Shown here: one piece after another, positions 1 to 64,000 of the stretch
Numbering within the stretch: the first letter of the stretch is position 1
How the letters are laid out: the number at the start of each line of letters is the position of its first letter
DNA from: Planctomycetota bacterium
Lineage (GTDB): Bacteria > Planctomycetota > UBA8108 > UBA1146
Direction: 5' to 3'
Assembly (NCBI GenBank): GCA_018694835.1
Contig: JABHOG010000033.1
Coordinates: forward strand, 1 to 64,000
DNA length: 64,000 nt
Program-made: the position numbers and the translations under genes
Notes under the pieces: model-generated
The model's database searches: none
Seen by the model: the letters and a program-made list of their open reading frames with translations, nothing else
Told to the model about the DNA's origin: nothing

Positions 1-132
1 CAGCAGTCAGGCCAGCAGTCAGGCCAGCAATCGGGCCAGCAATCGGGACAGCAGTCGGGACAGCAGTCGGGACAGCAGTCGGGACAGCAGTCGGGACAGC
101 AGTCGGATCAGCAGTCGGATCAGCAGTCGGAT
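1..132. repeat. 12-bp coding tandem repeat (QQSG/QQSD), at least 11 units
   Basis: Eleven head-to-tail units of the pattern cagcagtcgggN run from base 1. The reading frame is kept and the units encode Gln-Gln-Ser-Gly or Gln-Gln-Ser-Asp. Variants are ordered along the array (tcaggc first, then tcggga, then tcggat), as expected from stepwise slippage. The array runs off the left edge, so its full length is unknown. Confidence 0.97.
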
Positions 133-1554
133 CAGCAGTCGGCGGCTCGCGAGCGGATTGAACAGGTTCAGGAAGCGGCGGACAGTGCCCGTGAAGCGGC
201 AGAAAAACTCACTTCGCTGGCCGAAGACTCCGATCTCGATCGACCTTCCCGACGCCAGCAGGATCTCGCGGATCAGACTCGTCAGCTGGAAGAGACCCTC
301 GATCGGCTGGAGAAGAAGCTGGCGCGGGAACAGAGCCTGTCTTCCGAGGAAGATGCAAAGCTGAGGAAGAAGGTGGGCGAGGCGCGCCAGGCACTGCGAA
401 GCGCAAGATCAGCAATGGAGAGCGCCGCCGGTCAGATGAGTGGAGGTGATTCCGCAGAATCCGCCCAGCAGGCCGCCAGGGAATCGCTGGAGCGAGCTCA
501 GGATGCCCTCGAAGGCTCGGATGAAGATGCACTGGAGAGATTGCGCAGGCAGCAGGAGGCGACTCCAGAACTGGCTCCGGAACAGGATGAGTTGGAACGC
601 CTGACCCGAAAGCGTGCCGAGGAAACAGAGCCACAGGATTCCCAATCTGCCCAGGGGCTCGAGGAAGCCGCCGGGAAGATGGGTGAATCCTCTGACAGTC
701 TCGAGCAGGGCGATTCCGCTGAAGCTCGTGAGGCGCAGGACGAAGCTCTCGAGCAGTTGCAGCAGGAGATGGACACTCTTCAGCAAGAGGAAAGAGAACT
801 GGTCGATTTGAAGGTGGAGCAGGAACTGATCGACTTGATCGGGACCATCACCGAGATGTCTGAACAGGTCGATTCGATCCTGTCCGAGACGCGGACTGTT
901 GCAGAAGCCGTCGGGGACGGCCGTGCGGGCCGCGCCCAGAGAGCGCGAATGAAACGTCTTGCTGGACAGGTGAAGGATGTCGAAGTCTCCGGGGCAGAGG
1001 TGCTGAAAGCTCTCGAGGAGGAGGGTGTTCGGGTCTTTTCATACATCGTACGGGACATGCTCTCAGACCTGGCAGAGGCGCGAGAGAATTTGAGTCCTCG
1101 TAGCGATCCCGGGAAGGACACCCAACTACTCCTGAAGGAATCGCTCGATGCCTTGAGAAAGTTGCGCGATTCCCTGGAAGAAGAGCTTCGTCGTCGCAAT
1201 CAGCAACAACAGCAGCAGCAGCAACAACAGCAGCAACAACAGCAGCAGCAGCAACAACAACAGAAATTGGTTCCTCCCGCGGCAGAACTTCTGGCGCTGA
1301 AAAGGATGCAAGAAGAGGTCTTACGCCGAACACGTCGCCTCGATGGAATGCGTGAGGAGAATGGTGATCTCGCTCCCCTCGAGGAGCGTGTGCTGGAGCG
1401 ACTGGTGCAGCGTCAGGGCAGTATCATCGAACTTACCACCCAGATCGCCGAGGATCTGCGAAGCCAGATGCAGCAACCCAGTGTCCAGGAAATGGCCCCA
1501 GAGCCGGTTTCGCCCGATGAGAAGGAGACCGATGGGGACCAGGGTGGCGGCTGA
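1..1554 (+). CDS. Glutamine-rich coiled-coil protein, 5' end outside window
   Basis: The frame is open from the first base, so the start lies upstream; 517 residues are visible. They begin with at least eleven QQSG/QQSD units (residues 1-44). A long Glu/Arg/Gln/Ala-rich stretch with coiled-coil character follows (about 50-390), then 21 consecutive Gln (401-421), a further charged helix and a short acidic, Gly-rich end. No catalytic motif or membrane span is visible in this part. Composition and neighbours (a small secreted protein and a squalene-cyclase-fold protein) recall the very long Q-rich DUF4175-type membrane proteins that planctomycetes encode in Bat-like (MoxR/vWA) clusters. That assignment is inference, and another structural coiled-coil protein is possible. 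A 124-bp gap separates it from the next gene. Confidence 0.75.
   Translation, partial: QQSGQQSGQQSGQQSGQQSGQQSGQQSGQQSGQQSDQQSDQQSDQQSAARERIEQVQEAADSAREAAEKLTSLAEDSDLDRPSRRQQDLADQTRQLEETLDRLEKKLAREQSLSSEEDAKLRKKVGEARQALRSARSAMESAAGQMSGGDSAESAQQAARESLERAQDALEGSDEDALERLRRQQEATPELAPEQDELERLTRKRAEETEPQDSQSAQGLEEAAGKMGESSDSLEQGDSAEAREAQDEALEQLQQEMDTLQQEERELVDLKVEQELIDLIGTITEMSEQVDSILSETRTVAEAVGDGRAGRAQRARMKRLAGQVKDVEVSGAEVLKALEEEGVRVFSYIVRDMLSDLAEARENLSPRSDPGKDTQLLLKESLDALRKLRDSLEEELRRRNQQQQQQQQQQQQQQQQQQQQQKLVPPAAELLALKRMQEEVLRRTRRLDGMREENGDLAPLEERVLERLVQRQGSIIELTTQIAEDLRSQMQQPSVQEMAPEPVSPDEKETDGDQGGG
1201..1263. repeat. Poly-glutamine tract made of a duplicated 30-bp block
   Basis: Sixty-three bases of CAG and CAA encode 21 Gln. 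The order of CAG and CAA codons in 1201-1230 is repeated in 1231-1260 with a single difference (the last codon is CAG in the first copy and CAA in the second). The tract therefore contains a recent 30-bp tandem duplication rather than simple single-codon slippage. Confidence 0.95.
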
Positions 1555-1678
1555 TGGCCAATTCATCTGCTCCCATTTCAGGGTATACTTGTGAAGAGCC
1601 ATCTGTGGCGACTGATCTCCGGGTCCTGATTCCCAGATCCCCCGGTGAAGTCTCCCTCAGGGGCGGAAAGAGAGTTTG

Positions 1679-2482
1679 ATGCGGTCGTCTACATTGCCAG
1701 CACTGCTCATGGGACTTGTATTCTTCTGGATCGGTCTTTCTGCGCCAGGATTCGCTCAGGATCCAGCAGAGAAACCGGAAAGTACATCCGAGAAGTCTCA
1801 GCCCATCGTGCAACCGGATGAGTCGGAGTCTTCCGATGAAGTGACCCCAGAGGACCCGCTTGATATAGACCCGCTTGATATTGATCCGCTCGATATTCTC
1901 GACTCTGCCGATCCACTCGGAAAGGTCGGCACTCTGGTCGATGAGATCTCCCGCAACATGAAGGAGATCGAGGACCTGCTCGAAGAGGAAGACACCAGTG
2001 ATAAGAACCAATCGGTTCAGCAGCAGACTCTGTCGGTGATCGATGAATTGATCACCGAGGTACAGCGCCTCACTGGCTCGTGACAGAATGGCGGAGGTTC
2101 CTCGTCGGGGAGCCCTCAGCAGCAGTCCGGGTCTCAGGCGGGTCAGCAGGACCAGCAGCAGTCCGGTCGTCAACGTAAGATGTCTTCGAAACAAGATCGT
2201 GGACAGCAGAAGTCGGGTGAGCAGCAATCGGATCAGAAGAAGCCGGGTTCAAACCCGCAGCAGAGTGAAGAGCAACTTCGAAATGACCGCACCACCTTGG
2301 GAGATGTGCCTCCGGATGCGCAGGGGGATCTACGCGATCAGCGTGGTGCTGGGCGTTGGGGTCGTCTACCAAAGACCGTGATCCAGAGGATGTACGATAA
2401 TGGCAAGCGACAGTTGCCAGAGAAGTACAGGATTCTGCTGGAGGACTACTTCAGAAAACTGCCGGAGCGATCCCCGCGTTGA
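1679..2482 (+). pseudogene. Secreted planctomycete-type protein split by one in-frame TGA
   Basis: An ATG at 1679 (a TTG lies just before it) opens 134 residues: a signal peptide (about 1-28, ending GFAQ), an acidic region with three DPLDI units, and a helix ending EVQRLTGS. A TGA at 2081-2083 follows. The same frame then stays open for 132 codons: a Q/S/G-rich linker (QNGGGSSSGSPQQQSG...) and a C-terminal block with RWGRLPK and PEKYRILLEDYFRKL. From family knowledge, signal peptide, Q/G-rich linker and WGxLP...PExYxxLxxxYxxxL block normally form one secreted planctomycete protein. This looks like a single gene broken by a nonsense change or sequencing error. Readthrough is possible. A separate start at ATG 2180 would keep only the last 100 residues. 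Function of the family is unknown. It sits between a coiled-coil gene and the overlapping squalene-cyclase-fold gene. Confidence 0.6.
1853..1897. repeat. 15-bp coding tandem repeat (DPLDI), 3 units
   Basis: Three 15-bp units of the pattern ga(c/t)ccgct(t/c)gatat(a/t) encode Asp-Pro-Leu-Asp-Ile three times within the acidic segment of the secreted protein. The third unit differs at three positions, two of them silent third bases. Confidence 0.93.
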
Positions 2483-3660
2483 ACGAATCTCTCGCCACAA
2501 TATCGATGGAAACCACTTCCGGGACGGTTCCTGAGGAACCTTCCTCTTGCAGCGGGTCGCTGACCCGCTGGCTCCTGTTGTTGTGGTGGATCCTGCTTCC
2601 TGCACCCGCTGTATTCTCGGTCGAGTCGGGAGTCCTCTTCACTTCCATCGACGACTCCGACAGCCGTGAGAAGTCTGCCGTGGTGTCATTGGGTGATCCC
2701 CATGACTCTCGCAGTGAGCTCTCGATTCAAAGAGGCATCGCTTACCTGGTCAAGCACCAGAATGGTGTCGGTGCATTTTCCAGCTCCTACCCACTGGCGG
2801 TCACTTCACTCGGCGGCATGGCGTTGCTGGGAGGTGGAGTGGAATACGGCATCGGCAAGCAGGGGAAGGCTCTCGAACGAGCGGTGGATTACCTCACCGC
2901 AGCGGTTCGGTCCGATGGACGGGGATATCTGCAAGACCGTGGAGCCACCCGATCGAGGATGCATGGTCATTCCTACGCCATCACTTTCCTGTCTCAGGTG
3001 GCCGGGCAATTACCGACGCCGATGAGGGAGAAGAGACTCCGAGAAGTCATTCGTTCGGGTGTCAAACTGATGCTTTCCTGCCAGACCCTTCGCGGTGGCT
3101 GGGGATATGAGCCAGACGATCCACTCGACGAGGCTTCGTTGACGGTGTGTTGTCTTCAAGCGTTGAGATCGGCCAAGGATTCTGGCATCACAGTGCCGGC
3201 AGAGTCGATCGCTCGAGCAGTAAAATATCTCAAGGAGTGCTGCTCTGAAGATGGATCATTTCGCTACTCCCTTACCCGTGGAACCACCAAGACTTCCTTC
3301 GAGATGACCGCAGCGGCGTTATCGACTCTCGATGCCGCAGGGGAGTTTGACATCGAGGAGCGCAAGCGAGGAATGGGATTCCTCCGACGTGCCATCCTTG
3401 CCGCCGATCGCAGCAAGAAGGGCGTCTTTCATTCTTCGAGACATTTCCCATTCTACGGCAACTTCTACACCGGGCAGGTGCTTCAGCAGGCTCGAGGGGA
3501 ACTGTGGGATCGGTGGACCCGATCCGTCTGGCCCAAGGTGCTTCAACTGCAGAAGGTGGATGGGTCCTGGGAGAGCCGTTTTGGAGATGAGTATGGTACT
3601 GCGATGAGTTTGTTGATTCTGGAACTCCCTCTGGGATATCTCCCACTTTACGACCGTTGA
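2479..3660 (+). CDS. Squalene-cyclase/prenyltransferase-fold repeat protein, exported or membrane-anchored
   Basis: The product has 393 residues if it starts at TTG 2479, which overlaps the preceding TGA in a TTGA junction; ATG 2506 is an alternative. A hydrophobic segment (LTRWLLLLWWILLPAPAVF, about 28-46) looks like a signal anchor. The rest carries repeated 'W/F-G' motifs of the alpha/alpha toroid fold, such as AYLVKHQNGVGAF, GGWGYEPDDP, EDGSFRYS and VDGSW. The C-terminus (YGTAMSLLILELPLGYLPL) is typical of planctomycete members. The acidic DxDD motif of true squalene-hopene cyclases is not seen, so this is probably not a terpene cyclase. In planctomycetes such proteins sit beside Bat-like clusters with unknown function. 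Confidence 0.8.
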   Translation: MNESLATISMETTSGTVPEEPSSCSGSLTRWLLLLWWILLPAPAVFSVESGVLFTSIDDSDSREKSAVVSLGDPHDSRSELSIQRGIAYLVKHQNGVGAFSSSYPLAVTSLGGMALLGGGVEYGIGKQGKALERAVDYLTAAVRSDGRGYLQDRGATRSRMHGHSYAITFLSQVAGQLPTPMREKRLREVIRSGVKLMLSCQTLRGGWGYEPDDPLDEASLTVCCLQALRSAKDSGITVPAESIARAVKYLKECCSEDGSFRYSLTRGTTKTSFEMTAAALSTLDAAGEFDIEERKRGMGFLRRAILAADRSKKGVFHSSRHFPFYGNFYTGQVLQQARGELWDRWTRSVWPKVLQLQKVDGSWESRFGDEYGTAMSLLILELPLGYLPLYDR

Positions 3661-3765
3661 ATTTGGAGGACGAGATGGTCACCCGACTTCCGGGAGCCGC
3701 AAAAATGTGGGTGCAATTCCCCAGCCGATCGCATCGTTCGATCGGAGTGGGTGAAGGGTTCGACC

Positions 3766-5064
3766 ATGCCTGAACCGGAGATACTGATTCCGATCGCATG
3801 GGGAGCACTCGTTCTTGCAATGCTGGCCTCGGTGGTGAGGCGTTGCTACCGCACCACTTCTTCAGGCTTCTATCATGATTTTTTTGTGGAACATGGTGAG
3901 TCCGACGAGGCGGAGCGGATCCACCGCATCGATGTCTTCCTCGTGGTGGTTCTGATGCTCTTTCGAGGAACCTATGTCGCTTCTCTGGCGATGGCTCGCA
4001 GTCAGGGGGCCGCTTGGTACCTGACCGGAGAAAAGGGCTCCTGGTCGATGGACCTGTGGGTGCTGTGGTTGATCATCGAGTTCCTTTTCGTCGGTCTGCT
4101 CTGCCTCGAATTGATTCCCGAAGCGATCTCCATCTGGATCGGAAATCGGATCGCGGTCCGGTTGCTGCCGGCGCTGGATGCTCTGGAGAAACTCGCCACT
4201 CCTGTGACCGCCACCTTTCGCAAGACGCGCCGTGCGATCCTGCGGTTGATTGGCGGATCGGCGGATCGCACCGATCAGGACCTGGCGGAGGCAGGAATCC
4301 GAGCCGCCGTGGAACTGGGGGAGCGCGAGGGATTACTCGAACTGGACGAGAAGACGATGATCGAGTCGGTGCTGGAATTTCGCGACTCCGATGTGATCGA
4401 GGTGATGACCCCGCGGACCGACATGGTTTGTTTCGAGGCGTCAGAAACGGTCGAAGAGGCGATTCCCAGGGCGATCGCCTGCGGGCACTCGAGAATCCCC
4501 ATCTATCGCAAGGATGTGGACGACATCATCGGCGTTCTGTATGTCAAGGATCTCCTGCGCCATGGGGTAGAAGAAGATCTGCGATCACAGATGATCGAAA
4601 AGGTGGTGCGGAAGATCCACTTCGTTCCCGAGACCAAGAAACTGCAGGAGTTGCTCGATGAATTCAGGACCGAGCGGTTTCACATCGCAGTGGTTCTGGA
4701 TGAATACGGTGGTACCTCGGGACTGGTCACCATCGAGGACATCATCGAGGAGATCATCGGTGAGATCGAAGACGAGTATGATGCCGCCGGCCGCGATCAG
4801 ATTCGCAAGATCGATGAATTGACCTGGGAACTGGATGGCCGTACCAGCATACTCGACGTCAATCGAAGACTGGGTTCAGAGATTCCGGAGAGCGATGATT
4901 ACGAGACGGTTGCCGGATACCTCTTCTCTGCCCTGGGGCACGTTCCACATGAGGGGGAAGAGTTACCCACCGATCGTATCCTGTTCAGGGTCACTCGAGC
5001 CGACGATAGAAAGATCAAGCGCATCCGTGCACATCTTCAAGGGTCTCACAGGAACGGATTCTAG
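3766..5064 (+). CDS. CorC/HlyC-family membrane protein with CBS pair
   Basis: The ATG at 3766 is preceded by a gaagggtt ribosome site; an in-frame GTG at 3751 would add five residues. The 432-residue product has an N-terminal membrane part with about three hydrophobic segments (roughly 3-22, 48-70, 88-112). A CBS-domain pair follows at about 200-320, with EVMTPRTDM and VLDEYGGTSGLVTIEDI, and then a C-terminal CorC_HlyC domain (SDDYETVAGYLF). Family members (CNNM/CorC, often called hemolysin C) are linked to magnesium and cobalt efflux, but substrate cannot be read here. The N-terminal half is more divergent than a standard DUF21 domain. It abuts recO with no gap between stop and start. Confidence 0.85.
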   Translation: MPEPEILIPIAWGALVLAMLASVVRRCYRTTSSGFYHDFFVEHGESDEAERIHRIDVFLVVVLMLFRGTYVASLAMARSQGAAWYLTGEKGSWSMDLWVLWLIIEFLFVGLLCLELIPEAISIWIGNRIAVRLLPALDALEKLATPVTATFRKTRRAILRLIGGSADRTDQDLAEAGIRAAVELGEREGLLELDEKTMIESVLEFRDSDVIEVMTPRTDMVCFEASETVEEAIPRAIACGHSRIPIYRKDVDDIIGVLYVKDLLRHGVEEDLRSQMIEKVVRKIHFVPETKKLQELLDEFRTERFHIAVVLDEYGGTSGLVTIEDIIEEIIGEIEDEYDAAGRDQIRKIDELTWELDGRTSILDVNRRLGSEIPESDDYETVAGYLFSALGHVPHEGEELPTDRILFRVTRADDRKIKRIRAHLQGSHRNGF

Positions 5065-5808
5065 ATGAAGGGGGCTTTCCGTACGCGGGGCCTCGTTCTC
5101 CGATGTACTGACTATTCCGAGACCTCTCAAATCGTCAGAGTCTTTACCCGGGATCATGGAGTCATCGATCTGCTGGCAAAGGGATCCCGTCGACCGGTTC
5201 GAGCATCATCTTCCTTTCCTGCTCCATTCGATCTGGCCGGTTGGTACGACCTCAATTTTCGCAGCCGCAGTACAGAATTACACCTGGCCACCGAATCTCG
5301 CCTGGTCGAGGGATTTGACCACTTACGTCAAGATATTTCGGTCTGGCTCGATGCCACATTTGCCCTCGATCTGATGCGAAACCTGTTCAGTCCTGGAGAT
5401 CCTCATCCGGGTCTGCTGAAGGAGGCTCTCCAGTACCTGAAACTTCTCGAACATGGTGTCGGCAGGAGGCGTTTGAGAAATCGTTTCATGCAGGCGTTGC
5501 TGTCTGCCAGCGGAGTTCTTCCCGACTGGACTCGCTGTATCGAGTGCGAGGGGGAAGTGACCGGACGCTCCGGGCTGCACGTGCCTGCGGGTTTGATTTG
5601 CGCAGAGTGCTCGTTCCTGGGCTCCTGTGAGAGTCTGGAGCCCAGTACCAGTCGCTATCTCGCCTCCGATTCGACGCGAGATTGGGGCCTGGTGCCTTCC
5701 TGGGAGGTCCCATCGGAGCAGGTGGAGGCCGGTTGGAATCTCCTCAGGTCCCTTCTCTTGCATCACTTGGAGCGACCGCCCAGGTCGCTAAGATACTTGC
5801 GTGCCTGA
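5065..5808 (+). CDS. recO: DNA repair protein RecO
   Basis: The 247-residue product has the RecO layout: an N-terminal OB-fold (GLVLRCTDYSETSQIVRVFT...GVIDLLAKGSRRP), a helical middle and a four-cysteine zinc site (C158, C161, C179, C182). RecO mediates loading of RecA at single-strand gaps with RecR. The ATG directly follows the TAG of the CorC-like gene, with ggaacgga as ribosome site. Length matches the family. Confidence 0.93.
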   Translation: MKGAFRTRGLVLRCTDYSETSQIVRVFTRDHGVIDLLAKGSRRPVRASSSFPAPFDLAGWYDLNFRSRSTELHLATESRLVEGFDHLRQDISVWLDATFALDLMRNLFSPGDPHPGLLKEALQYLKLLEHGVGRRRLRNRFMQALLSASGVLPDWTRCIECEGEVTGRSGLHVPAGLICAECSFLGSCESLEPSTSRYLASDSTRDWGLVPSWEVPSEQVEAGWNLLRSLLLHHLERPPRSLRYLRA

Positions 5809-5853
5809 TGGATCCCCCGGCTGGGTGGATTCGAGGGGAAAGGGGAGAAACCA

Positions 5854-6765
5854 GTGACCACAACGTTAGCACTATTCTTGTTGGTGGCTGCCATCCAGGA
5901 GGGGGACCCCCTACCTGAGATGCTGATCCAGGCAAGGGATGCTCTGGAACAGGGCCAGTATTCAGAAGCCGTGACCCTCTATGAGGATGCCATCGAGTTG
6001 GCGATGTATGGCGAAGATGCTGGACCAGTCTCGGGTCCTCTACTGGCGAGAATACGACTGGGCCTGGCAGAAGCGTTTCGAGCTTCACGCCAGAATGACG
6101 ATGCGTTACGGGCGACCGAAGACATCTTCGATTCGGACCCCGGACCAGAAACCCTCGATCGAGCCCTGGAGATCCGATACGAGATCGGCCTGTCCTATCT
6201 CAATGGTACCACTCGAAGATTACTGGGGCTGGAAGTCAGTGCCGAACGAAAGGGACTGCAAGTCCTCGGCGATCTGATCCAGAGATATCCATTTCAGCCA
6301 TTCAGCGACGATGCAATCTTTCACTCCGCCAACTGGTATCTCAAGAACAACCTTCCCGAGGATGCGGAGAGATTCTTCGAGCGATTGTTGCGAGAATATC
6401 CCGAGAGTCCATGGACGGCTCCGGCACAGATTCTCGCAGGGGATGCGGTACTCGCACAGATCAAGGGGGTCGAGTACGACATGGGCCCGTTGACCGTGGC
6501 GGAAAGACACTACCGCAGATACTTACGATTGTTCCCCAATCAGGGGGAGTCCCAGAGAGCACGCATGGAACTGGCAAAAATCGCCAAGATGAGAGCACAA
6601 AGGCATCTGCTGGTGGCCCAGTTCTATCTCGGCATCGACAAGCCTGAATCGGCCAGAGTATACCTGGAGAAAGTGCTACTCGATGTACCCGCCAGCGAAG
6701 AAGCGGCAGAAGCGCGCAGGGTCATCGCGACCCTCGTTCCCCAGCCAGTACAGGGGGACCGATGA
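5854..6765 (+). CDS. Tetratricopeptide-repeat protein, BamD/YbgF-like
   Basis: The GTG start at 5854 follows an aaggggag ribosome site. A short hydrophobic N-terminus (LALFLLVAAI) may be a signal peptide; no lipobox cysteine is seen. Most of the 303 residues form TPR-like helix pairs: ALEQGQYSEAVTLYEDAI, PEDAERFFERLLREYPESPW and HYRRYLRLFPNQGESQRA. This spacing resembles BamD and Tol-Pal YbgF proteins, which act as periplasmic scaffolds for outer-membrane assembly. It overlaps lptE by 4 bases (ATGA), which supports an envelope role. Assignment to BamD itself is not secure. Confidence 0.75.
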   Translation: MTTTLALFLLVAAIQEGDPLPEMLIQARDALEQGQYSEAVTLYEDAIELAMYGEDAGPVSGPLLARIRLGLAEAFRASRQNDDALRATEDIFDSDPGPETLDRALEIRYEIGLSYLNGTTRRLLGLEVSAERKGLQVLGDLIQRYPFQPFSDDAIFHSANWYLKNNLPEDAERFFERLLREYPESPWTAPAQILAGDAVLAQIKGVEYDMGPLTVAERHYRRYLRLFPNQGESQRARMELAKIAKMRAQRHLLVAQFYLGIDKPESARVYLEKVLLDVPASEEAAEARRVIATLVPQPVQGDR

Positions 6766-7268
6766 GATTCACCGGCTGGATCCTGATACTGCTGGGCCTG
6801 TCACAACTGCTCGGGTGTGGTTACACCCCAGGCTATCGCCTCCCGCGGGGAGTCCAGCGCATCTCGGTTCCGATCTTCCGCAACGAGACGATTCCCTTTC
6901 GGAGGGATATTGAGTTTTCACTCACCAGAGCGGTGAAGCGAGAGTTCCAGTTGCGAACATCGGCAGATCTGGTGGTGCAGGAGGAGGCGGATGCGGTGCT
7001 CCATGGCACCATTTTACAATTTCGTGAAGGAGTCCTGGTGGAGAGTGCCAATGGCATCATCCAGGAGCAGGGGATCGGTGTCCGGGTCGGATTGCGACTC
7101 GAGAGGGTGCGAGATCAACGGGTTCTGATCGAACGGGTGGTCGAAGATCTGGTGTCCTATTCGGTTCCTGCGGGGGAGTCGATCGAATCGGCGATGGAGG
7201 AAGCGGTGCAGGAAATCGCCCGGAGAATCATCGCAGAACTGGAACCGTGGTACGAGCAGGGCCGCTGA
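6762..7268 (+). CDS. lptE: LptE-like LPS-assembly lipoprotein
   Basis: This is a 168-residue lipoprotein. The signal peptide ends in a lipobox around SQLLGCG (lipidated Cys19), followed by GYTPGYRLP. The body has the LptE pattern: RISVPIFRNETIPFRRDIEFSLTRAVKREF, then a beta-rich part and a C-terminal helix (AMEEAVQEIARRIIAELE). LptE plugs the LptD barrel and helps insert lipopolysaccharide at the outer membrane, so this is evidence for an LPS-type outer membrane. It overlaps the TPR gene by ATGA, so the two are probably co-translated. Confidence 0.8.
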   Translation: MRFTGWILILLGLSQLLGCGYTPGYRLPRGVQRISVPIFRNETIPFRRDIEFSLTRAVKREFQLRTSADLVVQEEADAVLHGTILQFREGVLVESANGIIQEQGIGVRVGLRLERVRDQRVLIERVVEDLVSYSVPAGESIESAMEEAVQEIARRIIAELEPWYEQGR

Positions 7269-7306
7269 CTGGATCGAGATCTGATCCTGGCGAGAGGAAC
7301 ATTTCC

Positions 7307-8125
7307 GTGAACCCGAAAGTACTCGGCATCTTGAATGTCACTCCGGATTCCTTCAGTGATGGAGGTCAGTTCACGGGTGTCGATGCTGCCAGGAGCAGGG
7401 CTCTCGAGATGGTTCAGCAGGGCGCCGATGCCCTCGATGTCGGAGGTGAATCGACGCGCCCCGGATCTCTCGCCATCTCGGTCGAGGAGGAACTTCAGAG
7501 GGTACTCCCTCTTCTCGAAGCGATTCAGGGCGAGGTCGATGTCCCCATCAGTATCGACACCCGTCGAGCCGAGGTGGCTCGGGAGGCGATGGTTCGGGGA
7601 GTTCGAATCGTCAATGATACCTCAGCCTTGCAGGACGATCCGGCACTCTCATCGGTGATTGCAGAGCACCAGTTAACGGTGATTCTGATGCACAGAAATG
7701 GAATCCCTGAAACGATGCAGCGGGATCCTCGATTTGTAGATGTGCTGGAGCAGATCCGGGAATTTCTCGAGGAGCGCATCGAGTTCGCCGTTGCAGCGGG
7801 AATTCCTCGCGAACAGATCGTGATCGATCCCGGGCTTGGTTTTGGTAAGAGCATCGCCGACAACTACCAGATCACAGGAAACCTCGACTACTTTCGATCG
7901 CTAGGAGTCCCATTGTTGCTGGGCGCATCGAGGAAGTCCTTCACCGGAATCTTTGATCGATCTGCTCCAGAAGATAGGCTTCCGGCTTCCTTGGCGTTCG
8001 TCGCTCGGGCGCAGAGATCTGCGGTGGAATGGGTCAGGGTTCACGATGTCGAGGAAACGGTGACCTTCCTCAAAGCACTGGCAGCCATCGAAGAGCCACA
8101 ACTCATCGAGGAGGGAATCAGTTGA
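7307..8125 (+). CDS. folP: Dihydropteroate synthase
   Basis: The product joins pABA to the pterin diphosphate in folate synthesis. GTG 7307 was chosen because it follows a gagagga ribosome site and gives the family N-terminus (MNPKVLGILNVTPDSFSDGG); 272 residues. Motifs visible are NVTPDSFSDGG, DVGGESTRPG, SIDTRRAEVA and DPGLGFGKS, with a late LLLGASRKSF. All belong to the TIM-barrel active site. The end overlaps the TTG start of cdaA (TTGA), so these genes form one unit. Confidence 0.95.
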   Translation: MNPKVLGILNVTPDSFSDGGQFTGVDAARSRALEMVQQGADALDVGGESTRPGSLAISVEEELQRVLPLLEAIQGEVDVPISIDTRRAEVAREAMVRGVRIVNDTSALQDDPALSSVIAEHQLTVILMHRNGIPETMQRDPRFVDVLEQIREFLEERIEFAVAAGIPREQIVIDPGLGFGKSIADNYQITGNLDYFRSLGVPLLLGASRKSFTGIFDRSAPEDRLPASLAFVARAQRSAVEWVRVHDVEETVTFLKALAAIEEPQLIEEGIS

Positions 8126-8967
8126 ACGAGTTCGAGACGATCTGGACAGCCATCGAGGCGATCGGTCCGCTTCGAGTACTGATCGAGGTGAGTGTCATCT
8201 ACCTGCTGATCTATGGATTCATCGTCTTCTGTGAGGGGACTCGAGGAGCAGGAGTACTGAAGGGGTTGGCGATGACGGTGATCATCACCGTGGCGGCCAC
8301 CCGGCTGGCGGTCGGAGTCCTCGATCTTGAGCGGATCGGATTCTTGCTGGCGGTGGTGACTCCTGCGGCATTCACTGCCATCATCGTGATCTTGCAGCCG
8401 GAGCTGCGACGAGGGCTGGTCAGGCTCAGCCAGGCACCCATCTTTGGCGAACTGATCCGAGACGAACAGGAACTGGTCGTGGTGGTCGTTCGCGCTTGCG
8501 TAACGTTGTCGAAGACTCGAGTCGGGGCCCTCTTTGCCATCGAGAGGGATCAGTCACTGAATCCCTGGGTGGACCGAGGCACCAGACTGGATGCGGAGGT
8601 CTCGTCGGAGATTCTCACCACCATCTTTTATCCAGGTACTGCCCTCCACGATGGCGCAGTGGTGATCCAGAGTGGGCGGATTGCCGCGGCAGGTTGTTTG
8701 CTGCCGCTCTCAGAAAATGAGCAACTGGGCTCCTGGGCGGGAACCAGGCACAGGGCGGCTGTTGGCCTGACCGAAGAGTCAGATGCAGTGACTGTGGTCG
8801 TCAGTGAGGAGACGGGAATGATCTCCCTGTGTGTGAAGGGCGAGGTTTTTCGAGATCTCGATCGTGATGAACTGGCTCATAAACTACGCAGTTACTACAC
8901 CAAGACCGATGCTGCCACAGAGGCCACCCAGGTCGAGAAAACTGCGCCAGGGGGGGGGGGAGCATGA
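8122..8967 (+). CDS. cdaA: Diadenylate cyclase (c-di-AMP synthase), CdaA type
   Basis: The start is TTG 8122, within the folP stop (TTGA) and preceded by gaggga; this gives 281 residues. Three hydrophobic segments (about 18-36, 43-64, 73-91) precede a DisA_N cyclase domain with the two catalytic signatures: DGA at 177-179 (TALHDGAVVIQ) and RHR at 209-211 (GTRHRAA). It makes the second messenger c-di-AMP from two ATP at the membrane, which controls potassium and cell-wall homeostasis in known systems. The neighbours YbbR/CdaR and GlmM are the classical partners. The last codons contain an 11-base G run. Confidence 0.94.
   Translation: MNEFETIWTAIEAIGPLRVLIEVSVIYLLIYGFIVFCEGTRGAGVLKGLAMTVIITVAATRLAVGVLDLERIGFLLAVVTPAAFTAIIVILQPELRRGLVRLSQAPIFGELIRDEQELVVVVVRACVTLSKTRVGALFAIERDQSLNPWVDRGTRLDAEVSSEILTTIFYPGTALHDGAVVIQSGRIAAAGCLLPLSENEQLGSWAGTRHRAAVGLTEESDAVTVVVSEETGMISLCVKGEVFRDLDRDELAHKLRSYYTKTDAATEATQVEKTAPGGGGA
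8950..8960 (+). repeat. 11-base G homopolymer at the cdaA 3' end
   Basis: Eleven consecutive G encode three Gly and part of a fourth codon (GGA) near the cdaA C-terminus. The tract lies 3 bases before the ATG of the downstream YbbR/CdaR gene, where the Shine-Dalgarno sequence would be. A length change would shift the last cdaA codons and alter the ATGA overlap. Confidence 0.9.
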
Positions 8968-10028
8968 AGGGATCATGGAGGGTCCGGGTCGTCGAACTCC
9001 TGGTCGGAAACACGCGCAACAAGTTAACCAGTCTGCTGCTGGCGGTGGTGGTGTGGGCATACGCCTTCGGAAATACCGGTCATGAGGAGAGTATCGATGC
9101 TTTCCTGATCGTGGAACCGGCTGCCGAGGACCAGGTGGTGATCTCCAAGACCATTTCCCAGGCGAAATTGATGGGACAAAAGGGCGATCCCTTCGTCGGG
9201 CGGTGCAAGATCACTCTTTCGGGACCTCGAAATGTAGTGGCTCGATATGTCGAGTCGGAACTCTTGCCGCAGGGGACTCTGAAGGTGGATCGAACTGGCC
9301 GGATCGACCTGCGATCCGTAGATCTATTCCAGTTACCTCAAGGCCTCTCGGTGCAGGGCATCGATCCGTCTTCTCTGGATGTGGTCCTCGACTCGATGGT
9401 GAGGGTCGAGAAGGAGGTCCGAGCATCGGTTCGTGGAACTCCAGGTCCCGGATTTGTGCGGTTCCCCGGAGGGATCTCCACCGATCCGGAAAAGATCACC
9501 CTGGAGGGCCCAAGTCAGTTGCTCGAGCAAGACGTGGTGGCAGTTCTGACCCAGGCGATCGATATCGATGGCGTGGTCCTTCCTCTTGTCGAAGCCACTG
9601 TTCCACTGGTGATCACCGGCGATGACAGCAAGCTGATCCGGATCGCAGAAGGATTCCCGGCGGAAGCCACGGTGAAGATCCACTTGCAGGAGAATTTGAC
9701 CCAGGTGCAGGCTCTGGTTTCAGTTCGTTACATCGTCGACGAAGATGTGGATCTTGAAATTCGCGGAGACCAAAGCATCAAGGTGACCGTTTCCGGAGTG
9801 GAGGAGGCGGTGAGAGAGTGGAAGAAGCGAGTCGATGAAGGCCGCTTCTATCTGCTGGTGAGGGGTACCGATACCGGAGGAGAAGGTCGCAATATTCCAA
9901 GAGAAGAAGTGCGTTGGATCGATGGAAGTCTGCCGGATGGAATCTCAGGTGATCAGGTGAAACTGGAGCGAATCATCCTCTACAGCGCCAAGCGAATCGA
10001 AGTACCTGGAGAGGAACCGCAGAAGTGA
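8964..10028 (+). CDS. cdaR: YbbR/CdaR-type regulator of diadenylate cyclase
   Basis: The ATG overlaps the cdaA TGA. The 354-residue product has one N-terminal membrane segment (LTSLLLAVVVWAYAFG, about 17-33) and then YbbR-like beta repeats. These carry the P-x-x-V/I-x-L-x-G-P pattern (CKITLSGPRNVV near residue 75, KITLEGPSQLL near 180). CdaR proteins bind and modulate CdaA from outside the membrane. Position between cdaA and glmM supports this role. The repeats are divergent, so the symbol is given by context as much as by sequence. Confidence 0.85.
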   Translation: MKGSWRVRVVELLVGNTRNKLTSLLLAVVVWAYAFGNTGHEESIDAFLIVEPAAEDQVVISKTISQAKLMGQKGDPFVGRCKITLSGPRNVVARYVESELLPQGTLKVDRTGRIDLRSVDLFQLPQGLSVQGIDPSSLDVVLDSMVRVEKEVRASVRGTPGPGFVRFPGGISTDPEKITLEGPSQLLEQDVVAVLTQAIDIDGVVLPLVEATVPLVITGDDSKLIRIAEGFPAEATVKIHLQENLTQVQALVSVRYIVDEDVDLEIRGDQSIKVTVSGVEEAVREWKKRVDEGRFYLLVRGTDTGGEGRNIPREEVRWIDGSLPDGISGDQVKLERIILYSAKRIEVPGEEPQK

Positions 10029-11380
10029 TCTTCGGAACCGATGGTGTTCGAGACATCGGTGGAAAGGGTCTACTCTCCCCCGATTCGGTCGACAGACTGG
10101 GCCAGGCGATCGCCGGCCACATGAGGCGCAATGGAACCGCCGGTGGGCGAGTTCTGATCGCGCGAGATACCCGTACTTCCGGGCCAGGGATCGAGAAATT
10201 ACTCACGAATGCCCTGCGACGGGAAGGTTGCAGCACGATTCACGCCGGGGTGCTTCCGACTCCTGCAGTCTCGCTCCTGGTCCCGGATGGAGTGGCAGAT
10301 CTAGGGCTGGTCATCTCGGCTTCTCACAACCCACCCGAGTTCAACGGAATCAAAATCCTCGATGGCTCCGGCTCCAAACTCGATATCTCACAAGAGGAGG
10401 CGATCTCCCGCGACCATGGAAGGCATGTGGGCCAACCGAATGCCTCCCTCGAGATCGAGATGGAGGAGGGGCTGGGCGATCGATACCTCGAGAAGTTGAT
10501 GGCCTCCTTTCCGCCGGGAGAGTTCCTTCAGGGCTTGTCGGTGGTGCTCGACTGTGCCCGCGGGGCTGCCTGTCACTGGGGCCCAGAAGCGTTCCAGCGT
10601 GCCGGTGCAGAGGTGACCGTGGTTCATGGTGAGCCGGATGGGGAACGGATCAATGTCGGTTGCGGTTCACTCCATCCCGAGGTGCTCGGAGAGGAAGTGA
10701 AACGGATCGGTGCTGCGGTGGGAATCGCATTGGATGGAGATGCGGATCGCGCACTCTTCTGTGACGAATCGGGCACTCATGTCGACGGTGATGACGTGAT
10801 CGTGATCTGGGCAAGGGCGATGCTCGAGGAGGGATTACTCGATCCACCCATCGTGGCCTTGACTGTGATGTCGAATGTCGGAGTAGAGGAATATCTGAAT
10901 CGCCACGGAGTTTCAGTGGTGCGAACGGCAGTGGGCGATCGAGCGGTCGCGGCTGCGCTTAAAGAGAGTGGCGGAATGCTGGGCGGGGAACCTTCGGGGC
11001 ACATCATCTGCCCCGCGGAAGCGGCCACCGGAGACGGCATCCGTACGGCGCTAGCTGTGGCTCGCCGGGTGGTCCAGTCGGGTCGACCCCTTTCGAACTT
11101 GTATTCTGGAATCGAGCGTTTCCCTCAGGAACAGAAGACCTTGAAGATCCAGGAGCGGCCACCACTGGCGCAGTTGTCACTCCTCTCGGCGACGATGGAT
11201 CAAGCCCAACAGGCGCTCGGCAGTGAAGGACGGATCCTGGTGCGCTATTCCGGAACCGAACCGCTGCTGAGGATCCTAGTGGAAGCCCGCAGTCAGTCTG
11301 ATGCGGAACTGTGGATCGAACGCCTCGAGAGATCCGCCCAGGCGGAAGAAGCACTGGGAGTCATTCCTGCCAGCGCTTGA
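10025..11380 (+). CDS. glmM: Phosphoglucosamine mutase
   Basis: The GTG start overlaps the stop of the YbbR/CdaR gene (GTGA). The 451-residue product converts glucosamine-6-phosphate to glucosamine-1-phosphate for peptidoglycan and LPS precursors. It opens with the FGTDGVR motif, has the phosphoserine loop SASHNP (catalytic Ser100), the metal loop DGDADR (237-242), the sugar-specificity motif GGEPSGH and the phosphate site RYSGTEPLLR. The cdaA-cdaR-glmM order is a widespread module in which GlmM can bind and inhibit CdaA. Confidence 0.94.
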   Translation: MIFGTDGVRDIGGKGLLSPDSVDRLGQAIAGHMRRNGTAGGRVLIARDTRTSGPGIEKLLTNALRREGCSTIHAGVLPTPAVSLLVPDGVADLGLVISASHNPPEFNGIKILDGSGSKLDISQEEAISRDHGRHVGQPNASLEIEMEEGLGDRYLEKLMASFPPGEFLQGLSVVLDCARGAACHWGPEAFQRAGAEVTVVHGEPDGERINVGCGSLHPEVLGEEVKRIGAAVGIALDGDADRALFCDESGTHVDGDDVIVIWARAMLEEGLLDPPIVALTVMSNVGVEEYLNRHGVSVVRTAVGDRAVAAALKESGGMLGGEPSGHIICPAEAATGDGIRTALAVARRVVQSGRPLSNLYSGIERFPQEQKTLKIQERPPLAQLSLLSATMDQAQQALGSEGRILVRYSGTEPLLRILVEARSQSDAELWIERLERSAQAEEALGVIPASA

Positions 11381-11420
11381 TCGAGCGGGAGTCACTGCGA
11401 AAGAATCTGGAGATCACCCG

Positions 11421-12503
11421 CTAGAAGGGTAAATCTCCCGAGGAACTCGACTCTCCGTCCACAACTCGATCGCTCTGTTTCTGTTGTGATGGAGCTGTAG
11501 AACTGGCCGGGGGTGAGCCCTGGAAATCGCCCACGAAATCGAGATTCCTCGGAAAGAAGGGCCTCACGTCGAGCATGTAGGAGTGCGCCCCGAAGCGAGA
11601 ATCTAGCGGCCCGGGTTTGGCACTCCGGTACAGTTCGAGGAAGCCCATCAGTTTCGCATCGAGATTGTCGATGTAATGCATTGCAAGTGCCTCGGCGGTC
11701 ATCGGCTTCTTTGGCGATCCGTATTCCAACTGGCCATGGTGACTGGCCACGATGTGCTGGATCTGCAGGAGTAGTTCGCTATCGATGTCTTCGACTTCAC
11801 GACCCGCCTCATCGATCCAGTTGCAACAGAGAACGATGTGACCCAGAAGCTGACCCTCATCGGTGTAACTGAAGCCATTCTCGATGCCGAGTTCGGCAGT
11901 CTTGGCGATATCATGCAGGATCACCCCTGAGATCAAAACATCGCGGTCGAGCCATCGGTAATGGTCACAGACCATGTCGGCCATGTTCATCAATGAAACC
12001 ATGTGTTCGAGCAACCCACCGATGTAGGCATGATGCATCGATTTTCCCGCAGGTGAGATTCTCAACTGATCTCTCAACCCAGGACGAGCCAGGACCGTGA
12101 CCACCAGTTTCCGAATCGACTCATTCTTGATGCTGACAACTCGCTCTTCGAGTTCCCTCTCGAGTGCTTCGATATCACAGGGAGTGCGAGGAAGAAACTC
12201 AGCAGCCTTGAGCCCCGCAGCACTGGCTGAGACCGGCTCAAGGGAGTCGATGATGGACTGGAGATTACCCTGGTACTCTTCGACACGACCCTGTACCCGT
12301 ACGAACGGATTTCGATCGAGTTCTCTAAATTCTTCCTGGCTGCTCTCCCAGCGCACTGCTTTTATTCCTGCAGTGTGATCCCTGAGAGTCAACTGGATGA
12401 AAAACTTGCCATTACGAGCGGTCTTGAGATTGGCTCCCTCGACCAGAAAGATGCCTTCGAGGCGGTCTCCACGATTGACCGAGTCCAGGGTTCGTTGGTC
12501 CAC
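11421..12503 (-). CDS. yhaM: 3'-5' exoribonuclease of the YhaM family
   Basis: The GTG start gives 360 residues. An N-terminal OB-fold (GDRLEGIFLVEGANLKTARNG...IKAVRWE) binds nucleic acid. An HD domain follows from about residue 155: HHAYIGGLLEHMVSL, VLISGVILHDIAKTAEL and HHGQLEYGSPKKP carry the metal-binding His and Asp. YhaM enzymes trim RNA and single-stranded DNA from 3' ends. The C-terminus is a Ser/Pro/Gln-rich linker ending SSSSGDLPF, which resembles the protein-binding tip of single-stranded DNA-binding protein. Convergent with glmM (40-bp gap). Confidence 0.9.
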   Translation of the reverse strand: MDQRTLDSVNRGDRLEGIFLVEGANLKTARNGKFFIQLTLRDHTAGIKAVRWESSQEEFRELDRNPFVRVQGRVEEYQGNLQSIIDSLEPVSASAAGLKAAEFLPRTPCDIEALERELEERVVSIKNESIRKLVVTVLARPGLRDQLRISPAGKSMHHAYIGGLLEHMVSLMNMADMVCDHYRWLDRDVLISGVILHDIAKTAELGIENGFSYTDEGQLLGHIVLCCNWIDEAGREVEDIDSELLLQIQHIVASHHGQLEYGSPKKPMTAEALAMHYIDNLDAKLMGFLELYRSAKPGPLDSRFGAHSYMLDVRPFFPRNLDFVGDFQGSPPASSTAPSQQKQSDRVVDGESSSSGDLPF

Positions 12504-12712
12504 GAGGCCCCCCCATCAGTTTTCTAGATTTAAATTCCCGAGAAGAATGCTACCGGAATGACCAGGACTAACTTCCCCGGTCGATTCCAGCCAGTTTGGT
12601 GAGTCTCCCTTGTTCCCGGGGAAGCCGCAACCCCTGACGGGACTTGCAGCAACTCCAGGATACGGCAAGATGATGGGCTGGACCGCTGACAACCCCCCGA
12701 TCGGAGGCACCC

Positions 12713-14689
12713 ATGGCCCGAAGTGGCACCATCCAACGATTGAGCGCACTGGCCATCCTCGGCTCGGCTCTGCTGATCATTCTGCCCTGCCTCGAGGTCG
12801 CGGCGGATGTACGACTTCGGATGAAGGCTGGAGAAGTTCTTGAAGGTCGAATCTATGACCTGGGACATGAGTACCTGGAACTGAGTGGGCGTCTCGGATC
12901 GAACCTGATCCTCAAGAGAGATGTGAAGCACTGGAGCCTCAAGACCACCACCAAGCCCGAGCCCAAGGGAATCCTGCTGATCCTCAGTGAGGGACTCGAG
13001 GTTGGAGGAGATGTCCGATTTGATGCCGGATCCAGTGAGTGGGTCGTGGATCTCGGCAACGGTACCGCAAGATATCTGGATTCGATGGTCGCGCGAACCA
13101 TCGATCCCAATGGGATCTGCAGCGATGATCGATATACGGTGCGAGCAGGCTTCGAAGATCGGACGGCTCGTGCCATCCAGGGGGTGATCGCAGGTGATTC
13201 CATCGAACGCGAGGACGGGATCCAGTACCTCCGATCCTCCGGTTTCTTTGGCCTGAGACCCATCGAAGAAGAACTCGAGAAGAGAGATCACCCGATCCTG
13301 CGGAGATTGCAACTGGAAGAGCGTTTCCGCATGTCGCTGCCAGTGGGGATCACAGAGGCCAGGCCCAACTTCCTCGAGCAGATCATGAAAGGCTCGTCGA
13401 GAGAGCAGGTCGGAATTCTGAGGGAGACGCTGCTGGAGCATGGATCGGATCTCTACCCGCTGCTCGGGCTGTTGTTACTCGACGATGCGCAGAGCGCAGA
13501 AGTCCGGACCTTTGCCATCGATGTCTTGCAGCGAACGCACAGCATCCGGGAACTGGTGACTGCATGGGAAGCCTCGGATGGTCGGGGTCAGTTGGCACTG
13601 GCCATCGCGCTCGGAGAAAATGGAGTGCATGTTGGAATTTCAACCTTGATCGAGGCGTTGGAACTGGAAGAGCGTGCCGCAAGGACCATCGCGTCCAAGA
13701 AATTATACGAATACACCGGAGAACGATTCGATTTTGATCCCGATGGAGAACTTGCCGCTCGTGGTGATTCGATCCGCAAGTGGCGTGCTTGGTGGAACAA
13801 AAACCGTGACCGGATCGAGGGACTCGCAGTGGCAGTCCTCGATGGTAAGGACACGAGTGAAGAGCGCCGAAGGGCGTCTGATCTGTGGCGCCGAGGACTT
13901 TCGGCGGAAGCGGACCAGCGATTTGACCTGGCCGAGCGGTTGTACAAGCAAGCGATCGAGATCGATCCGACCGCCATGGGGCCCTTTGTCAGCCTGGGAA
14001 TTCTTCAGTACCAGCACTTCAGTGATTACGATGCCGCACTCGAGTCTCTCCACCGGGCCATAGGACGTGAGCCTGGCATGGGGGACGGAGTGAATGAACG
14101 GGTTTGCTACTACCACATCGGCCGGATCTATCAAATTGGTCTCGATTTCGACCGTGCCCGCGGGGCACTGCTGAAATCGGTGAGTCTCGATCAGAACTAC
14201 TCTGCCGCCTGGTATGAGTTGGGCCGGATCCAGTATGAAGAGGCTCTTCTGGCGGGTGGGGCGATCGAGGTCCGCAGGGAACGGCTGGAGGCTGCCCGAG
14301 AGACTTTCATGAGCGGCATTCTGGCGCTGACCCGGTATCGAACGGGACTGATCGTGGTAGATCGCACCAATCTCCCCTTTGACAATGCCCTGCCCTTCTC
14401 GACCCGGGACCACAACCGAACGCTGAGAGAATTGCGGGTCAGGATCATCGAGGAACTGGGCCGATTCCGTGGTCGTATCGGAGCCATCTCGCTGATCCTG
14501 GATGAGCCCAAGAGAGTGCTCCAGGAGTATCGAGAAGCCTCCATCGAAGGCTCGGTGACCGAGGAACTGGAGAAACTGGTCAGCGTCGCTCGAGTTATTC
14601 TCCAGTCCGAACCGGGAGGTTCCGGAGAGCCGGTTCCCACCGGAGGCACCGAGGAAAACGGCGAAATCGATCCAGGAGAGGGAAGATAG
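12713..14689 (+). CDS. Exported TPR protein with N-terminal SH3-like segment
   Basis: The 658-residue product starts at ATG 12713 and has a signal peptide (LSALAILGSALLIILPCLEVAA, about 10-31). Residues 32-110 hold two short beta segments (VRLRMKAGEVLEGRIYDLGHEYLEL, then KGILLILSEGLEVGGDVRF). The middle is alpha-helical and HEAT-like (about 190-380). From about 395 there are TPR units such as FDLAERLYKQAIEIDPTAMGPFVSLGIL, DYDAALESLHRAI and DRARGALLKSVSLDQNYSAAWYELG. The tail is Gly/Glu-rich. TPR parts suggest a protein-binding scaffold in the periplasm; no specific family was recognised. It lies alone between a minus-strand gene and sucC. Confidence 0.8.
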   Translation: MARSGTIQRLSALAILGSALLIILPCLEVAADVRLRMKAGEVLEGRIYDLGHEYLELSGRLGSNLILKRDVKHWSLKTTTKPEPKGILLILSEGLEVGGDVRFDAGSSEWVVDLGNGTARYLDSMVARTIDPNGICSDDRYTVRAGFEDRTARAIQGVIAGDSIEREDGIQYLRSSGFFGLRPIEEELEKRDHPILRRLQLEERFRMSLPVGITEARPNFLEQIMKGSSREQVGILRETLLEHGSDLYPLLGLLLLDDAQSAEVRTFAIDVLQRTHSIRELVTAWEASDGRGQLALAIALGENGVHVGISTLIEALELEERAARTIASKKLYEYTGERFDFDPDGELAARGDSIRKWRAWWNKNRDRIEGLAVAVLDGKDTSEERRRASDLWRRGLSAEADQRFDLAERLYKQAIEIDPTAMGPFVSLGILQYQHFSDYDAALESLHRAIGREPGMGDGVNERVCYYHIGRIYQIGLDFDRARGALLKSVSLDQNYSAAWYELGRIQYEEALLAGGAIEVRRERLEAARETFMSGILALTRYRTGLIVVDRTNLPFDNALPFSTRDHNRTLRELRVRIIEELGRFRGRIGAISLILDEPKRVLQEYREASIEGSVTEELEKLVSVARVILQSEPGGSGEPVPTGGTEENGEIDPGEGR

Positions 14690-14895
14690 AGCACCCAAGG
14701 ATGGTGGCATCCGACTCGGGTCTCGTTGCACCCCTATCTTTCGGCGGCTAACCTGCTCCATCGTACCCAGGCGTCACGGATTCCCATCCTGTTCGCCAAG
14801 ATCCAGCGGCATTGCACTCCCTCCAGGTCGAGATCGTGGTTCCATACGATCGATGTGAATGGCAAGGGCAGGCAGCGGCAGAAGAAGGAGCTGAT

Positions 14896-16068
14896 TTGAA
14901 GATCCACGAGTACCAGGCGAAGCAACTGCTCGCTCGGCATCAGATTCCAGTGCCCGCCGGACGAATGGCGAGAGACGTCGATGAGGCGCTCGCCGTTGCC
15001 GAGGAGCTGGGCAGTGGCCCCTGGGTGGTCAAGGCGCAGATTCATGCGGGCGGGCGAGGAAAAGGCGGCGGAGTTCGTGTCACTTCCACCATGGAAGAGT
15101 GCGAGGCCGCCATCCGATCGATCCTGGGAATGCAACTGGTGACTCACCAGACCGGGCCGGAAGGTCAGGAGGTACGCACGCTCCTCATCGAGGAGGGGTG
15201 CGACATCGCTCGTGAAATCTACTGTGGAATGGTGATCGATCGGGCTCGAGAGAAGCCGGTCTTGATGGCCAGTGCAGAGGGTGGGATGGACATCGAGGAA
15301 GTCGCTGCCAAGCGACCGGAAGCGATCTTCTTCGAGGAGATCGATCTCGATGCGGGGCTCTCCGAGGACGCGGCACGGTCGGTGGCACAGCGGCTCGACT
15401 TCGAGGGGAAAACCGCCGATCAATTTGTAGATATCGTCTGCAAGTTGGCCCGAGCCTTTGTTGAGGAAGATTGCTCCCTTGCCGAGATCAACCCGATGGT
15501 GGTGACCGGAAGCGGAGATGTGATCGCCCTCGATGCCAAGATCGACTTCGATGACAACGCGAATTTTCGGCATCCAGAACATGCCCAACTGCGAGACCTG
15601 GCCGAGGAGGATCCTCGAGAGACTCGAGCTGCCGAGTGGGACCTCTCCTATGTTGGAATGGATGGAACCATCGGGTGCATGGTCAATGGAGCGGGACTCG
15701 CCATGGCAACGATGGACATCATCAAACTCCATGGTGGTGAACCCGCCAACTTTCTCGATGTGGGTGGAACGGCCACCGCAGAGAGAGTTACCGAGGCATT
15801 CAAGATCATTCTCGAGGACCCCAACGTGAAGGCGATTCTGGTCAACATTTTTGGCGGCATCATCCGCTGCGATCTGATCGCAGAGGGAATCGTTCAGGCC
15901 GCACGAGAGACCAACCTTCAGGTTCCACTGGTGGTTCGACTGGAGGGGAACTCGGTGGCGGAGGGCCATGCGCTTCTGGAGAGTTCGGGAGTCGATGTCA
16001 TCTCCGCTGCGGATCTGGCAGATGCTGCAAGGAAAGCGGTGGCTGCTGCGGAAGGAGTGAGCCGATGA
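14896..16068 (+). CDS. sucC: Succinyl-CoA synthetase, beta subunit
   Basis: TTG 14896 is taken as start because gaaggag lies 5 bases upstream and it gives the conserved N-terminus [20 protein letters not shown]; 390 residues, as in the family. An ATP-grasp domain ([37 protein letters not shown]) is followed by the CoA-ligase domain with [18 protein letters not shown] and the [14 protein letters not shown] segment. With SucD it makes succinyl-CoA/succinate with ATP or GTP formation in the TCA cycle. It overlaps sucD by ATGA. Confidence 0.96.
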
Positions 16069-16943
16069 GTATTCTAGTGAACTCCGAGACGCGTATGCTG
16101 GTTCAGGGTTTCACCGGACGAAATGGAACCCTCCACAGCGAACAGATGATGGAATACGGCACCAACATCGTTGGGGGAGTGACACCCGGAAAGGGTGGAA
16201 CCCGTCACCTCGATCGACCGGTGTTTAACGATGTGGCCAGTGCCAGAGAAGAGACTCGTGCCAACGCCAGCATCATCTATGTCCCTGCACGCTTCGCAGG
16301 CGCGGCGGTGATCGAAGCCGCGGAGGCGGGAATTCCGTTCATCGTATGTATCACCGAAGGAACTCCGACACTGGACATGATTCGCGCCAAGGATGCAGTC
16401 CGAGCCAATGGTGCTCGACTGCTGGGTGCGAACTGTCCAGGGATCATCACCCCGGGAGAATGCAAGGCGGGGATCATGCCCGGCTTCATCCATCGACCTG
16501 GTTCGGTGGGAGTCGTCAGTCGAAGCGGCACCCTCACCTATGAGGCGGTTCATCAGACCACTCAGATCGGACTGGGGCAGAGTACCTGTATCGGCATCGG
16601 CGGGGATCCGATCATCGGGACGACATTCCTCGATGTCTTGAAACTGTTCAATGAAGACCCCGCCACCGAATCGATCGTCATGGTCGGTGAAATTGGTGGT
16701 ACCGCAGAAGAAGAGGCGGCAGATTACATCGCATCCGAAGTGAACAAACCAGTGGTCGGTTTCATCGCAGGTACAACCGCACCTCCTGGAAGGCGGATGG
16801 GGCATGCCGGAGCCATCGTCAGTGGTGGTAAGGGTACTGCAGAGGACAAGATCGCAGCGCTGGAAAGAGCAGGTGCAAGGGTTGCGGATTCCCCGGCGGG
16901 GATCGGCTCGACTCTTTCCGAATTGATCTCAGCAAAGAACTAG
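16065..16943 (+). CDS. sucD: Succinyl-CoA synthetase, alpha subunit
   Basis: The 292-residue product has a CoA-binding Rossmann domain ([18 protein letters not shown]) and the ligase domain with [20 protein letters not shown]. The phosphohistidine loop is in [18 protein letters not shown]. The ATG overlaps the sucC stop, so the two subunits are translationally coupled. Malate dehydrogenase follows 57 bases later in the same direction, giving a compact TCA-cycle unit. Confidence 0.97.
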
Positions 16944-16973
16944 ATCGGGATTGCGCCATGAAGGTGGTGTTGA

Positions 16974-17945
<972 letters not shown>

Positions 17946-17963
17946 TTCGGCTCGGGTGGTCCG

Positions 17964-18440
17964 CTACAACTTGTTGAGCCTCTTCTTGAACAGTTTCTTC
18001 TCGTCGGCATCGTGCTGCTCGAGTTGATCCGATCGCCCCAGGGCAAAGAGAGCCAATCGAACCTCCCGGGGAGGCGCGGACAAGGTGGCTTCGAGTAGTT
18101 GTTGCTCTTCATCGGAGAGTGACCGTAACGCTTCGATCAGGCGTTTCTCTCTCGAACTGACCTTGACCGATCGGCTCCGGGTCTCCTGCCTGCTCGAGGA
18201 CTGGACGTTCTCCAGCAAGGCGATCCGGGGCGGCGGATAGGGTGCATCATCATCGAGAATGTAGTCGGCGGTGACTCCCAGTTCTCGTGCGATTCGGAGA
18301 GCTACGGCACCTCTGGGCTGATGAATCCCCGCCTCAATTCGAGACAGAGCACTGGGCGTCACCGAGGTCATGGATGCGAGAGAACTCTGGGCGACCCCTC
18401 GATCCTTGCGTAGATTCATGATCTTACGTCCGGTTTCCAA
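17964..18440 (-). CDS. XRE-family transcriptional regulator
   Basis: This is a 158-residue protein. Residues 1-62 form a Cro/CI-type helix-turn-helix (IMNLRKDRGVAQSSLASMTSVTPSALSRIEAGIHQPRGAVALRIARELGV). A charged helical C-terminal region follows (SLSDEEQQLLEATLSAPPREVRLALF) with a Lys-rich end. No sensor domain is recognised. The gene is convergent with mdh and divergent from nrnA. Four 17-bp tandem repeats start 30 bases upstream of its start and are candidate operators. Confidence 0.88.
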   Translation of the reverse strand: METGRKIMNLRKDRGVAQSSLASMTSVTPSALSRIEAGIHQPRGAVALRIARELGVTADYILDDDAPYPPPRIALLENVQSSSRQETRSRSVKVSSREKRLIEALRSLSDEEQQLLEATLSAPPREVRLALFALGRSDQLEQHDADEKKLFKKRLNKL

Positions 18441-18470
18441 GGGGCATCCTCCCGATTCTCATGCGACTTT

Positions 18471-18538
18471 GGTTCTCAAGCGCCTGTGGTTCTCAAGGGC
18501 CTGTGGTTCTCAAGGGCCTGTGGTTCTCAAGGGCCTGT
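18471..18538. repeat. 17-bp tandem repeat, 4 units, in a divergent promoter region
   Basis: Four exact-length copies of ggttctcaagggcctgt lie head to tail (18471-18487, 18488-18504, 18505-18521, 18522-18538). Only the first copy differs, by one base (agcgcc for agggcc). Each holds a GGGCC core. They are non-coding, sit between the XRE gene and nrnA, and could be repeated binding sites. Confidence 0.95.
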
Positions 18539-18749
18539 GGTTTGATTTCAGTTCAAGTCGAATTCAATGGCAGCCTGGATGCCTGAATCGCCTTGTCCTC
18601 GGGGAGATCCCTCAACGGATCGACTGGTCCCCACTTCGTCGTCGATGTAAAAGACAGGCTCTCGGAAACGATGGTCGACGAAACGAATCGGACATCGTTT
18701 TACGGCGACATGGTATTGCGTAAACGCAATGTCTGCAAGTAAGGAATTC
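18539..18749. other. Intergenic stretch upstream of nrnA, no gene seen
   Basis: Together with the 17-bp repeats this completes a 309-base gene-free gap between the XRE gene and nrnA. No convincing small gene, terminator or strong sigma-70 promoter is visible. An ATG at 18729 is in frame with nrnA but has no ribosome site, whereas taaggaatt lies just before ATG 18750. Confidence 0.6.
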
Positions 18750-19787
18750 ATGACGATAGGAACTTCACTCTGGCACCCTGGAGAGATCCCGGCAGCGCTG
18801 CTCGAGGCGCTGAAGGGTGCCAAGCGCCCGCTGATCTTGACTCACATCTATCCCGATGGAGACGCACTGGGGTCGGCGGTTTCCATCCATCGAGTCCTCG
18901 AAGATCTGGGGGCCACTCCACAAACCATCTTGACCCATCCGGTCCCGGAAAAACTGAGTTTCATCGATCATGACAAGGTGGTTGAAGTACTCGACGGAGA
19001 GCCCACACCCCAACAGATCGAGCGGGCTCAGAATTGTGATCTGGTCGTGGTGGTCGACACTTCCGAACCCGATCGTCTCGGGCACATGCGCAAGGTGGTC
19101 GAGAGTTGCGACGCACCGAGAATCTGCATCGATCACCATCTCGATGGCTCGGTCGACTTCTTCGACCAGATCTGGTGTGAACCTGGATCACCATCGACGG
19201 GTAATCTGGTGCTGGAAGTGAGCCAGTCACTCGGTTGCGAGTTGAGCCAGAATAGTGCCGAATCTTTGTTCGTGGCGATCGCGACCGACACCGGTTGGTT
19301 CCGTTACTCGAACTCCGGTTCGGTGGCGTACAGATATGCGGCCACCCTGGTCGAGTCGGGGGTCGATCCGGAACCGATATTCCAGAGAATTTTCCAGTCC
19401 TTCAGCCTACAGAGAACCCAGTTATTGGGGGATCTGCTCGCGTCGATCCAGGCTCCAGAGGAGAACAGGATCATCTATTCAGTGCTGACGGAGCCGATGA
19501 GGCGCAAGCGAGGGGTGGATCTGGAAGATCTGGATGGATTTGTCGACTCTCTCGGTCAAATTGCCGGGTGTGAGATCGTATTCCTCGTCGTTGAAGTCGG
19601 TCCCGGGCGTTATAAGGTATCTCTTCGGTCTCGTGGGGAGTTTTCGGTTCACCGAATTGCCGCTCATTTTGACGGCGGAGGGCACGCCAAGGCCGCAGGG
19701 TGTCGACTGGAAGGCTCTGAAGAGCAGGTGATCGAGAACTTACTGGGTCAATGTAGGCTGACACTGGATGCAGGTCCTGCGGAGTGA
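18750..19787 (+). CDS. nrnA: DHH/DHHA1 phosphoesterase, NrnA-like
   Basis: ATG 18750 is chosen for the strong aagga site 5 bases upstream; 345 residues. Metal-binding motifs of the DHH domain are present: THIYPDGDALGSA (Asp36, Asp38), VVVVDTSEPDRLG and the signature ICIDHH. The C-terminal DHHA1 domain ends with GGGHAKAAGCRL. NrnA-type enzymes degrade oligoribonucleotides (nanoRNA) and 3'-phosphoadenosine 5'-phosphate, and some relatives hydrolyse pApA from c-di-AMP turnover. The latter would fit the cdaA unit elsewhere in the window, but it is inference. Confidence 0.9.
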   Translation: MTIGTSLWHPGEIPAALLEALKGAKRPLILTHIYPDGDALGSAVSIHRVLEDLGATPQTILTHPVPEKLSFIDHDKVVEVLDGEPTPQQIERAQNCDLVVVVDTSEPDRLGHMRKVVESCDAPRICIDHHLDGSVDFFDQIWCEPGSPSTGNLVLEVSQSLGCELSQNSAESLFVAIATDTGWFRYSNSGSVAYRYAATLVESGVDPEPIFQRIFQSFSLQRTQLLGDLLASIQAPEENRIIYSVLTEPMRRKRGVDLEDLDGFVDSLGQIAGCEIVFLVVEVGPGRYKVSLRSRGEFSVHRIAAHFDGGGHAKAAGCRLEGSEEQVIENLLGQCRLTLDAGPAE

Positions 19788-19830
19788 GGGTGTCGAGAAC
19801 GAGAGTTCGCTGAAGGGAAGCGGTGCACAA

Positions 19831-21078
19831 ATGAAAGTCGATCTCGGCGATCGTTCGAAGATCCTCATCCTGATACTGCTGGTCGGCACCGCCGGGATCG
19901 GTGTTCCTGGTTGCGGTGATCCCGTGGCACCGGTGGAGGTCGAGCCCACCACTCCGCGCAAAACTGCCGAGCAACTCGCCCAGGAGCAGGAGCAGCGCGA
20001 CAAGGAGAGATTGGAAACACGCTACAAGGGTCTTTCCAAGGCGGTGAAGACCGATCCCGAACGCTTCGATGACTGGATCTCTCATCTGGAAGATTTGATC
20101 TATGCCTCCGAGGGAACCTCCATCCAGATCAAAGCCAAGAAACTGCTCGAAGCACAGCTCCAGTTCCGCGAGGACGAGGGGCAAAAGAGTCTCGATCAGA
20201 TGGCCACACGGGTCGAGGCGTTGGTCGAGGAGGGCGACCCCCTCGCCGCAGAGAACATTCTCGAAGGGTTTGATCCCGATGGACTGTTCGAGAAAACCGC
20301 TTCTTTCAAGGGCTGGCAAGCGCTGAAGAAAAAAGTCGCGATGCGTCAGGCGGCAGAGGTCGATTTCGACCGGATCACCCGACGAGCGCGGGCTTATCGC
20401 CGCCAGGAGGAGTTGGCTCAGGCCATCGGCCTACTCGAGTCCTTTTCGGACGAATACAAGGGGACCCAGGAGTATGCAGAAGTGGTGGAAACGATCCAGG
20501 AGTACCTCGCAGAGTACGTGATCGCTCGCGCGGCGATCGCCGAGCAGTTAGCCATCGAGTGGATCGATCTCGAAGTGGATCAGTACCTCTCTTCCTTCCG
20601 TGCCTCTGCAACCGATTCCGATGCGACCGTCTGGAGTGCTGAGGATGGCGAGGTGGTGGGAAACAACGAAACATCCGGTCTTGCACAGCTGGAGATCGGC
20701 GATGATCTGTGGGAAGAATACTCGGTCGAGATGGAGATTCAGCTGGTCTCAGGAGATCAGATCAATCTGGGAATCACCGCCGGGATGCGTCCTGGTGCGG
20801 GGGTCAAGAATTACGATGTCCACGGCTTCGAGTCGGAGAAGGATGAATGGCTGAGGATCCGGATCGAACTGAAGGAAGGGCTGATCCGATTGACTGACCT
20901 CGACAGCCTCGAGCGTCTGGATGATGACATGCGTCCATATTTTGCCGCGGGAGGGATCGCAGTGCTGCTCAGGCCTGATGAGTCGGTCCGTCTCCGCAAT
21001 GTCCGTTACAAGGTCTTTCGACCCGTTCCCGGAGAAGAACCGGATCCGGACGGAGCGGAAGAAGAATCGGAAGGGTAG
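19831..21078 (+). CDS. Lipoprotein with helical region and C-terminal jelly-roll-like domain
   Basis: ATG 19831 gives a 415-residue protein with a lipoprotein signal (ILILILLVGTAGIGVPGCGD). A start at ATG 19768 would put 21 extra residues before it and overlap nrnA. Residues about 40-240 are charged and helical (TAEQLAQEQEQRDKERLE; QEELAQAIGLLESFSDEYKG). From about 255 a beta-rich domain follows (WSAEDGEVVGNNETSGLAQLEIGDDLWEEYSVEMEI...IAVLLRPDESVRLRNVRYKVF) that resembles DUF1080/LamG-like carbohydrate-binding folds common in planctomycetes. Function unknown. The histidine kinase starts 10 bases downstream, so a link between the two is possible. Confidence 0.75.
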   Translation: MKVDLGDRSKILILILLVGTAGIGVPGCGDPVAPVEVEPTTPRKTAEQLAQEQEQRDKERLETRYKGLSKAVKTDPERFDDWISHLEDLIYASEGTSIQIKAKKLLEAQLQFREDEGQKSLDQMATRVEALVEEGDPLAAENILEGFDPDGLFEKTASFKGWQALKKKVAMRQAAEVDFDRITRRARAYRRQEELAQAIGLLESFSDEYKGTQEYAEVVETIQEYLAEYVIARAAIAEQLAIEWIDLEVDQYLSSFRASATDSDATVWSAEDGEVVGNNETSGLAQLEIGDDLWEEYSVEMEIQLVSGDQINLGITAGMRPGAGVKNYDVHGFESEKDEWLRIRIELKEGLIRLTDLDSLERLDDDMRPYFAAGGIAVLLRPDESVRLRNVRYKVFRPVPGEEPDPDGAEEESEG

Positions 21079-21088
21079 CCGTACCTCG

Positions 21089-21811
21089 GTGACCGCCTTT
21101 GACGCCAGCCAACTAGGTCACTGGGAGCAGGATGTCGTCAGTCTCGCGGGCATGCTCGTCCACGAGGTCAAGAATCCACTCTCGACCCTGAACATTTCTT
21201 CCCAGTTACTCCTCGAGGAACTGGGAGATACGGGATCTGCACGCGATCAGCGAACCCGCCGCAGGCTCGAGATGATGAAGTCTGAAATCCAGCGCATCGA
21301 ACACATCATCTCTTCGTTCCTTCAACTGACTCGACCACAGCAGATGCAGCGAGATGACGTCGAAGTTTCACGGCTGGTCGAGGATGTTATCTCGAGGAAT
21401 CGGGAAGCGATCGAATTGGATGGAATCAACATCCTGTTCCAGCCGCAGGAGACCTCGAAAGTCTCCGGAGATGCGGCATTGTTGCACCAGGCGATCCTCA
21501 ACTTGATTCTCAACGGTTGTTCTGCCATGCCGGATGGAGGAGAACTGTTCATCCGGGTGCTCGTATCGACCTATCGTGGTGGAGATGCGGTGGTGATCGA
21601 GGTGACGGACACCGGTGTCGGGATCACCGAGGACGCAATCCCGAGGATTTTCCGACCCTATGTGTCGACCCGGGACGGGGGCACGGGGCTTGGCCTTCCC
21701 ACCACCCTGAGGATCATCCGCCTTCATGGGGGTACGATCCTGGTGGAGAGTGAGCCTGGTCAGGGAAGTCGATTTTCCGTGGTGCTGCCGACCGAGGGCC
21801 CGTCGAGATGA
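21089..21811 (+). CDS. Soluble histidine kinase, NtrB-like
   Basis: GTG 21089 (MTAFDASQLGHWEQ) is taken as start since earlier codons lie inside the previous gene; 240 residues. It has a HisKA dimerisation helix with the H-box AGMLVHEVKNPLSTLNI (phospho-acceptor His25) and a HATPase domain with N-box (NLILNGCSAMPDGG), G1 (DTGVGI) and G2 (GTGLGL). No membrane span, PAS or other sensor domain is present, so the input must come from a partner. It overlaps the response regulator by ATGA, marking a cognate pair. Confidence 0.9.
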   Translation: MTAFDASQLGHWEQDVVSLAGMLVHEVKNPLSTLNISSQLLLEELGDTGSARDQRTRRRLEMMKSEIQRIEHIISSFLQLTRPQQMQRDDVEVSRLVEDVISRNREAIELDGINILFQPQETSKVSGDAALLHQAILNLILNGCSAMPDGGELFIRVLVSTYRGGDAVVIEVTDTGVGITEDAIPRIFRPYVSTRDGGTGLGLPTTLRIIRLHGGTILVESEPGQGSRFSVVLPTEGPSR

Positions 21812-23232
21812 AGGAGCATGAGATGCAGGGTGAGGCTTCCAGTTCAGTGGGAACTCCTGCTAGGATTCTGGTCGTCGATGACCAGTCCGCTCACGCTGAA
21901 TTGCTGGCCGAGGCGCTGGTCTCGGTGGGGCATGAATGCCGGGTTGCGACCAGTGTCGATGAGGCGAAGGAACTGCTGCGCAAGGAGGGGGCGGATATCG
22001 TCATCACCGACCTGGTGCTGGGTGATCGCGACGGCCTCGACCTGATCCGGGAGGCACAATCGATCGACCCCTTCATCGCAGTGGTGGTGGTGACCGGTCA
22101 CGGAACCGTCGAAACTGCAGTCGAGGCGATGCAACTGGGAGCGGTGGATTACCTGCGGAAGCCGGTCGACCTGACCGGTCTACGGATTCGAGTCGGACGA
22201 GCTCTGGAGGGGGCAGCTCTCAAGCGACGTGCCGACGAACTGGAACGAACCATCGATGATCGCTTTGGTTTCGAGGGCATCATCGGTTCCAGCCATTCGA
22301 TGCACCTGATCGTCCAGAAGATGCAACAGGTGGCCCCGACCAACGCATCGATACTGATCCTCGGCGAGAGCGGCACAGGCAAGGAACTGATCGCCAAGGC
22401 GATTCATGCCAATAGCCGCCGCAAGGGTAATGTATTCGTGCCTTTGAACTGTGCAGCACTCGGTGAAGGGGTGCTGGAGAGTGAACTGTTCGGTCACGAA
22501 AAGGGTGCGTTTACCGGGGCATCCGCATTGAGGAAGGGCCGCTTCGAGCATGCCGATTGTGGAACTCTTTTTCTGGACGAAGTGGGTGACATCCCGAATA
22601 CAGTCCAGGTCAAGTTGCTGAGGGTGCTGGAGGAGGGGGAAGTGGTTCGCATGGGATCGAATGATCCCGTCAAGATCGATGTCCGGTTGATCTGCGCCAC
22701 TCACCGCGATCTTCGTCAACGCATCGAAGAGGAGAAGTTCCGCGAGGATCTTTTCTACCGGATCAATGTGGTCACCATCGAGATTCCTCCTCTACGTGAG
22801 CGTGTCGTCGACATTCCGCTGCTGGTGAGTCATTTCCTCGAGGAGTACTCCAGGGTGCACGACAAGACCATCGATGGAATCTCGCGCGAGGCGCTGAGAG
22901 TGTTGATCGCATATCGCTGGCCGGGGAATGTTCGGGAGCTGAAGAATGCCATCGAGAACATGGTCGTGACCTCTCCCAACTCGGTGCTCGATGTCGATGA
23001 TTTGCCGGGTCACATCCATCCGAGGCAACCGCTGCCCAGTAGCGGTTCGGCGGTGGTCGGGACGACCATCCAGGAGATGGAGCGGGATCTGATCTGTTCG
23101 ACTCTCGAGTTTGTCGGGGGCAATCGTCGCAAGGCGGCCCAGTCCCTCGGGATCGGCGAAAGAACCCTCTATCGCAAGATCCAGGAGTATGGCCTGCGCA
23201 CCGCCGAAGAGGAGGAGGAGTCTGCCAAATAG
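21808..23232 (+). CDS. NtrC-family sigma-54-dependent response regulator
   Basis: The 474-residue product has three domains. The receiver is at 18-130 (ARILVVDDQ, phospho-acceptor Asp68 in IVITDLVLGDRDG). The AAA+ sigma-54 interaction domain is at about 155-385, with Walker A GESGTGKE, the sigma-54 contact loop GAFTGA, FLDEVGD and WPGNVRELKNAIENMV. A Fis-type helix-turn-helix closes the protein (NRRKAAQSLGIGERTLYRKIQEYGL). It activates RpoN promoters after phosphorylation by the overlapping kinase. No obvious -24/-12 site was spotted nearby, so its targets are unknown. A second in-frame ATG lies at 21823. Confidence 0.93.
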   Translation: MKEHEMQGEASSSVGTPARILVVDDQSAHAELLAEALVSVGHECRVATSVDEAKELLRKEGADIVITDLVLGDRDGLDLIREAQSIDPFIAVVVVTGHGTVETAVEAMQLGAVDYLRKPVDLTGLRIRVGRALEGAALKRRADELERTIDDRFGFEGIIGSSHSMHLIVQKMQQVAPTNASILILGESGTGKELIAKAIHANSRRKGNVFVPLNCAALGEGVLESELFGHEKGAFTGASALRKGRFEHADCGTLFLDEVGDIPNTVQVKLLRVLEEGEVVRMGSNDPVKIDVRLICATHRDLRQRIEEEKFREDLFYRINVVTIEIPPLRERVVDIPLLVSHFLEEYSRVHDKTIDGISREALRVLIAYRWPGNVRELKNAIENMVVTSPNSVLDVDDLPGHIHPRQPLPSSGSAVVGTTIQEMERDLICSTLEFVGGNRRKAAQSLGIGERTLYRKIQEYGLRTAEEEEESAK

Positions 23233-23305
23233 GCAGTTTCTCCAGTTTTTCCACATCTTGAGTGCCATCCTGGCAGGGTCAGTCTTCTGCCCACTCCTTC
23301 GCCTT

Positions 23306-23340
23306 CTCCCGTGATTGCGATTTCCTGCCATAATAGCGAT
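23306..23340 (+). promoter_or_regulatory. Possible dnaK promoter
   Basis: A TGC-CATAAT sequence (extended -10-like, hexamer at 23329-23334) lies about 125 bases before the dnaK start in the only AT-richer part of the 228-base gap. The -35 region is poor (ctcccg or ttctcc). No CIRCE element (TTAGCACTC-N9-GAGTGCTAA) is present in the gap, and the sigma-32 match is weak. Confidence 0.3.
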
Positions 23341-23460
23341 AAATTGGGACATCTAGCCTCATCCTGGGCTCGATTGGAACGAGGTTTGCGATTTCATTGG
23401 TGGAGCCGAAGCGGCTTCCTCGGGCCAAGATCGGTCCGGGCTTGCGAAGGGAGAAGCACA

Positions 23461-25395
23461 ATGAGCAAGATCATCGGAATCGACCTGGGTACCACCAACT
23501 CAGTGGTTGCCGTCATGGAGGGCGGAGAGCCCACAGTCATCCCAAACCGCGATGGAAATCGGGTAACCCCGTCCGTCGTCGCCTTCACCGATACGGGAGA
23601 TCGCCTGGTCGGCCAGACCGCCAAGCGCCAAGCGGTCACCAACCCGGAGAACACCGTGTTTTCGGTGAAGAGGTTCATGGGGCGTCGTCATGGAGAACTG
23701 GGCAAGAGCGATCTCCTGATTCCATACGAGATCACTGGAGGAGCAGACGACCTGATCAAGGTCAAACTGCAAGGCAAGGAATACACGCCGCCAGAACTGT
23801 CGGCGTTGATCCTTCAGGAGTTGAAGAGTACCGCCGAGGATTACCTCGGAGTTGAAGTGACCGAGGCCGTGATCACGGTTCCGGCGTACTTCAACGATAG
23901 CCAGCGTCAGGCGACCAAAGACGCCGGGCGAATTGCCGGGCTGGATGTGAAACGAATCATCAATGAGCCGACTGCGGCGTCTCTCGGCTATGGTCTGGAG
24001 AAGAAGGGCTCGGAGAAGATCGTGATCTACGACCTGGGAGGCGGAACCTTTGATGTTTCGATCCTCGAGGTTGACGATGGGATTTTCAAAGTTCTGTCGA
24101 CCAATGGAGATACACAACTTGGTGGAGATGACTTCGACGAGGTTTTGATCAACTACATCGCCGACGAGTTTCAGAAAGAGCAGGGGATTGATCTGCGAAG
24201 TGACCTGATGGCACTCCAGCGCCTGAAAGAAAGCGCAGAGAAGGCCAAATGTGAGCTCTCGAGCCGTGCAGAGACCGAGTTGAACCTGCCGTTCATCACT
24301 GCTGACGCCAGCGGTCCCAAGCACCTGCAGATGTCGATCACCCGGGCCACTTTCGAGGAGAAGGCCAGGGAACTCATCGATCGCACTCGCCGTCCATGCG
24401 AACAGGCGCTCTCCGATGCGGGAATGAACCCGAGTCAGATCGATACGGTCATCTTGGTCGGTGGATCGACGCGGATTCCCGCAATCCAGGGGATCGTCCA
24501 GTCCATCTTCGGCAAGGAACCCAATCGTTCGGTCAATCCGGATGAGGTCGTGGCCATTGGAGCTGCAATCCAGGGGGGAATCCTCGCCGGAGACGAAAAA
24601 CTCAGCGATGTTCTGCTGCTCGATGTGACTCCGCTCTCGCTCGGAATTGAAACCCTCGGAGGAGTGACTACCAAACTGATCGATCGCAACACGACGATCC
24701 CTCACAACAAGAAGCAAGTCTTCTCGACTGCGGCGGACAATCAACCTGCAGTGGACATCCACGTGCTTCAGGGCGAGAGGGAGATGGCCTCGGACAACCG
24801 GACCCTGGGTAAATTCCAGCTCGACGGAATCCCTGCGGCGCCACGCGGAGTGCCACAGATCGAGGTCTCATTCGATATCGATGCCAACGGAATCCTCGAG
24901 GTGTCTGCCAAGGACATGGGTACCGGCAAGGAGCACAGTATCAAGATCCAGTCATCCTCTGGGTTGAGTGAGGAAGAGGTCGAATCGATGCGGCAGGAGG
25001 CCGAACGATTCGCCGACGAGGATAAGGCGACCCGTGAACTGGTCGAAATTCGCAATGAAGCGGATCAGGCCTGCTATGCCACCGAATCGAGCCTCAAGGA
25101 TCACTCTGACAAGATGGAGGGTGACGAGGTGGAGAAGATCGAGAAGGCACTGGAGGCGCTCAAGGAAGCCAAGTCCGATACGGATGCGACAGCCGAGTCG
25201 ATCCGGGTTGCCCTCGACGGGCTCAATGAAGCCTCCCACGATCTGGCCCGGCGGATCTACGAGGATGCCTCGCCAGAGGCTACCGCAGAGGGGGCAACGG
25301 GTGCCGCAGGCGGTGCTGCTCCTGGAGGAGCGTCCGCAGAGGGCGTAGCGGCGGAAGAGCCGATTGTCGACGCCGATTTCACCGTGAAGGACTAG
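23461..25395 (+). CDS. dnaK: Hsp70 chaperone DnaK
   Basis: ATG 23461, preceded by aagggagaa, gives 644 residues, the normal length, and the standard start [21 protein letters not shown]. The ATPase domain shows [31 protein letters not shown] and [12 protein letters not shown]. The substrate domain starts with [15 protein letters not shown]. The C-terminal lid ends in an Ala/Gly-rich linker and [13 protein letters not shown]. It folds proteins with DnaJ and GrpE, neither of which is in the window. It stands alone, with its own terminator. Confidence 0.98.
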
Positions 25396-25425
25396 CGAGT
25401 TCACAGTATCGGAACATGAGCAGGA

Positions 25426-25460
25426 GGCGGCACGGATTCTCAAGAGTCCGTGCCGCCTTT
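25426..25460 (+). terminator. Rho-independent terminator of dnaK
   Basis: An 11-bp perfect stem (GGCGGCACGGA at 25426-25436 with TCCGTGCCGCC at 25447-25457) encloses a 10-base loop and is followed by TTTCTC. It lies 30 bases after the dnaK stop codon. Confidence 0.88.
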
Positions 25461-25539
25461 CTCATCCACCTGCTGCTGGCCGGTGTAGAAGAGTTTTTCC
25501 CCCAGATATTGCAGAATCGCTCCCTTCCGACCATCCTCA

Positions 25540-25625
25540 TCCCACCGCCTAGGGGGCGGCAATCGTCCGGTGACTCAATGACGGGTGCTCCAGCCCGGTT
25601 TCAGGCCACTGGGCCTGTCAGCGAG
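25540..25625 (+). promoter_or_regulatory. Structured leader candidate upstream of prkA
   Basis: The 221-base gap before prkA contains three short inverted repeats: CCGCC-tagg(g)-GGCGG near 25545, CGGG-N8-CCCG near 25582, and a perfect 6-bp stem CAGGCC-ACTG-GGCCTG at 25602-25617. None is followed by a T-run. They may form a structured 5' untranslated region. No known riboswitch class is convincingly matched. Confidence 0.35.
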
Positions 25626-25678
25626 TCTTTCCTAAAGAACTGGGGCCAATAGGCCGAAATAGACTGGTGGAGGAACGC

Positions 25679-27715
<2,037 letters not shown>

Positions 27716-27732
27716 TCACGGGAGGAGCCACT

Positions 27733-28833
27733 GTGCGCAAGATCGATCCAGACACCAATCGGTTCCGAAAGATCGTACGCGGTAAGATTCGCGAGAATCT
27801 CAAGCAATACGTTTCTCAGGGAGAGCTACTGGCTCGCCAGGGGAAGAAGGTCGTCAGCGTCCCTTTGCCCCAGATCGATATCCCCAACTTCAGATTCGGT
27901 GATTCCCAGCAGGGTGGAGTGGGGATGGGCGATGGCGAGGTGGGCGAGCCGATTGGTGAAGAGCAAGGCCCTCCAGGTGCTGAAGCTGGAGATCAGCCGG
28001 GGGAACATGTCATCGAGGTAGATGTTTCTCTCGAGGAACTCGCAGAGATCCTCGGTGAGGAGCTGGAACTGCCACGAATCGAGCCTCGGGGAACCGCATC
28101 GGTGAAGGTCGAAAAGGATCGTTACACCGGCATTAATCGCAATGGCCCCGAATCACTGCGCCACTTTCGCCGCACTTTCAAGGCCGCGTTGAGGCGTCAG
28201 ATTGCCAGTGGTTCCTACGATCCAAAGAAACCAAAAGTGATTCCGGTTCGCGAGGATCGAAGATACCGATCGTGGAACACGAAGCAGGTTCCTCAGTCCA
28301 ATGCTGTGATCATCTACATGATGGATGTTTCCGGATCGATGGGGAATGAGCAGAAGGACATCGTCAGGATCGAATCCTTCTGGCTCGACACATGGCTGCA
28401 AAGTCAGTACGAAAATATCGAGACCAGATACATCATTCACGATGCCCAGGCGAAACTGGTCGATGCGCACACCTTCTTCCATGTCCGGGAATCGGGCGGA
28501 ACCAAGATTTCAAGTGCCTACAACCTGGCCAAAGAACTGATACAGAAGGAGTTCTCTCCGGTCGAATGGAACATCTACCCGTTTCACTTCTCCGATGGAG
28601 ACAACTGGGGTGGAGATGATACCGCCCAGTGCATCCGCTTGCTTCAAGAGGACCTGATCCCGGCCAGTAACGTGTTCTGTTACGGCCAGGTCAAGAGTGC
28701 TTACGGCAGTGGTCAGTTCATCAAGGATCTTCGTGAGGGAGTTGGCCAGGACGATAAGGTACTGGTTTCAGAGATCAATTCTCGCGATGAGATCCTGCCA
28801 TCGATCAAGACCTTCCTCGGGAAGGGATGCTGA
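27733..28833 (+). CDS. yeaH: DUF444 vWA-like protein, YeaH family
   Basis: GTG 27733 follows ggaggag. The 366-residue product is shorter than E. coli YeaH. It has a basic N-terminus ([18 protein letters not shown]), a Gly-rich low-complexity part (59-90) and a C-terminal vWA-like domain with the metal-site motif MMDVSGSMG (DVSGS at 198-202). YeaH is always found with YeaG/PrkA and SpoVR; it may present a metal-dependent interaction surface. The stop overlaps the spoVR start by 7 bases. Confidence 0.94.
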
Positions 28834-30332
28834 AGATGTTGCGGAACAGAGAACTCACGCCTGAAATCGAGGAATGGCGCCAGATCATCCGCCAGCATGC
28901 GGTGGATTGCGGGCTCGACTTCTTCGAGGTCCTCTACGAGCTGGTGGATTACGATGAGATGAACATGATCGCGTCGTATGGCGGATTTCCTGTTCGCTAT
29001 CCGCACTGGCGCTGGGGAATGCAGTTCGAGGAGTTACAGAAACAATACTCCTACGGCCTGGCAAAGATCTACGAACTGGTGATCAATAATGATCCTTGCT
29101 ACGCATATTTGATGCGTTGCAATCCACTGGTCGATCAGAAACTCGTCATGGCTCACGTATATGGGCACAGCGACTTCTTCAAGAACAACTGCTGGTTTGC
29201 ACATACAAACCGCAAGATGGTCGACACGATTTCCAACCACGCAGTCAGAATTCGCAGACACATCGACGATCATGGGCAGGATGCGGTCGAAGAGTTCATC
29301 GATGTTTGCCTGTCGCTTGAAAATTTGATCGATCCGCATCTGCCGTACTTCGCTGCAGGCGAGAAGCAGAGTGAAGAGAGCCTGGATCTGGCGCGGAATG
29401 AGGCGCAGGGGGTTCGATTCGCAACCAAGCCATACATGGAGGAGTTCGTCAATCCTGCCAAGGTACTGGCAAGAGAGAAAGAAGCGATCCTCAACAAGAT
29501 CGATGAATCGGAGAATCTCCCCGAAGAGCCCGAAAAGGACGTACTGAACTTCCTGCTCCATCATGGTCAGTTGCGAAGGTGGCAGCGAGACGTCCTGTCG
29601 ATCATCCGGGAAGAAGCGTACTACTTCGCTCCCCAGGGAATGACCAAGATCATGAATGAGGGCTGGGCTTCGTACTGGCATTCCAACATGATGACCAGGA
29701 GCATCCTCGACGCGTCTGAACTGATCGATTACGCCGACCATCACTCGGGAACACTTGGAAGCAGCCCCGGTGTATTGAATCCCTATAAGGTGGGCATCGA
29801 GTTGTTCCGGGATATCAAGATGCGGTGGGATACCGGTCGCCACGGAAAAGATTGGGAGTCCTGCGAAGATGTTCATGGCAAGAAGGATTGGGATCGGGAC
29901 GAAGATCTGGGCCTGAAGAAGATCTACGAGGTGCGCAGCACTCACAATGACATCACCTTTATCGACGAGTTCCTCACCGAAGAATTTTGCGACCAGCACA
30001 AGATGTTCACCTATAAATTCGATCGTCAGGCAGGGAAGTACATCCTCGACGGGAGGGACTTCTCCTCGATCAAGTTGGCATTTCTCGATCAGTTGTCGAA
30101 CTGTGGTAGACCGCGGATTCAGGTGCAGGATGGTAACTATGGCAACAGGGGTGAACTACTGCTGAAGCACATCTGGTCCGGTACTCCGCTGAAACTCGAT
30201 TACGCGTCTCGCACGCTGGAAAATCTCTACAAACTGTGGGGGCGTCCGGTATTCCTCGAGACCATCATCGAGGGAAAGAGCAAGGTGCTGAGCTTCAACG
30301 GCAGTGCTCATGACGAGAAATCGAGTGCCTGA
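28827..30332 (+). CDS. spoVR: SpoVR/YcgB family protein
   Basis: The 501-residue product matches the SpoVR family in length and motifs: [33 protein letters not shown] near the N-terminus, [29 protein letters not shown] and [21 protein letters not shown]. SpoVR is needed for spore cortex formation in Bacillus and is a stress-responsive protein (YcgB) elsewhere; its activity is unresolved. An alternative ATG at 28836 lies just downstream. It closes the PrkA-YeaH-SpoVR unit. Confidence 0.95.
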
Positions 30333-30506
30333 ACGGCTCTGGGCAGCCGGATGAACTGTCGATAAGCGCTCCATTCCCATATATCTGCGACTTCTGGCTC
30401 GCTCGACTTGAATAATCTGGCCATCTCTTCGATGATGCAGGGTGTCGGAGGGCGCCAGAGGGGATCTCCTTCGACCTCGGTGATCTTCCCCTGGCCAGGA
30501 GTCCTG

Positions 30507-33500
30507 ATGCGTCCGGTCCGATTTGTTACCGCGGCCAGTCTCTTTGATGGCCACGATGCTTCCATCAACATCATGCGACGGGTCCTCCAGGACCAGGGCG
30601 CAGAGGTCATCCATCTGGGGCACAACCGCAGTGCCGAGGAGATCGTCGATACTGCCATTCAGGAAGATGCGGATGCCATCGCAGTGTCTTCCTATCAGGG
30701 TGGTCATAACGAGTTCTTTCGGTTCATGAGAGATCTTCTGGTCGAGAAGGGATGCCCCTGGATTCGAATCTTTGGAGGTGGCGGAGGCGTCATCGTTTCC
30801 GAAGAGATCGCGGCATTGCACGAGTATGGGATCGAGCGGATCTATTCCCCGGAGGATGGTCGAGACATGGGCCTCGAGGGGATGATTCTTGACATGCTCA
30901 AGCGTGTCGGCTCCATCGAAGAAGCCGCGGACCGTGGATCAGCACTTCCACAACGAATCACCAGGGTCGAACTGGGAGAAGAGATCGAGACCAAGCCACA
31001 GGTAGTTCCGGTGGTGGGGTTAACTGGAACCGGTGGCGCAGGGAAATCATCTTTGACGGATGAGATCTTGAGAAGATTGCTGCAAGATTTCCCGGATCGA
31101 AGATTTGCAGCGATCACCGTCGATCCGACCAAGAGGAGAACTGGCGGAGCATTACTGGGAGATCGGATTCGGATCAACAGCGCCGACAATCCCAGGGCAT
31201 ATATTCGATCACTGGCGACCCGATCGAGCGGAGTAGAGGTTCCCGAAGCGATCCGAGGAGCGGTGGATCAACTCCGTTCAGAAGGCTTTGATCTGGTGTT
31301 GCTGGAGACTTCCGGAATCGGCCAGGGGGACAGCCGGGTCACCGATATCTCCGATCTGTCCGTCTATGTGATGACCCCTGAGTACGGAGCCGCAACTCAA
31401 CTCGAAAAAATCGACATGATCGACTTTGCCGACATCGTCGTGCTCAACAAGTTCGATCGTCCTGGTGCTCGTGATGCCATTCGAGATGTTCGCAAACAAT
31501 ACCGGAGAAGCCGCGGGATTTTTGATCCAGGCATTCGTGACGAGGATCTACCGGTATTCGGAACCACCGCCAGTCACTTCAATGATGAAGGGGTGGAAAA
31601 GTTCTACACTCATCTTCTCTCCAGCCTCACCTCGCCAGATTCGGACCGATGGAAGATCTCTCATGATCGCATCTCGGTAGACGGTGCCAGCAGGCCATCG
31701 CCGATCCCACAGGAACGAGTGGGATACTTGCTTGAAATCGCCAATTCGATTCGCGACTACCATCAATGCGTCGAAAGCTCAGCACAGTTATCTGACGATG
31801 CCGAATCTCTGGGAAGAAGTTCGGAATTGATCGAGGCGGAAAACCCGGAGGCGAGCGCTCGATTGAGCGAGATGGCGATGACTTTACAGGGATCCATGGA
31901 TCCTCGAGTCCTCCAACTGATCGAACAGTGGCCAGCGCTGGCGGAGTCCTACCGGCAAGAGGAACTGGTTTTCCAGGTGAGAGATCGGGAAATCCGGGAG
32001 CCACTTCAGTTCGAGTCTCTCTCGGGGAGTCACATCTCGAGGGTCTCCCTTCCCACCTTCAAGGGGCATGGAGATCTGACCCGCTGGTTGATGAAAGAGA
32101 ATCTGCCTGGGCACTTCCCCTTCACTGCAGGTGTCTTCCCATTTCGTCGAAGAGATGAGCACCCCAAGAGGATGTTCGCGGGTGAGGGCCCCCCCGAGAA
32201 GACCAACCAGAGGTTTCACTATCTGTGCGAAGGAGAAGACGTTCATCGGCTCTCCACTGCTTTCGATTCAGTCACGCTGTACGGCGAGGATCCAGATCTA
32301 CGTCCCGACATCTACGGAAAGGTCGGCGAAAGCGGCGTCAGCATTTGCAATCTGGAGGACATGAAGAAGTTGTACGCAGGTTTCGACCTGTGTGCTGCGA
32401 GTACCTCGGTCTCGATGACCATCAATGGCCCAGCGCCGATGATCCTGGCTATGTTCTTCAATGCGGCCTTTGACCAGCAGGTCGAACTCCATCGTCAGAA
32501 AACGGCATCTGATCCGTCTCCCGCTCAGCTGGAGGAGATCAGATCCCATGTTCTTCGCAGCGTCCGGGGAACGGTGCAGGCAGACATCCTCAAGGAGGAC
32601 CAGGCGCAGAACACGTGCATCTTCAGCACCGATTTTGCGCTGCGGATGATGGGAGATATCCAGCAGTTCTTCATCGATGAGCAGGTCAGGAACTACTACT
32701 CGGTATCGATCAGCGGATATCACATCGCCGAAGCGGGTGCTAATCCCATCACGCAATTGGCTTTCACCCTGGCAAACGGTTTCACCTACGTTGAGAACTA
32801 CCTCTCACGAGGGATGTCGGTCGATGACTTCGCCCGCAATCTCTCCTTCTTCTTTTCCAACGGCCTCGACGCGGAGTATTCGGTACTGGGGAGAGTCGCC
32901 CGGAGGATCTGGGCCATCGCCATGCGTGATGTGTACGGCGCAAATGAGCGCAGTCAGAAGTTGAAGTACCACATCCAGACTTCAGGTCGATCGCTCCATG
33001 CGATGGAGATTGACTTCAACGATATTCGAACAACGCTTCAAGCATTGATGGCCTACTACGACCAGTGTAATTCTCTTCATACCAATGCCTTTGATGAGGC
33101 GATTACCACTCCGACTCAGGATTCAGTTCGTAGGGCGATGGCCATCCAGTTGATCGTTGCCGAGGAACTAGGGCTGGCCCGAAACGATAATCCGATTCAG
33201 GGCGCATTCATCACCGACGAACTGACCGAACTGGTAGAAGATGCTGTGCTGGAAGAATTCCGACGCTTGCATGAACGTGGTGGCGTGTTGGGAGCGATGG
33301 AAAGACAGTATCAGCGCTCGAAGATTCAGGAGGAATCACTCCTCTACGAGCACAGAAAGCACACTGGCGAACTTCCCATCGTCGGCATCAACACCTTCTT
33401 GCGTCCCGGTGGAAGCCCGCAACCGAGCCATATCGAACTGCGTCGTGCGACTGCGGATGAGAAGAAGCAACGGATGGTGGATCTGGGACAGTTCCATGAT

Positions 33501-33665
33501 GACCATCGAAGTGAAGTGGAGAGTGCACTTCAGAGATTGCAGCAGGTGGCCTTTTCTGGTGAAAACATCTTCCGTGAGTTGATTGAAACGGTGCGAGTCG
33601 CAAGTCTCGGACAGATCACACATGCGCTCTACCAGGTCGGTGGAAGATACCGCCGCAACATGTGA
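30507..33665 (+). CDS. icmF: Fused isobutyryl-CoA mutase IcmF
   Basis: ATG 30507, preceded by ccaggag, gives 1052 residues; an upstream in-frame start at 30408 lacks a good site. Domain order is that of IcmF. First comes a B12-binding domain with DGHDASINI (His16 as cobalt ligand). A G-protein chaperone domain follows (GLTGTGGAGKSS, TVDPTKRRTGGALLGDRIR, LNKFDRPGARD). The mutase barrel comes last (FPFTAGVFPFRRRDEHPKRMFAGEG, SMTINGPAPMILA, SISGYHIAEAGANPITQLAFTLANG). IcmF interconverts isobutyryl-CoA and butyryl-CoA with adenosylcobalamin and repairs itself through the built-in GTPase. Related enzymes act on isovaleryl- or pivalyl-CoA, so exact substrate is open. Its stop abuts that of the minus-strand neighbour in a TGATCA palindrome. 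Confidence 0.95.
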   Translation: MRPVRFVTAASLFDGHDASINIMRRVLQDQGAEVIHLGHNRSAEEIVDTAIQEDADAIAVSSYQGGHNEFFRFMRDLLVEKGCPWIRIFGGGGGVIVSEEIAALHEYGIERIYSPEDGRDMGLEGMILDMLKRVGSIEEAADRGSALPQRITRVELGEEIETKPQVVPVVGLTGTGGAGKSSLTDEILRRLLQDFPDRRFAAITVDPTKRRTGGALLGDRIRINSADNPRAYIRSLATRSSGVEVPEAIRGAVDQLRSEGFDLVLLETSGIGQGDSRVTDISDLSVYVMTPEYGAATQLEKIDMIDFADIVVLNKFDRPGARDAIRDVRKQYRRSRGIFDPGIRDEDLPVFGTTASHFNDEGVEKFYTHLLSSLTSPDSDRWKISHDRISVDGASRPSPIPQERVGYLLEIANSIRDYHQCVESSAQLSDDAESLGRSSELIEAENPEASARLSEMAMTLQGSMDPRVLQLIEQWPALAESYRQEELVFQVRDREIREPLQFESLSGSHISRVSLPTFKGHGDLTRWLMKENLPGHFPFTAGVFPFRRRDEHPKRMFAGEGPPEKTNQRFHYLCEGEDVHRLSTAFDSVTLYGEDPDLRPDIYGKVGESGVSICNLEDMKKLYAGFDLCAASTSVSMTINGPAPMILAMFFNAAFDQQVELHRQKTASDPSPAQLEEIRSHVLRSVRGTVQADILKEDQAQNTCIFSTDFALRMMGDIQQFFIDEQVRNYYSVSISGYHIAEAGANPITQLAFTLANGFTYVENYLSRGMSVDDFARNLSFFFSNGLDAEYSVLGRVARRIWAIAMRDVYGANERSQKLKYHIQTSGRSLHAMEIDFNDIRTTLQALMAYYDQCNSLHTNAFDEAITTPTQDSVRRAMAIQLIVAEELGLARNDNPIQGAFITDELTELVEDAVLEEFRRLHERGGVLGAMERQYQRSKIQEESLLYEHRKHTGELPIVGINTFLRPGGSPQPSHIELRRATADEKKQRMVDLGQFHDDHRSEVESALQRLQQVAFSGENIFRELIETVRVASLGQITHALYQVGGRYRRNM

Positions 33666-34022
33666 TCAGGTAGATTTCCTTCTCACTGACCAGCCGAGAA
33701 TCGCCACTGCAATGAGCGAAAGCCAGCCGTGTCCCTCGATCCACACCATCGAGTTTTGCGATGAGGTCCATCCGAGCATGGGGATCAGTACCAGTCCCAT
33801 GGCGATCGCCATCAGCCACCAGGAAAGTTGCCCTAGAATCGTCGTATCGACGGTTGGCCACCAGCATCGAATCACTAGCAGTGCAGCCAGGGGGCTTGCG
33901 ACCAGTAGATGCAACTGGAGCCAGTACCCTCTTAACTCCTCCCCGACCGGCACGCCGGCAATCGAGGAGATGGTGCAGAGAAATGCCAGAAGCACCGTCC
34001 AGCGGGAAAGTTTCTGGATCAC
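33666..34022 (-). CDS. Small membrane protein, possible heme-b anchor of the cytochrome unit
   Basis: GTG 34022 overlaps the stop of the upstream cytochrome gene (GTGA), giving 118 residues. It is almost wholly hydrophobic, with about four membrane helices (LSRWTVLLAFLCTISSIAG; LQLHLLVASPLAALLVIRCW; LSWWLMAIAMGLVLIPML; GWLSLIAVAILGWSV) and a short basic tail. Histidines in YWLQLHLL and IEGHGWLSL lie at membrane-helix positions where b-type heme ligands would fit, as in cytochrome b561/DUF4405-like proteins. The heme role is inference. Co-translation with a seven-heme cytochrome supports a membrane electron-transfer complex. Confidence 0.7.
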   Translation of the reverse strand: MIQKLSRWTVLLAFLCTISSIAGVPVGEELRGYWLQLHLLVASPLAALLVIRCWWPTVDTTILGQLSWWLMAIAMGLVLIPMLGWTSSQNSMVWIEGHGWLSLIAVAILGWSVRRKST

Positions 34023-35719
34023 CGGGATTCCTCCTGAATCATCTTCCACAGCCCGAGCAATCCGCCGGAGATCGCCAGCAAGGCACAGATACTGAAGTAG
34101 ATCTTCCCCGCATCCCTTCCGAGGAAGAGCCATGACCAGATCTTCCAGCGAGAGGAATCGATGATTCCACTCTCCATCGGAGAGGAGGGGCCTTCGATTC
34201 CGCCAGGGCCAGGCAGGGGAAGCAACGACGATGGGCCGACTTTATCCTTCAACCAGCTGCTGGTGGAGGAGTGGCAATCGTTGCAGCCCCCGGCTCCCAG
34301 TGCGGCTCGTGCAGGTCGCACCGGATGGGAGAGGGCCCAGGACACTGCTTCAGCAGCGGGGGAAGCCGATGATTGCAGTTCATCTGCGTCACTGACCTTC
34401 CACAGACGGCCGCCGGTGATGAGGATCGCCTCCCTGCCATCCTCCAGCGGTTCCTGTAGTTTCTTCAAGGCTTTCACCAGAACCGACGAGGCATTCTCTC
34501 CCTCGATTTGGCCGGACAGTTCCTCGACCAGGTCCGATCGTACCCTCAGAGCACGGCGGAGAAGCGGTCGAAGTTGTGCTGGGGTCAACAGTGTGATGGT
34601 GCCGTTGGCCTCCAGAACTCCCCAGCCGTCGGGCCAGGTGAGACGGACCGGACTGATCCTCTGCTGGTCATCTCGCTGCAGGAATGCGCCGATGATGCGA
34701 GGTGGGATTCCGGGCAGCCGATCTTGACTCGCTTCTCCGAGTCGGTGGGCACGGGAAGTCCACTGGGCAACATGGGATCGCCCCGGACCTGGCCCTGCGT
34801 GACAGGCGGTACAACTGATCTCTTCGAGGTGGAAGGGGGGGAGTCCCCGGTGTTCCGCCAGCGGAGCGCCGAATAAACCTCCATCCTCGTCGAGGTGGCA
34901 TCCGCGACAGCTGAGGGTGGTCACATCGGTCCCCGAGGGATGAACTTCACCCTCGTAGCCTCGGACCATGTGGTGATCGATTCCCGATCGGTGGCAATCG
35001 ACACAAGAGAGTCCGGCGGCGAGGTGGACATCATCTTGGTGAAGCCAGCGACGATCGTTCTGTTCATCCAGATTTCGAACGGTGTGACAGCGAAGGCATG
35101 CCTGGCTGCCCGCATCCCCGAGTAAGTTCAACTCCACCTGAGCAGTGGAATCGAAGCGACGGGGATCGAGTTGACCGGAAGTGTCGACCAGCCCTGCAGC
35201 GACAAAAGGTGCCAGAGCTGTATTTCCAGAGTCGATCTGCTCGATGCGTTTGGCGAAGTCGTAGCCACTGGCGAGGTGACAGACAAGGCAATCGGATTCG
35301 TCTCCGGCTCCCGTTTCATGGCGGCCAAATTCCTGACCCCATTTTTTCTGGTCGAGATCCATCGATGGGGGAGAGAGTAATCCAGGCCACTTCCTTCGGT
35401 GAAGTGGCATGCGAGTGGCACTGCGAGGATCCACCAGTATCCATGGCTCACCGGCACGACCATCGGGTCCTTGTCCCGCATGAAGCCCACCGCTGGCAGA
35501 TTCGACATCATGACAGGGGGCACAACTCTTGCCGAGATGAGGAATACTACCGTTGTTGGCACTGGGATCGATGACTCCACCGCGGGAGTCTCTCAAGGGG
35601 ATCCGGTGCAGGTAAGGATCATCGGAGTCGGTGCGCTTCCAGACCGAGTCCTGTGCGGTGCCGATCGATCCGATCAGCAAGGTGGTCAGCAGGAATAGAA
35701 TCGCTGGAAGATTATTCAT
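34019..35719 (-). CDS. Seven-heme c-type cytochrome with C-terminal membrane anchor
   Basis: The 566-residue product has a signal peptide (PAILFLLTTLLIGSIGTAQ). Seven CxxCH heme sites are present: CAPCH (66-70), CLVCH, CLRCH, CVDCH, CRGCH, CTACH and, after a heme-free stretch of about 160 residues, CNDCH. A single C-terminal span (IYFSICALLAISGGLLGLW) then leads to MIQEESR. The first six hemes form a compact multiheme module. The last heme sits close to the membrane, suitable for passing electrons to or from the quinone pool through the overlapping small membrane protein. No substrate-specific motif was recognised. The start overlaps the FGE-like gene by 8 bases, so three genes form one operon. 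Confidence 0.9.
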   Translation of the reverse strand: MNNLPAILFLLTTLLIGSIGTAQDSVWKRTDSDDPYLHRIPLRDSRGGVIDPSANNGSIPHLGKSCAPCHDVESASGGLHAGQGPDGRAGEPWILVDPRSATRMPLHRRKWPGLLSPPSMDLDQKKWGQEFGRHETGAGDESDCLVCHLASGYDFAKRIEQIDSGNTALAPFVAAGLVDTSGQLDPRRFDSTAQVELNLLGDAGSQACLRCHTVRNLDEQNDRRWLHQDDVHLAAGLSCVDCHRSGIDHHMVRGYEGEVHPSGTDVTTLSCRGCHLDEDGGLFGAPLAEHRGLPPFHLEEISCTACHAGPGPGRSHVAQWTSRAHRLGEASQDRLPGIPPRIIGAFLQRDDQQRISPVRLTWPDGWGVLEANGTITLLTPAQLRPLLRRALRVRSDLVEELSGQIEGENASSVLVKALKKLQEPLEDGREAILITGGRLWKVSDADELQSSASPAAEAVSWALSHPVRPARAALGAGGCNDCHSSTSSWLKDKVGPSSLLPLPGPGGIEGPSSPMESGIIDSSRWKIWSWLFLGRDAGKIYFSICALLAISGGLLGLWKMIQEESR

Positions 35720-36899
35720 CGGTGCTGGATGTGGCTTTCTCGACCGGGGTTCTCAACTCCTTGTAACCCTCTTGGATCTGCCGCTGGATCGATTCTACCT
35801 GCGAATCCCACCATCGATCCCACTGCTCGGGAGGGGGCGGGTTTGTCGGGCGAACCAATCGAAAACCGACATGAAACGCATCGGTACACCACCAGATGCT
35901 CTTCGGTAACTGGGGGTCTCGTTTTTGCCACTTGCGGGTCGAGGCGGAGCGAGCAGCGCTCCGACAACGCTCCGGATCATCCTGCCAGGATCCTCCTCGA
36001 ACCACTGCCGGCCAGATTTTATCTGGCCAGCGCACCGCAGCGGTAGCGGAGACCACCTTGTCGTCGTGTGCTGCATAGCCTTCGGCGAGGTAACTATCGA
36101 GGGTCCACTCGGCGACATTTCCGTAGAGATCGTGGACTCCCCAGCGATTTGCCTTCAGGGTTCCCACCTTGCGATAGCCAGAACCGAGACCTGGGTATCC
36201 AGAATCGGGATCGTCATACTCGCTGTTGTCGAAGAACCAGGCGTATTCCGCCAGTCGGGTCGAATCTTCACCGAAAGAAAATGCCGTTTGTTGGCCGCAT
36301 CGAGCGGCGTATTCCCATTCGGCTTCGGTGGGCAGACGCAGAAACTGGCCCGTCTTCTTCGACAGCCACTTGGAGAATTGCATCGCTGCGAACTGGGTCA
36401 CATCGGCGACCGGATAGCCTCCAGAAGTTCCTAGTCCTTCGAGGATGGGTCGGGAATCCTGTTCCCACAGAGGAGTGGGAATGCTCACCGCATCGGCCCA
36501 CTCCGGTTGATCCGCCTGGTCACCCGAAATCCTGGTGTCCTGAAGGATGGCGTACTCCTGGCGGAACAGATCGTAGATATCCCAGGTCAACTCGTGCTTC
36601 ATGATGGAGAAGGGGCTCACCTTGACGGTCCAGGTCGGCCCTTCGTCGGCAGACCTGCCCTTCTCGGTGGCGGGTGAACCGATGGTGATGGTCTCTGGAT
36701 AGCCTTCACTGCCGACCGGTATCGAGACCCAGTAGATCGGATGCTTCGATCCCGGAATCTCCTGGCTCTGGACCTCCGGTTCATCCGCGTTCGCAGTCAT
36801 TCCGGCGAACAGTAGGATGACGCCGAGCCCGATGGCTGTCGGTGGTCTTTGCGTCAGAGGTTTGTGCGTCAGAGATCTGTGCGTCAGAGGTCTCTTCAA
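35712..36899 (-). CDS. Secreted FGE-sulfatase (SUMF1) domain protein, likely non-catalytic
   Basis: The 395-residue product, from TTG 36899, has a long repeat-bearing n-region and a signal segment (AIGLGVILLFAGMTANA). The start is uncertain. The FGE fold is clear: FSIMKHELTWDIYDLF, YPVADVTQFAAMQFSKWLSKKTGQFLRLPTEAEWEYAARCG, YGNVAEWTLD, VVRGGSWQDDPERCRSAARS and HVGFRLVRP. True formylglycine-generating enzymes carry two copper-binding cysteines after RGGS; here the first is replaced by Asp and only one Cys remains. A binding or maturation role for the adjoining cytochrome is more likely than sulfatase activation. No sulfatase gene is near. Confidence 0.82.
   Translation of the reverse strand: MKRPLTHRSLTHKPLTQRPPTAIGLGVILLFAGMTANADEPEVQSQEIPGSKHPIYWVSIPVGSEGYPETITIGSPATEKGRSADEGPTWTVKVSPFSIMKHELTWDIYDLFRQEYAILQDTRISGDQADQPEWADAVSIPTPLWEQDSRPILEGLGTSGGYPVADVTQFAAMQFSKWLSKKTGQFLRLPTEAEWEYAARCGQQTAFSFGEDSTRLAEYAWFFDNSEYDDPDSGYPGLGSGYRKVGTLKANRWGVHDLYGNVAEWTLDSYLAEGYAAHDDKVVSATAAVRWPDKIWPAVVRGGSWQDDPERCRSAARSASTRKWQKRDPQLPKSIWWCTDAFHVGFRLVRPTNPPPPEQWDRWWDSQVESIQRQIQEGYKELRTPVEKATSSTDE
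36848..36890. repeat. 15-bp tandem repeat, about 3 units, at the FGE-like gene start
   Basis: Three near-identical copies of tttgtgcgtcagagg (the first lacks two bases) lie in 36848-36860, 36861-36875 and 36876-36890. On the minus strand they encode the PLTHRSLTHKPLTQR stretch at the FGE-like N-terminus. Confidence 0.85.
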
Positions 36900-36988
36900 G
36901 GGTGTCCTTCCAGGCTCTGCCTTGCTGGGTTCCAGCAGTTTTCGGCAGGGTGGTGCCCCCGGTAGCCGCGGGCGGGTACAAGGCAGTC

Positions 36989-38116
36989 ATGATGTCGTAC
37001 TTCCTCCCTCCAGTCCAGATGTCCCACCTTGCTCCCCAGGTCATCTCGGCTCCCCAGGTCATCTCTGCACCTCAGGCTATCTCGGTGGATTCTCTGAGGA
37101 AACGGGCTCGGTGGGCCCCGTTGCTACTGTTCGCACTTCTCCTGCTGATGTGTGGCTGTCAATCGCCACTTCACAGGCTTCATCTCGATCATTCCTCGAT
37201 GGGGACTCGATTTCAGATCACCGTATTCCACTCCGATCGAGATCATGCGCAGGCGTGGGTCCGTACCGCGTGGGACCGAATCGATCAGATCGACCAGGTC
37301 TGTTCTGACTGGAAGGAATCGAGTGAGTTGCGTCAACTGTGCCGCTCTGCGCCGCATCCGAAACCCGTGGTGGTGAGCGCTGACCTTCTTCAGGTGATGA
37401 ATAAGGCACTGGAAATTGCGCGGGCCAGCGAAGGAGCGTTTGATCCGACAGTCGGTGGATTGGTACGGTTGTGGCGACGATGTCATCGTGCCGGTCGACT
37501 GCCTCGAGATCACGAGGTGGAAAAAGCTCGCAAGGGAATGGGAATCGATGGAATCATCATCGATGAGGCCGCCAGTACCATTCAACTCTTGCGAGAAGGT
37601 GTATCCATCGACCTGGGTGGGATTGCCAAGGGTCACGCCGTGCAGGAAGTCTTTCAATTACTGGAGCGGCAGGGAATCCGCCATCTGATCATCGATGGAG
37701 GGGGCGACCTGGTGCTGGGGGATCCTCCTCCAGGACGTCGAGAATGGCGCATAGCCATCGGGGCATCGAGCCAGCAGGTCTCGTCAAACGGCACTCCCCT
37801 GAAACTACTGATCCCCGGGCGGGCAGCGGTGGCGACCAGCGGAGATGCCACTCGATTCACCGAGATCGGAGGGCGCAGATACAGTCATATTCTCGATCCG
37901 AGCAGCGGATTGGGAATCGAAGGACCCCATCAGGTCACCGTCATTTCGACCGACGGTGCCATCGCAGACGCCCTCGCCACCGCAATCTCGGTACTGGAAC
38001 CGCAGGCTGCGTCCGATCTTCTACAACGATTTCCCGGAAGTGCTGCACTGCTGGTCGATCCCCGCGATGGATCACATCAGGTGCTCGGGGAGATGTCTCT
38101 GGCCACTGAACAGTGA
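36989..38116 (+). CDS. apbE: ApbE-family flavin transferase, lipoprotein
   Basis: Starts at ATG 36989, 36992 or 37019 are all possible; none has a strong ribosome site. A membrane segment (WAPLLLFALLLLMCGCQSP) contains a lipobox. The enzyme follows: HSSMGTRFQITVFH, EGAFDPTVGGLVRLW, VSIDLGGIAKGHAVQEV, IIDGGGDLVLG, AVATSGDATRF, YSHILDPSSGLG and the metal-site STDGAIADALATAISVL. ApbE attaches FMN from FAD to Thr of RnfG, NqrC and similar flavoproteins. None of these targets is in the window. It is divergent from the cytochrome operon, so flavinylation of a partner redox protein is possible but unproven. Confidence 0.9.
   Translation: MMSYFLPPVQMSHLAPQVISAPQVISAPQAISVDSLRKRARWAPLLLFALLLLMCGCQSPLHRLHLDHSSMGTRFQITVFHSDRDHAQAWVRTAWDRIDQIDQVCSDWKESSELRQLCRSAPHPKPVVVSADLLQVMNKALEIARASEGAFDPTVGGLVRLWRRCHRAGRLPRDHEVEKARKGMGIDGIIIDEAASTIQLLREGVSIDLGGIAKGHAVQEVFQLLERQGIRHLIIDGGGDLVLGDPPPGRREWRIAIGASSQQVSSNGTPLKLLIPGRAAVATSGDATRFTEIGGRRYSHILDPSSGLGIEGPHQVTVISTDGAIADALATAISVLEPQAASDLLQRFPGSAALLVDPRDGSHQVLGEMSLATEQ
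37031..37084. repeat. 18-bp coding tandem repeat (APQVIS), 3 units
   Basis: Units 37031-37048, 37049-37066 and 37067-37084 share the pattern gctccccaggtcatctcg and encode Ala-Pro-Gln-Val/Ala-Ile-Ser three times, just before the lipoprotein signal of ApbE. This region may lie within the N-terminus or in the leader, depending on the start used. Confidence 0.92.
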
Positions 38117-38206
38117 TGGATCGGTTCTGGAGAAGGGCGCTTCTGCTCTGTATTATAAAAGCGTCCGCCGGGCTCGGTCGGCCAATGAACATGAAATGAG
38201 GATTCG

Positions 38207-39523
38207 ATGGATCAGCAGCATGAAGATCAAACCAGTTCAACATCCAGCGGGATCGATCGGCGTGTATTTCTCAGCGCATCTGGCGGCGCACTGGCGGCTG
38301 CGGCATTGAGTTCGACTGCTCTCCAGGCGTTGCCCTCGATGATGCACAACTCAGTCGATGAGACGATTCGTGTCGGACTGGTCGGTTGTGGGGGACGCGG
38401 TACCGGAGCGGTGATCAATGCGCTCAACGTCGAACCGAGGGCGAAACTGGTTGCGATGGGAGACATTTTCAAGGATCGCCTCGATAGTTCACTGAAGAAC
38501 TTGCTCGACGAAGAGCATGCCGATCGGATCGATGTTTCGGAAGAGATGCAATTCTCTGGCTGGGACAGTTTCGAAAAGGTGATCGAAAACTGTGATCTGG
38601 TCATCCTGGCGACCACTCCACACTTTCGACCGGAGCAGATCGAGAAGGCAGTGGCTGCAGGGAAGCACATCTTTGCCGAGAAACCGGTGGCCACCGATGC
38701 TCCGGGAGTGGCGAGGGTCAGGGCAGCGGCACGGATCGCCGACCAGAAGGGACTCACCCTGGTCAGTGGCCTCTGCTATCGCTACCAGGATGCGAAGCAA
38801 CAGACTATCGATCGCGTCCACGACGGATCGATCGGAGACATCATCACCCTTCAATGTACCTACAACACTGGCGGTCTATGGCACAGGGGTCGCAAGGATG
38901 AGTGGAGCGAGATGGAGTACCAGGTGCGAAACTGGTACTACTTCAACTGGCTCAGCGGAGATCACATCACCGAGCAAAGTATCCATAGCATCGACAAGAT
39001 GATGTGGGCAATGAAGGATGCTCCGCCGGCGAAGTGTAGTGCCAGTGGAGGCCGAACTTGCCGGACCGAAGAGAAGTGGGGAGACATCTACGACCACTTC
39101 AATTGTGTGTTCGAATGGGAGAATGGCACCAAGTTGTTCCACTCCTGCCGCCAGTGGAGTGGCGCAGATGGTGACGTGAGTGATTATGTTCATGGAACCC
39201 GAGGAACCGCCGCAATCCAGCGTCATCGCGTCGATGGAGAGGTCAAATGGAATTTCTCCGGATCCCCCAACGACATGTACGACGCCGAATGGGTCGAATT
39301 GTTTCGATCGGTCAAGGGTGAACGCGACCGGATCAACAATGGCGAGTACATGTGCAACAGTACACTGGCGGCGATCCTCGGAAGGACTGCAGCCTATACC
39401 GGAAAGACCATCACCTGGGATGAGATGACCAGCAGTGAACTGGATCTGAGCCCGGTGGCCTATGAATTTGGTCCAGCTCCGGTGGTAGAAATCGCCAGGC
39501 CTGGAACCACCAAGTTCAGTTAA
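38207..39523 (+). CDS. Tat-exported Gfo/Idh/MocA-family oxidoreductase
   Basis: The 438-residue product has a twin-arginine signal (DRRVFLSASGGALAAAALS, about 17-35). The Rossmann domain has VGLVGCGGRGTGA and the family signature AGKHIFAEKPVATDAPG. The C-terminal substrate domain follows (GDHITEQSIHSIDKMMWAM; EWENGTKLFHSCRQW). Such planctomycete enzymes act on sugars or polyols with tightly bound NAD(P) outside the cytoplasm, but the substrate cannot be named. A TATTATAA element at 38151 and gagga near 38197 suggest its own promoter and ribosome site. Two hairpins follow the stop. Confidence 0.9.
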   Translation: MDQQHEDQTSSTSSGIDRRVFLSASGGALAAAALSSTALQALPSMMHNSVDETIRVGLVGCGGRGTGAVINALNVEPRAKLVAMGDIFKDRLDSSLKNLLDEEHADRIDVSEEMQFSGWDSFEKVIENCDLVILATTPHFRPEQIEKAVAAGKHIFAEKPVATDAPGVARVRAAARIADQKGLTLVSGLCYRYQDAKQQTIDRVHDGSIGDIITLQCTYNTGGLWHRGRKDEWSEMEYQVRNWYYFNWLSGDHITEQSIHSIDKMMWAMKDAPPAKCSASGGRTCRTEEKWGDIYDHFNCVFEWENGTKLFHSCRQWSGADGDVSDYVHGTRGTAAIQRHRVDGEVKWNFSGSPNDMYDAEWVELFRSVKGERDRINNGEYMCNSTLAAILGRTAAYTGKTITWDEMTSSELDLSPVAYEFGPAPVVEIARPGTTKFS

Positions 39524-39543
39524 CTAATTTTCAGGCATCAGGC

Positions 39544-39563
39544 GGTGTGCCTTCGGGCGCACC
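39544..39563 (+). terminator. UUCG-tetraloop hairpin downstream of the oxidoreductase
   Basis: An 8-bp stem with one G-T pair (GGTGTGCC with GGCGCACC) closes a TTCG tetraloop, 20 bases after the stop codon. It is not followed by a T-run, so it may protect the 3' end or pair with the next hairpin in termination. Confidence 0.55.
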
Positions 39564-39573
39564 GTGACCCGCG

Positions 39574-39607
39574 TAGCCCTCGTGACCTTGGTTGCGAGGG
39601 CTATTTT
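39574..39607 (+). terminator. Rho-independent terminator
   Basis: A 9-bp perfect stem (TAGCCCTCG at 39574-39582 with CGAGGGCTA at 39595-39603) encloses a 12-base loop and is followed by TTTTC. It separates the oxidoreductase from the SGNH hydrolase gene. Confidence 0.8.
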
Positions 39608-39678
39608 CATCCGCTGTAGGGTGAAACCAATCAGCGGCATCTGGCACGACCGGAGTCGCCATCGATCAGGAGAAGTGG

Positions 39679-40374
39679 ATGAAACTGTTATCGATTTTGA
39701 TCTTGCTCGGCTTCAGTGTCTTCTTTCCTCTTCATGATGAACCGGAGACTGCGCAGGATCCCATCGAGAAATCGCAGCTCCCCAGAGTTCTGATCATCGG
39801 GGACTCCATCTCCATCGGATACACGCCATTTGTACAGAAGGCCCTGCGTGACAGGGCGACAGTGATTCACAATCCAGGCAATGCTCAACACACCGGTACC
39901 GGATTGAAACGGATCGATGACTGGTTGGGAGATGGGAACTGGGACGTGATTCACTTCAACTGGGGTCTATGGGATCTCTGTTATCGTGATCCTCCCGGGA
40001 GCCGCAAGCAGGGTAAGGAGAAGGGCAAGGTCACCCTGTCCTCTCAGCAATACGGGATCAATCTCGAGAAGTTGATCTTGCGTCTCCAGAAGACCAGGGC
40101 TCATTTGATCTGGGCCAGCACCACACTGGTTCCAGAGGGGGAGAAGGGGAGATTTGTCGGTGACGACATCCGCTATAACAAGGTCGCCCAGAAATTGATG
40201 AAGAAGTACAAGATCCCCATCAACGATCTTCATGCAGTCAGTAGCCAATTGGACCCGAAATTATTCAGAGCCCCGGGTGATGTTCATTTCAAACCTGAGG
40301 GACGCATGGAACTGGCAAAGAAGGTCACCGCAGCGATCGACAAGGCCTTGTCGATGTCCAGGTCGGGCGACTAG
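39679..40374 (+). CDS. Secreted SGNH/GDSL-type hydrolase
   Basis: ATG 39679 follows aggagaagtgg. The 231-residue product has a signal peptide (LLSILILLGFSVFF). SGNH blocks are visible: IIGDSISIGY (nucleophile Ser43), GNAQHTGTGL, HFNWGLWDLC (oxyanion Asn) and the Asp-His pair in GDVHFKPEG. Such enzymes remove acyl or acetyl groups from esters or carbohydrates, and the substrate here is unknown. Its stop shares a CTAG palindrome with the stop of the convergent ABC permease gene. Confidence 0.85.
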   Translation: MKLLSILILLGFSVFFPLHDEPETAQDPIEKSQLPRVLIIGDSISIGYTPFVQKALRDRATVIHNPGNAQHTGTGLKRIDDWLGDGNWDVIHFNWGLWDLCYRDPPGSRKQGKEKGKVTLSSQQYGINLEKLILRLQKTRAHLIWASTTLVPEGEKGRFVGDDIRYNKVAQKLMKKYKIPINDLHAVSSQLDPKLFRAPGDVHFKPEGRMELAKKVTAAIDKALSMSRSGD

Positions 40375-41159
40375 GAAGAGGCGCTCGAGTAGTGGCGTAA
40401 GGCCAGGTTCCAGAAGGCTCGCATTCCCAGGAATGAGCAGGCGGTCACGCCGAGAACCCATGAGATCAATAACGGGTCGGGTCCTTCGAATAGTATTCTC
40501 GAGGGCAAGGCGATGACCAGTAGCGCAGGAAATACCGTCATCAAGATTCTTCGAGTCCAGATGGAATAGATCATATCGGGACGCTCCATCAATTTTGTTG
40601 CAGAGAAGAATGCGGTCACCAGTCCACGGTTGGTGTGAGTCCAGAAGACTGGAATCTGGAAGAACATCTGCAAGATGTAATGAAGGAATGCTCCATTGAT
40701 GATCAGGAACAGGAACCAGATCAGGTTTATAGTTTCCAGTTCGCCGGGATAGCGAAGGATCGACCAGCAGAGGATTCCCGAGGCGATGAGCAGATTCAGG
40801 AAAGAGTTGGCGGCAAAGTCTCGCAAGCTGAGGAAGAAGAGGGATGAGACCGGCCTCACCACGTAGTAGTCGAGATCGCCCTTGTTCACCAGGATCGGCA
40901 TCCACCACATGTTGTTGCTGAATACTGTCATGTGAATCGCATCGATGACCAGGAATCCAGAGACGAAGATGAGGATCTGATCGTAATTCCAGCCGCCGAG
41001 CATATCGGTGTGCTGGTAGAGGATCGTGAAGAAGATCAACTCCACCACGTAGAACATGCAATCCATGACGATGCGGAACCAGAAATCCATCCTGTATTCG
41101 AGCGAGCGGCTGAATGAGAACTTGAGGAACTGGAGATAGAGACGCAAGTATCGATTCAT
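40371..41159 (-). CDS. ABC-2 type transporter permease (DUF990-like)
   Basis: The 262-residue product has about six membrane spans and starts MNRYLRLYLQFLKFSFSRSLEYRMDFW, typical of the second permease in COG4586/4587/3694 exporters. The family motif GDLDYYVVRPVSSLF is present. It shares one base with the upstream permease gene (stop and start overlap at 41159). It should form a heterodimer with that permease; the substrate is unknown. Confidence 0.88.
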   Translation of the reverse strand: MNRYLRLYLQFLKFSFSRSLEYRMDFWFRIVMDCMFYVVELIFFTILYQHTDMLGGWNYDQILIFVSGFLVIDAIHMTVFSNNMWWMPILVNKGDLDYYVVRPVSSLFFLSLRDFAANSFLNLLIASGILCWSILRYPGELETINLIWFLFLIINGAFLHYILQMFFQIPVFWTHTNRGLVTAFFSATKLMERPDMIYSIWTRRILMTVFPALLVIALPSRILFEGPDPLLISWVLGVTACSFLGMRAFWNLALRHYSSASS

Positions 41160-41971
41160 CAGATACCCACCCCTGTGTATCGAAGATCACCTCTGCGCCA
41201 CACGGGTATCGACAGCAAACCGATCAGCAAACTCCAGAGCAAGCAGTAACAGATTCCCTCGAACCATGTGATGAGGTCGATCTTTCCCAGGGCTACCAGG
41301 GTCGGAAATTCGAACAGATATGAAAACGGCAACCAGTGGAGGCCGACCTGGATCGATTCCGGAAACAGAGTCAGTGGTAGCATTGCTCCTCCCAGAAGCA
41401 TCGTCACGAAACGCAACATCACTGACAGGCTCCAGACATTGTCGGCCCAGAAAGCGATGTACTGGGGAGTGAGGCTCATCAGGAAGAACAGCAGGTGAGC
41501 CACAAGGATCGATGGTATCGCCATCAGCAGGCTCATCGGTGTGACATCTGCGGTGGTGGAGATTCCCAGCAGTGGAATGGCGACCAGTCCCATCATCAGT
41601 GACTGAAACAGATCTGGCAGGATGTTGCCGACCTGTTGTGCGTACTTGATGAAGGGATAGTGTCGAGGATAGAGCAGGTAACGACTCAACGCCCCGTCAT
41701 AGATGTCGGTCGCAACAGTCATCTGCAGGTCGCCACCGCGAACGATGCGCCCGGTCAAGAAAACCATCACTCCGTAGGCAAGGATCCCATTCAGATCCCA
41801 GCCACCGATCAGTTCCTTGCCCGATTCGGCAAAGATGGCTTCCCACAGTGCCCAGAGAATCACCAGATTCACCACCAGGGCTACCACCATGGTGATCCAG
41901 AAATCGACTCGATAACTCATCAACTTCTTCGCTTCGACGAGAACCAGGTGGAAGAAGAGAGAGGGACTCAT
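41159..41971 (-). CDS. ABC-2 type transporter permease (COG4587-like)
   Basis: The 270-residue product has about six hydrophobic spans. Family signals are the cytoplasmic N-terminus SYRVDFWITMVVALVVNLVI, GWDLNGILAYGVMVFLTGRI and DGALSRYLLYPRHYPF. It overlaps the ATP-binding gene by 4 bases. The three-gene arrangement matches exporters annotated as daunorubicin-like, which move lipophilic or polymeric compounds, but the true cargo is not known. Confidence 0.88.
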   Translation of the reverse strand: MSPSLFFHLVLVEAKKLMSYRVDFWITMVVALVVNLVILWALWEAIFAESGKELIGGWDLNGILAYGVMVFLTGRIVRGGDLQMTVATDIYDGALSRYLLYPRHYPFIKYAQQVGNILPDLFQSLMMGLVAIPLLGISTTADVTPMSLLMAIPSILVAHLLFFLMSLTPQYIAFWADNVWSLSVMLRFVTMLLGGAMLPLTLFPESIQVGLHWLPFSYLFEFPTLVALGKIDLITWFEGICYCLLWSLLIGLLSIPVWRRGDLRYTGVGI

Positions 41972-42963
41972 AGAGCTTCATTCGCCTTGCCAGCCATGAT
42001 TCTCTCGATGGTGTCACCGATCTCTGGATCCTCGATAGAAAGGTCGATGACCGAGTATTTTCGAAGTAATTCGGCAGCGACTTCCGGGACCTTATCTCGG
42101 TCTACACGCAAGCATAACGAGCCAGGGTCACATTCGACCACCTTGCCCATCATTTCCAGTGATGCGGCATCCAGAGGATTCGCCGAATCGCGATGTACAT
42201 TCAATCGGAGTTGTTTGTAGGGGGCGTACTCTCGCATCACCCGGTCCAGGCTTCCGTCATAGACGATCTCTCCCTCGCGAATGATGATGATTCGCTCGCA
42301 GAGCCGTTCGATGTCCTCCATGTAATGGCTCGTCAAGATCATTGCCGGTGCATTTTTTTGCCGGTAGTCGAGCAGGAAATCCCGCACAGCTCTTTGGGTG
42401 GTGATGTCGAGGCCAATCGTCGGTTCATCGAGATACACCACCCTTGGAGAGTGGAGCAGGGCGGCGATCAACTCCATCTTCATCCGTTCACCCAGCGATA
42501 GCCGGCGGAGCTGGATGTTCATCTCCTCGCCGATCTGGAGCATTTCTGTCAGTTTATCGAGTGTCTTGCGGTACTGCTCTGGCGGAATCTGGTAGATCTC
42601 CCTCAGCAACTCGAAGCAATCCGCACCGGGCAGATCCCACCACAACTGGGCTTTTTGACCCATGATCAGCGCGATCTGACGCCGGAATGCGTCTTCACGC
42701 TTCCACGGAACATGACCGAGTACTTCGGCTTTCCCGGAAGTGGGATGGATGATGCCAGATAGCATCTTCACCAGGGTGGTCTTGCCCGCTCCGTTGGCGC
42801 CGATGAGCCCGACGATTTCGCCCTCATTGACCTCGAAGGTCGATCCTGTGACCGCCACCTTGTCGATCCAGTCACGCCGGATCAATGACTTCACCGACGC
42901 GGCGAATCCGGGCTTCTTACGGTGAACTTTGAAGATTTTTCTGAGATCCTGAACCTTGATCAC
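41968..42963 (-). CDS. ABC transporter ATP-binding protein (COG4586-like)
   Basis: The 331-residue ATPase has Walker A GANGAGKTT, a signature LSLGERMKME, Walker B VVYLDEPTIGLD and the switch His in LTSHYMEDIERL. A C-terminal extension of about 80 residues (from YAPYKQLRLNV) is typical of this exporter group. It is first in the operon with the two permeases. The gap upstream holds the likely promoter. Confidence 0.92.
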   Translation of the reverse strand: MIKVQDLRKIFKVHRKKPGFAASVKSLIRRDWIDKVAVTGSTFEVNEGEIVGLIGANGAGKTTLVKMLSGIIHPTSGKAEVLGHVPWKREDAFRRQIALIMGQKAQLWWDLPGADCFELLREIYQIPPEQYRKTLDKLTEMLQIGEEMNIQLRRLSLGERMKMELIAALLHSPRVVYLDEPTIGLDITTQRAVRDFLLDYRQKNAPAMILTSHYMEDIERLCERIIIIREGEIVYDGSLDRVMREYAPYKQLRLNVHRDSANPLDAASLEMMGKVVECDPGSLCLRVDRDKVPEVAAELLRKYSVIDLSIEDPEIGDTIERIMAGKANEAL

Positions 42964-43478
42964 TGTTTCCTCCTCGGTTCTGGCACTGTTTTACAGCACA
43001 TCCACCCGAACCGGATTTTTTTTCAAAAACAGTGGTCCGACTTTCCATCCGATCCGGATCAATAGGGAAGCGAACGCTTGGTTGCCGTCTGGAACCCGTG
43101 TCCAGATGGGGCGTTCTAAGGCTCTTGAGCGATGGGATGGCAGGGTCACGGATCCGGTCCGTATTCTGCGAATTGGTCATGAGGATACGATTTATCACCA
43201 ATGAGGCTTTGTGCTGGAACCCTGTTCCGCAATGGATCGGGCAGATGACATCTGTCTCGACACCGCCTCTTTCTCCGCTGACTCCTCGTTCACTTCCAGT
43301 TCTCATCCCACTGGGTTTCCGCTCCAGCGTGAGTGGTGCAATATCCCCGCGCCAGAAGTGCCTGGCCAGCCAGCCATAAATTATAAAAATATCGTACCCG
43401 ATAGGTTTGGGTACTTCGTTACTTCCCATTCGAGCAGAAATGAATCTGGTCGTCTCGGGAAATCAGAAAGGGGACACC
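42964..43478. other. 515-base divergent intergenic region
   Basis: No convincing gene is seen on either strand; a minus-strand open frame across it has no ribosome site or recognisable product. It should hold the promoters of the ABC exporter (minus) and of the protease (plus). The part at 43376-43392 (ataaattataaaaatat) is strikingly AT-rich. It is followed by an inverted repeat, GTACCC-N9-GGGTAC (43394-43414), 64 bases before the protease ATG. The first half carries a T8 run at 43016-43023. Confidence 0.55.
43394..43414. promoter_or_regulatory. Inverted repeat GTACCC-N9-GGGTAC, candidate operator
   Basis: A perfect 6-bp dyad with a 9-base spacer lies directly after an AT-rich block that could contain the -10 region, upstream of the secreted protease. 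Position fits an operator for a dimeric regulator or a short 5' hairpin. Confidence 0.4.
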
Positions 43479-46400
43479 ATGTCCTTGCCCAGGTTCCTGG
43501 CGGCAGTTGCCGCATGTTTCCTCCTGGGAGCATCCTCTCTGGCTCAAGTCATCGAGGATCGCCAACCAGGAGTTGTTGAACTCCAGATCGAAAGTTCCCG
43601 GATCACCGGGCTCGCTAGCCTCATCACGGGGCCATATGGAGCCCCGATTCCAGGTATTGAAGATCGGCTCGACCCGATCTCCATTTTCTCGATTCATGGG
43701 CGGCTCTTTGGAATTACCGATGCTTCTTCAGAACTCCGTCGGATGAGCACATCGTTGTGCGATCTGGGCAATGTTCATCATCGGTATCAACAGATTTACC
43801 GAGGCATCGAGGTACTCACCGGTCAGGTGATCGTCCATCAGGATCCTCAAGGTCGCTTCCTTGCGGTCAACGGAGACTTCTACCCGATCCGCAGCCAGGT
43901 CCCGACCCAGCCCGATTTCTCTCTCGAAGATGCGATCTTTCTCGCTGCTGGAGAGATGAAGATTGAAAATCCACAAACCCTCGAAGAGAAGCTGGTGATC
44001 GTCGATCCCCGCTGGTACGGAGATCCTTCCGATGGCCAGGTGCACCTCGCATGGCACATGGTGATCGGCTCGGAGCGAGTCCTGCCTCAGCATGTATTGA
44101 TCGATGCCATCGATGGAGAGCTGGTCGATTCCTGGCCTGCAGTGCATTCGGCAATCAATCGCCAGGTCTACGATGGCTCCGGCGGTGGACTGCCGGGGGT
44201 CCTCGCCAGAAACGAGGGAGGAGCGGTGACCGGTGACTCCAATGTCGATGCCATTTACGACTTCATCGGAGACTTCTACCAGTTGTTGAATGCCGGACTG
44301 AATCGAGACAGCCTCGATGGAGCGGGCAATGCTCTGGTGGCCACGGCCAACTGGAATGATGGGATCTGTCCCAATGCGATCTGGAATGGCTCTGGCACTG
44401 CGTTCTGCAATGGTCTCGGAACCGACGATATCGTCGGCCACGAATTTGGCCATGGACTGACCGATTACACCGCGGACCTGATCTATCAGAACCAGTCGGG
44501 GCAACTCAACGAGTCCTTTTCCGACGTGTTCGGTGAACTGATCGATCTGTGGAATGGAAATGCTTCCGAAGCGGGCACTCCCGGTGGCGCCCCATGGCCC
44601 CCCAGTCCGACAGGAGGAGGTACCGATACACCCAACTCCGGTCGTACCGGCTGCGGAGATGCCTCAGTTCGGTGGTTGATGGGAGAGGACAGTTCACTCG
44701 GGGCGATCCGCGACATGTGGTCTCCTCAATGCATGGGGGACCCGCCCAGTGCTCTCGATCCGATCTACGAATCCACCAGCTGTGACCCCGGATTTGATGG
44801 TGGTGGCGTACACTTCGGTTCTGGAGTTCCCAATCATGCATTTGCCATGGTCACCGACGGCAAGAGTTTTAACGGACAAACCGTCACGGGAATCGGAGCC
44901 ATCAAGTCGGCCGCAGTGTGGTTCAGAACATTGACCGTGTACCTGACACCAGGATCCGATTTCAATCAGGCGTACACGCTGTTCAATCAAGCGGCCAGTG
45001 ATCTGATCGGAACTACGCCCAATGATCCACGAACTGGTGGGCCATCCGTCTCCGCCTTTACCTCTGACGATGCATTGCAGATTCAAAATGCACTGATCGC
45101 GGTAGAGATGAATGCCGCAGGTATTTGCTCACCGCCTCCTCCTCCCGACAATGACGATTGTGTCACTGCAACGGTGGTCGCAGCGGGGATCATTCCCATC
45201 GACAACAGCGGTGGAACCAATAGCGGAGTTTTGGCCGATGATAGCCAGTGCTCCGGATCATTCCTCGGACAGGTGGCCAAGGATATCTGGTTCAGTTACA
45301 CCCCCGCACAGGATGGCACGGTGACCCTTTCAACCTGCAACATCGCCAGCTGGGATACTGATGCAGTGGTCTACACCGGCAGTTGCTCTTCGTTAACCCA
45401 GGTCGCCTGCAACGGCGACGCCACAGGATGTAGCAACTGGACCTCCATCATCGAGAACATGGCGGTGACTGGCGGAACCAATTACAAGATTCGCATCGGT
45501 AGCTACGGCTCCAGTGGTGGATCTGGTGAGATGGATCTCACCTTCACACCCGGTGGTGGATCTCCAGTAGAGGTCTGTAACAACGGAGTGGACGACGACG
45601 GCGACGGTTTCATCGACTGTTCCGACTCCGATTGTGCTCTCGATCCTGCCTGTAGCACCACTCCGCCAGAAGATTGCACCAACGGTGTCGATGACGATGG
45701 CGATGGCGCGACCGATTGCGCCGATCCCGATTGTGTCGGCGATCCTGCCTGTGTGGCCACCGCGGATGGAGATGAGTGCGTCGATGCGATTCTCGCCACC
45801 CTCGGAAGTAACGGTGTAAATTCGGTGGGTGCGACCGATTCGATCGATCTTTCCGACCCTGCGCAGTGCCCCAGCACCTTCCTCGGGGGCTTCTTTCAGG
45901 ACATCTGGTACAGCTTCACTCCCACCACTGATGGGTTATTCACCGTGAGCCTGTGCGGCACGGTCACCTTCGACTCCGATGTGTCGATCTACGTCGGTAC
46001 CTGTGGTGCCCTCGATCAGATCGCCTGTAATGGAGACGGAGCCGGATGCCCGGGCTTCAGTTCGTTACTCTCCGATGTCCCTGTGACTGCTGGAGTCGAG
46101 TACAAGATCAGAGTTGGTGGCTGGAATGATGGAGCCAATGGTACCGGAACGATGGAACTCACGTTGGCCGGAGGCACCACCGAGAATTGCACCAACGGTA
46201 TCGACGACGATCTGGACAGTTTGATCGATTGTGAGGATCCCGATTGCTCTGGTGATCCCTCCTGTATCCCGTTCCCTGCCGATGAGTGCGGCACGTCGAT
46301 CATTGCGATCATCGGTTCGAATCCGATCGACACATCGGGCGCTACCGATAGTGGAGATCTTGTCGCTCCCTGTGGCGGTTCATTCATCGGATTGATGAGC

Positions 46401-47795
46401 CAGGACATCTGGTACAACTTCCAGCCGTCCTCCAACGGTAATCTGATCATCTCTACCTGTGGAACAGTTGGATTCGATTCGAGTTTGATCGTTTACCAGG
46501 GGAGTTGCGGAGCTCTGGTTCAGGTCGCTTGCGACGGGGATTTCTGCGGATTAGCGTCCGAGGTGATGTTGCCAGTCAACGGTGGTGAGCAGCTCATGAT
46601 ACGCCTCGGTTCTGCGATCGCTGGAGTGGGTGGCATCGGTTCGTTGCAAATCGACATGGTGGTACCTCAGCCCGAAGATTGCGGCAATGGTATCGATGAC
46701 GATCTCGATAGCCTGGTCGATTGCCTCGATCCGGACTGTGCCGCCGATCCTGTTTGTACCTGCGATTCGATCTCTGGCCTCACTTGTAATCAGGGTGCAG
46801 GTCTCGAGGTGCTCCTCGGATGGTCCAATGGCGAGAGCTATGACCAGATCCAGGTGGTTCGTGATGGCTCCTTGCTGGCGAATCTGCCAGGTACCGCGAC
46901 CAATTACCTGGACGCCTCCACTCCGATCGGGGTGCGGACCTACATGGTGACCGGGTACTGCGGAGGATCTCAGGCGACCGCCATCTGCGATGTTCTGGTC
47001 GAGATTCCAGCGGGTTATCGCTTTGTCGCACCCCAGGTGTCCGGTGAGTTCGACGAACTCAGTGGAGTCGGGGCGGTGACGGCGGCCATCTCCATCGGGG
47101 AAGAAACTGACAACCCAGGATTCCCCAATGAAACACAAGGGTTCTCGATGTCGCTGGCTCATGATCCGGGTGTACTGGCGGCCGTCGCCTTGCAGTCGGC
47201 TCCGATACTGGCCGTGATGAACGGCGGCAGTGGTCCCGACTTCATGTCAGAGGCGCTCCTGCCAGGCGGCTTCACCGTCGGCGTCGTGTACAGTTTTCCC
47301 GGTACCGATACCCTTGCATTCGCCAGTGACACCGAGGTTCTGGTCGTCTATTACGACACCAATGCGGCGGCCATTGCCGGATCTTCTGTAGCCGTTTCTT
47401 CGTCACTCCAGTGGGTGAGCACCATCGGAACCAGCACCGTCGAGAATATTGTGGTCGTGAATGGGGCCGGCTACCTGGCAGATCTGATCGATGGAACGGT
47501 GACGCTCGATCCCGTGGCTCCCGGTGGATTCAACCGTGGAGACTGCAATGTCGATGCGGGATTCGATATCGCAGACATCATCCATCTGCTCGATGGCCTC
47601 TTCGGCGGGGGAAGTTTCTCCTGTGCTTCAGCCTGCGATTACAACGATGATGCCCTGGTCAATGTTGCGGATCCGATTTACGGCCTGACCAGTCTGTTCA
47701 GCGGTGGCACTCCTCCGGCAGCGCCGCACGGTTTCTGTGGCCCGGATCCGACGGCAGACGCCCTCGATTGCGTCCTCTACGACGCCTGTAACTGA
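43479..47795 (+). CDS. Secreted M4-family metalloprotease with Cys/Asp repeats and dockerin-like tail
   Basis: ATG 43479 follows aaagggg; 1438 residues, far longer than thermolysin. It has a signal peptide (1-22) and a propeptide (FTP/PepSY-like, about 30-220). The M4 catalytic domain has HEFGH (321-325), the zinc Glu345 in NESFSDVFGE, and the late GGGVHFGSGVPNHAF histidine. After about 545 come three PPC-like beta domains (each with DIW(Y/F)xFxP and SDVSIYVGTCGAL-type motifs), interleaved with four 28-residue C-NNGVDDDGDG-type repeats. A further beta domain and a dockerin-like end (RGDCNVDAGFDIADIIHLL ... CGPDPTADALDC) close it. It would digest extracellular protein; the tail may anchor it to the surface. 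Confidence 0.9.
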   Translation: MSLPRFLAAVAACFLLGASSLAQVIEDRQPGVVELQIESSRITGLASLITGPYGAPIPGIEDRLDPISIFSIHGRLFGITDASSELRRMSTSLCDLGNVHHRYQQIYRGIEVLTGQVIVHQDPQGRFLAVNGDFYPIRSQVPTQPDFSLEDAIFLAAGEMKIENPQTLEEKLVIVDPRWYGDPSDGQVHLAWHMVIGSERVLPQHVLIDAIDGELVDSWPAVHSAINRQVYDGSGGGLPGVLARNEGGAVTGDSNVDAIYDFIGDFYQLLNAGLNRDSLDGAGNALVATANWNDGICPNAIWNGSGTAFCNGLGTDDIVGHEFGHGLTDYTADLIYQNQSGQLNESFSDVFGELIDLWNGNASEAGTPGGAPWPPSPTGGGTDTPNSGRTGCGDASVRWLMGEDSSLGAIRDMWSPQCMGDPPSALDPIYESTSCDPGFDGGGVHFGSGVPNHAFAMVTDGKSFNGQTVTGIGAIKSAAVWFRTLTVYLTPGSDFNQAYTLFNQAASDLIGTTPNDPRTGGPSVSAFTSDDALQIQNALIAVEMNAAGICSPPPPPDNDDCVTATVVAAGIIPIDNSGGTNSGVLADDSQCSGSFLGQVAKDIWFSYTPAQDGTVTLSTCNIASWDTDAVVYTGSCSSLTQVACNGDATGCSNWTSIIENMAVTGGTNYKIRIGSYGSSGGSGEMDLTFTPGGGSPVEVCNNGVDDDGDGFIDCSDSDCALDPACSTTPPEDCTNGVDDDGDGATDCADPDCVGDPACVATADGDECVDAILATLGSNGVNSVGATDSIDLSDPAQCPSTFLGGFFQDIWYSFTPTTDGLFTVSLCGTVTFDSDVSIYVGTCGALDQIACNGDGAGCPGFSSLLSDVPVTAGVEYKIRVGGWNDGANGTGTMELTLAGGTTENCTNGIDDDLDSLIDCEDPDCSGDPSCIPFPADECGTSIIAIIGSNPIDTSGATDSGDLVAPCGGSFIGLMSQDIWYNFQPSSNGNLIISTCGTVGFDSSLIVYQGSCGALVQVACDGDFCGLASEVMLPVNGGEQLMIRLGSAIAGVGGIGSLQIDMVVPQPEDCGNGIDDDLDSLVDCLDPDCAADPVCTCDSISGLTCNQGAGLEVLLGWSNGESYDQIQVVRDGSLLANLPGTATNYLDASTPIGVRTYMVTGYCGGSQATAICDVLVEIPAGYRFVAPQVSGEFDELSGVGAVTAAISIGEETDNPGFPNETQGFSMSLAHDPGVLAAVALQSAPILAVMNGGSGPDFMSEALLPGGFTVGVVYSFPGTDTLAFASDTEVLVVYYDTNAAAIAGSSVAVSSSLQWVSTIGTSTVENIVVVNGAGYLADLIDGTVTLDPVAPGGFNRGDCNVDAGFDIADIIHLLDGLFGGGSFSCASACDYNDDALVNVADPIYGLTSLFSGGTPPAAPHGFCGPDPTADALDCVLYDACN
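45570..46757 (+). repeat. Four 84-bp coding repeats (CxNGxDDDxDxxxDCxDxDC) in the protease
   Basis: Copies at 45570-45653, 45669-45752, 46182-46265 and 46674-46757 each encode 28 residues with five to six Asp and four Cys. The first two copies are nearly adjacent. The others are spaced by PPC-like domains. The pattern suggests calcium binding with disulfide bonds; similar repeats occur in secreted myxobacterial and planctomycete proteins. Confidence 0.9.
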
Positions 47796-47829
47796 TTCTC
47801 AGCAGCGGAAGAGTACGGTTTTATTGGGC

Positions 47830-47863
47830 CCCGGGGCAAACTGCCCCGGGGCTTCTCTTTTGA
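47830..47863 (+). terminator. Strong Rho-independent terminator of the protease
   Basis: An 11-bp GC-rich stem (GCCCCGGGGCA with TGCCCCGGGGC) closes the 3-base loop AAC and is followed by TTCTCTTTT. Each arm is itself nearly self-complementary. It begins 35 bases after the stop codon. Confidence 0.92.
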
Positions 47864-48033
47864 TCGGAATCTGCTCGATGGTGGTCCGATATTGATCGGG
47901 GTGATCGGTTGGACCGTCAGCGGTCCGCTTGCCCACCGCTGCGCTGGCTCCTACGATCTACCTGCTGACTTTTTCTCGCTTCGAGATCGATGTCACTCTC
48001 AGTCTTCAAGATTCGGAAGGTGGAACCAGTCTC

Positions 48034-48924
48034 ATGTCCTCACAAGTCTCTGAAGCCGCTCAACAACTGGTCAACTCGGTCGAACGGGTAGCGGTGGTCG
48101 GTGCCGGAACGATGGGCAATGGTATCGCCCAGGTGTTCGCACAGGCGGGTTATACCGTCTTGATCATCGATCCCTTCGAGGGAGCTCTGGATCGAGCACG
48201 TGGAACCATCGAAAACAGTCTTGGCAGGATGGTCAAGAAGGAAAAGATCACCGCTGAAGCGGCGGAGACGATCCTTTCCCGGATCACCTTCGAAGCGGGA
48301 ATCGAAGCCGCTGCCGGTGCCAATTGGGGGATCGAAGCGGTTCCCGAAAGTGAAGAACTGAAGGAAAAGGTGATCTCGGCCCTCGATGCGCAGATCGTAG
48401 ATGGTGGAGTGATCGCATCGAATACATCTTCCATCTCCATCACTCGCCTGGCCAATTACACCGGGCGACCGGAGTCCTTTGTCGGCATGCATTTCATGAA
48501 TCCGGTGCCGATGATGAAGTTGGTCGAGGTGATTCGAGGACATAAGAGTTCCGATACGGTGGTGGAAGCGACACTGGAACTCTCCCGTCGTCTCGGCAAG
48601 GAGCCGTGGGAAGCTCAGGATTACCCTGGATTCGTCGCCAATCGAATCCTCGCACCGATGCTCAACGAGGCGGTCTACGCCTTGATGGAAGGTGTGGCGA
48701 CCCGGGAGGCGATCGACGAGGTGATGAAGCTGGGGATGGGGCATCCGATGGGACCGTTGGCGCTGGCCGATTTCATCGGACTCGATGTTTGTCTCAACAT
48801 CCTCGAACTACTGCAGACTGAACTGGGAGATCCGAAGTACCGTCCCTGCCCATTGCTCCGGAGAATGGTCGCCGCTGGTGATCTGGGGCGAAAGACTGGA
48901 CGCGGATTTTACGATTATTCGTGA
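48034..48924 (+). CDS. 3-hydroxyacyl-CoA (3-hydroxybutyryl-CoA) dehydrogenase
   Basis: ATG 48034 gives 296 residues, the normal single-domain length; an upstream in-frame start at 47929 lacks homology. The NAD site is [13 protein letters not shown] (21-33), followed by the catalytic region [12 protein letters not shown] and [17 protein letters not shown]. The C-terminal dimer domain contains [11 protein letters not shown] and [18 protein letters not shown]. It oxidises 3-hydroxyacyl-CoA in beta-oxidation or reduces acetoacetyl-CoA. It heads the acyl-CoA gene run. Confidence 0.93.
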
Positions 48925-48940
48925 GCGAAAGGTGTGATCG

Positions 48941-50140
48941 ATGCGCGATGACGAGATCTCTGCTGGAATCGATGGAAGCCTGGGGGCCATGCTCGGCACT
49001 ACGCTCTCTCCTGAGCACTCGAAATTGCAGCAAACATGCCGGGAGTTTGCCGAGGAGGTGCTGATTCCTGCGGCTGATCTGCACGATCGGGAGGAATCCT
49101 ATCCGGCCATGAATGTCGATCGGCTGGCGAAGTTAGGAATGATGGGAATCCTCGCCCCTGCCCGCTTCGGCGGCCTCGGCATGGACAATCTCGGACTTTG
49201 CCTGGCACTCGAGGAGATCAATCGTGGATGCGCATCCACAGGGGTCACTCTTTCGGTTCATAACTCACTCCTCTCCAGTCCATTGCTCCACTTCGGAACA
49301 GAAGCACAGCAGGAGAAGTTCTTTCCACGTCTTGCCAGTGGTGAATCGCTAGGTGCCTATGCCATCACAGAACCGGATCATGGATCGGACGCGGTGAGTA
49401 TCGAGACCACCTGTCGTCGCGAGGGAAATGAATGGATCCTCAACGGAACCAAGGCCTGGATCACCAATGGGTCCCACGCCTCGATCATCATCACCTTTGC
49501 CACCATCGATCCCTCGATGCGTTCGCGTGGCATTAATGCCTTCGTGATCGAGAACACCATGCCTGGCTTCTCGGTGGGAAAGAAGGAGAAGAAACTGGGA
49601 ATCCGCGGCTCGGATACGGTGCAACTGGTATTTGACGAGATGAGAGTTCCGGCAGAAAACCTGCTAGGAGAAGAGGGGCAGGGCTTCAAGATTGCCATGC
49701 ATACCCTCGACGGAGGTCGGATCGGAATCGCCACACAGGGAGTCGGAATCGCTCAGGCGTGTCTCGATGCCACCATTTCATTTGCCGAGGGCCATCAGAT
49801 GTTTGGTCGGAAACTGGCGGACAATCAACTCGCCTCACACAAGATTGCCGACATGGCGACCCGCATCGAGGCGGCTCGATTGTTGACGGTCCGTGCCGCA
49901 CTGCTCAAGGATGCAGGTCTACCTCATTCTCGACAGGCTTCGATGGCGAAGTTGAGTGCTTCCGAGATCGCCAACGATGCCGCTCGCATGGCTCTCGAAA
50001 TTCACGGAGGAGCGGGGCTGGGACGACAGAATCCAGTCGAAAGACTCTTTCGCGATGCCAAGATCACCGAAATTTACGAGGGAACCAGCCAGATTCAGCG
50101 CCTGGTCATCGCTCGTCATGTTCGACCGGGCCGGGGGTGA
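48941..50140 (+). CDS. Acyl-CoA dehydrogenase (short-chain/butyryl type)
   Basis: The product has 399 residues and starts 16 bases after the previous stop. FAD- and substrate-site motifs are AYAITEPDHGSDAVSIETTC, WILNGTKAWITNG, KLGIRGSDTVQLVFDEMRVP and FAEGHQMFGRKLADNQL. The catalytic Glu380 sits in the classic IYEGTSQIQRLVIAR. It introduces the alpha,beta double bond into short-chain acyl-CoA, passing electrons to ETF. Neighbours give the next steps of the pathway. Confidence 0.94.
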   Translation: MRDDEISAGIDGSLGAMLGTTLSPEHSKLQQTCREFAEEVLIPAADLHDREESYPAMNVDRLAKLGMMGILAPARFGGLGMDNLGLCLALEEINRGCASTGVTLSVHNSLLSSPLLHFGTEAQQEKFFPRLASGESLGAYAITEPDHGSDAVSIETTCRREGNEWILNGTKAWITNGSHASIIITFATIDPSMRSRGINAFVIENTMPGFSVGKKEKKLGIRGSDTVQLVFDEMRVPAENLLGEEGQGFKIAMHTLDGGRIGIATQGVGIAQACLDATISFAEGHQMFGRKLADNQLASHKIADMATRIEAARLLTVRAALLKDAGLPHSRQASMAKLSASEIANDAARMALEIHGGAGLGRQNPVERLFRDAKITEIYEGTSQIQRLVIARHVRPGRG

Positions 50141-50143
50141 GAG

Positions 50144-51070
50144 TTGGACGACTCTGAAATCAATGATCTGGTCGATGGCATCTCGAGAGGTTCGCGCCGA
50201 GAACTTGCTCGTGCGATCACTGTGGTCGAAGAAGATGAATCGGTCGCGGATGTACTGCTGGCCCGATTACCCGAAACGACATCCGCGTTTCGCCTTGGCT
50301 TGACCGGCGCTCCAGGGGTGGGGAAATCGTCGCTGATCGCTAAACTGGTTCCGCGATTGATCGAAAATGGCGAACGAGTGGCGGTTCTCGCCATCGATCC
50401 GAGTAGCCCCATCACCGGAGGGGCGTTGCTGGGAGATCGGGCACGGATCGACGCTGATCTAGGGGATGAGAGCTGGTTTCGAAGCATGGCTTCCCGGGGA
50501 GCGACCAGTGGAGTGGCGGGTTGCACCGATCTCGCCGCTGAAATACTGGCGCGTGCCGGATTTGGACTGATCCTCATCGAAACGGTCGGAGTCGGGCAAC
50601 TCGAGGTCGAGATCACCGATGAAACTGATCAAGCATGGCTGCTATTGTCACCAGAATCTGGTGACGGAATACAACTCCTCAAGGCGGGCGTGTTGGAGGT
50701 GGTTGACCGGGTGCTGGTGAACAAATGCGATCGGCCAGGGGCGGATGAATTACTTCGCAGGGCTGAAGAGATGGCCCATGACCAGAATGGCCTCGAGCCG
50801 ATGGCCGTCAGCAGTCTCCAGGGAGATGGAATCGACGAGATCGTTGCCGTGATCCTCGAGTCCGCCAGGAAACATCGAGAATCGCCCGACCTCGGTGCCG
50901 TTCGGTCACGTCTGGTGCGTCGGATTCGTCGCAGAGCCGAGCAGGAATGGATCCGGCAAGGCCTCGACCTGGCCGGAGGGTCGAAGGCGATCGAACAACT
51001 CGCAGATCGAGTTTCTCGCCAGGAGATCTCGATTCAGCAGGCCATCAAATCGATCGTGTCAGCCGGTTAA
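50144..51070 (+). CDS. meaB: MeaB/ArgK-family G-protein chaperone of a B12 mutase
   Basis: TTG 50144 follows gggggtgag; 308 residues. Walker A GAPGVGKS (55-62), the family motif VLAIDPSSPITGGALLGDRAR, IETVGVGQ and NKCDRPG are present. MeaB guards and repairs adenosylcobalamin mutases, usually methylmalonyl-CoA mutase. IcmF in this window has its own G domain, and no methylmalonyl-CoA mutase gene is adjacent, so its client probably lies elsewhere. Confidence 0.93.
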   Translation: MDDSEINDLVDGISRGSRRELARAITVVEEDESVADVLLARLPETTSAFRLGLTGAPGVGKSSLIAKLVPRLIENGERVAVLAIDPSSPITGGALLGDRARIDADLGDESWFRSMASRGATSGVAGCTDLAAEILARAGFGLILIETVGVGQLEVEITDETDQAWLLLSPESGDGIQLLKAGVLEVVDRVLVNKCDRPGADELLRRAEEMAHDQNGLEPMAVSSLQGDGIDEIVAVILESARKHRESPDLGAVRSRLVRRIRRRAEQEWIRQGLDLAGGSKAIEQLADRVSRQEISIQQAIKSIVSAG

Positions 51071-51124
51071 GAACAATATCGAGTAGTGGTCCAGGCCCAC
51101 CTGGATAAACGGAAGGTTCATGTC

Positions 51125-52267
51125 GTGATCCGCTTCGAAGAACATCATCAAGAAATTCGGCAGATGATTGCCGATTTCGCCGACAACGAGATCGCTCCAA
51201 AAGCTCAGCACATCGATGAATCCCAGGAGACTCCCACCGATGCCATCGCACAACTGGCAGAGCTGGGGATGCTCGGACTCACCATCGATGAGCAGTTTGG
51301 TGGAGCCGAACTCGATCTCCTTACCGCCTGTTTGGTGGTGGAAGAGATTTCACGCTGTTGTGGTTCGACTGGAGTGGTGGTGGCATCGCACCTGTTCGAG
51401 GGGACCGCGGCGATCAAAAACCTGGCGGATGATGCTGGCCGTGCACGCTGGTTGCCCGATTTGGCCAGCGGTAAGACGATGGCGACCTTTGCTCTGGCGG
51501 AAGTCGAGGCGGAGTCGGATGCATCGGGAATCACCTGTTCGGTCGGGGCGGAACCTGACGGGTTCTCCCTTCATGGCCGGAAAAGCTGGGTGATCGGCGG
51601 GTTGATGGCAAATCTGGTGACCGTGGTGGCCAGAAATGGTGAGGATCAATTGCAGGATCTCGGAGCTTATGTGGTCGATCCCACCTCTGAAGGATGCACG
51701 AGGAAGCCGCTGCGAGATGTTCTTGGCCTGCGTGGATCGGGCTTCTGCGATCTTCATCTCGATGGTGTTCAAATCGAATCGAATTCTGCGCTCTCGGGAG
51801 CGTCATCCGGTTGGCCCGCCATCTCGCGTGTGGTGGAGATGTCTCGTCTCGGTGCGGCATCGGTGATTCTCGGAGTCGCCCGGGGAGCGATCAGCCATGC
51901 GCTCCAATATGCTTCGCAACGAAAAGCGTTCGGCAGGAGTATCGATCGTTTCGGATCGATCCGAGCGATGCTGGCAGAAGCGGCGACCGGCGTCGAGAGT
52001 GCCAGATTATTGCTGTGGCGAGCGGCAGGCCTTTACGACCGTGGGAAATCGGCAACTCGAGAGGGTTCGATGGCAAACCTGGCAGCGAAGCAGGCCTCCT
52101 ATCGAGCGACTCGTGATGCGGTACAGGTGCTGGGGGGGAACGGATACAGTCGTGAGTATCCGGTCGAGCGGGCGTACAGAGATGTTCAGACTGCGGTACC
52201 CTTTGGCGGAGGAGAGGATCTGCAAAAGATCATCGTTTCCCGATCCTTGACAGGAGCTCGTTCATGA
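51125..52267 (+). CDS. Acyl-CoA dehydrogenase-like protein with altered active-site positions
   Basis: GTG 51125, 8 bases after ggaagg, gives 380 residues; GTG 51086 is an earlier option. The fold is clear (ITIDEQFGG-like LTIDEQFGGAELD, FALAEVEAESDASG, GRKSWVIGG, LGLRGSGFCDLHLDGV, YASQRKAFGRSIDRFGSI, QVLGGNGYSREYPVERAYRD). The usual YEGT glutamate position reads PFGGGEDLQ (Gly361). At the alternative helix position used by isovaleryl- and long-chain-type enzymes it reads VEMSRLG (Ser240, with Glu238 two residues earlier). Catalytic base is therefore uncertain. It overlaps the thiolase gene by ATGA. Confidence 0.88.
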   Translation: MIRFEEHHQEIRQMIADFADNEIAPKAQHIDESQETPTDAIAQLAELGMLGLTIDEQFGGAELDLLTACLVVEEISRCCGSTGVVVASHLFEGTAAIKNLADDAGRARWLPDLASGKTMATFALAEVEAESDASGITCSVGAEPDGFSLHGRKSWVIGGLMANLVTVVARNGEDQLQDLGAYVVDPTSEGCTRKPLRDVLGLRGSGFCDLHLDGVQIESNSALSGASSGWPAISRVVEMSRLGAASVILGVARGAISHALQYASQRKAFGRSIDRFGSIRAMLAEAATGVESARLLLWRAAGLYDRGKSATREGSMANLAAKQASYRATRDAVQVLGGNGYSREYPVERAYRDVQTAVPFGGGEDLQKIIVSRSLTGARS

Positions 52268-53448
52268 AAAGTGCCGTGATCTGTTCTGCGGTCCGAACCC
52301 CCATCGGAAAGTTCCTTGGCGGGTTGTCATCTCTTTCTCCGGCAGACCTCGGTGTGGCGGCAGTGGTTCCTGCACTAGAAAGTGCCGGAATCTCCCCGGA
52401 CCGGGTCGACGAATTACGATTTGGTTGCGGTCGCCAGGCGGGCGGAGGCCCCAATGTGGCGCGCCAGATCGCCGTCAGATCGGGGATTCCCGTATCCTCC
52501 ACTGCCGTCACCATCAACATGGCCTGTGGATCTGGATTGCTCTCCATCATCGAGGCTCGCGATGCCATCGAGCGTTCGGATGCTCAGGTGATGGTGGCCG
52601 GAGGGACCGAGAGCATGTCGCAACTTCCCTTCTACCTGCTCGGTGCCCGTAAGGGATATCGCCTCGGTCAGGGTGAAATGGTCGATGGAATGTACCGCGA
52701 TGGTTTTCACTGTCCGATGGCCGATCAACTGATGGGTGCGACTGCGGAAAACCTCGCTGATGAGTTTTCCATCGATCGCCAAGAACAGGACGCTTACGCC
52801 GTCGAGAGTCAGCAGCGTTGCCAGAGGGCCAGGCAAGAGGGTCGTTTTCGCGAGGAGATCGCCGCGGTGGAAATCCCTGGACGAAAGGGTGTGACGGTGG
52901 TGGACACCGATGAGCATCCGCGGGACGGCGCAACCATCGAGGGATTGGCGCGGTTGAAGCCGGTGTTCAAGAGTGGTGGATCGGTCCATGCCGGTAATTC
53001 ATCGGGGATCACCGATGGAGCTTGCGCGCTGGTCATCGCAGATGAAGAACTGGCTCGCAGCGAGGGGTGGCCGATTCTTGCGACTCTCGGAGCATCGGCA
53101 CGTGCTGGAGTCGAGCCGCAGAGAATGGGCATCGGCCCTGTGCCGGCGATTCGCAAGTTGCTGGAAAAGACCGGACAAAAGATCGAGGACTTTGACCTGG
53201 TCGAGTTGAACGAGGCGTTTGCCGCCCAGGTGATCGCCTGCCTCAGAGAACTCCCGATCGATTCTCAACGACTCAATGTCAACGGTGGATCCATCGCACT
53301 CGGTCACCCCATCGGGGCGACCGGGGCCAGGATCACCACCACCTTGTTGCATGAGTTGAGGCGAAGAGGAGGGGGCAAGGGACTCGCGACACTGTGCATC
53401 AGTGGAGGCATGGGCCTGGCACTGGAGATTGATGTTCACGGCAGTTAG
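52264..53448 (+). CDS. Acetyl-CoA acyltransferase (thiolase)
   Basis: The 394-residue product has the thiolase triad: nucleophile Cys88 in INMACGSGL, His in NGGSIALGHPIGATGARI and the late Cys in LCISGGMGLAL. N-terminal AVRTPIGKFLGG and C-terminal VELNEAFAAQ are standard. It cleaves 3-ketoacyl-CoA or condenses two acetyl-CoA. The ATG overlaps the preceding dehydrogenase stop, so both are one transcript. Confidence 0.95.
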   Translation: MKSAVICSAVRTPIGKFLGGLSSLSPADLGVAAVVPALESAGISPDRVDELRFGCGRQAGGGPNVARQIAVRSGIPVSSTAVTINMACGSGLLSIIEARDAIERSDAQVMVAGGTESMSQLPFYLLGARKGYRLGQGEMVDGMYRDGFHCPMADQLMGATAENLADEFSIDRQEQDAYAVESQQRCQRARQEGRFREEIAAVEIPGRKGVTVVDTDEHPRDGATIEGLARLKPVFKSGGSVHAGNSSGITDGACALVIADEELARSEGWPILATLGASARAGVEPQRMGIGPVPAIRKLLEKTGQKIEDFDLVELNEAFAAQVIACLRELPIDSQRLNVNGGSIALGHPIGATGARITTTLLHELRRRGGGKGLATLCISGGMGLALEIDVHGS

Positions 53449-53483
53449 ATTCTGATGTGTTCCGTTTCTGAAAGGTTGAAACG

Positions 53484-53696
53484 ATGTTGGTAGTGGATGG
53501 CAAACTATTGCTGGGAATCTTCCTGCTCTTTGCGGGACTGTTGATCTTCAAGTTTCCCGACATCATTCAGTACGCCCTGGCCGCTGTGTTGGTGGTTTCA
53601 GGAGCCGCAGCGATCATCTCTTCGATGAAGAAAAGTACTTCAAGTACCGAGGGGGCTGGAGCACAATTTCGTCGAGTGGATGAGAAAGACAAATAA
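53484..53696 (+). CDS. Small membrane protein, 70 residues
   Basis: ATG 53484 is preceded by gaaaggttgaaacg. Two hydrophobic segments (LLLGIFLLFAGLLIF and IIQYALAAVLVVSGAAAIISS) flank a short loop with FPDI, and the C-terminus is polar and basic. No family recognised. It ends the acyl-CoA cluster and is convergent with rsmG. Confidence 0.65.
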   Translation: MLVVDGKLLLGIFLLFAGLLIFKFPDIIQYALAAVLVVSGAAAIISSMKKSTSSTEGAGAQFRRVDEKDK

Positions 53697-53714
53697 GACG
53701 ATTCGGATGCACTT

Positions 53715-54467
53715 CTAGTTGCGTTGATGGTCGATGAGGATCAATCGGCGAACCGCCTCGTCGCCTGGAATTTGATACGCTTCATCGAGGGCAACGAACA
53801 GACGCCGCTTCCACATCAACCCCTCGACCGCCTTCAATTCTCCATCGGCAGCAGGGCCTTTCCACAGTAGCATCGGGCCAAAGTAACTGTTGGTGCACCA
53901 GCCCAGCAGTCGTTCGACAGGCCCCACTGCTCGGGCGGTGACCAGGTCGACCTCCTTGCGGTGATCGCGGATCCACTCCTCGAATCTACCCCAGACACAG
54001 GTGACGCGATCTTGCAGTCCCAGTTCATTCACCACCGTCTGGAGGAAATCGATCTTTTTCCGTGTCGAATCGAGCAGCGTCACCTTCAGGTGAGGGCAGG
54101 CGATGGCGATGGAGAGGCCGGGCCAGCCGGCGCCGGTTCCCACATCGAGCACGTGACGGAACAGTTGCTCTCCGCCTTCTGCCAGTAATGGCAGCGCGGC
54201 CAACGAATCGGCAGTGTGACGGATCGCCATCGATTCCGGATCGGTGACCCGGGTCAGATTCATCACCTGGTTTTTTTCACGGACCAGCCAGGCATGGCGG
54301 GCCAGGGTTTCCCTGGCGAATCCGGGTGCAAAGGGACCGAGGGCGGGGATGAAACGATCTCGAAACATCTCCCACGTCAGCGTATCTGGCGGAGAGGCAT
54401 CCGGCTGTGGAGTATCGGGCGTAGATGCCTCGGGAGGTGGAGTTTCGGATCCTTGAATCTCTTCCAA
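53715..54467 (-). CDS. rsmG: 16S rRNA (guanine-N7) methyltransferase RsmG
   Basis: TTG 54467 is preferred since ctgggaggtg lies just upstream, giving 250 residues; a longer open frame upstream overlaps the methionine sulfoxide reductase gene. A Pro/Ser-rich N-terminal extension (about 30 residues, PPPEASTPDTPQPDASPPDT) precedes the enzyme. It has NLTRVTDPESMAIRHTADSL, the SAM motif VLDVGTGAGWPGLSIAI, LLDSTRKKIDFLQ and VTARAVGPVERLLGW. RsmG (GidB) methylates G527 of 16S rRNA. The extension is unusual for the family. Confidence 0.93.
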   Translation of the reverse strand: MEEIQGSETPPPEASTPDTPQPDASPPDTLTWEMFRDRFIPALGPFAPGFARETLARHAWLVREKNQVMNLTRVTDPESMAIRHTADSLAALPLLAEGGEQLFRHVLDVGTGAGWPGLSIAIACPHLKVTLLDSTRKKIDFLQTVVNELGLQDRVTCVWGRFEEWIRDHRKEVDLVTARAVGPVERLLGWCTNSYFGPMLLWKGPAADGELKAVEGLMWKRRLFVALDEAYQIPGDEAVRRLILIDHQRN

Positions 54468-54488
54468 TTTACACCTCCCAGGAGCGCG

Positions 54489-54524
54489 CCGCTGAGTGCA
54501 CCGCTGAGTGCACCGCTGAGCGGT
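54489..54524. repeat. 12-bp tandem repeat, 3 units, upstream of rsmG
   Basis: Copies ccgctgagtgca (54489-54500), ccgctgagtgca (54501-54512) and ccgctgagcggt (54513-54524) lie between the rsmG start and the msrBA gene. They are non-coding under the chosen starts. Confidence 0.88.
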
Positions 54525-54671
54525 ACAATTCACTGGTTGGGAACTCCTGGCTGCGAGGGTACCATCCTTGAAGCCCTTCGTTGAGGGGATCGGTATCAGG
54601 ACCAATGCAAGTTTCTGAGTGCAAGTTTTGTAAGCAGGCTGCGAATGCGAGCCGTGGAGAGGAACATCATC

Positions 54672-55703
54672 ATGAGCGATTCCCCAGCCGAGATCTCTGG
54701 CAGCGGATTCCCCCTCACTGCCCCCAGTTCTTCCCAGTTGCAACAACTGGTCGAAAAGCTGACCCCAGAACAACACCATGTCACTCAGAAGTCGGGTACA
54801 GAGGCGCCCTTTTGTGGTGGTCATCTGGCGGAGAAGAGTGCCGGAGTCTATGGCTGTGTGGTGTGTCGATTGCCATTGTTTCGATCGAGCGACAAGTTCG
54901 ACTCTGGCACCGGTTGGCCCTCCTTCTTCGATACCTATGATGCCCAGCATGTGACCAGGAAAAGCGATGCCAGCGGCGGCATGGTTCGCACCGAGATCAC
55001 TTGTGGAAGATGTGATGCCCACCTCGGTCATGAATTTTCAGATGGGCCGCCTCCCACCGGGATTCGCCACTGCCTCAATTCTCTCGCGCTCCACTTCTGG
55101 GCCGAAGGGGAGGCGATTCCACTAGAGATTCCACTAGAGATTCCGCGAGAGATTCCGCGAGAGATTCCGCGAGAGATTCCGCGAGCGATTTCCGATGCGA
55201 CCGATGCGCCGGCTACCCCCGATGCCGATCTGGCCATCGCATGGTTTGGTGGCGGCTGATTCTGGGGGATGGAGGACCGCTTTGCGGCCCTCGATGGCGT
55301 CGTCGATGTCATCACCGGATACATGGGAGGGCATCTGGATCACCCCTCCTACGAGCAGGTTTGTAGCGGCCAGACCGATCATGCCGAGACGGTGGAGATC
55401 CACTATCACCCGCAGCAGGTGACCTACACTGATCTGGTGAAACTGTTCTTCGAACTACACGATCCCACCACCCAGGATCGGCAAGGCCCCAATGTCGGGA
55501 GTCAGTATCGCTCGGTGGTCTTTTGCAACCACCCGGATGAAGAGCAACAGGTGCAGCAACAGATCGAACGACGGGTAGAAGAAGGTGTGTGGCGCGGTCG
55601 AAGCTGCTGCACTCAGGTCATCTCACCGGCGCCAACTTTCTGGCGAGCGGAGGAGCATCACCAGGACTACTACAAGAAGCATCGAGGCTTCTGCTCCCAC
55701 TGA
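54672..55703 (+). CDS. msrBA: MsrB-MsrA fusion methionine sulfoxide reductase, probable selenoprotein
   Basis: ATG 54672 opens an MsrB domain (about 15-145): zinc Cys in GCVVCRLP and CGRCDAHLGH, FDSGTGWPSF and catalytic RHCLNSLALHF. A six-unit IPLE/IPRE linker (149-172) leads to AIAWFGGG, then TGA at 55257-55259. The same frame continues FWGMEDRF...GYMGGHLDHPSYEQVCSGQTDHAETVEI, HDPTTQDRQGPNVGSQYRS and C-terminal YKKHRGFCSH, a complete MsrA. In all MsrA proteins the residue before FWG is the catalytic Cys of GCFWG, so the TGA replaces exactly that codon and is read here as selenocysteine. Length 343 residues including Sec. MsrB reduces Met-R-oxide and MsrA Met-S-oxide. If TGA were a stop, MsrA would lack its nucleophile. 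Confidence 0.85.
55116..55187. repeat. 12-bp coding tandem repeat (IPLE/IPRE), 6 units
   Basis: Six units, two attccactagag, three attccgcgagag and one attccgcgagcg, encode I-P-L-E, I-P-R-E and I-P-R-A. They form the linker joining the MsrB and MsrA domains. The frame is kept in all copies. Confidence 0.95.
55257..55292 (+). promoter_or_regulatory. UGA selenocysteine codon with candidate bacterial SECIS hairpin
   Basis: TGA 55257-55259 lies at the MsrA catalytic position. Downstream, GAGG-A-CCGC (55272-55280) pairs with GCGG-C-CCTC (55284-55292), leaving a TTT apical loop. The loop begins 21 bases after the TGA, within the 16-37 base range described for bacterial SECIS elements. If the closing G-C pairs open, the loop starts near a G, closer to the known requirement. 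There is no sequence consensus, so this remains a candidate. Confidence 0.55.
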
Positions 55704-55705
55704 GA

Positions 55706-57487
55706 TCAGGAGTGAACCACTCCGAGTGGGTCGACAGTCGGATCCTGATCACATTCTTTTGAGCGGCGAATGCACAGCAAGCCCTCCAGTAGCATCCACA
55801 ACTGCAGCAGCATGCCGAAGCCGAGCACGATCACCTGTGGCCATGCGATCGATTCTGCGTTCAAGAGGCGATCCATCTGGGAGATGGCTGCCCAGCCGAC
55901 GGTAATGGTGAGGAAACACAGAGGGATCAGCGTCGGCAAGATCGGTCGTCTTCGACGCGCTTGCCAGGTGGTGAGGACCACCAGCGTCAGGCTGGCGAGT
56001 AACTGGTTGGTGACTCCGAAGATGGGCCACAGCACCAGCCCACCCTTGCCATCTTTGCCTGCCAGCAGTGCCAGGGCCGCCGCAGAGAGTACTGCGACGG
56101 CGGTGGCGACATGCCGCCGGGCAAGGAATTTCCATCCGATCGATTCCGCCAGTTCCTGGATGACATAGCGCTGAATGCGGGTGGCGCTGTCCATCGTGGT
56201 GGCGGCAAAGGAAATGATGACCACCGTGATCACGGTGGCGAGGAACTGCGGAGAGAAGAAAGGAAGTGCCGCTCCGATGAAGGCCGCTCCTCCATGAATG
56301 AAGCCAGACAGCCTGGCCAGGAGGGATCCCTTGCCCACCCATTCAGCAGAGTATTGAGCGGCCCACTCCTCGCTATTGGCGAAACCTGCCGCAGAGATGC
56401 AGCACAAGATAACGACCACGGCCAGGCCACCCTCCAGCACCATCGCTCCGAATCCGATGCTCTTGGCATCCTGTTCGCTGGCCAGTTGTTTGGATGTGGT
56501 ACCGCTGGCGACCATGCAATGGAAACCGCTGACGGCACCGCAGGCGATGGTGATGAAGAGAAATGGAAACAGCAATGGCGCATCTGCGGGGGGATTGGGA
56601 TTGATGGCAGGGGCCACCACTTCCAGTTGCCAGCCACCGGTCACCGACAGCACCAGTAGCCCGGCAAGCAGCGCACCCAGTGCGAGGAATAATTGATGGG
56701 AGTTGATGGCATCTCTGGGCTGGAGGAGTTTTTGTACCGGCAGGATGGAAGCGATCCATGCATAACCGAAGAGCATCACCAACCAGAACAGTCCGGCATT
56801 TTCGGCGAGCCACACTCCAGCCGAGTTTTCACCCCAGTCAAAGGCGGCAAGAGAGCGCACGCTCTCGGTCGATCCGATGCCGATGCAGCAGTACATCACG
56901 ACCAGTGCCATCGCTCCCCACAGTGCCATCGATTGGCCGCGCAGTAGTTTCCATCCGACCAGTAGAGCCAGCGGGATCTCGATCCATACCGCCAGGATGC
57001 TTTCGGGTCGAGCCACGAACAGGGAGGAGATGACGAAGGCAAACACCGCCAGAACTACCCACAGGGCCAGCAGGATGAAGATCAAGAAGAGCCAGCGAAC
57101 CCTGGGAGAGAGGATCTCTGCGCACAGATCCCCGATACTGCGCCCCTGATTCCTGCTCGATAGCACCAGGGCACCTAGATCGTGTACTGCACCGATCAGG
57201 AATGAACCGAACACCACCCACAGCAGAGCCGGAAGCCAGCCCCAGGTAACCGCGACCGCAGGCCCGACGATGGGGCCCGCCCCGGCGATGGTCACATAAT
57301 GGTGGCCAAACAAGATGGAGCGACGGGTCGGAACGAAATCGACCCCATTTTCTCGCGAGTGACTGGGTAGTTGCTGATCATCGACTTCTCCGATGCCAAA
57401 TACCCTGGTGGCGATCCAGGCACCGTAGTAACGGTATCCGAGCCACAGCACCACGGCACTGGTGATGGCGAGGGTGGTGACATTCAT
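55706..57487 (-). CDS. cstA: Carbon starvation protein CstA-type peptide/pyruvate transporter
   Basis: ATG 57487 follows aaggagga by 4 bases; 593 residues. Many membrane spans are visible. The CstA signature is present: GHHYVTIAGAGPIVGPAVAVTWGWLPALLWVVFGSFLIGAVHDLGALV and later SGTTSKQL and FGVTNQLLASLTL. The C-terminus holds further spans typical of the shorter CstA/YjiY class. Such proteins import peptides or pyruvate when carbon is scarce. It is convergent with msrBA and divergent from the DUF4212/symporter pair across a repeat-bearing gap. Confidence 0.93.
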   Translation of the reverse strand: MNVTTLAITSAVVLWLGYRYYGAWIATRVFGIGEVDDQQLPSHSRENGVDFVPTRRSILFGHHYVTIAGAGPIVGPAVAVTWGWLPALLWVVFGSFLIGAVHDLGALVLSSRNQGRSIGDLCAEILSPRVRWLFLIFILLALWVVLAVFAFVISSLFVARPESILAVWIEIPLALLVGWKLLRGQSMALWGAMALVVMYCCIGIGSTESVRSLAAFDWGENSAGVWLAENAGLFWLVMLFGYAWIASILPVQKLLQPRDAINSHQLFLALGALLAGLLVLSVTGGWQLEVVAPAINPNPPADAPLLFPFLFITIACGAVSGFHCMVASGTTSKQLASEQDAKSIGFGAMVLEGGLAVVVILCCISAAGFANSEEWAAQYSAEWVGKGSLLARLSGFIHGGAAFIGAALPFFSPQFLATVITVVIISFAATTMDSATRIQRYVIQELAESIGWKFLARRHVATAVAVLSAAALALLAGKDGKGGLVLWPIFGVTNQLLASLTLVVLTTWQARRRRPILPTLIPLCFLTITVGWAAISQMDRLLNAESIAWPQVIVLGFGMLLQLWMLLEGLLCIRRSKECDQDPTVDPLGVVHS

Positions 57488-57598
57488 CGATCCTCCTTGG
57501 ATGGGTGTCAGGGTAGTCTCGAGTGCTGCGCAGCCCAAGAGGCACCTTGCGGGTTTCCCATCCCTTGGGGATACTCCGACCATCTCATTGGACGAGTT

Positions 57599-57680
57599 CA
57601 ACAGTGGTACACCCGCAACAGTGGTTCACCCCGCAACAGTGGTTCACCCCGCAACAGTGGTACACCCCGCAACAGTGGTG
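57599..57680. repeat. 18-bp tandem repeat, 4 units plus a partial, upstream of DUF4212 gene
   Basis: Units of caacagtggttcaccccg lie at 57599-57615 (one base short), 57616-57633, 57634-57651 and 57652-57669, followed by an 11-base partial copy to 57680. The array ends 12 bases before the DUF4212 ATG, so it covers the expected promoter or leader region between two divergent transporter genes. Confidence 0.93.
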
Positions 57681-57692
57681 CAGAGGAGTAAG

Positions 57693-57968
57693 ATGAGCCA
57701 GAATTCAGATGTGGCACGGCAGTACTGGCGGAAGAACCTGAAGATCATCTCGTTGCTGCTGACGATCTGGGCAGTGGTGTCACTCGGATTTGGCATCGCA
57801 CTGGCTCCATGGCTCAATCAGTACCAGTTGCCCGGTACCGAATTCCCGCTCGGGTTCTGGTTTGCCCAGCAGGGATCGATCTACGTCTTCGTCATCCTCA
57901 TCTTTGTCTACGCCTGGCGAATGAACCGCCTCGATGATGAGTTTTCCGCAAGTCAGGACGGTCGATGA
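57693..57968 (+). CDS. DUF4212 small subunit of a sodium/solute symporter
   Basis: ATG 57693, 6 bases after cagaggag, gives 91 residues with two spans: IISLLLTIWAVVSLGFGIALAPWL and GSIYVFVILIFVYAW. Family motifs are YWRKNLK and LPGTEFPLGFWFAQQGSI. DUF4212 proteins are encoded just before and work with a larger SSS-family symporter, as here, where the stop overlaps the next ATG (ATGA). Confidence 0.92.
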   Translation: MSQNSDVARQYWRKNLKIISLLLTIWAVVSLGFGIALAPWLNQYQLPGTEFPLGFWFAQQGSIYVFVILIFVYAWRMNRLDDEFSASQDGR

Positions 57969-59677
57969 TGGGTGTCACCGCCTGGACCTACCTGCTGGTC
58001 GGATCTTCGTTCCTGCTCTACATCATCATCGCCATCCGTTCCAGGGCGACCAGCACCGGAGAGTTCTACATCGCGGGCCAGGATGTTCCGCCGCTGGCCA
58101 ATGGAATGGCCACTGCTGCCGATTGGATGAGTGCCGCTTCCTTCATCTCGATGGCGGGGATCATCTCCTTCAGCGGTTACGACGGTTCTGTTTACCTGAT
58201 GGGATGGACCGGGGGATACGTGTTGCTGGCACTGCTGCTGGCGCCGTATCTGAGGAAGTTCGGCAAGTTCACCGTGCCCGACTTCATCGGTGAGCGGTAC
58301 TACTCCCAGACGGCTCGATTGGTGGCGGTGATCTGCGCCATCTTTGTCTCCTTCACCTATGTTGCCGGTCAGATGCGTGGAGTAGGGGTGGTGTTTAGCC
58401 GCTTTCTCGAGATCGATGTCACCAACGGGGTCATCATCGGAATGGCCATCGTCTTCATCTATGCGGTGCTCGGAGGGATGAAGGGCATCACCTACACCCA
58501 GGTGGCTCAGTACTGCGTGCTGATCTTTGCCTTCATGGTTCCTGCGATCTTCATCTCCCTGATGGTGGCGGGTACGGCAATTCCACAGATCGGTTTCGGA
58601 TCGACGGCGATCGGCTCGGAGACGAGCCTGCTGTCACGGCTCGATGGATTGCATGAGCAGCTCGGCTTCACCCAGTACACCCTGGGATCGGGCAATACCA
58701 TCAACTTGCTGGCCATCACCTTTGCACTGATGGCAGGAACTGCCGGTCTTCCTCATGTGATCATTCGCTTCTACACGGTACCCAGTGTCCGAGCCGCAAG
58801 GAAATCTGCCGGTTGGGCACTTCTCTTCATCGCAATCCTGTACACCACCGCACCGGCGGTGGCGGTGTTTGCTCGCACCAACCTGATCGACACCGTCTAT
58901 CGGGAGGGTGAATTCCAGCAGCACGACCAGATGCCCGAGTGGTTCCAGACCTGGGAGCGAACCGGACTGATCGAGTTCGATGACATCAATGGAGATGGAC
59001 GGATTCAGTACGTCGGGAAGGATGCAAAAGATGGCGCAGGAGATCCGATCGCCAACGAATTGACCATCGACAGGGACATCATGGTACTGGCCAATCCTGA
59101 AATTGCCGAACTTCCCAATTGGGTCATTGCACTGGTGGCCGCCGGCGGACTGGCGGCGGCGCTTTCAACCGCTGCAGGGTTATTGCTGGTGGTCTCCACT
59201 TCCATCTCCCATGACCTGTTGCGCAAGTGGTTACGCCCCGACCTGAGTGAGAAGCAAGAACTGCTGGCCGCACGCATCTCAGCAGGAGTGGCGGTCTGTA
59301 TCGCAGGTTACCTGGGCATCCACCCACCCGGATTTGTCGCCGAGGTGGTGGCGTTTGCCTTCGGCCTGGCAGCGGCCAGTTTCTTCCCGGCGATCCTGAT
59401 GGGGATCTTCATGAAACGGATGAACCGTGAGGGTGCCATCTCCGGCATGCTGGTCGGGCTGATCTTCACCGCCAGTTACATCATCTATTTCCGGTTTCTC
59501 CATCCCGAACTCGACACGGTGGAGAACTGGTGGTGGGGCATTTCGCCGAAGGGGATCGGGACCGTTGGCCTCTGTTTCAACTTCATGGTCGCAGGAATCG
59601 TTCGATCCTTCACTGCTGATCCGCCTGCAGAGGTGATGAAGATGGTCGAGGAGATCCGCTTACCGGAGGTGAAGTAG
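57965..59677 (+). CDS. Sodium/solute symporter, SSS family (DUF4212 partner)
   Basis: The 570-residue product has about 13 membrane spans. SSS-family motifs are GEFYIAGQDVPPLANGMATAADWMSAASFISMAGIISFSGYDG, the sodium-site regions in GTAGLPHVIIRFYTVP, and ALSTAAGLLLVVSTSISHDL. A polar insert with an acidic Ca-loop-like DINGDGRIQ occurs near residue 340. The pair with DUF4212 resembles the ActP-like VC_2705 group thought to import acetate or other short organic acids. Substrate not proven. Confidence 0.92.
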   Translation: MMGVTAWTYLLVGSSFLLYIIIAIRSRATSTGEFYIAGQDVPPLANGMATAADWMSAASFISMAGIISFSGYDGSVYLMGWTGGYVLLALLLAPYLRKFGKFTVPDFIGERYYSQTARLVAVICAIFVSFTYVAGQMRGVGVVFSRFLEIDVTNGVIIGMAIVFIYAVLGGMKGITYTQVAQYCVLIFAFMVPAIFISLMVAGTAIPQIGFGSTAIGSETSLLSRLDGLHEQLGFTQYTLGSGNTINLLAITFALMAGTAGLPHVIIRFYTVPSVRAARKSAGWALLFIAILYTTAPAVAVFARTNLIDTVYREGEFQQHDQMPEWFQTWERTGLIEFDDINGDGRIQYVGKDAKDGAGDPIANELTIDRDIMVLANPEIAELPNWVIALVAAGGLAAALSTAAGLLLVVSTSISHDLLRKWLRPDLSEKQELLAARISAGVAVCIAGYLGIHPPGFVAEVVAFAFGLAAASFFPAILMGIFMKRMNREGAISGMLVGLIFTASYIIYFRFLHPELDTVENWWWGISPKGIGTVGLCFNFMVAGIVRSFTADPPAEVMKMVEEIRLPEVK

Positions 59678-59685
59678 CAGAGGAG

Positions 59686-60627
59686 TTACCGCTTCTGACC
59701 ATCGCCGATCTCGTTATCGCCGATCTCGTTTTCGCCAATCTCGGTGCGCAAGATGCCAGCGAGGATGAGCATTCCACCGAGTACGGCCCAGCCGGAGAGC
59801 ACTTCTCCCACCAGCAGCCAGGAGAAGGTCGCTGCGGTGACCGGTTCGAAGGCAAAGATCACCGCAGTTCGTACCGCCGTGGTGGTGCTCTGCGCCCAGC
59901 TCTGGGCGAGGAATGCCAGTGCTGTGGCGAACAGTCCGGTCAGTAACACCGCACCCCAGACCTGAGCGGAGAGCTGTCGAGGATCAGGAATCTCTTCCAG
60001 GACGACAGCTGCGATCAGCGACAGCAGGAATACCGTGAACAGTTCGACCAGGGTCAGTGACAAGGCGGAGAGTTGCGCTGCCCAGCGCGCCTTGACGATG
60101 ATCTGGAAGGCGAATGCGACGGCACAAACGAGGGTGAGAAGATCACCGAAAGCGACATCTGGCTCGGGCGGAGGACGATCGATGGTGGAGGATCCTCCAA
60201 GGGTCATCAGAGCCAGTCCGAGCGCCGCCAATGAGACTCCCAGAAATACTCTCTTTTGCAACTTCTGGCGCAGCAGCCACCACCCCAGCAGAGGAACGAA
60301 AATCACCGCCATGCCGGTCAGGAAACCGGAGTGAGAAGGGGTGGTGTGAAGTAGCCCTGTGGTCTGAAAGGAGTAGCCCAGCCACAGGGAAAGCCCCGCG
60401 AGGAAGCCAGCCTTCCACAGCACTGCGGTGGAGCCGAGCGATTTCTTGCGGGGGCGACGCCACAGCAGGAGCGGCAGTAGTGCCAGAGTGGCGATTCCGA
60501 AGCGCAACAGATGAAAACTGTGGATCGGAATCTCGTCGATGGCGTTCTGCACCGAGACGAAGGTGGCACCCCAGATGATGACCACCGCGACCAGCGTTAG
60601 ATCCGCCCTTACTGCCCTGAAACGCAC
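59686..60627 (-). CDS. EamA/DMT-family transporter
   Basis: GTG 60627, preceded by gaaaggtcgt, gives 313 residues; ATG 60678 is an alternative without a good site. Two EamA domains with about ten spans are present: LTLVAVVIIWGATFVSVQNAI with SGFLTGMAVIFVPLLGWWLL in the first, and LLTGLFATALAFLAQSWAQ with FAFEPVTAATFSWLLVGEVLSGW in the second. Such carriers export metabolites or amino acids. The C-terminus carries a TEIGENEIGDNEIGDG repeat. Convergent with the symporter gene (8-bp gap). Confidence 0.9.
   Translation of the reverse strand: MRFRAVRADLTLVAVVIIWGATFVSVQNAIDEIPIHSFHLLRFGIATLALLPLLLWRRPRKKSLGSTAVLWKAGFLAGLSLWLGYSFQTTGLLHTTPSHSGFLTGMAVIFVPLLGWWLLRQKLQKRVFLGVSLAALGLALMTLGGSSTIDRPPPEPDVAFGDLLTLVCAVAFAFQIIVKARWAAQLSALSLTLVELFTVFLLSLIAAVVLEEIPDPRQLSAQVWGAVLLTGLFATALAFLAQSWAQSTTTAVRTAVIFAFEPVTAATFSWLLVGEVLSGWAVLGGMLILAGILRTEIGENEIGDNEIGDGQKR
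59701..59745. repeat. 15-bp coding tandem repeat (EIGDN), 3 units
   Basis: Units atcgccgatctcgtt (59701-59715, 59716-59730) and ttcgccaatctcggt (59731-59745) encode, on the minus strand, three Glu-Ile-Gly-Asp/Glu-Asn units at the extreme C-terminus of the EamA transporter. Confidence 0.93.
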
Positions 60628-60832
60628 TTTTACGACCTTTCCGGCCCGCGGATCCGCTTCAATGGAAGGGGTCTCCATGCTATCTTGCACGCAATCCCGA
60701 AATCCCCAAGGGAATGTTGTTGGATTCGAGTGCCCCGATGGGTCGCAGCGATCCAAGATCGATCCCTGGGTCCAGACAAGTAAGCAGGCACCGGAAGAAC
60801 CCGTGATCACGGTGCCAGTGGAGGAACAGAAG

Positions 60833-62869
60833 ATGAGTTTTAAATTTTCAGTCGGCTTGCGAAAGCAAGGTTGGTTCAAGTGGATCCGCAATCTTCTGGG
60901 TGTTGCGCTGCTGATCTATGCATCCTGTTCCGTCGCGGAAGCCCAGGAGCAGAGACATCTTCAGCACATCCTGGTGGCTACTGAAAAAGTCGCCGATCGC
61001 CTCATCGAGGTGATCGATGAAGGGCGTGATTTCAAGGCTCTGGCGCGCAAATATTCGCTCGATGTGGGGACCAAGATCCTCGGCGGCGACCTCGGCTGGG
61101 TGCACTACGGTGCGATGGAGGCGGAATTCAGCGCCGCGGGCTTCGCCATCGAGAAACCGATGGGGCTGGGTAAGTGCAAGACTCGCTACGGGTGGCACGT
61201 GATCCAGTTCATCGAGACTCGTGGAGAGCCGATCGAAAACCCGCCCAAGCCTCAGCAACGAGATCGGTCTCAGCCAGCGGAGAACCCGGTATCTCCGGTG
61301 CCGGTGGCTGGCGATCGAAATGAAGACCTGGAATGGACCATCGCTTTTTCCAAGAGATCGGTCTTACCAGGAGAGGATGTTGAACTGGTGATCGGAGTCC
61401 GCAACAAGAGTGGAGAAGCGCTGGAGATCTTGGATCCAGTGCTGTGGCCTCTGGGCTTGATCGTTCGCTATCAGTTCGGAAAATTGAATGTCCCGATGGG
61501 CCTGCCCGAGGGATTTGATCCGACAAAGATGGAGATGCGCAAGATCGGGGGCAAGGAGTACCTCGAGAGTAGCTTCCGGCTCAACGATTACGCGGATGTG
61601 TCGGTCCCATGGCCGATCGTGAGAGTGATCTGGCGCGGCGACTCGCTCTTCGGACGGATTGAAAAACATGCTCCGGAAATCATGGGCCAGTCGGACTATG
61701 CGACCTGGAAATCTCGCTGGCGCTTTTACCGTTCCGAAGAGGCGCAGTTCAATCTGCTCCCCGAGGTGAAGCCTGAGGATCGCTGGTTCCTGTGTCTCTT
61801 CTCCAGCGGCAGGATCTGGGTCGAGGTCAAGGATGTTGGAATCCCCGGTCTTCGTCAGGAGATCATCCAGCAGGTGAGAGAGGGGAATCTCAACAATGTC
61901 CCCATTTCACTGACCCAGGGACAGTCGCTCCAGTTCGGAATCTCACCCGGCATGAGCGGTGGAATACCCCGTCCGTTGATCGATCCGTCGGAAAAGTTCC
62001 CGATGGAACTGGGTACATTTTCGGTGATGCCCACCGGAAGCGCAGAAGGTTTGAAACTGGGTCGCAAGTTTTCCATTGGACTGGGTCGATCTCCGGCACT
62101 GGCTGCAAAAGTGATCTCCTGCGGCAAGGTGGTGCTGGAGGAGGGGGAGCCGATCGCTCGAATACAGGAGCGAATCGCCAAGGGACTCGCCGCAGAGTTG
62201 ACCCTTACCCTGGCATATCCCTTCGATCTGTTGCCAGACAAGATCAAGGGTGTATGTGACGACGCTTTTGTCGAGAAGTCTACTGCGGGTTCGGTTGTAC
62301 CTTCGACGACCAATCAGAAGCCTCAGTTCTCCGACAATAAGGGAAAGACACCGCCACGTCCTGCCAGTGCTCCGCTGCCAAGGGTCCTTCTCGACACCAC
62401 TGCCGGTCCATTGCTGGTGGAACTGTTCGAAGACGATTCTCCAAACACGGTGGCAAACTTCATCTCGCTGGTTGGAAATGGCTATTACGATGGTCTCAAA
62501 TTCCACCGTAAGGTGAGCACCACCAAGAGTCGTGGGTTCATCCAGGGTGGAAGTCCTGACGGGACCAGTACTGGGGGGCCGGAGTATTGCATCGCAGATG
62601 AGACCAACAAGAATCGCAAGGCGATCCGCGGAGCTCTCATCATGGCGCGCAAGCACACTGAACCCGATACGGCGGGGTCACAGTTCATCATCGGTCTCGA
62701 TAATCTGGCCTATCTCGATGGAACTTATACCGTTTTCGGCCACGTGGTCGAAGGGGGCGAGGTTCTCGATCGACTGCTAGAAGGCACCGTCATTCGACGG
62801 GCCATCGTCAAGCGCAAGCGAGACCATGAGTACACACCTGCAAAGATCCTCACTGTCGGTGAGAAGTAA
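60833..62869 (+). CDS. Fused parvulin-cyclophilin peptidyl-prolyl isomerase
   Basis: ATG 60833 follows gtggaggaac; 678 residues. A signal peptide (about 20-38, LLGVALLIYASCSVAEA) exports it. Residues 40-130 form a PpiC/parvulin domain (HLQHILVATEKVADRLIEVI, FKALARKYSLDVGTKILGGDLGWV, RYGWHVIQFIE). A Pro-rich linker and a middle beta-rich region without known match (about 160-480) follow. A cyclophilin domain closes the protein (about 510-678: LLDTTAGPLLVELFEDDSPNTVANFISL, KFHRKV, GFIQGGSPDG, GSQFIIGLDNLAYLDGTYTVFG). Both ends catalyse prolyl isomerisation, so it is probably a periplasmic folding factor. Both classes in one chain is rare. Confidence 0.9.
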   Translation: MSFKFSVGLRKQGWFKWIRNLLGVALLIYASCSVAEAQEQRHLQHILVATEKVADRLIEVIDEGRDFKALARKYSLDVGTKILGGDLGWVHYGAMEAEFSAAGFAIEKPMGLGKCKTRYGWHVIQFIETRGEPIENPPKPQQRDRSQPAENPVSPVPVAGDRNEDLEWTIAFSKRSVLPGEDVELVIGVRNKSGEALEILDPVLWPLGLIVRYQFGKLNVPMGLPEGFDPTKMEMRKIGGKEYLESSFRLNDYADVSVPWPIVRVIWRGDSLFGRIEKHAPEIMGQSDYATWKSRWRFYRSEEAQFNLLPEVKPEDRWFLCLFSSGRIWVEVKDVGIPGLRQEIIQQVREGNLNNVPISLTQGQSLQFGISPGMSGGIPRPLIDPSEKFPMELGTFSVMPTGSAEGLKLGRKFSIGLGRSPALAAKVISCGKVVLEEGEPIARIQERIAKGLAAELTLTLAYPFDLLPDKIKGVCDDAFVEKSTAGSVVPSTTNQKPQFSDNKGKTPPRPASAPLPRVLLDTTAGPLLVELFEDDSPNTVANFISLVGNGYYDGLKFHRKVSTTKSRGFIQGGSPDGTSTGGPEYCIADETNKNRKAIRGALIMARKHTEPDTAGSQFIIGLDNLAYLDGTYTVFGHVVEGGEVLDRLLEGTVIRRAIVKRKRDHEYTPAKILTVGEK

Positions 62870-62880
62870 CGGGGTCGTGG

Positions 62881-63675
62881 ATGGAAGAACTGGCTCTTAA
62901 AAACCTACAGATCGACAATCCTGCCGAGGGCGTGCTGAAGGTCACGGTCCATCGGCCGGAGCAATTGAATGCCCTCGATGATGAGACCGTGGCGGAGATT
63001 CATCGTACCTTCGAAGCGATCTCTCGCGATTCTTCGATCCGCGTGGTGATCATCACTGGTGCTGGCCACAAGGCTTTCGTTGCGGGAGCAGACATCCAGC
63101 AACTGGCCCGGCAAGATCATGATCAGGCGTTGAAGCGAGCACTTGCCGGACAGGCTGCGTTCGATTCGGTGGAACGCTGTGGCAAGGTGGTGATCGCACA
63201 GGTCAACGGATTTGCTCTGGGTGGCGGCTGTGAACTGGCTCTCGCATGTCACCTTAGATACGCCTCCAGTCGAGCCAAGTTGGGTCTGCCAGAAGTGACG
63301 CTGGGGATCATCCCAGGGTACGGCGGAACCCAGCGATTGCAGCGCATCGTCGGTCGTGGAAGAGCTCTCCAGATGATCCTCACCGGGGACTTCGTCACCG
63401 CAGAGGCTGCGTTCGAGATGGGACTCATCAATGGAGTAGAGCCACCAGAACATCTGGAAGAGAAGGTGATGGAAATCGCCGCCACCCTTTGCAAGCGTGG
63501 TCCGGTCGCCTTGAAACTCGCCATCGATGCAGTACTTCGTGGAGGCGATGAATCACAGCAACAAGGAATGACGATAGAAGCCGAACTTTTTGCTCGGATC
63601 AGTGAAACTGAAGATATGCGAGAAGGGATGAGTGCCTTTCTCGAGAAAAGACCCCCGGAGTTTCGGGGCCAGTAG
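62881..63675 (+). CDS. Enoyl-CoA hydratase/isomerase family
   Basis: The product has 264 residues and starts 11 bases after the previous stop. The crotonase fold is clear: VHRPEQLNALDDETV, oxyanion hole AFVAGADIQQL and VNGFALGGGCELALACHLRYAS, and the catalytic Glu in LGLPEVTLGIIPGYGGTQRL. It hydrates trans-2-enoyl-CoA to 3-hydroxyacyl-CoA. It complements the dehydrogenases and thiolase encoded upstream and the thiolase that follows. Confidence 0.94.
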   Translation: MEELALKNLQIDNPAEGVLKVTVHRPEQLNALDDETVAEIHRTFEAISRDSSIRVVIITGAGHKAFVAGADIQQLARQDHDQALKRALAGQAAFDSVERCGKVVIAQVNGFALGGGCELALACHLRYASSRAKLGLPEVTLGIIPGYGGTQRLQRIVGRGRALQMILTGDFVTAEAAFEMGLINGVEPPEHLEEKVMEIAATLCKRGPVALKLAIDAVLRGGDESQQQGMTIEAELFARISETEDMREGMSAFLEKRPPEFRGQ

Positions 63676-63730
63676 CCGGCGCTAACGATCGATTCGATCG
63701 AAGTGCCCGATTCCAGACAGGGAAGAGACC

Positions 63731-64000
63731 ATGAACAAGAAGATACAGATTCTCGGTGGAGCCAGGACCGCCATGGCCGAATATGTCGGCACTCCTGGCT
63801 TCGGATTATTCAAGGACATCAGTGCCATCGAACTGGGAGCCTTGGCCACCCGAGAAGCATTGCGGAGATCGGAAGTGGATCCCGCTGCGGTCGATCATGT
63901 GGTGATGGGGAACGTGATGCAGACCAGTGCGGATGCACTTTACGGTGCCAGGCATGTGGCATTGCGTGCAGATCTTCCGGTCGAGACACCCGCTCTTACC
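63731..64000 (+). CDS. Thiolase N-terminus, cut by window end
   Basis: ATG 63731 follows gggaagagac. Ninety residues are visible, starting MNKKIQILGGARTAMAEYVG and continuing DISAIELGALATREALRRS and VVMGNVMQTSADALYGARHVAL. This is the thiolase N-terminal pattern (xxARTP-like start, GNVxQxxxxxxxARxxAL). The catalytic Cys lies beyond the edge. Fifty-five bases separate it from the hydratase gene. Confidence 0.9.
   Translation, partial: MNKKIQILGGARTAMAEYVGTPGFGLFKDISAIELGALATREALRRSEVDPAAVDHVVMGNVMQTSADALYGARHVALRADLPVETPALT

Follow-up and report, generated by a model that had tools for sequence, protein, structure and literature searches.

We are close to certain, on computational grounds, that the msrBA fusion gene of an uncultured planctomycete encodes a selenoprotein, in which an in-frame TGA specifies selenocysteine (Sec, U) as residue 196, at the nucleophile of the MsrA half. 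The gene lies in a stretch of DNA of 64,000 nucleotides, here called the window. MsrA with a GUFWG/H motif is described in reviews as an established bacterial selenoprotein, with no mention of a fusion to MsrB (PMC13188914, PMC9312934), and MsrB-MsrA fusions are common; neither feature is new alone. What looks new is a Sec-MsrA that is fused to MsrB, keeps its resolving Cys, is the sole MsrA of its genomes and occurs in several planctomycete families. This combination of Sec-MsrA and MsrB was not found in the literature searched, which covered few subscription papers. The original prediction of a probable new selenoprotein is thus supported for the selenoprotein but not for its novelty as a family, given that Sec-MsrA was already established (PMC13188914; PMC4479559). 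The fused form, which had been expected to be unusual, is indeed a less familiar architecture but not a unique one, as it also occurs in other genomes of the family and phylum.

The gene spans 54672-55703 (all features are on the plus strand) and encodes 343 amino acids. Its frame runs from an ATG to a terminal TGA (55701-55703), and in translation the sole interruption is the TGA at 55257-55259, in the context FGGG-U-FWGMED. The sequence GGAGAGG stands a few bases 5' of the ATG at 54672, and an in-frame ATG further upstream, at 54645, is a possible alternative start. The MsrB (SelR) domain (54759-55097, residues 30-142) matches Pfam PF01641 at 1.1e-44, with 151.5 bits against a cut-off of 24.9, and was aligned with 3hcj. 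As anticipated, MsrB keeps its own catalytic Cys (Cys134 in RHCLNS, codon 55071-55073), which is invariant among the 33 aligned fusions. From knowledge of the family, we take Cys48 (GTEAPFC, 54813-54815) to be the probable MsrB resolving Cys, and the two CxxC pairs of the domain presumably hold zinc, as in zinc-binding MsrB. A linker of 12-bp tandem repeats follows (55115-55190, 6.3 copies, translated as IPREIPRE...), which is predicted to be disordered; its copy number varies between sister genomes, in which the linker is shorter. Strong short tandem repeats also occur elsewhere in the window; together with that of the linker they lie at 1-142, 18456-18542, 55115-55190 and 57599-57679, with units of 12, 17, 12 and 18 bp.

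The MsrA (PMSR) domain (55239-55685, residues 190-338) matches PF01625 at 1.4e-54, with 184.9 bits against a cut-off of 23.7, and has the active site GCFWG with Sec for Cys. Close to the C terminus, Cys341 (55692-55694) aligns with Cys198 of E. coli MsrA and is probably the resolving Cys; it is kept in 12 of the 13 full-length Sec fusions of the window's family and is Ile in genome G001. Pfam matches both SelR/MsrB and PMSR/MsrA within the one chain, and NF004042, the equivalog for bifunctional MsrB/A, covers residues 24-339 with 325.4 bits, 4.6 below its curated cut-off of 330. An AlphaFold2 model, for which Cys was written in place of Sec, has two well-folded domains with a disordered linker (residues 164-182) between them. 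Residue 196 sits immediately N-terminal of the active-site helix, and confidence is low for the four C-terminal residues, among them Cys341. Foldseek matches the model to MsrB (3hci) and to MsrA structures. The mechanical ORF list splits the gene at the TGA into an MsrB ORF (54645-55259) and a separate 144-aa piece from 55269, which is the outcome foreseen for simple annotation, namely MsrB plus a truncated MsrA.

The TGA replaces a residue that is otherwise fixed. Residue 196 aligns with the catalytic Cys of GCFWG in solved MsrA structures, and each of the 33 aligned fusions has either Cys or Sec in this column. Translation and alignment with Cys-containing homologues thereby bear out the original prediction of a continuous MsrB-to-MsrA frame with a single TGA on the column of the nucleophile Cys. 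Of the 16 genomes of the window's family, 14 have TGA at this codon. These 14 belong to five genera and supply 13 different full-length coding sequences, whose MsrA halves are as little as 55% identical. Median dN/dS in the family is 0.13 before the TGA and 0.14 after it (pairs with saturated dS excluded), and both the MsrB half and the MsrA half are under purifying selection. Across the phylum, a 24-base pattern for the Sec site matched 27 of 392 genomes, while the reversed control pattern gave 0 matches. The two family genomes without the TGA, G007 and G009, belong to one genus, and G009 has TGC at the site. The G007 ortholog (L037, about 1031-1923, minus strand) is an MsrB-MsrA fusion adjoining rsmG, as in the window, but the active-site motif of its MsrA half is gone (FFGVGAEEG) and the PF01625 score is far lower.

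The machinery for Sec insertion is present. The window's genome (95% complete, 149 contigs) contains a tRNA-Sec with anticodon UCA (67.5 bits), selA (527 bits), selB with SelB-specific domains (392 bits) and selD (342 bits); absence of selB and tRNA-Sec had been named as the result that would speak against the prediction. The genes for selA, selD and tRNA-Sec are consecutive on one contig, and selD itself contains an in-frame TGA, at the CAG-U site where SelD proteins with Sec usually have it. The tRNA-Sec search cut-off was also passed by tRNA-Ser look-alikes, and with true tRNA-Sec taken as >60 bits it was found in 20 of the 21 genomes checked. The one without, G005 (82% complete, with a TGA fusion), has selB, while selA and tRNA-Sec were not detected; in G001, which also has the TGA, no selB scored above the cut-off. 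Loss of the Sec machinery in the Cys-type relatives was considered and is not supported, as G007 and G009 both retain tRNA-Sec and selB; selA was not found in G009.

Downstream of the TGA lies a probable SECIS-like element, a hairpin at 55272-55292 (GAGG-A-CCGC-UUU-GCGG-C-CCUC). It starts 12 nt 3' of the TGA and is kept in the window's family, with 98% of cells paired. Synonymous variation in the codons directly 3' of the TGA is approximately half of that expected in the family (0.26 versus 0.44-0.52; p 0.0001 and 0.0006 for two column sets). No such suppression is seen in Cys-type MsrB-MsrA controls from Myxococcota and Holophagaceae (p 0.61 and 0.85), and in f59, another planctomycete family, it falls short of significance (p 0.31 from six usable codons). 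Compared with synonymous recodings, in which the peptide is held fixed, the hairpin of the window gene is more stable (z -3.3). The mean z for the window's family, whose sequences are related and whose scores are hence not independent, is -2.09, whereas three Cys groups give -0.29, -0.22 and -0.10. Only synonymous recoding reveals the excess stability; when the sequence 3' of the TGA is folded against dinucleotide shuffles, z is about 0. Covariation in the hairpin is not above shuffles, and the tri-loop (UUU/UUC) is without the apical-loop G usual in bacterial SECIS. In the stand-alone Sec-MsrA genes of f59 (L189-L194 and L196, 48 nt from the TGA), the hairpin at the corresponding place has a stem of 9 bp, in which compensatory changes occur, and a G second in the loop, and judged from these features the f59 hairpin is nearer to the textbook bacterial SECIS than the tri-loop hairpin of the window's family. 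Within the 64-kb window there were no Rfam matches and no tRNA genes.

A search with PF01625 found a single MsrA gene per genome in the 14 TGA genomes, namely the Sec fusion (in G010 divided over two contigs). In G007 and G009, which have no Sec form, it found one and two additional MsrA genes without TGA, respectively, the one in G007 being a separate gene elsewhere in the genome. Incompleteness could hide a further MsrA in any one genome, though hardly in all 14 together, and an undecoded UGA would leave these 14 related genomes without MsrA. The MsrB-MsrA(U) order is not confined to the window's family but recurs in G141, G233, G370 and G072; seven genomes of f59, and G021, have MsrA(U) as a stand-alone protein. 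In G257 (L187) the order is reversed to MsrA(U)-MsrB, and there an undecoded UGA would cost both domains. In a tree built from 71 MsrA domains, the Sec fusions of the window's family form one clade (97/88), and well-supported branches force at least four changes between Sec and Cys, whether by gain or by loss of Sec. A second class of planctomycete Sec-MsrA (L214-L218, in G019, G031, G041, G029 and G035) has the motif LGU/MGU-FW (for example LGUFWGPDSRFG) and a C-terminal extension; the one member tested has Clostridium oremlandii CoMsrA as its best match (1e-56). Besides this second-class protein, G019 and G031 carry a Cys-type MsrB-MsrA fusion.

CoMsrA (PDB 4lwj, 4u66) has an MsrA fold with a catalytic Sec, as has the window protein, and Sec makes it 20-fold more active than Cys at that position does (PMC4479559). 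It is a stand-alone 1-Cys type without any Cys residue and with an additional helical domain at the C terminus; it lacks a resolving Cys, and glutaredoxin rather than thioredoxin serves it (PMC4479559). In contrast, the window protein carries MsrB ahead of its MsrA domain, possesses Cys341 and ends at residue 343 without an extra domain, which sets it outside the CoMsrA type, and the similarity between the two is distant (about 1e-20). Cys-type MsrB-MsrA proteins (NF004042; Myxococcota, Holophagaceae and other Planctomycetota) share the domain order and length of the window protein at about 40-50% identity, but have a Cys codon (TGC/TGT) for the MsrA nucleophile, with neither synonymous suppression nor an extra hairpin after it. 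The MsrA-MsrB proteins of Helicobacter (7e43) and Treponema denticola (5fa9) also combine both activities in one chain, although, going by the entry names, in the reverse order. Sec-MsrA has been predicted from TGA/Cys pairs in marine bacteria, in marine metagenome and deltaproteobacterial sequences (PMC2398784, PMC1794560), and, unlike in the window protein, a fusion to MsrB is not mentioned in the main texts. One of these, the GOS survey, reports nine MsrA selenoprotein sequences and describes other selenoprotein fusions, none of them with MsrB in its main text (PMC2398784). Selenoproteins are known from planctomycetes, with MsrA not named in the main text of that study (PMC4807772).

If the TGA were a true stop, the MsrA half would be dead and MsrB alone would be made. 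Such a fate does occur in the family, as seen from the decaying MsrA half of G007 with its lost catalytic residue. However, a pseudogene would not be expected to hold TGA, and no other codon, at the nucleophile in 14 genomes or to show a downstream dN/dS of 0.14, and it would deprive those genomes of any MsrA, so we consider it extremely unlikely. Recurrence also speaks to the possibility that an ordinary Cys codon (TGC/TGT) was misread in sequencing or assembly. The genomes are all drafts assembled from metagenomes, but the same TGA is present across the five genera and, independently, in further families of the phylum, and the chance of such an error is negligible; the sister genomes thereby answer the concern over miscalled reads that came with the original prediction.

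It is highly unlikely that TGA has been reassigned or is read through as Trp or Cys without selenium, or that MsrA has an independent start at 55269, where an ATG lies. Of the 52 main ORFs in the window, 29 terminate with TGA, more than with any other stop, and so does the msrBA fusion itself, which argues that the genetic code is not reassigned, and the genome has a Sec system; reassignment was rejected on the strength of this majority. The mechanical ORF list does contain an ORF from 55269, but 7 of 13 relatives have Val in place of its start, Met200, and the resulting piece would be without the nucleophile even though the codons around the nucleophile are conserved. An independently started MsrA was therefore rejected as well.

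With Sec at residue 196, the fusion gene would encode one bifunctional methionine sulfoxide reductase. Its N-terminal MsrB domain would reduce Met-R-sulfoxide by means of Cys134, and in the C-terminal MsrA domain Sec196 would, by homology, attack Met-S-sulfoxide. Cys341 would then resolve the selenenic acid of Sec196 to form a Se-S bond, again by homology, and a thiol system such as thioredoxin may reduce this bond. The UGA at 55257 would be read by Sec-tRNA-Sec brought by SelB, and the RNA hairpin overlapping the codons just 3' of the UGA could aid its decoding.

A selenium switch might be added to the selenoprotein reading, with full MsrB-MsrA made when selenium is available and a free, active MsrB of 195 aa when it is not. 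The UGA lies 3' of a complete MsrB, so failed decoding should yield free MsrB, and this short product should fold, given that a disordered linker separates MsrB from the UGA. MsrB retains its own catalytic Cys in all members, and no second MsrA is present to offset loss of the MsrA half. Against this, the UGA position is automatic when MsrB is fused ahead of any Sec-MsrA, and the MsrA(U)-MsrB order in the G257 lineage means that the gate is not general. Overall, we regard the switch as possible but unlikely. The wider proposal for the window's family, that Met-S-sulfoxide repair depends wholly on selenium and that the UGA acts as a selenium gate by way of a non-standard SECIS hairpin, is speculative and in our view doubtful.

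With the selenoprotein described here, the known Sec-MsrA proteins gain a fused form with a retained resolving Cys, and its gene is an example of how routine annotation cuts such Sec genes in two. As the sole MsrA of 14 related genomes would require selenium, protein repair in these uncultured planctomycetes would be tied to selenium supply. The window's family, with Sec in most genomes, Cys in G009 and a decayed site in G007, offers a natural series for testing both the benefit of selenium and the consequences of its loss.

Follow-up and report, generated by a model that had tools for sequence, protein, structure and literature searches.

Sequence profiles point to a decayed second cyclophilin within a predicted exported parvulin-cyclophilin fusion of one planctomycete class

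Near the end of the window, by which we mean the whole 64,000-nucleotide stretch of DNA analysed here, lies a gene whose product begins with a parvulin and ends with a cyclophilin (Table 1). The signal-peptide-like N-terminus of this protein fits export. The gene's neighbours are an EamA transporter gene and, downstream, an enoyl-CoA hydratase gene, with thiolase-like genes in relatives, and this setting is conserved across the window's family. Elsewhere in the class, some families have acyl-CoA dehydrogenase and MeaB genes close to the isomerase gene. The window itself carries acyl-CoA dehydrogenase, MeaB and 3-hydroxyacyl-CoA dehydrogenase genes at 48001-53445, homologues of which stand beside the isomerase gene at three loci from other class families (L069, L070 and L074). 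We considered a functional link to the adjoining acyl-CoA genes and rejected it, as nothing supports it and the neighbours differ between family and class; the adjacency of the enoyl-CoA hydratase gene is probably without functional meaning.

Table 1. Features of the parvulin-cyclophilin locus, with positions in the window.
Feature	Position	Strand	Details and basis
Ribosome-binding site GGAGGA	60820..60825	+	Shortly 5' of the ATG at 60833; read directly from the sequence
Parvulin-cyclophilin gene	60833-62869	+	Single intact ORF, 678 aa, no internal stop (translation)
Signal peptide, residues 1-37, probable cut between AEA and Q	60833..60943	+	Translation; hydrophobic N-terminus judged by eye
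Parvulin head, residues 40-129; H45, D77, F99, T117, H122	60950..61219	+	PF13616 E 4.7e-16, PF00639 E 3.4e-11; residues conserved
Proline-rich linker, residues 130-160	61220..61312	+	Alignment
Conserved domain without known fold, residues 161-310, perhaps beta-rich	61313..61762	+	Family versus class profiles, E 7.6e-17
Predicted decayed (pseudo-) cyclophilin, residues 312-460, without Arg55 or Gln63	61766..62212	+	hhalign, ranking, PF00160 in class orthologues
Variable linker, residues 461-518	62213..62386	+	Alignment
C-terminal cyclophilin head, residues 519-655; R559 (Arg55) and Q571 (Gln63) kept	62387..62797	+	PF00160 E 1.9e-33; site table
Enoyl-CoA hydratase gene	62881..63675	+	11 bases past the stop; PF00378 E 4.1e-67; neighbour conserved in family

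Pfam recognises the two ends of the window protein as Rotamase_3 (PF13616, residues 40-129) and Pro_isomerase (PF00160, residues 519-655) and finds no match in residues 130-518. Together with the translation of the reading frame, these matches bear out the initial annotation of two unrelated isomerase folds at opposite ends of one predicted-exported protein; the stretch between them, which it put at some 320 residues, is about 390 residues long. An assembly artefact can be ruled out because 23 separate ORFs carry both heads in one frame, 14 of them from the family (the window's own included) and nine from the rest of the class. In some of the translated rows, the first codon was read as Met by the software. 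Judged from the alignment, most class families other than the window's have a far longer linker after the parvulin.

The parvulin head exceeds the curated Pfam cut-offs for both PF13616 (59.8 bits, cut-off 22.5) and PF00639 (44.4 bits, cut-off 21.7). We take the parvulin active-site set to be a His/His pair, an Asp or Cys and a hydrophobic pocket, with positions as numbered in Pin1; D77 was paired by eye with Cys113 of Pin1, one residue out of register, and this pairing is hence approximate. H45, D77 and H122 are kept in all 14 family rows and in 9/9 class rows, the count being nine and not ten because L050 begins at a contig start and lacks its N-terminus. Pairwise dN/dS of the parvulin is 0.00-0.10 over six pairs, the lowest among the four folded domains in five of them; for the signal peptide, the one value of 2.26 comes from 38 codons with a dS of 0.04, and for the last head one pair was saturated and gave no value. 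The best solved relatives of the parvulin head are PrsA foldases (PDB sequences, E 1.4e-12), which likens it to the PrsA-type extracytoplasmic parvulins. Unlike these, the window protein is fused to cyclophilins, and its similarity to named isomerases in NCBIfam stays below cut-off throughout, for PrsA by a wide margin (51.3 bits versus 361).

The proteins from the rest of the class are collinear with the window protein and have, in their middle, a second recognisable cyclophilin. PF00160 is found there in 10/10 class proteins from other families: six that were scanned whole have two PF00160 stretches each (among them L050, L042, L045, L046, L047 and L040), and the middles of the remaining four match at E 5e-14 to 8e-13. 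Within the window's family, PF00160 is absent from the middle of the window protein, of six relatives and of two more proteins scanned whole, each checked singly.

That the middle of the window protein might be unrelated to cyclophilins, with the profile similarity an artefact of aligning it with class relatives, seems to us extremely improbable. A family-only profile (14 sequences, residues 312-460), from an alignment made without class rows, matches 17 independent planctomycete cyclophilins, a set with duplicate loci for any given gene removed, with an hhalign E of 1.1e-5 and a score of 39.0. The highest score among column-shuffled controls of this profile is 21.1 and none of 200 reaches 39.0, and neither of two control profiles, one of residues 160-312 (E 0.59) and one of the parvulin (E 0.27), matches the same cyclophilins. 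When 920 ORFs were ranked by hhalign, ranks 1-11 were all cyclophilins, and the remaining nine of the 20 cyclophilins present fell at 15, 26, 36, 38, 54, 123, 171, 510 and 646; the other 900 entries were decoys sampled from 1071 mechanical ORFs, many of which are not real genes. An hmmsearch with the middle profile likewise gave cyclophilins for all of the best 15 of 1091 ORFs. The family-only profile matches the class middles at E 4e-10, and the order and length of the family's middle agree with those of the class members whose middle Pfam recognises. Against solved cyclophilins, the whole-middle profile (19 sequences) gives a best E of 1.6e-14 over profile positions 166-305. On the other side, a HMMER search of PDB sequences with the family-only profile was not significant, as cyclophilins (E 0.16-0.65) came below a designed repeat protein (E 0.051). 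The structure models also speak for the artefact: AlphaFold2, run with four rows (the window protein and L036-L038), gave a mean pLDDT of 29.9 for the full protein and 31.1 for residues 305-480, so that the predicted cyclophilin fold of this segment rests on sequence profiles.

Based on these profiles, we identify residues 312-460 as a decayed second cyclophilin that lies below Pfam's reach in the window's family. As predicted, the chain has three isomerase-type heads: a parvulin, a decayed cyclophilin and a cyclophilin. The earlier view of the middle as belonging to no recognisable family gives way for these ~150 residues and stands for residues 161-310, which are still matchless. This latter domain is homologous between family and class by profile-profile comparison (Table 1), and it has neither a PDB-sequence match nor a Pfam match above cut-off. 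An Ig-like identity for it was considered and rejected, the hints being sub-threshold (Arrestin_C and DUF11, with S-arrestin at E 0.49).

Site residues of the cyclophilins are numbered as in human cyclophilin A, of which we take Phe113, Trp121 and His126 to be site positions. Arg55 and Gln63 are both absent from the middle head in the window's row of the domain alignment. Among the class middle heads, the position aligned with Trp121 is Trp in 7/10 and that aligned with His126 is His in 9/10, and an Arg near position 55 is found only in L045. Identity of the middle head to that of the window ranges from 27 to 94% within the family. With a pairwise dN/dS of 0.04-0.39 (six pairs), compared with 0.00-0.10 for the parvulin, the middle head is constrained by purifying selection, as a rule more weakly than the parvulin. 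Middle heads sit on long branches in the cyclophilin-domain tree, which neither supports nor opposes an origin of the two cyclophilins by within-gene duplication.

The C-terminal head is a clear cyclophilin by Pfam (PF00160, 116.4 bits, cut-off 21.7) and by comparison with PDB sequences (best E 2.5e-21). Both Arg55 (R559) and Gln63 (Q571) are present in 14/14 family rows; in the rest of the class, Arg55 is found in one of ten rows and Gln63 in three. The Phe113, Trp121 and His126 positions are substituted in the window's head, by Ile, Tyr and Tyr respectively, and the Phe60 position is uncertain owing to an insertion. AquaCyp300 is an active cyclophilin, of lower activity, in which only three of nine site residues, namely Arg55, Phe60 and Gln63, are retained (PMC4898713), which makes activity of the window's last head plausible by analogy. 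The dual-headed enzyme that the initial annotation envisaged is plausible for the window's family and one other class sequence only, and not for the rest of the class, given the loss of Arg55 there. It had also named poor active-site conservation in both heads as the observation that would speak against it; such poor conservation is seen in the cyclophilin outside the family, and the parvulin is unaffected. One class member, L045:855-3134, has a last head with the classical FHR...FVIQGG motif and a middle cyclophilin that still has its Arg near position 55; its protein may be the nearest to the ancestral state.

Looked for in other planctomycetes, as had been suggested, the architecture proves to belong to one class: a full-range match to the middle alignment occurs in 25 of the 29 class genomes searched, which are of very different sizes, and in none of the 363 other phylum genomes (392 were searched in all). 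The latter gave ordinary cyclophilins only, which for the most part aligned with the profile's cyclophilin half. One of the 25 positives, G014, is truncated where its contig ends, and the copies of G014 and G025 are each split over two contigs. The four class genomes without a match are G005 (82% complete), G016 (79%), G019 (84%) and G027 (62%); G016 has a parvulin fragment that ends at a contig edge and is 55% identical to the window's. A BLAST search covering 24 of 30 planctomycete genomes from outside the class (all except G032, G036, G038, G042, G048 and G055) returned no listed ORF with both heads, the reach of BLAST for parvulins being limited. Three near relatives are public MAGs; two of them carry the label Planctomycetota and the third is labelled Bacillota. 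In the last of these (L038), the gene is 71% identical and the gene order is that of the planctomycete relatives, and the genome is probably mislabelled.

Because the window's genome also encodes a second cyclophilin fusion, an FKBP that looks exported and a pair of stand-alone cyclophilins, the window protein is not its only isomerase, and we rejected the idea that it is the only one of the envelope. The stand-alone cyclophilins are tandem ORFs of 262 and 242 aa (L001, contig C138), an arrangement also seen in other planctomycete genomes, for example on contig C69 of G050. The second fusion (L004:40-1932, contig C78) has what appear by eye to be HEAT-like repeats followed by a terminal cyclophilin. 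The FKBP gene (L083:194-877, contig C43) lies directly upstream of a PpiD-like gene (L083:1070-2953) whose parvulin part is barely detectable. The genome also encodes an Omp85-type protein and three proteins with SurA-type N-terminal matches. One of these, a 357-aa SurA-like protein (L082:776-1849, contig C74), exceeds the cut-off of Rotamase_2 by 2 bits, falls short of that of PF00639 and has Gln for the first active-site His, and the other two lie below every parvulin cut-off. A protein similar to the degraded SurA-like one is found in G006 (L085:625-1737). The present gene is the sole PF00639 match in 13 of 16 family genomes; of the other three, G005 has one match outside the isomerase gene and G007 and G009 have three each. 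In the 13 class genomes outside the family, the count is two to seven. An unqualified claim that the window protein is the sole parvulin is weakened by these SurA- and PpiD-like proteins with degraded parvulin domains. Since the parvulin domains of such chaperones are degraded in this genome, the window protein may supply isomerase activity that these have lost.

Multi-domain isomerases are already known, and the layout seen here combines familiar parts in a new way. Dual-family immunophilins, in the accessible portions of their descriptions, combine a cyclophilin and an FKBP in one chain and so share with the window protein the joining of two unrelated isomerase families by linkers (PMC5852385, PMC6316441). 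They differ in that the window protein pairs its cyclophilin with a parvulin and has no FKBP domain by Pfam, looks exported, and adds a predicted decayed cyclophilin and a conserved domain between the heads. In its available text, PMC6316441 names parvulins only to set them aside. SurA and PpiD are exported and have parvulin domains, resembling the window protein with its predicted export and its parvulin head, and their chaperone function resides in regions without isomerase activity (PMC2956729); in contrast to them, the window protein has no SurA_N match in Pfam, and SurA-/PpiD-like proteins are encoded separately in the same genome. AquaCyps, too, are cyclophilins from bacteria that have sizeable additional regions and an active site in which some residues are replaced; they differ in being described from marine Alphaproteobacteria and in having one isomerase domain and no parvulin (PMC4898713). 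By title or abstract, the literature searched, which lacks most subscription papers, contained no paper on a parvulin-cyclophilin fusion, let alone on one that has a decayed head as its third.

Parvulins and cyclophilins are prolyl isomerases. We propose, as a reasonably probable reading of the sequence and of its analogues, that the window protein is an exported multi-domain prolyl isomerase/chaperone with a catalytic parvulin, an assisting last cyclophilin, and a pseudo-isomerase and a 161-310 domain that serve clients. After export, it would act outside the inner membrane, probably in protein folding. The parvulin head would carry out prolyl isomerisation and, in the window's family, the C-terminal cyclophilin, of low activity or narrow specificity, would assist it. 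Residues 312-460 and 161-310 may serve as spacers, or may hold or orient unfolded clients in such a way that the heads would act on one chain. Heads that bind rather than catalyse have precedent, since the chaperone module of E. coli SurA suffices for its known role without PPIase activity, according to the part of the report available (PMC2956729). A point against the foldase reading is that the adjoining genes belong to acyl-CoA metabolism and not to envelope folding. A more speculative, and unlikely, extension is that envelope parvulin activity moved from decayed SurA/PpiD-like chaperones into a separate three-headed foldase, in which the middle cyclophilin, once an enzyme, would have become a module that holds clients next to the active heads.

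It is also conceivable, if somewhat unlikely, that the parvulin is a catalyst with passive passengers, both cyclophilins and the 161-310 domain being spacers or assembly modules. The low dN/dS of the parvulin relative to the other folded domains, the long Pro-rich linkers of the class proteins and the near absence of Arg55 from the last head outside the family all point this way; against it stand the retention of Arg55 and Gln63 in every family row and the activity of AquaCyp300 on so reduced a site, as described in the accessible text (PMC4898713). We give still less credence to a client-specific assembly factor, in which the heads would serve mainly for recognition of one or a few exported partners. 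Such a role would suit the restriction to one class, and a middle head as divergent as that of the family fits a lineage-specific partner. Presence in most class genomes, whatever their size, and a fully conserved parvulin site fit a general role instead, and no linked candidate partner gene was found. We retain the multi-domain isomerase/chaperone as our working proposal.

These analyses identify half of a stretch that was blank in annotation, in a poorly studied bacterial class. Within this one class, the parvulin is intact throughout, Arg55 of the last head survives in some families and is gone from most, and the key residues of the middle head have been lost almost everywhere, the window's family included. 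The protein thus offers a naturally occurring case in which to study the role of isomerase folds after catalysis ends.
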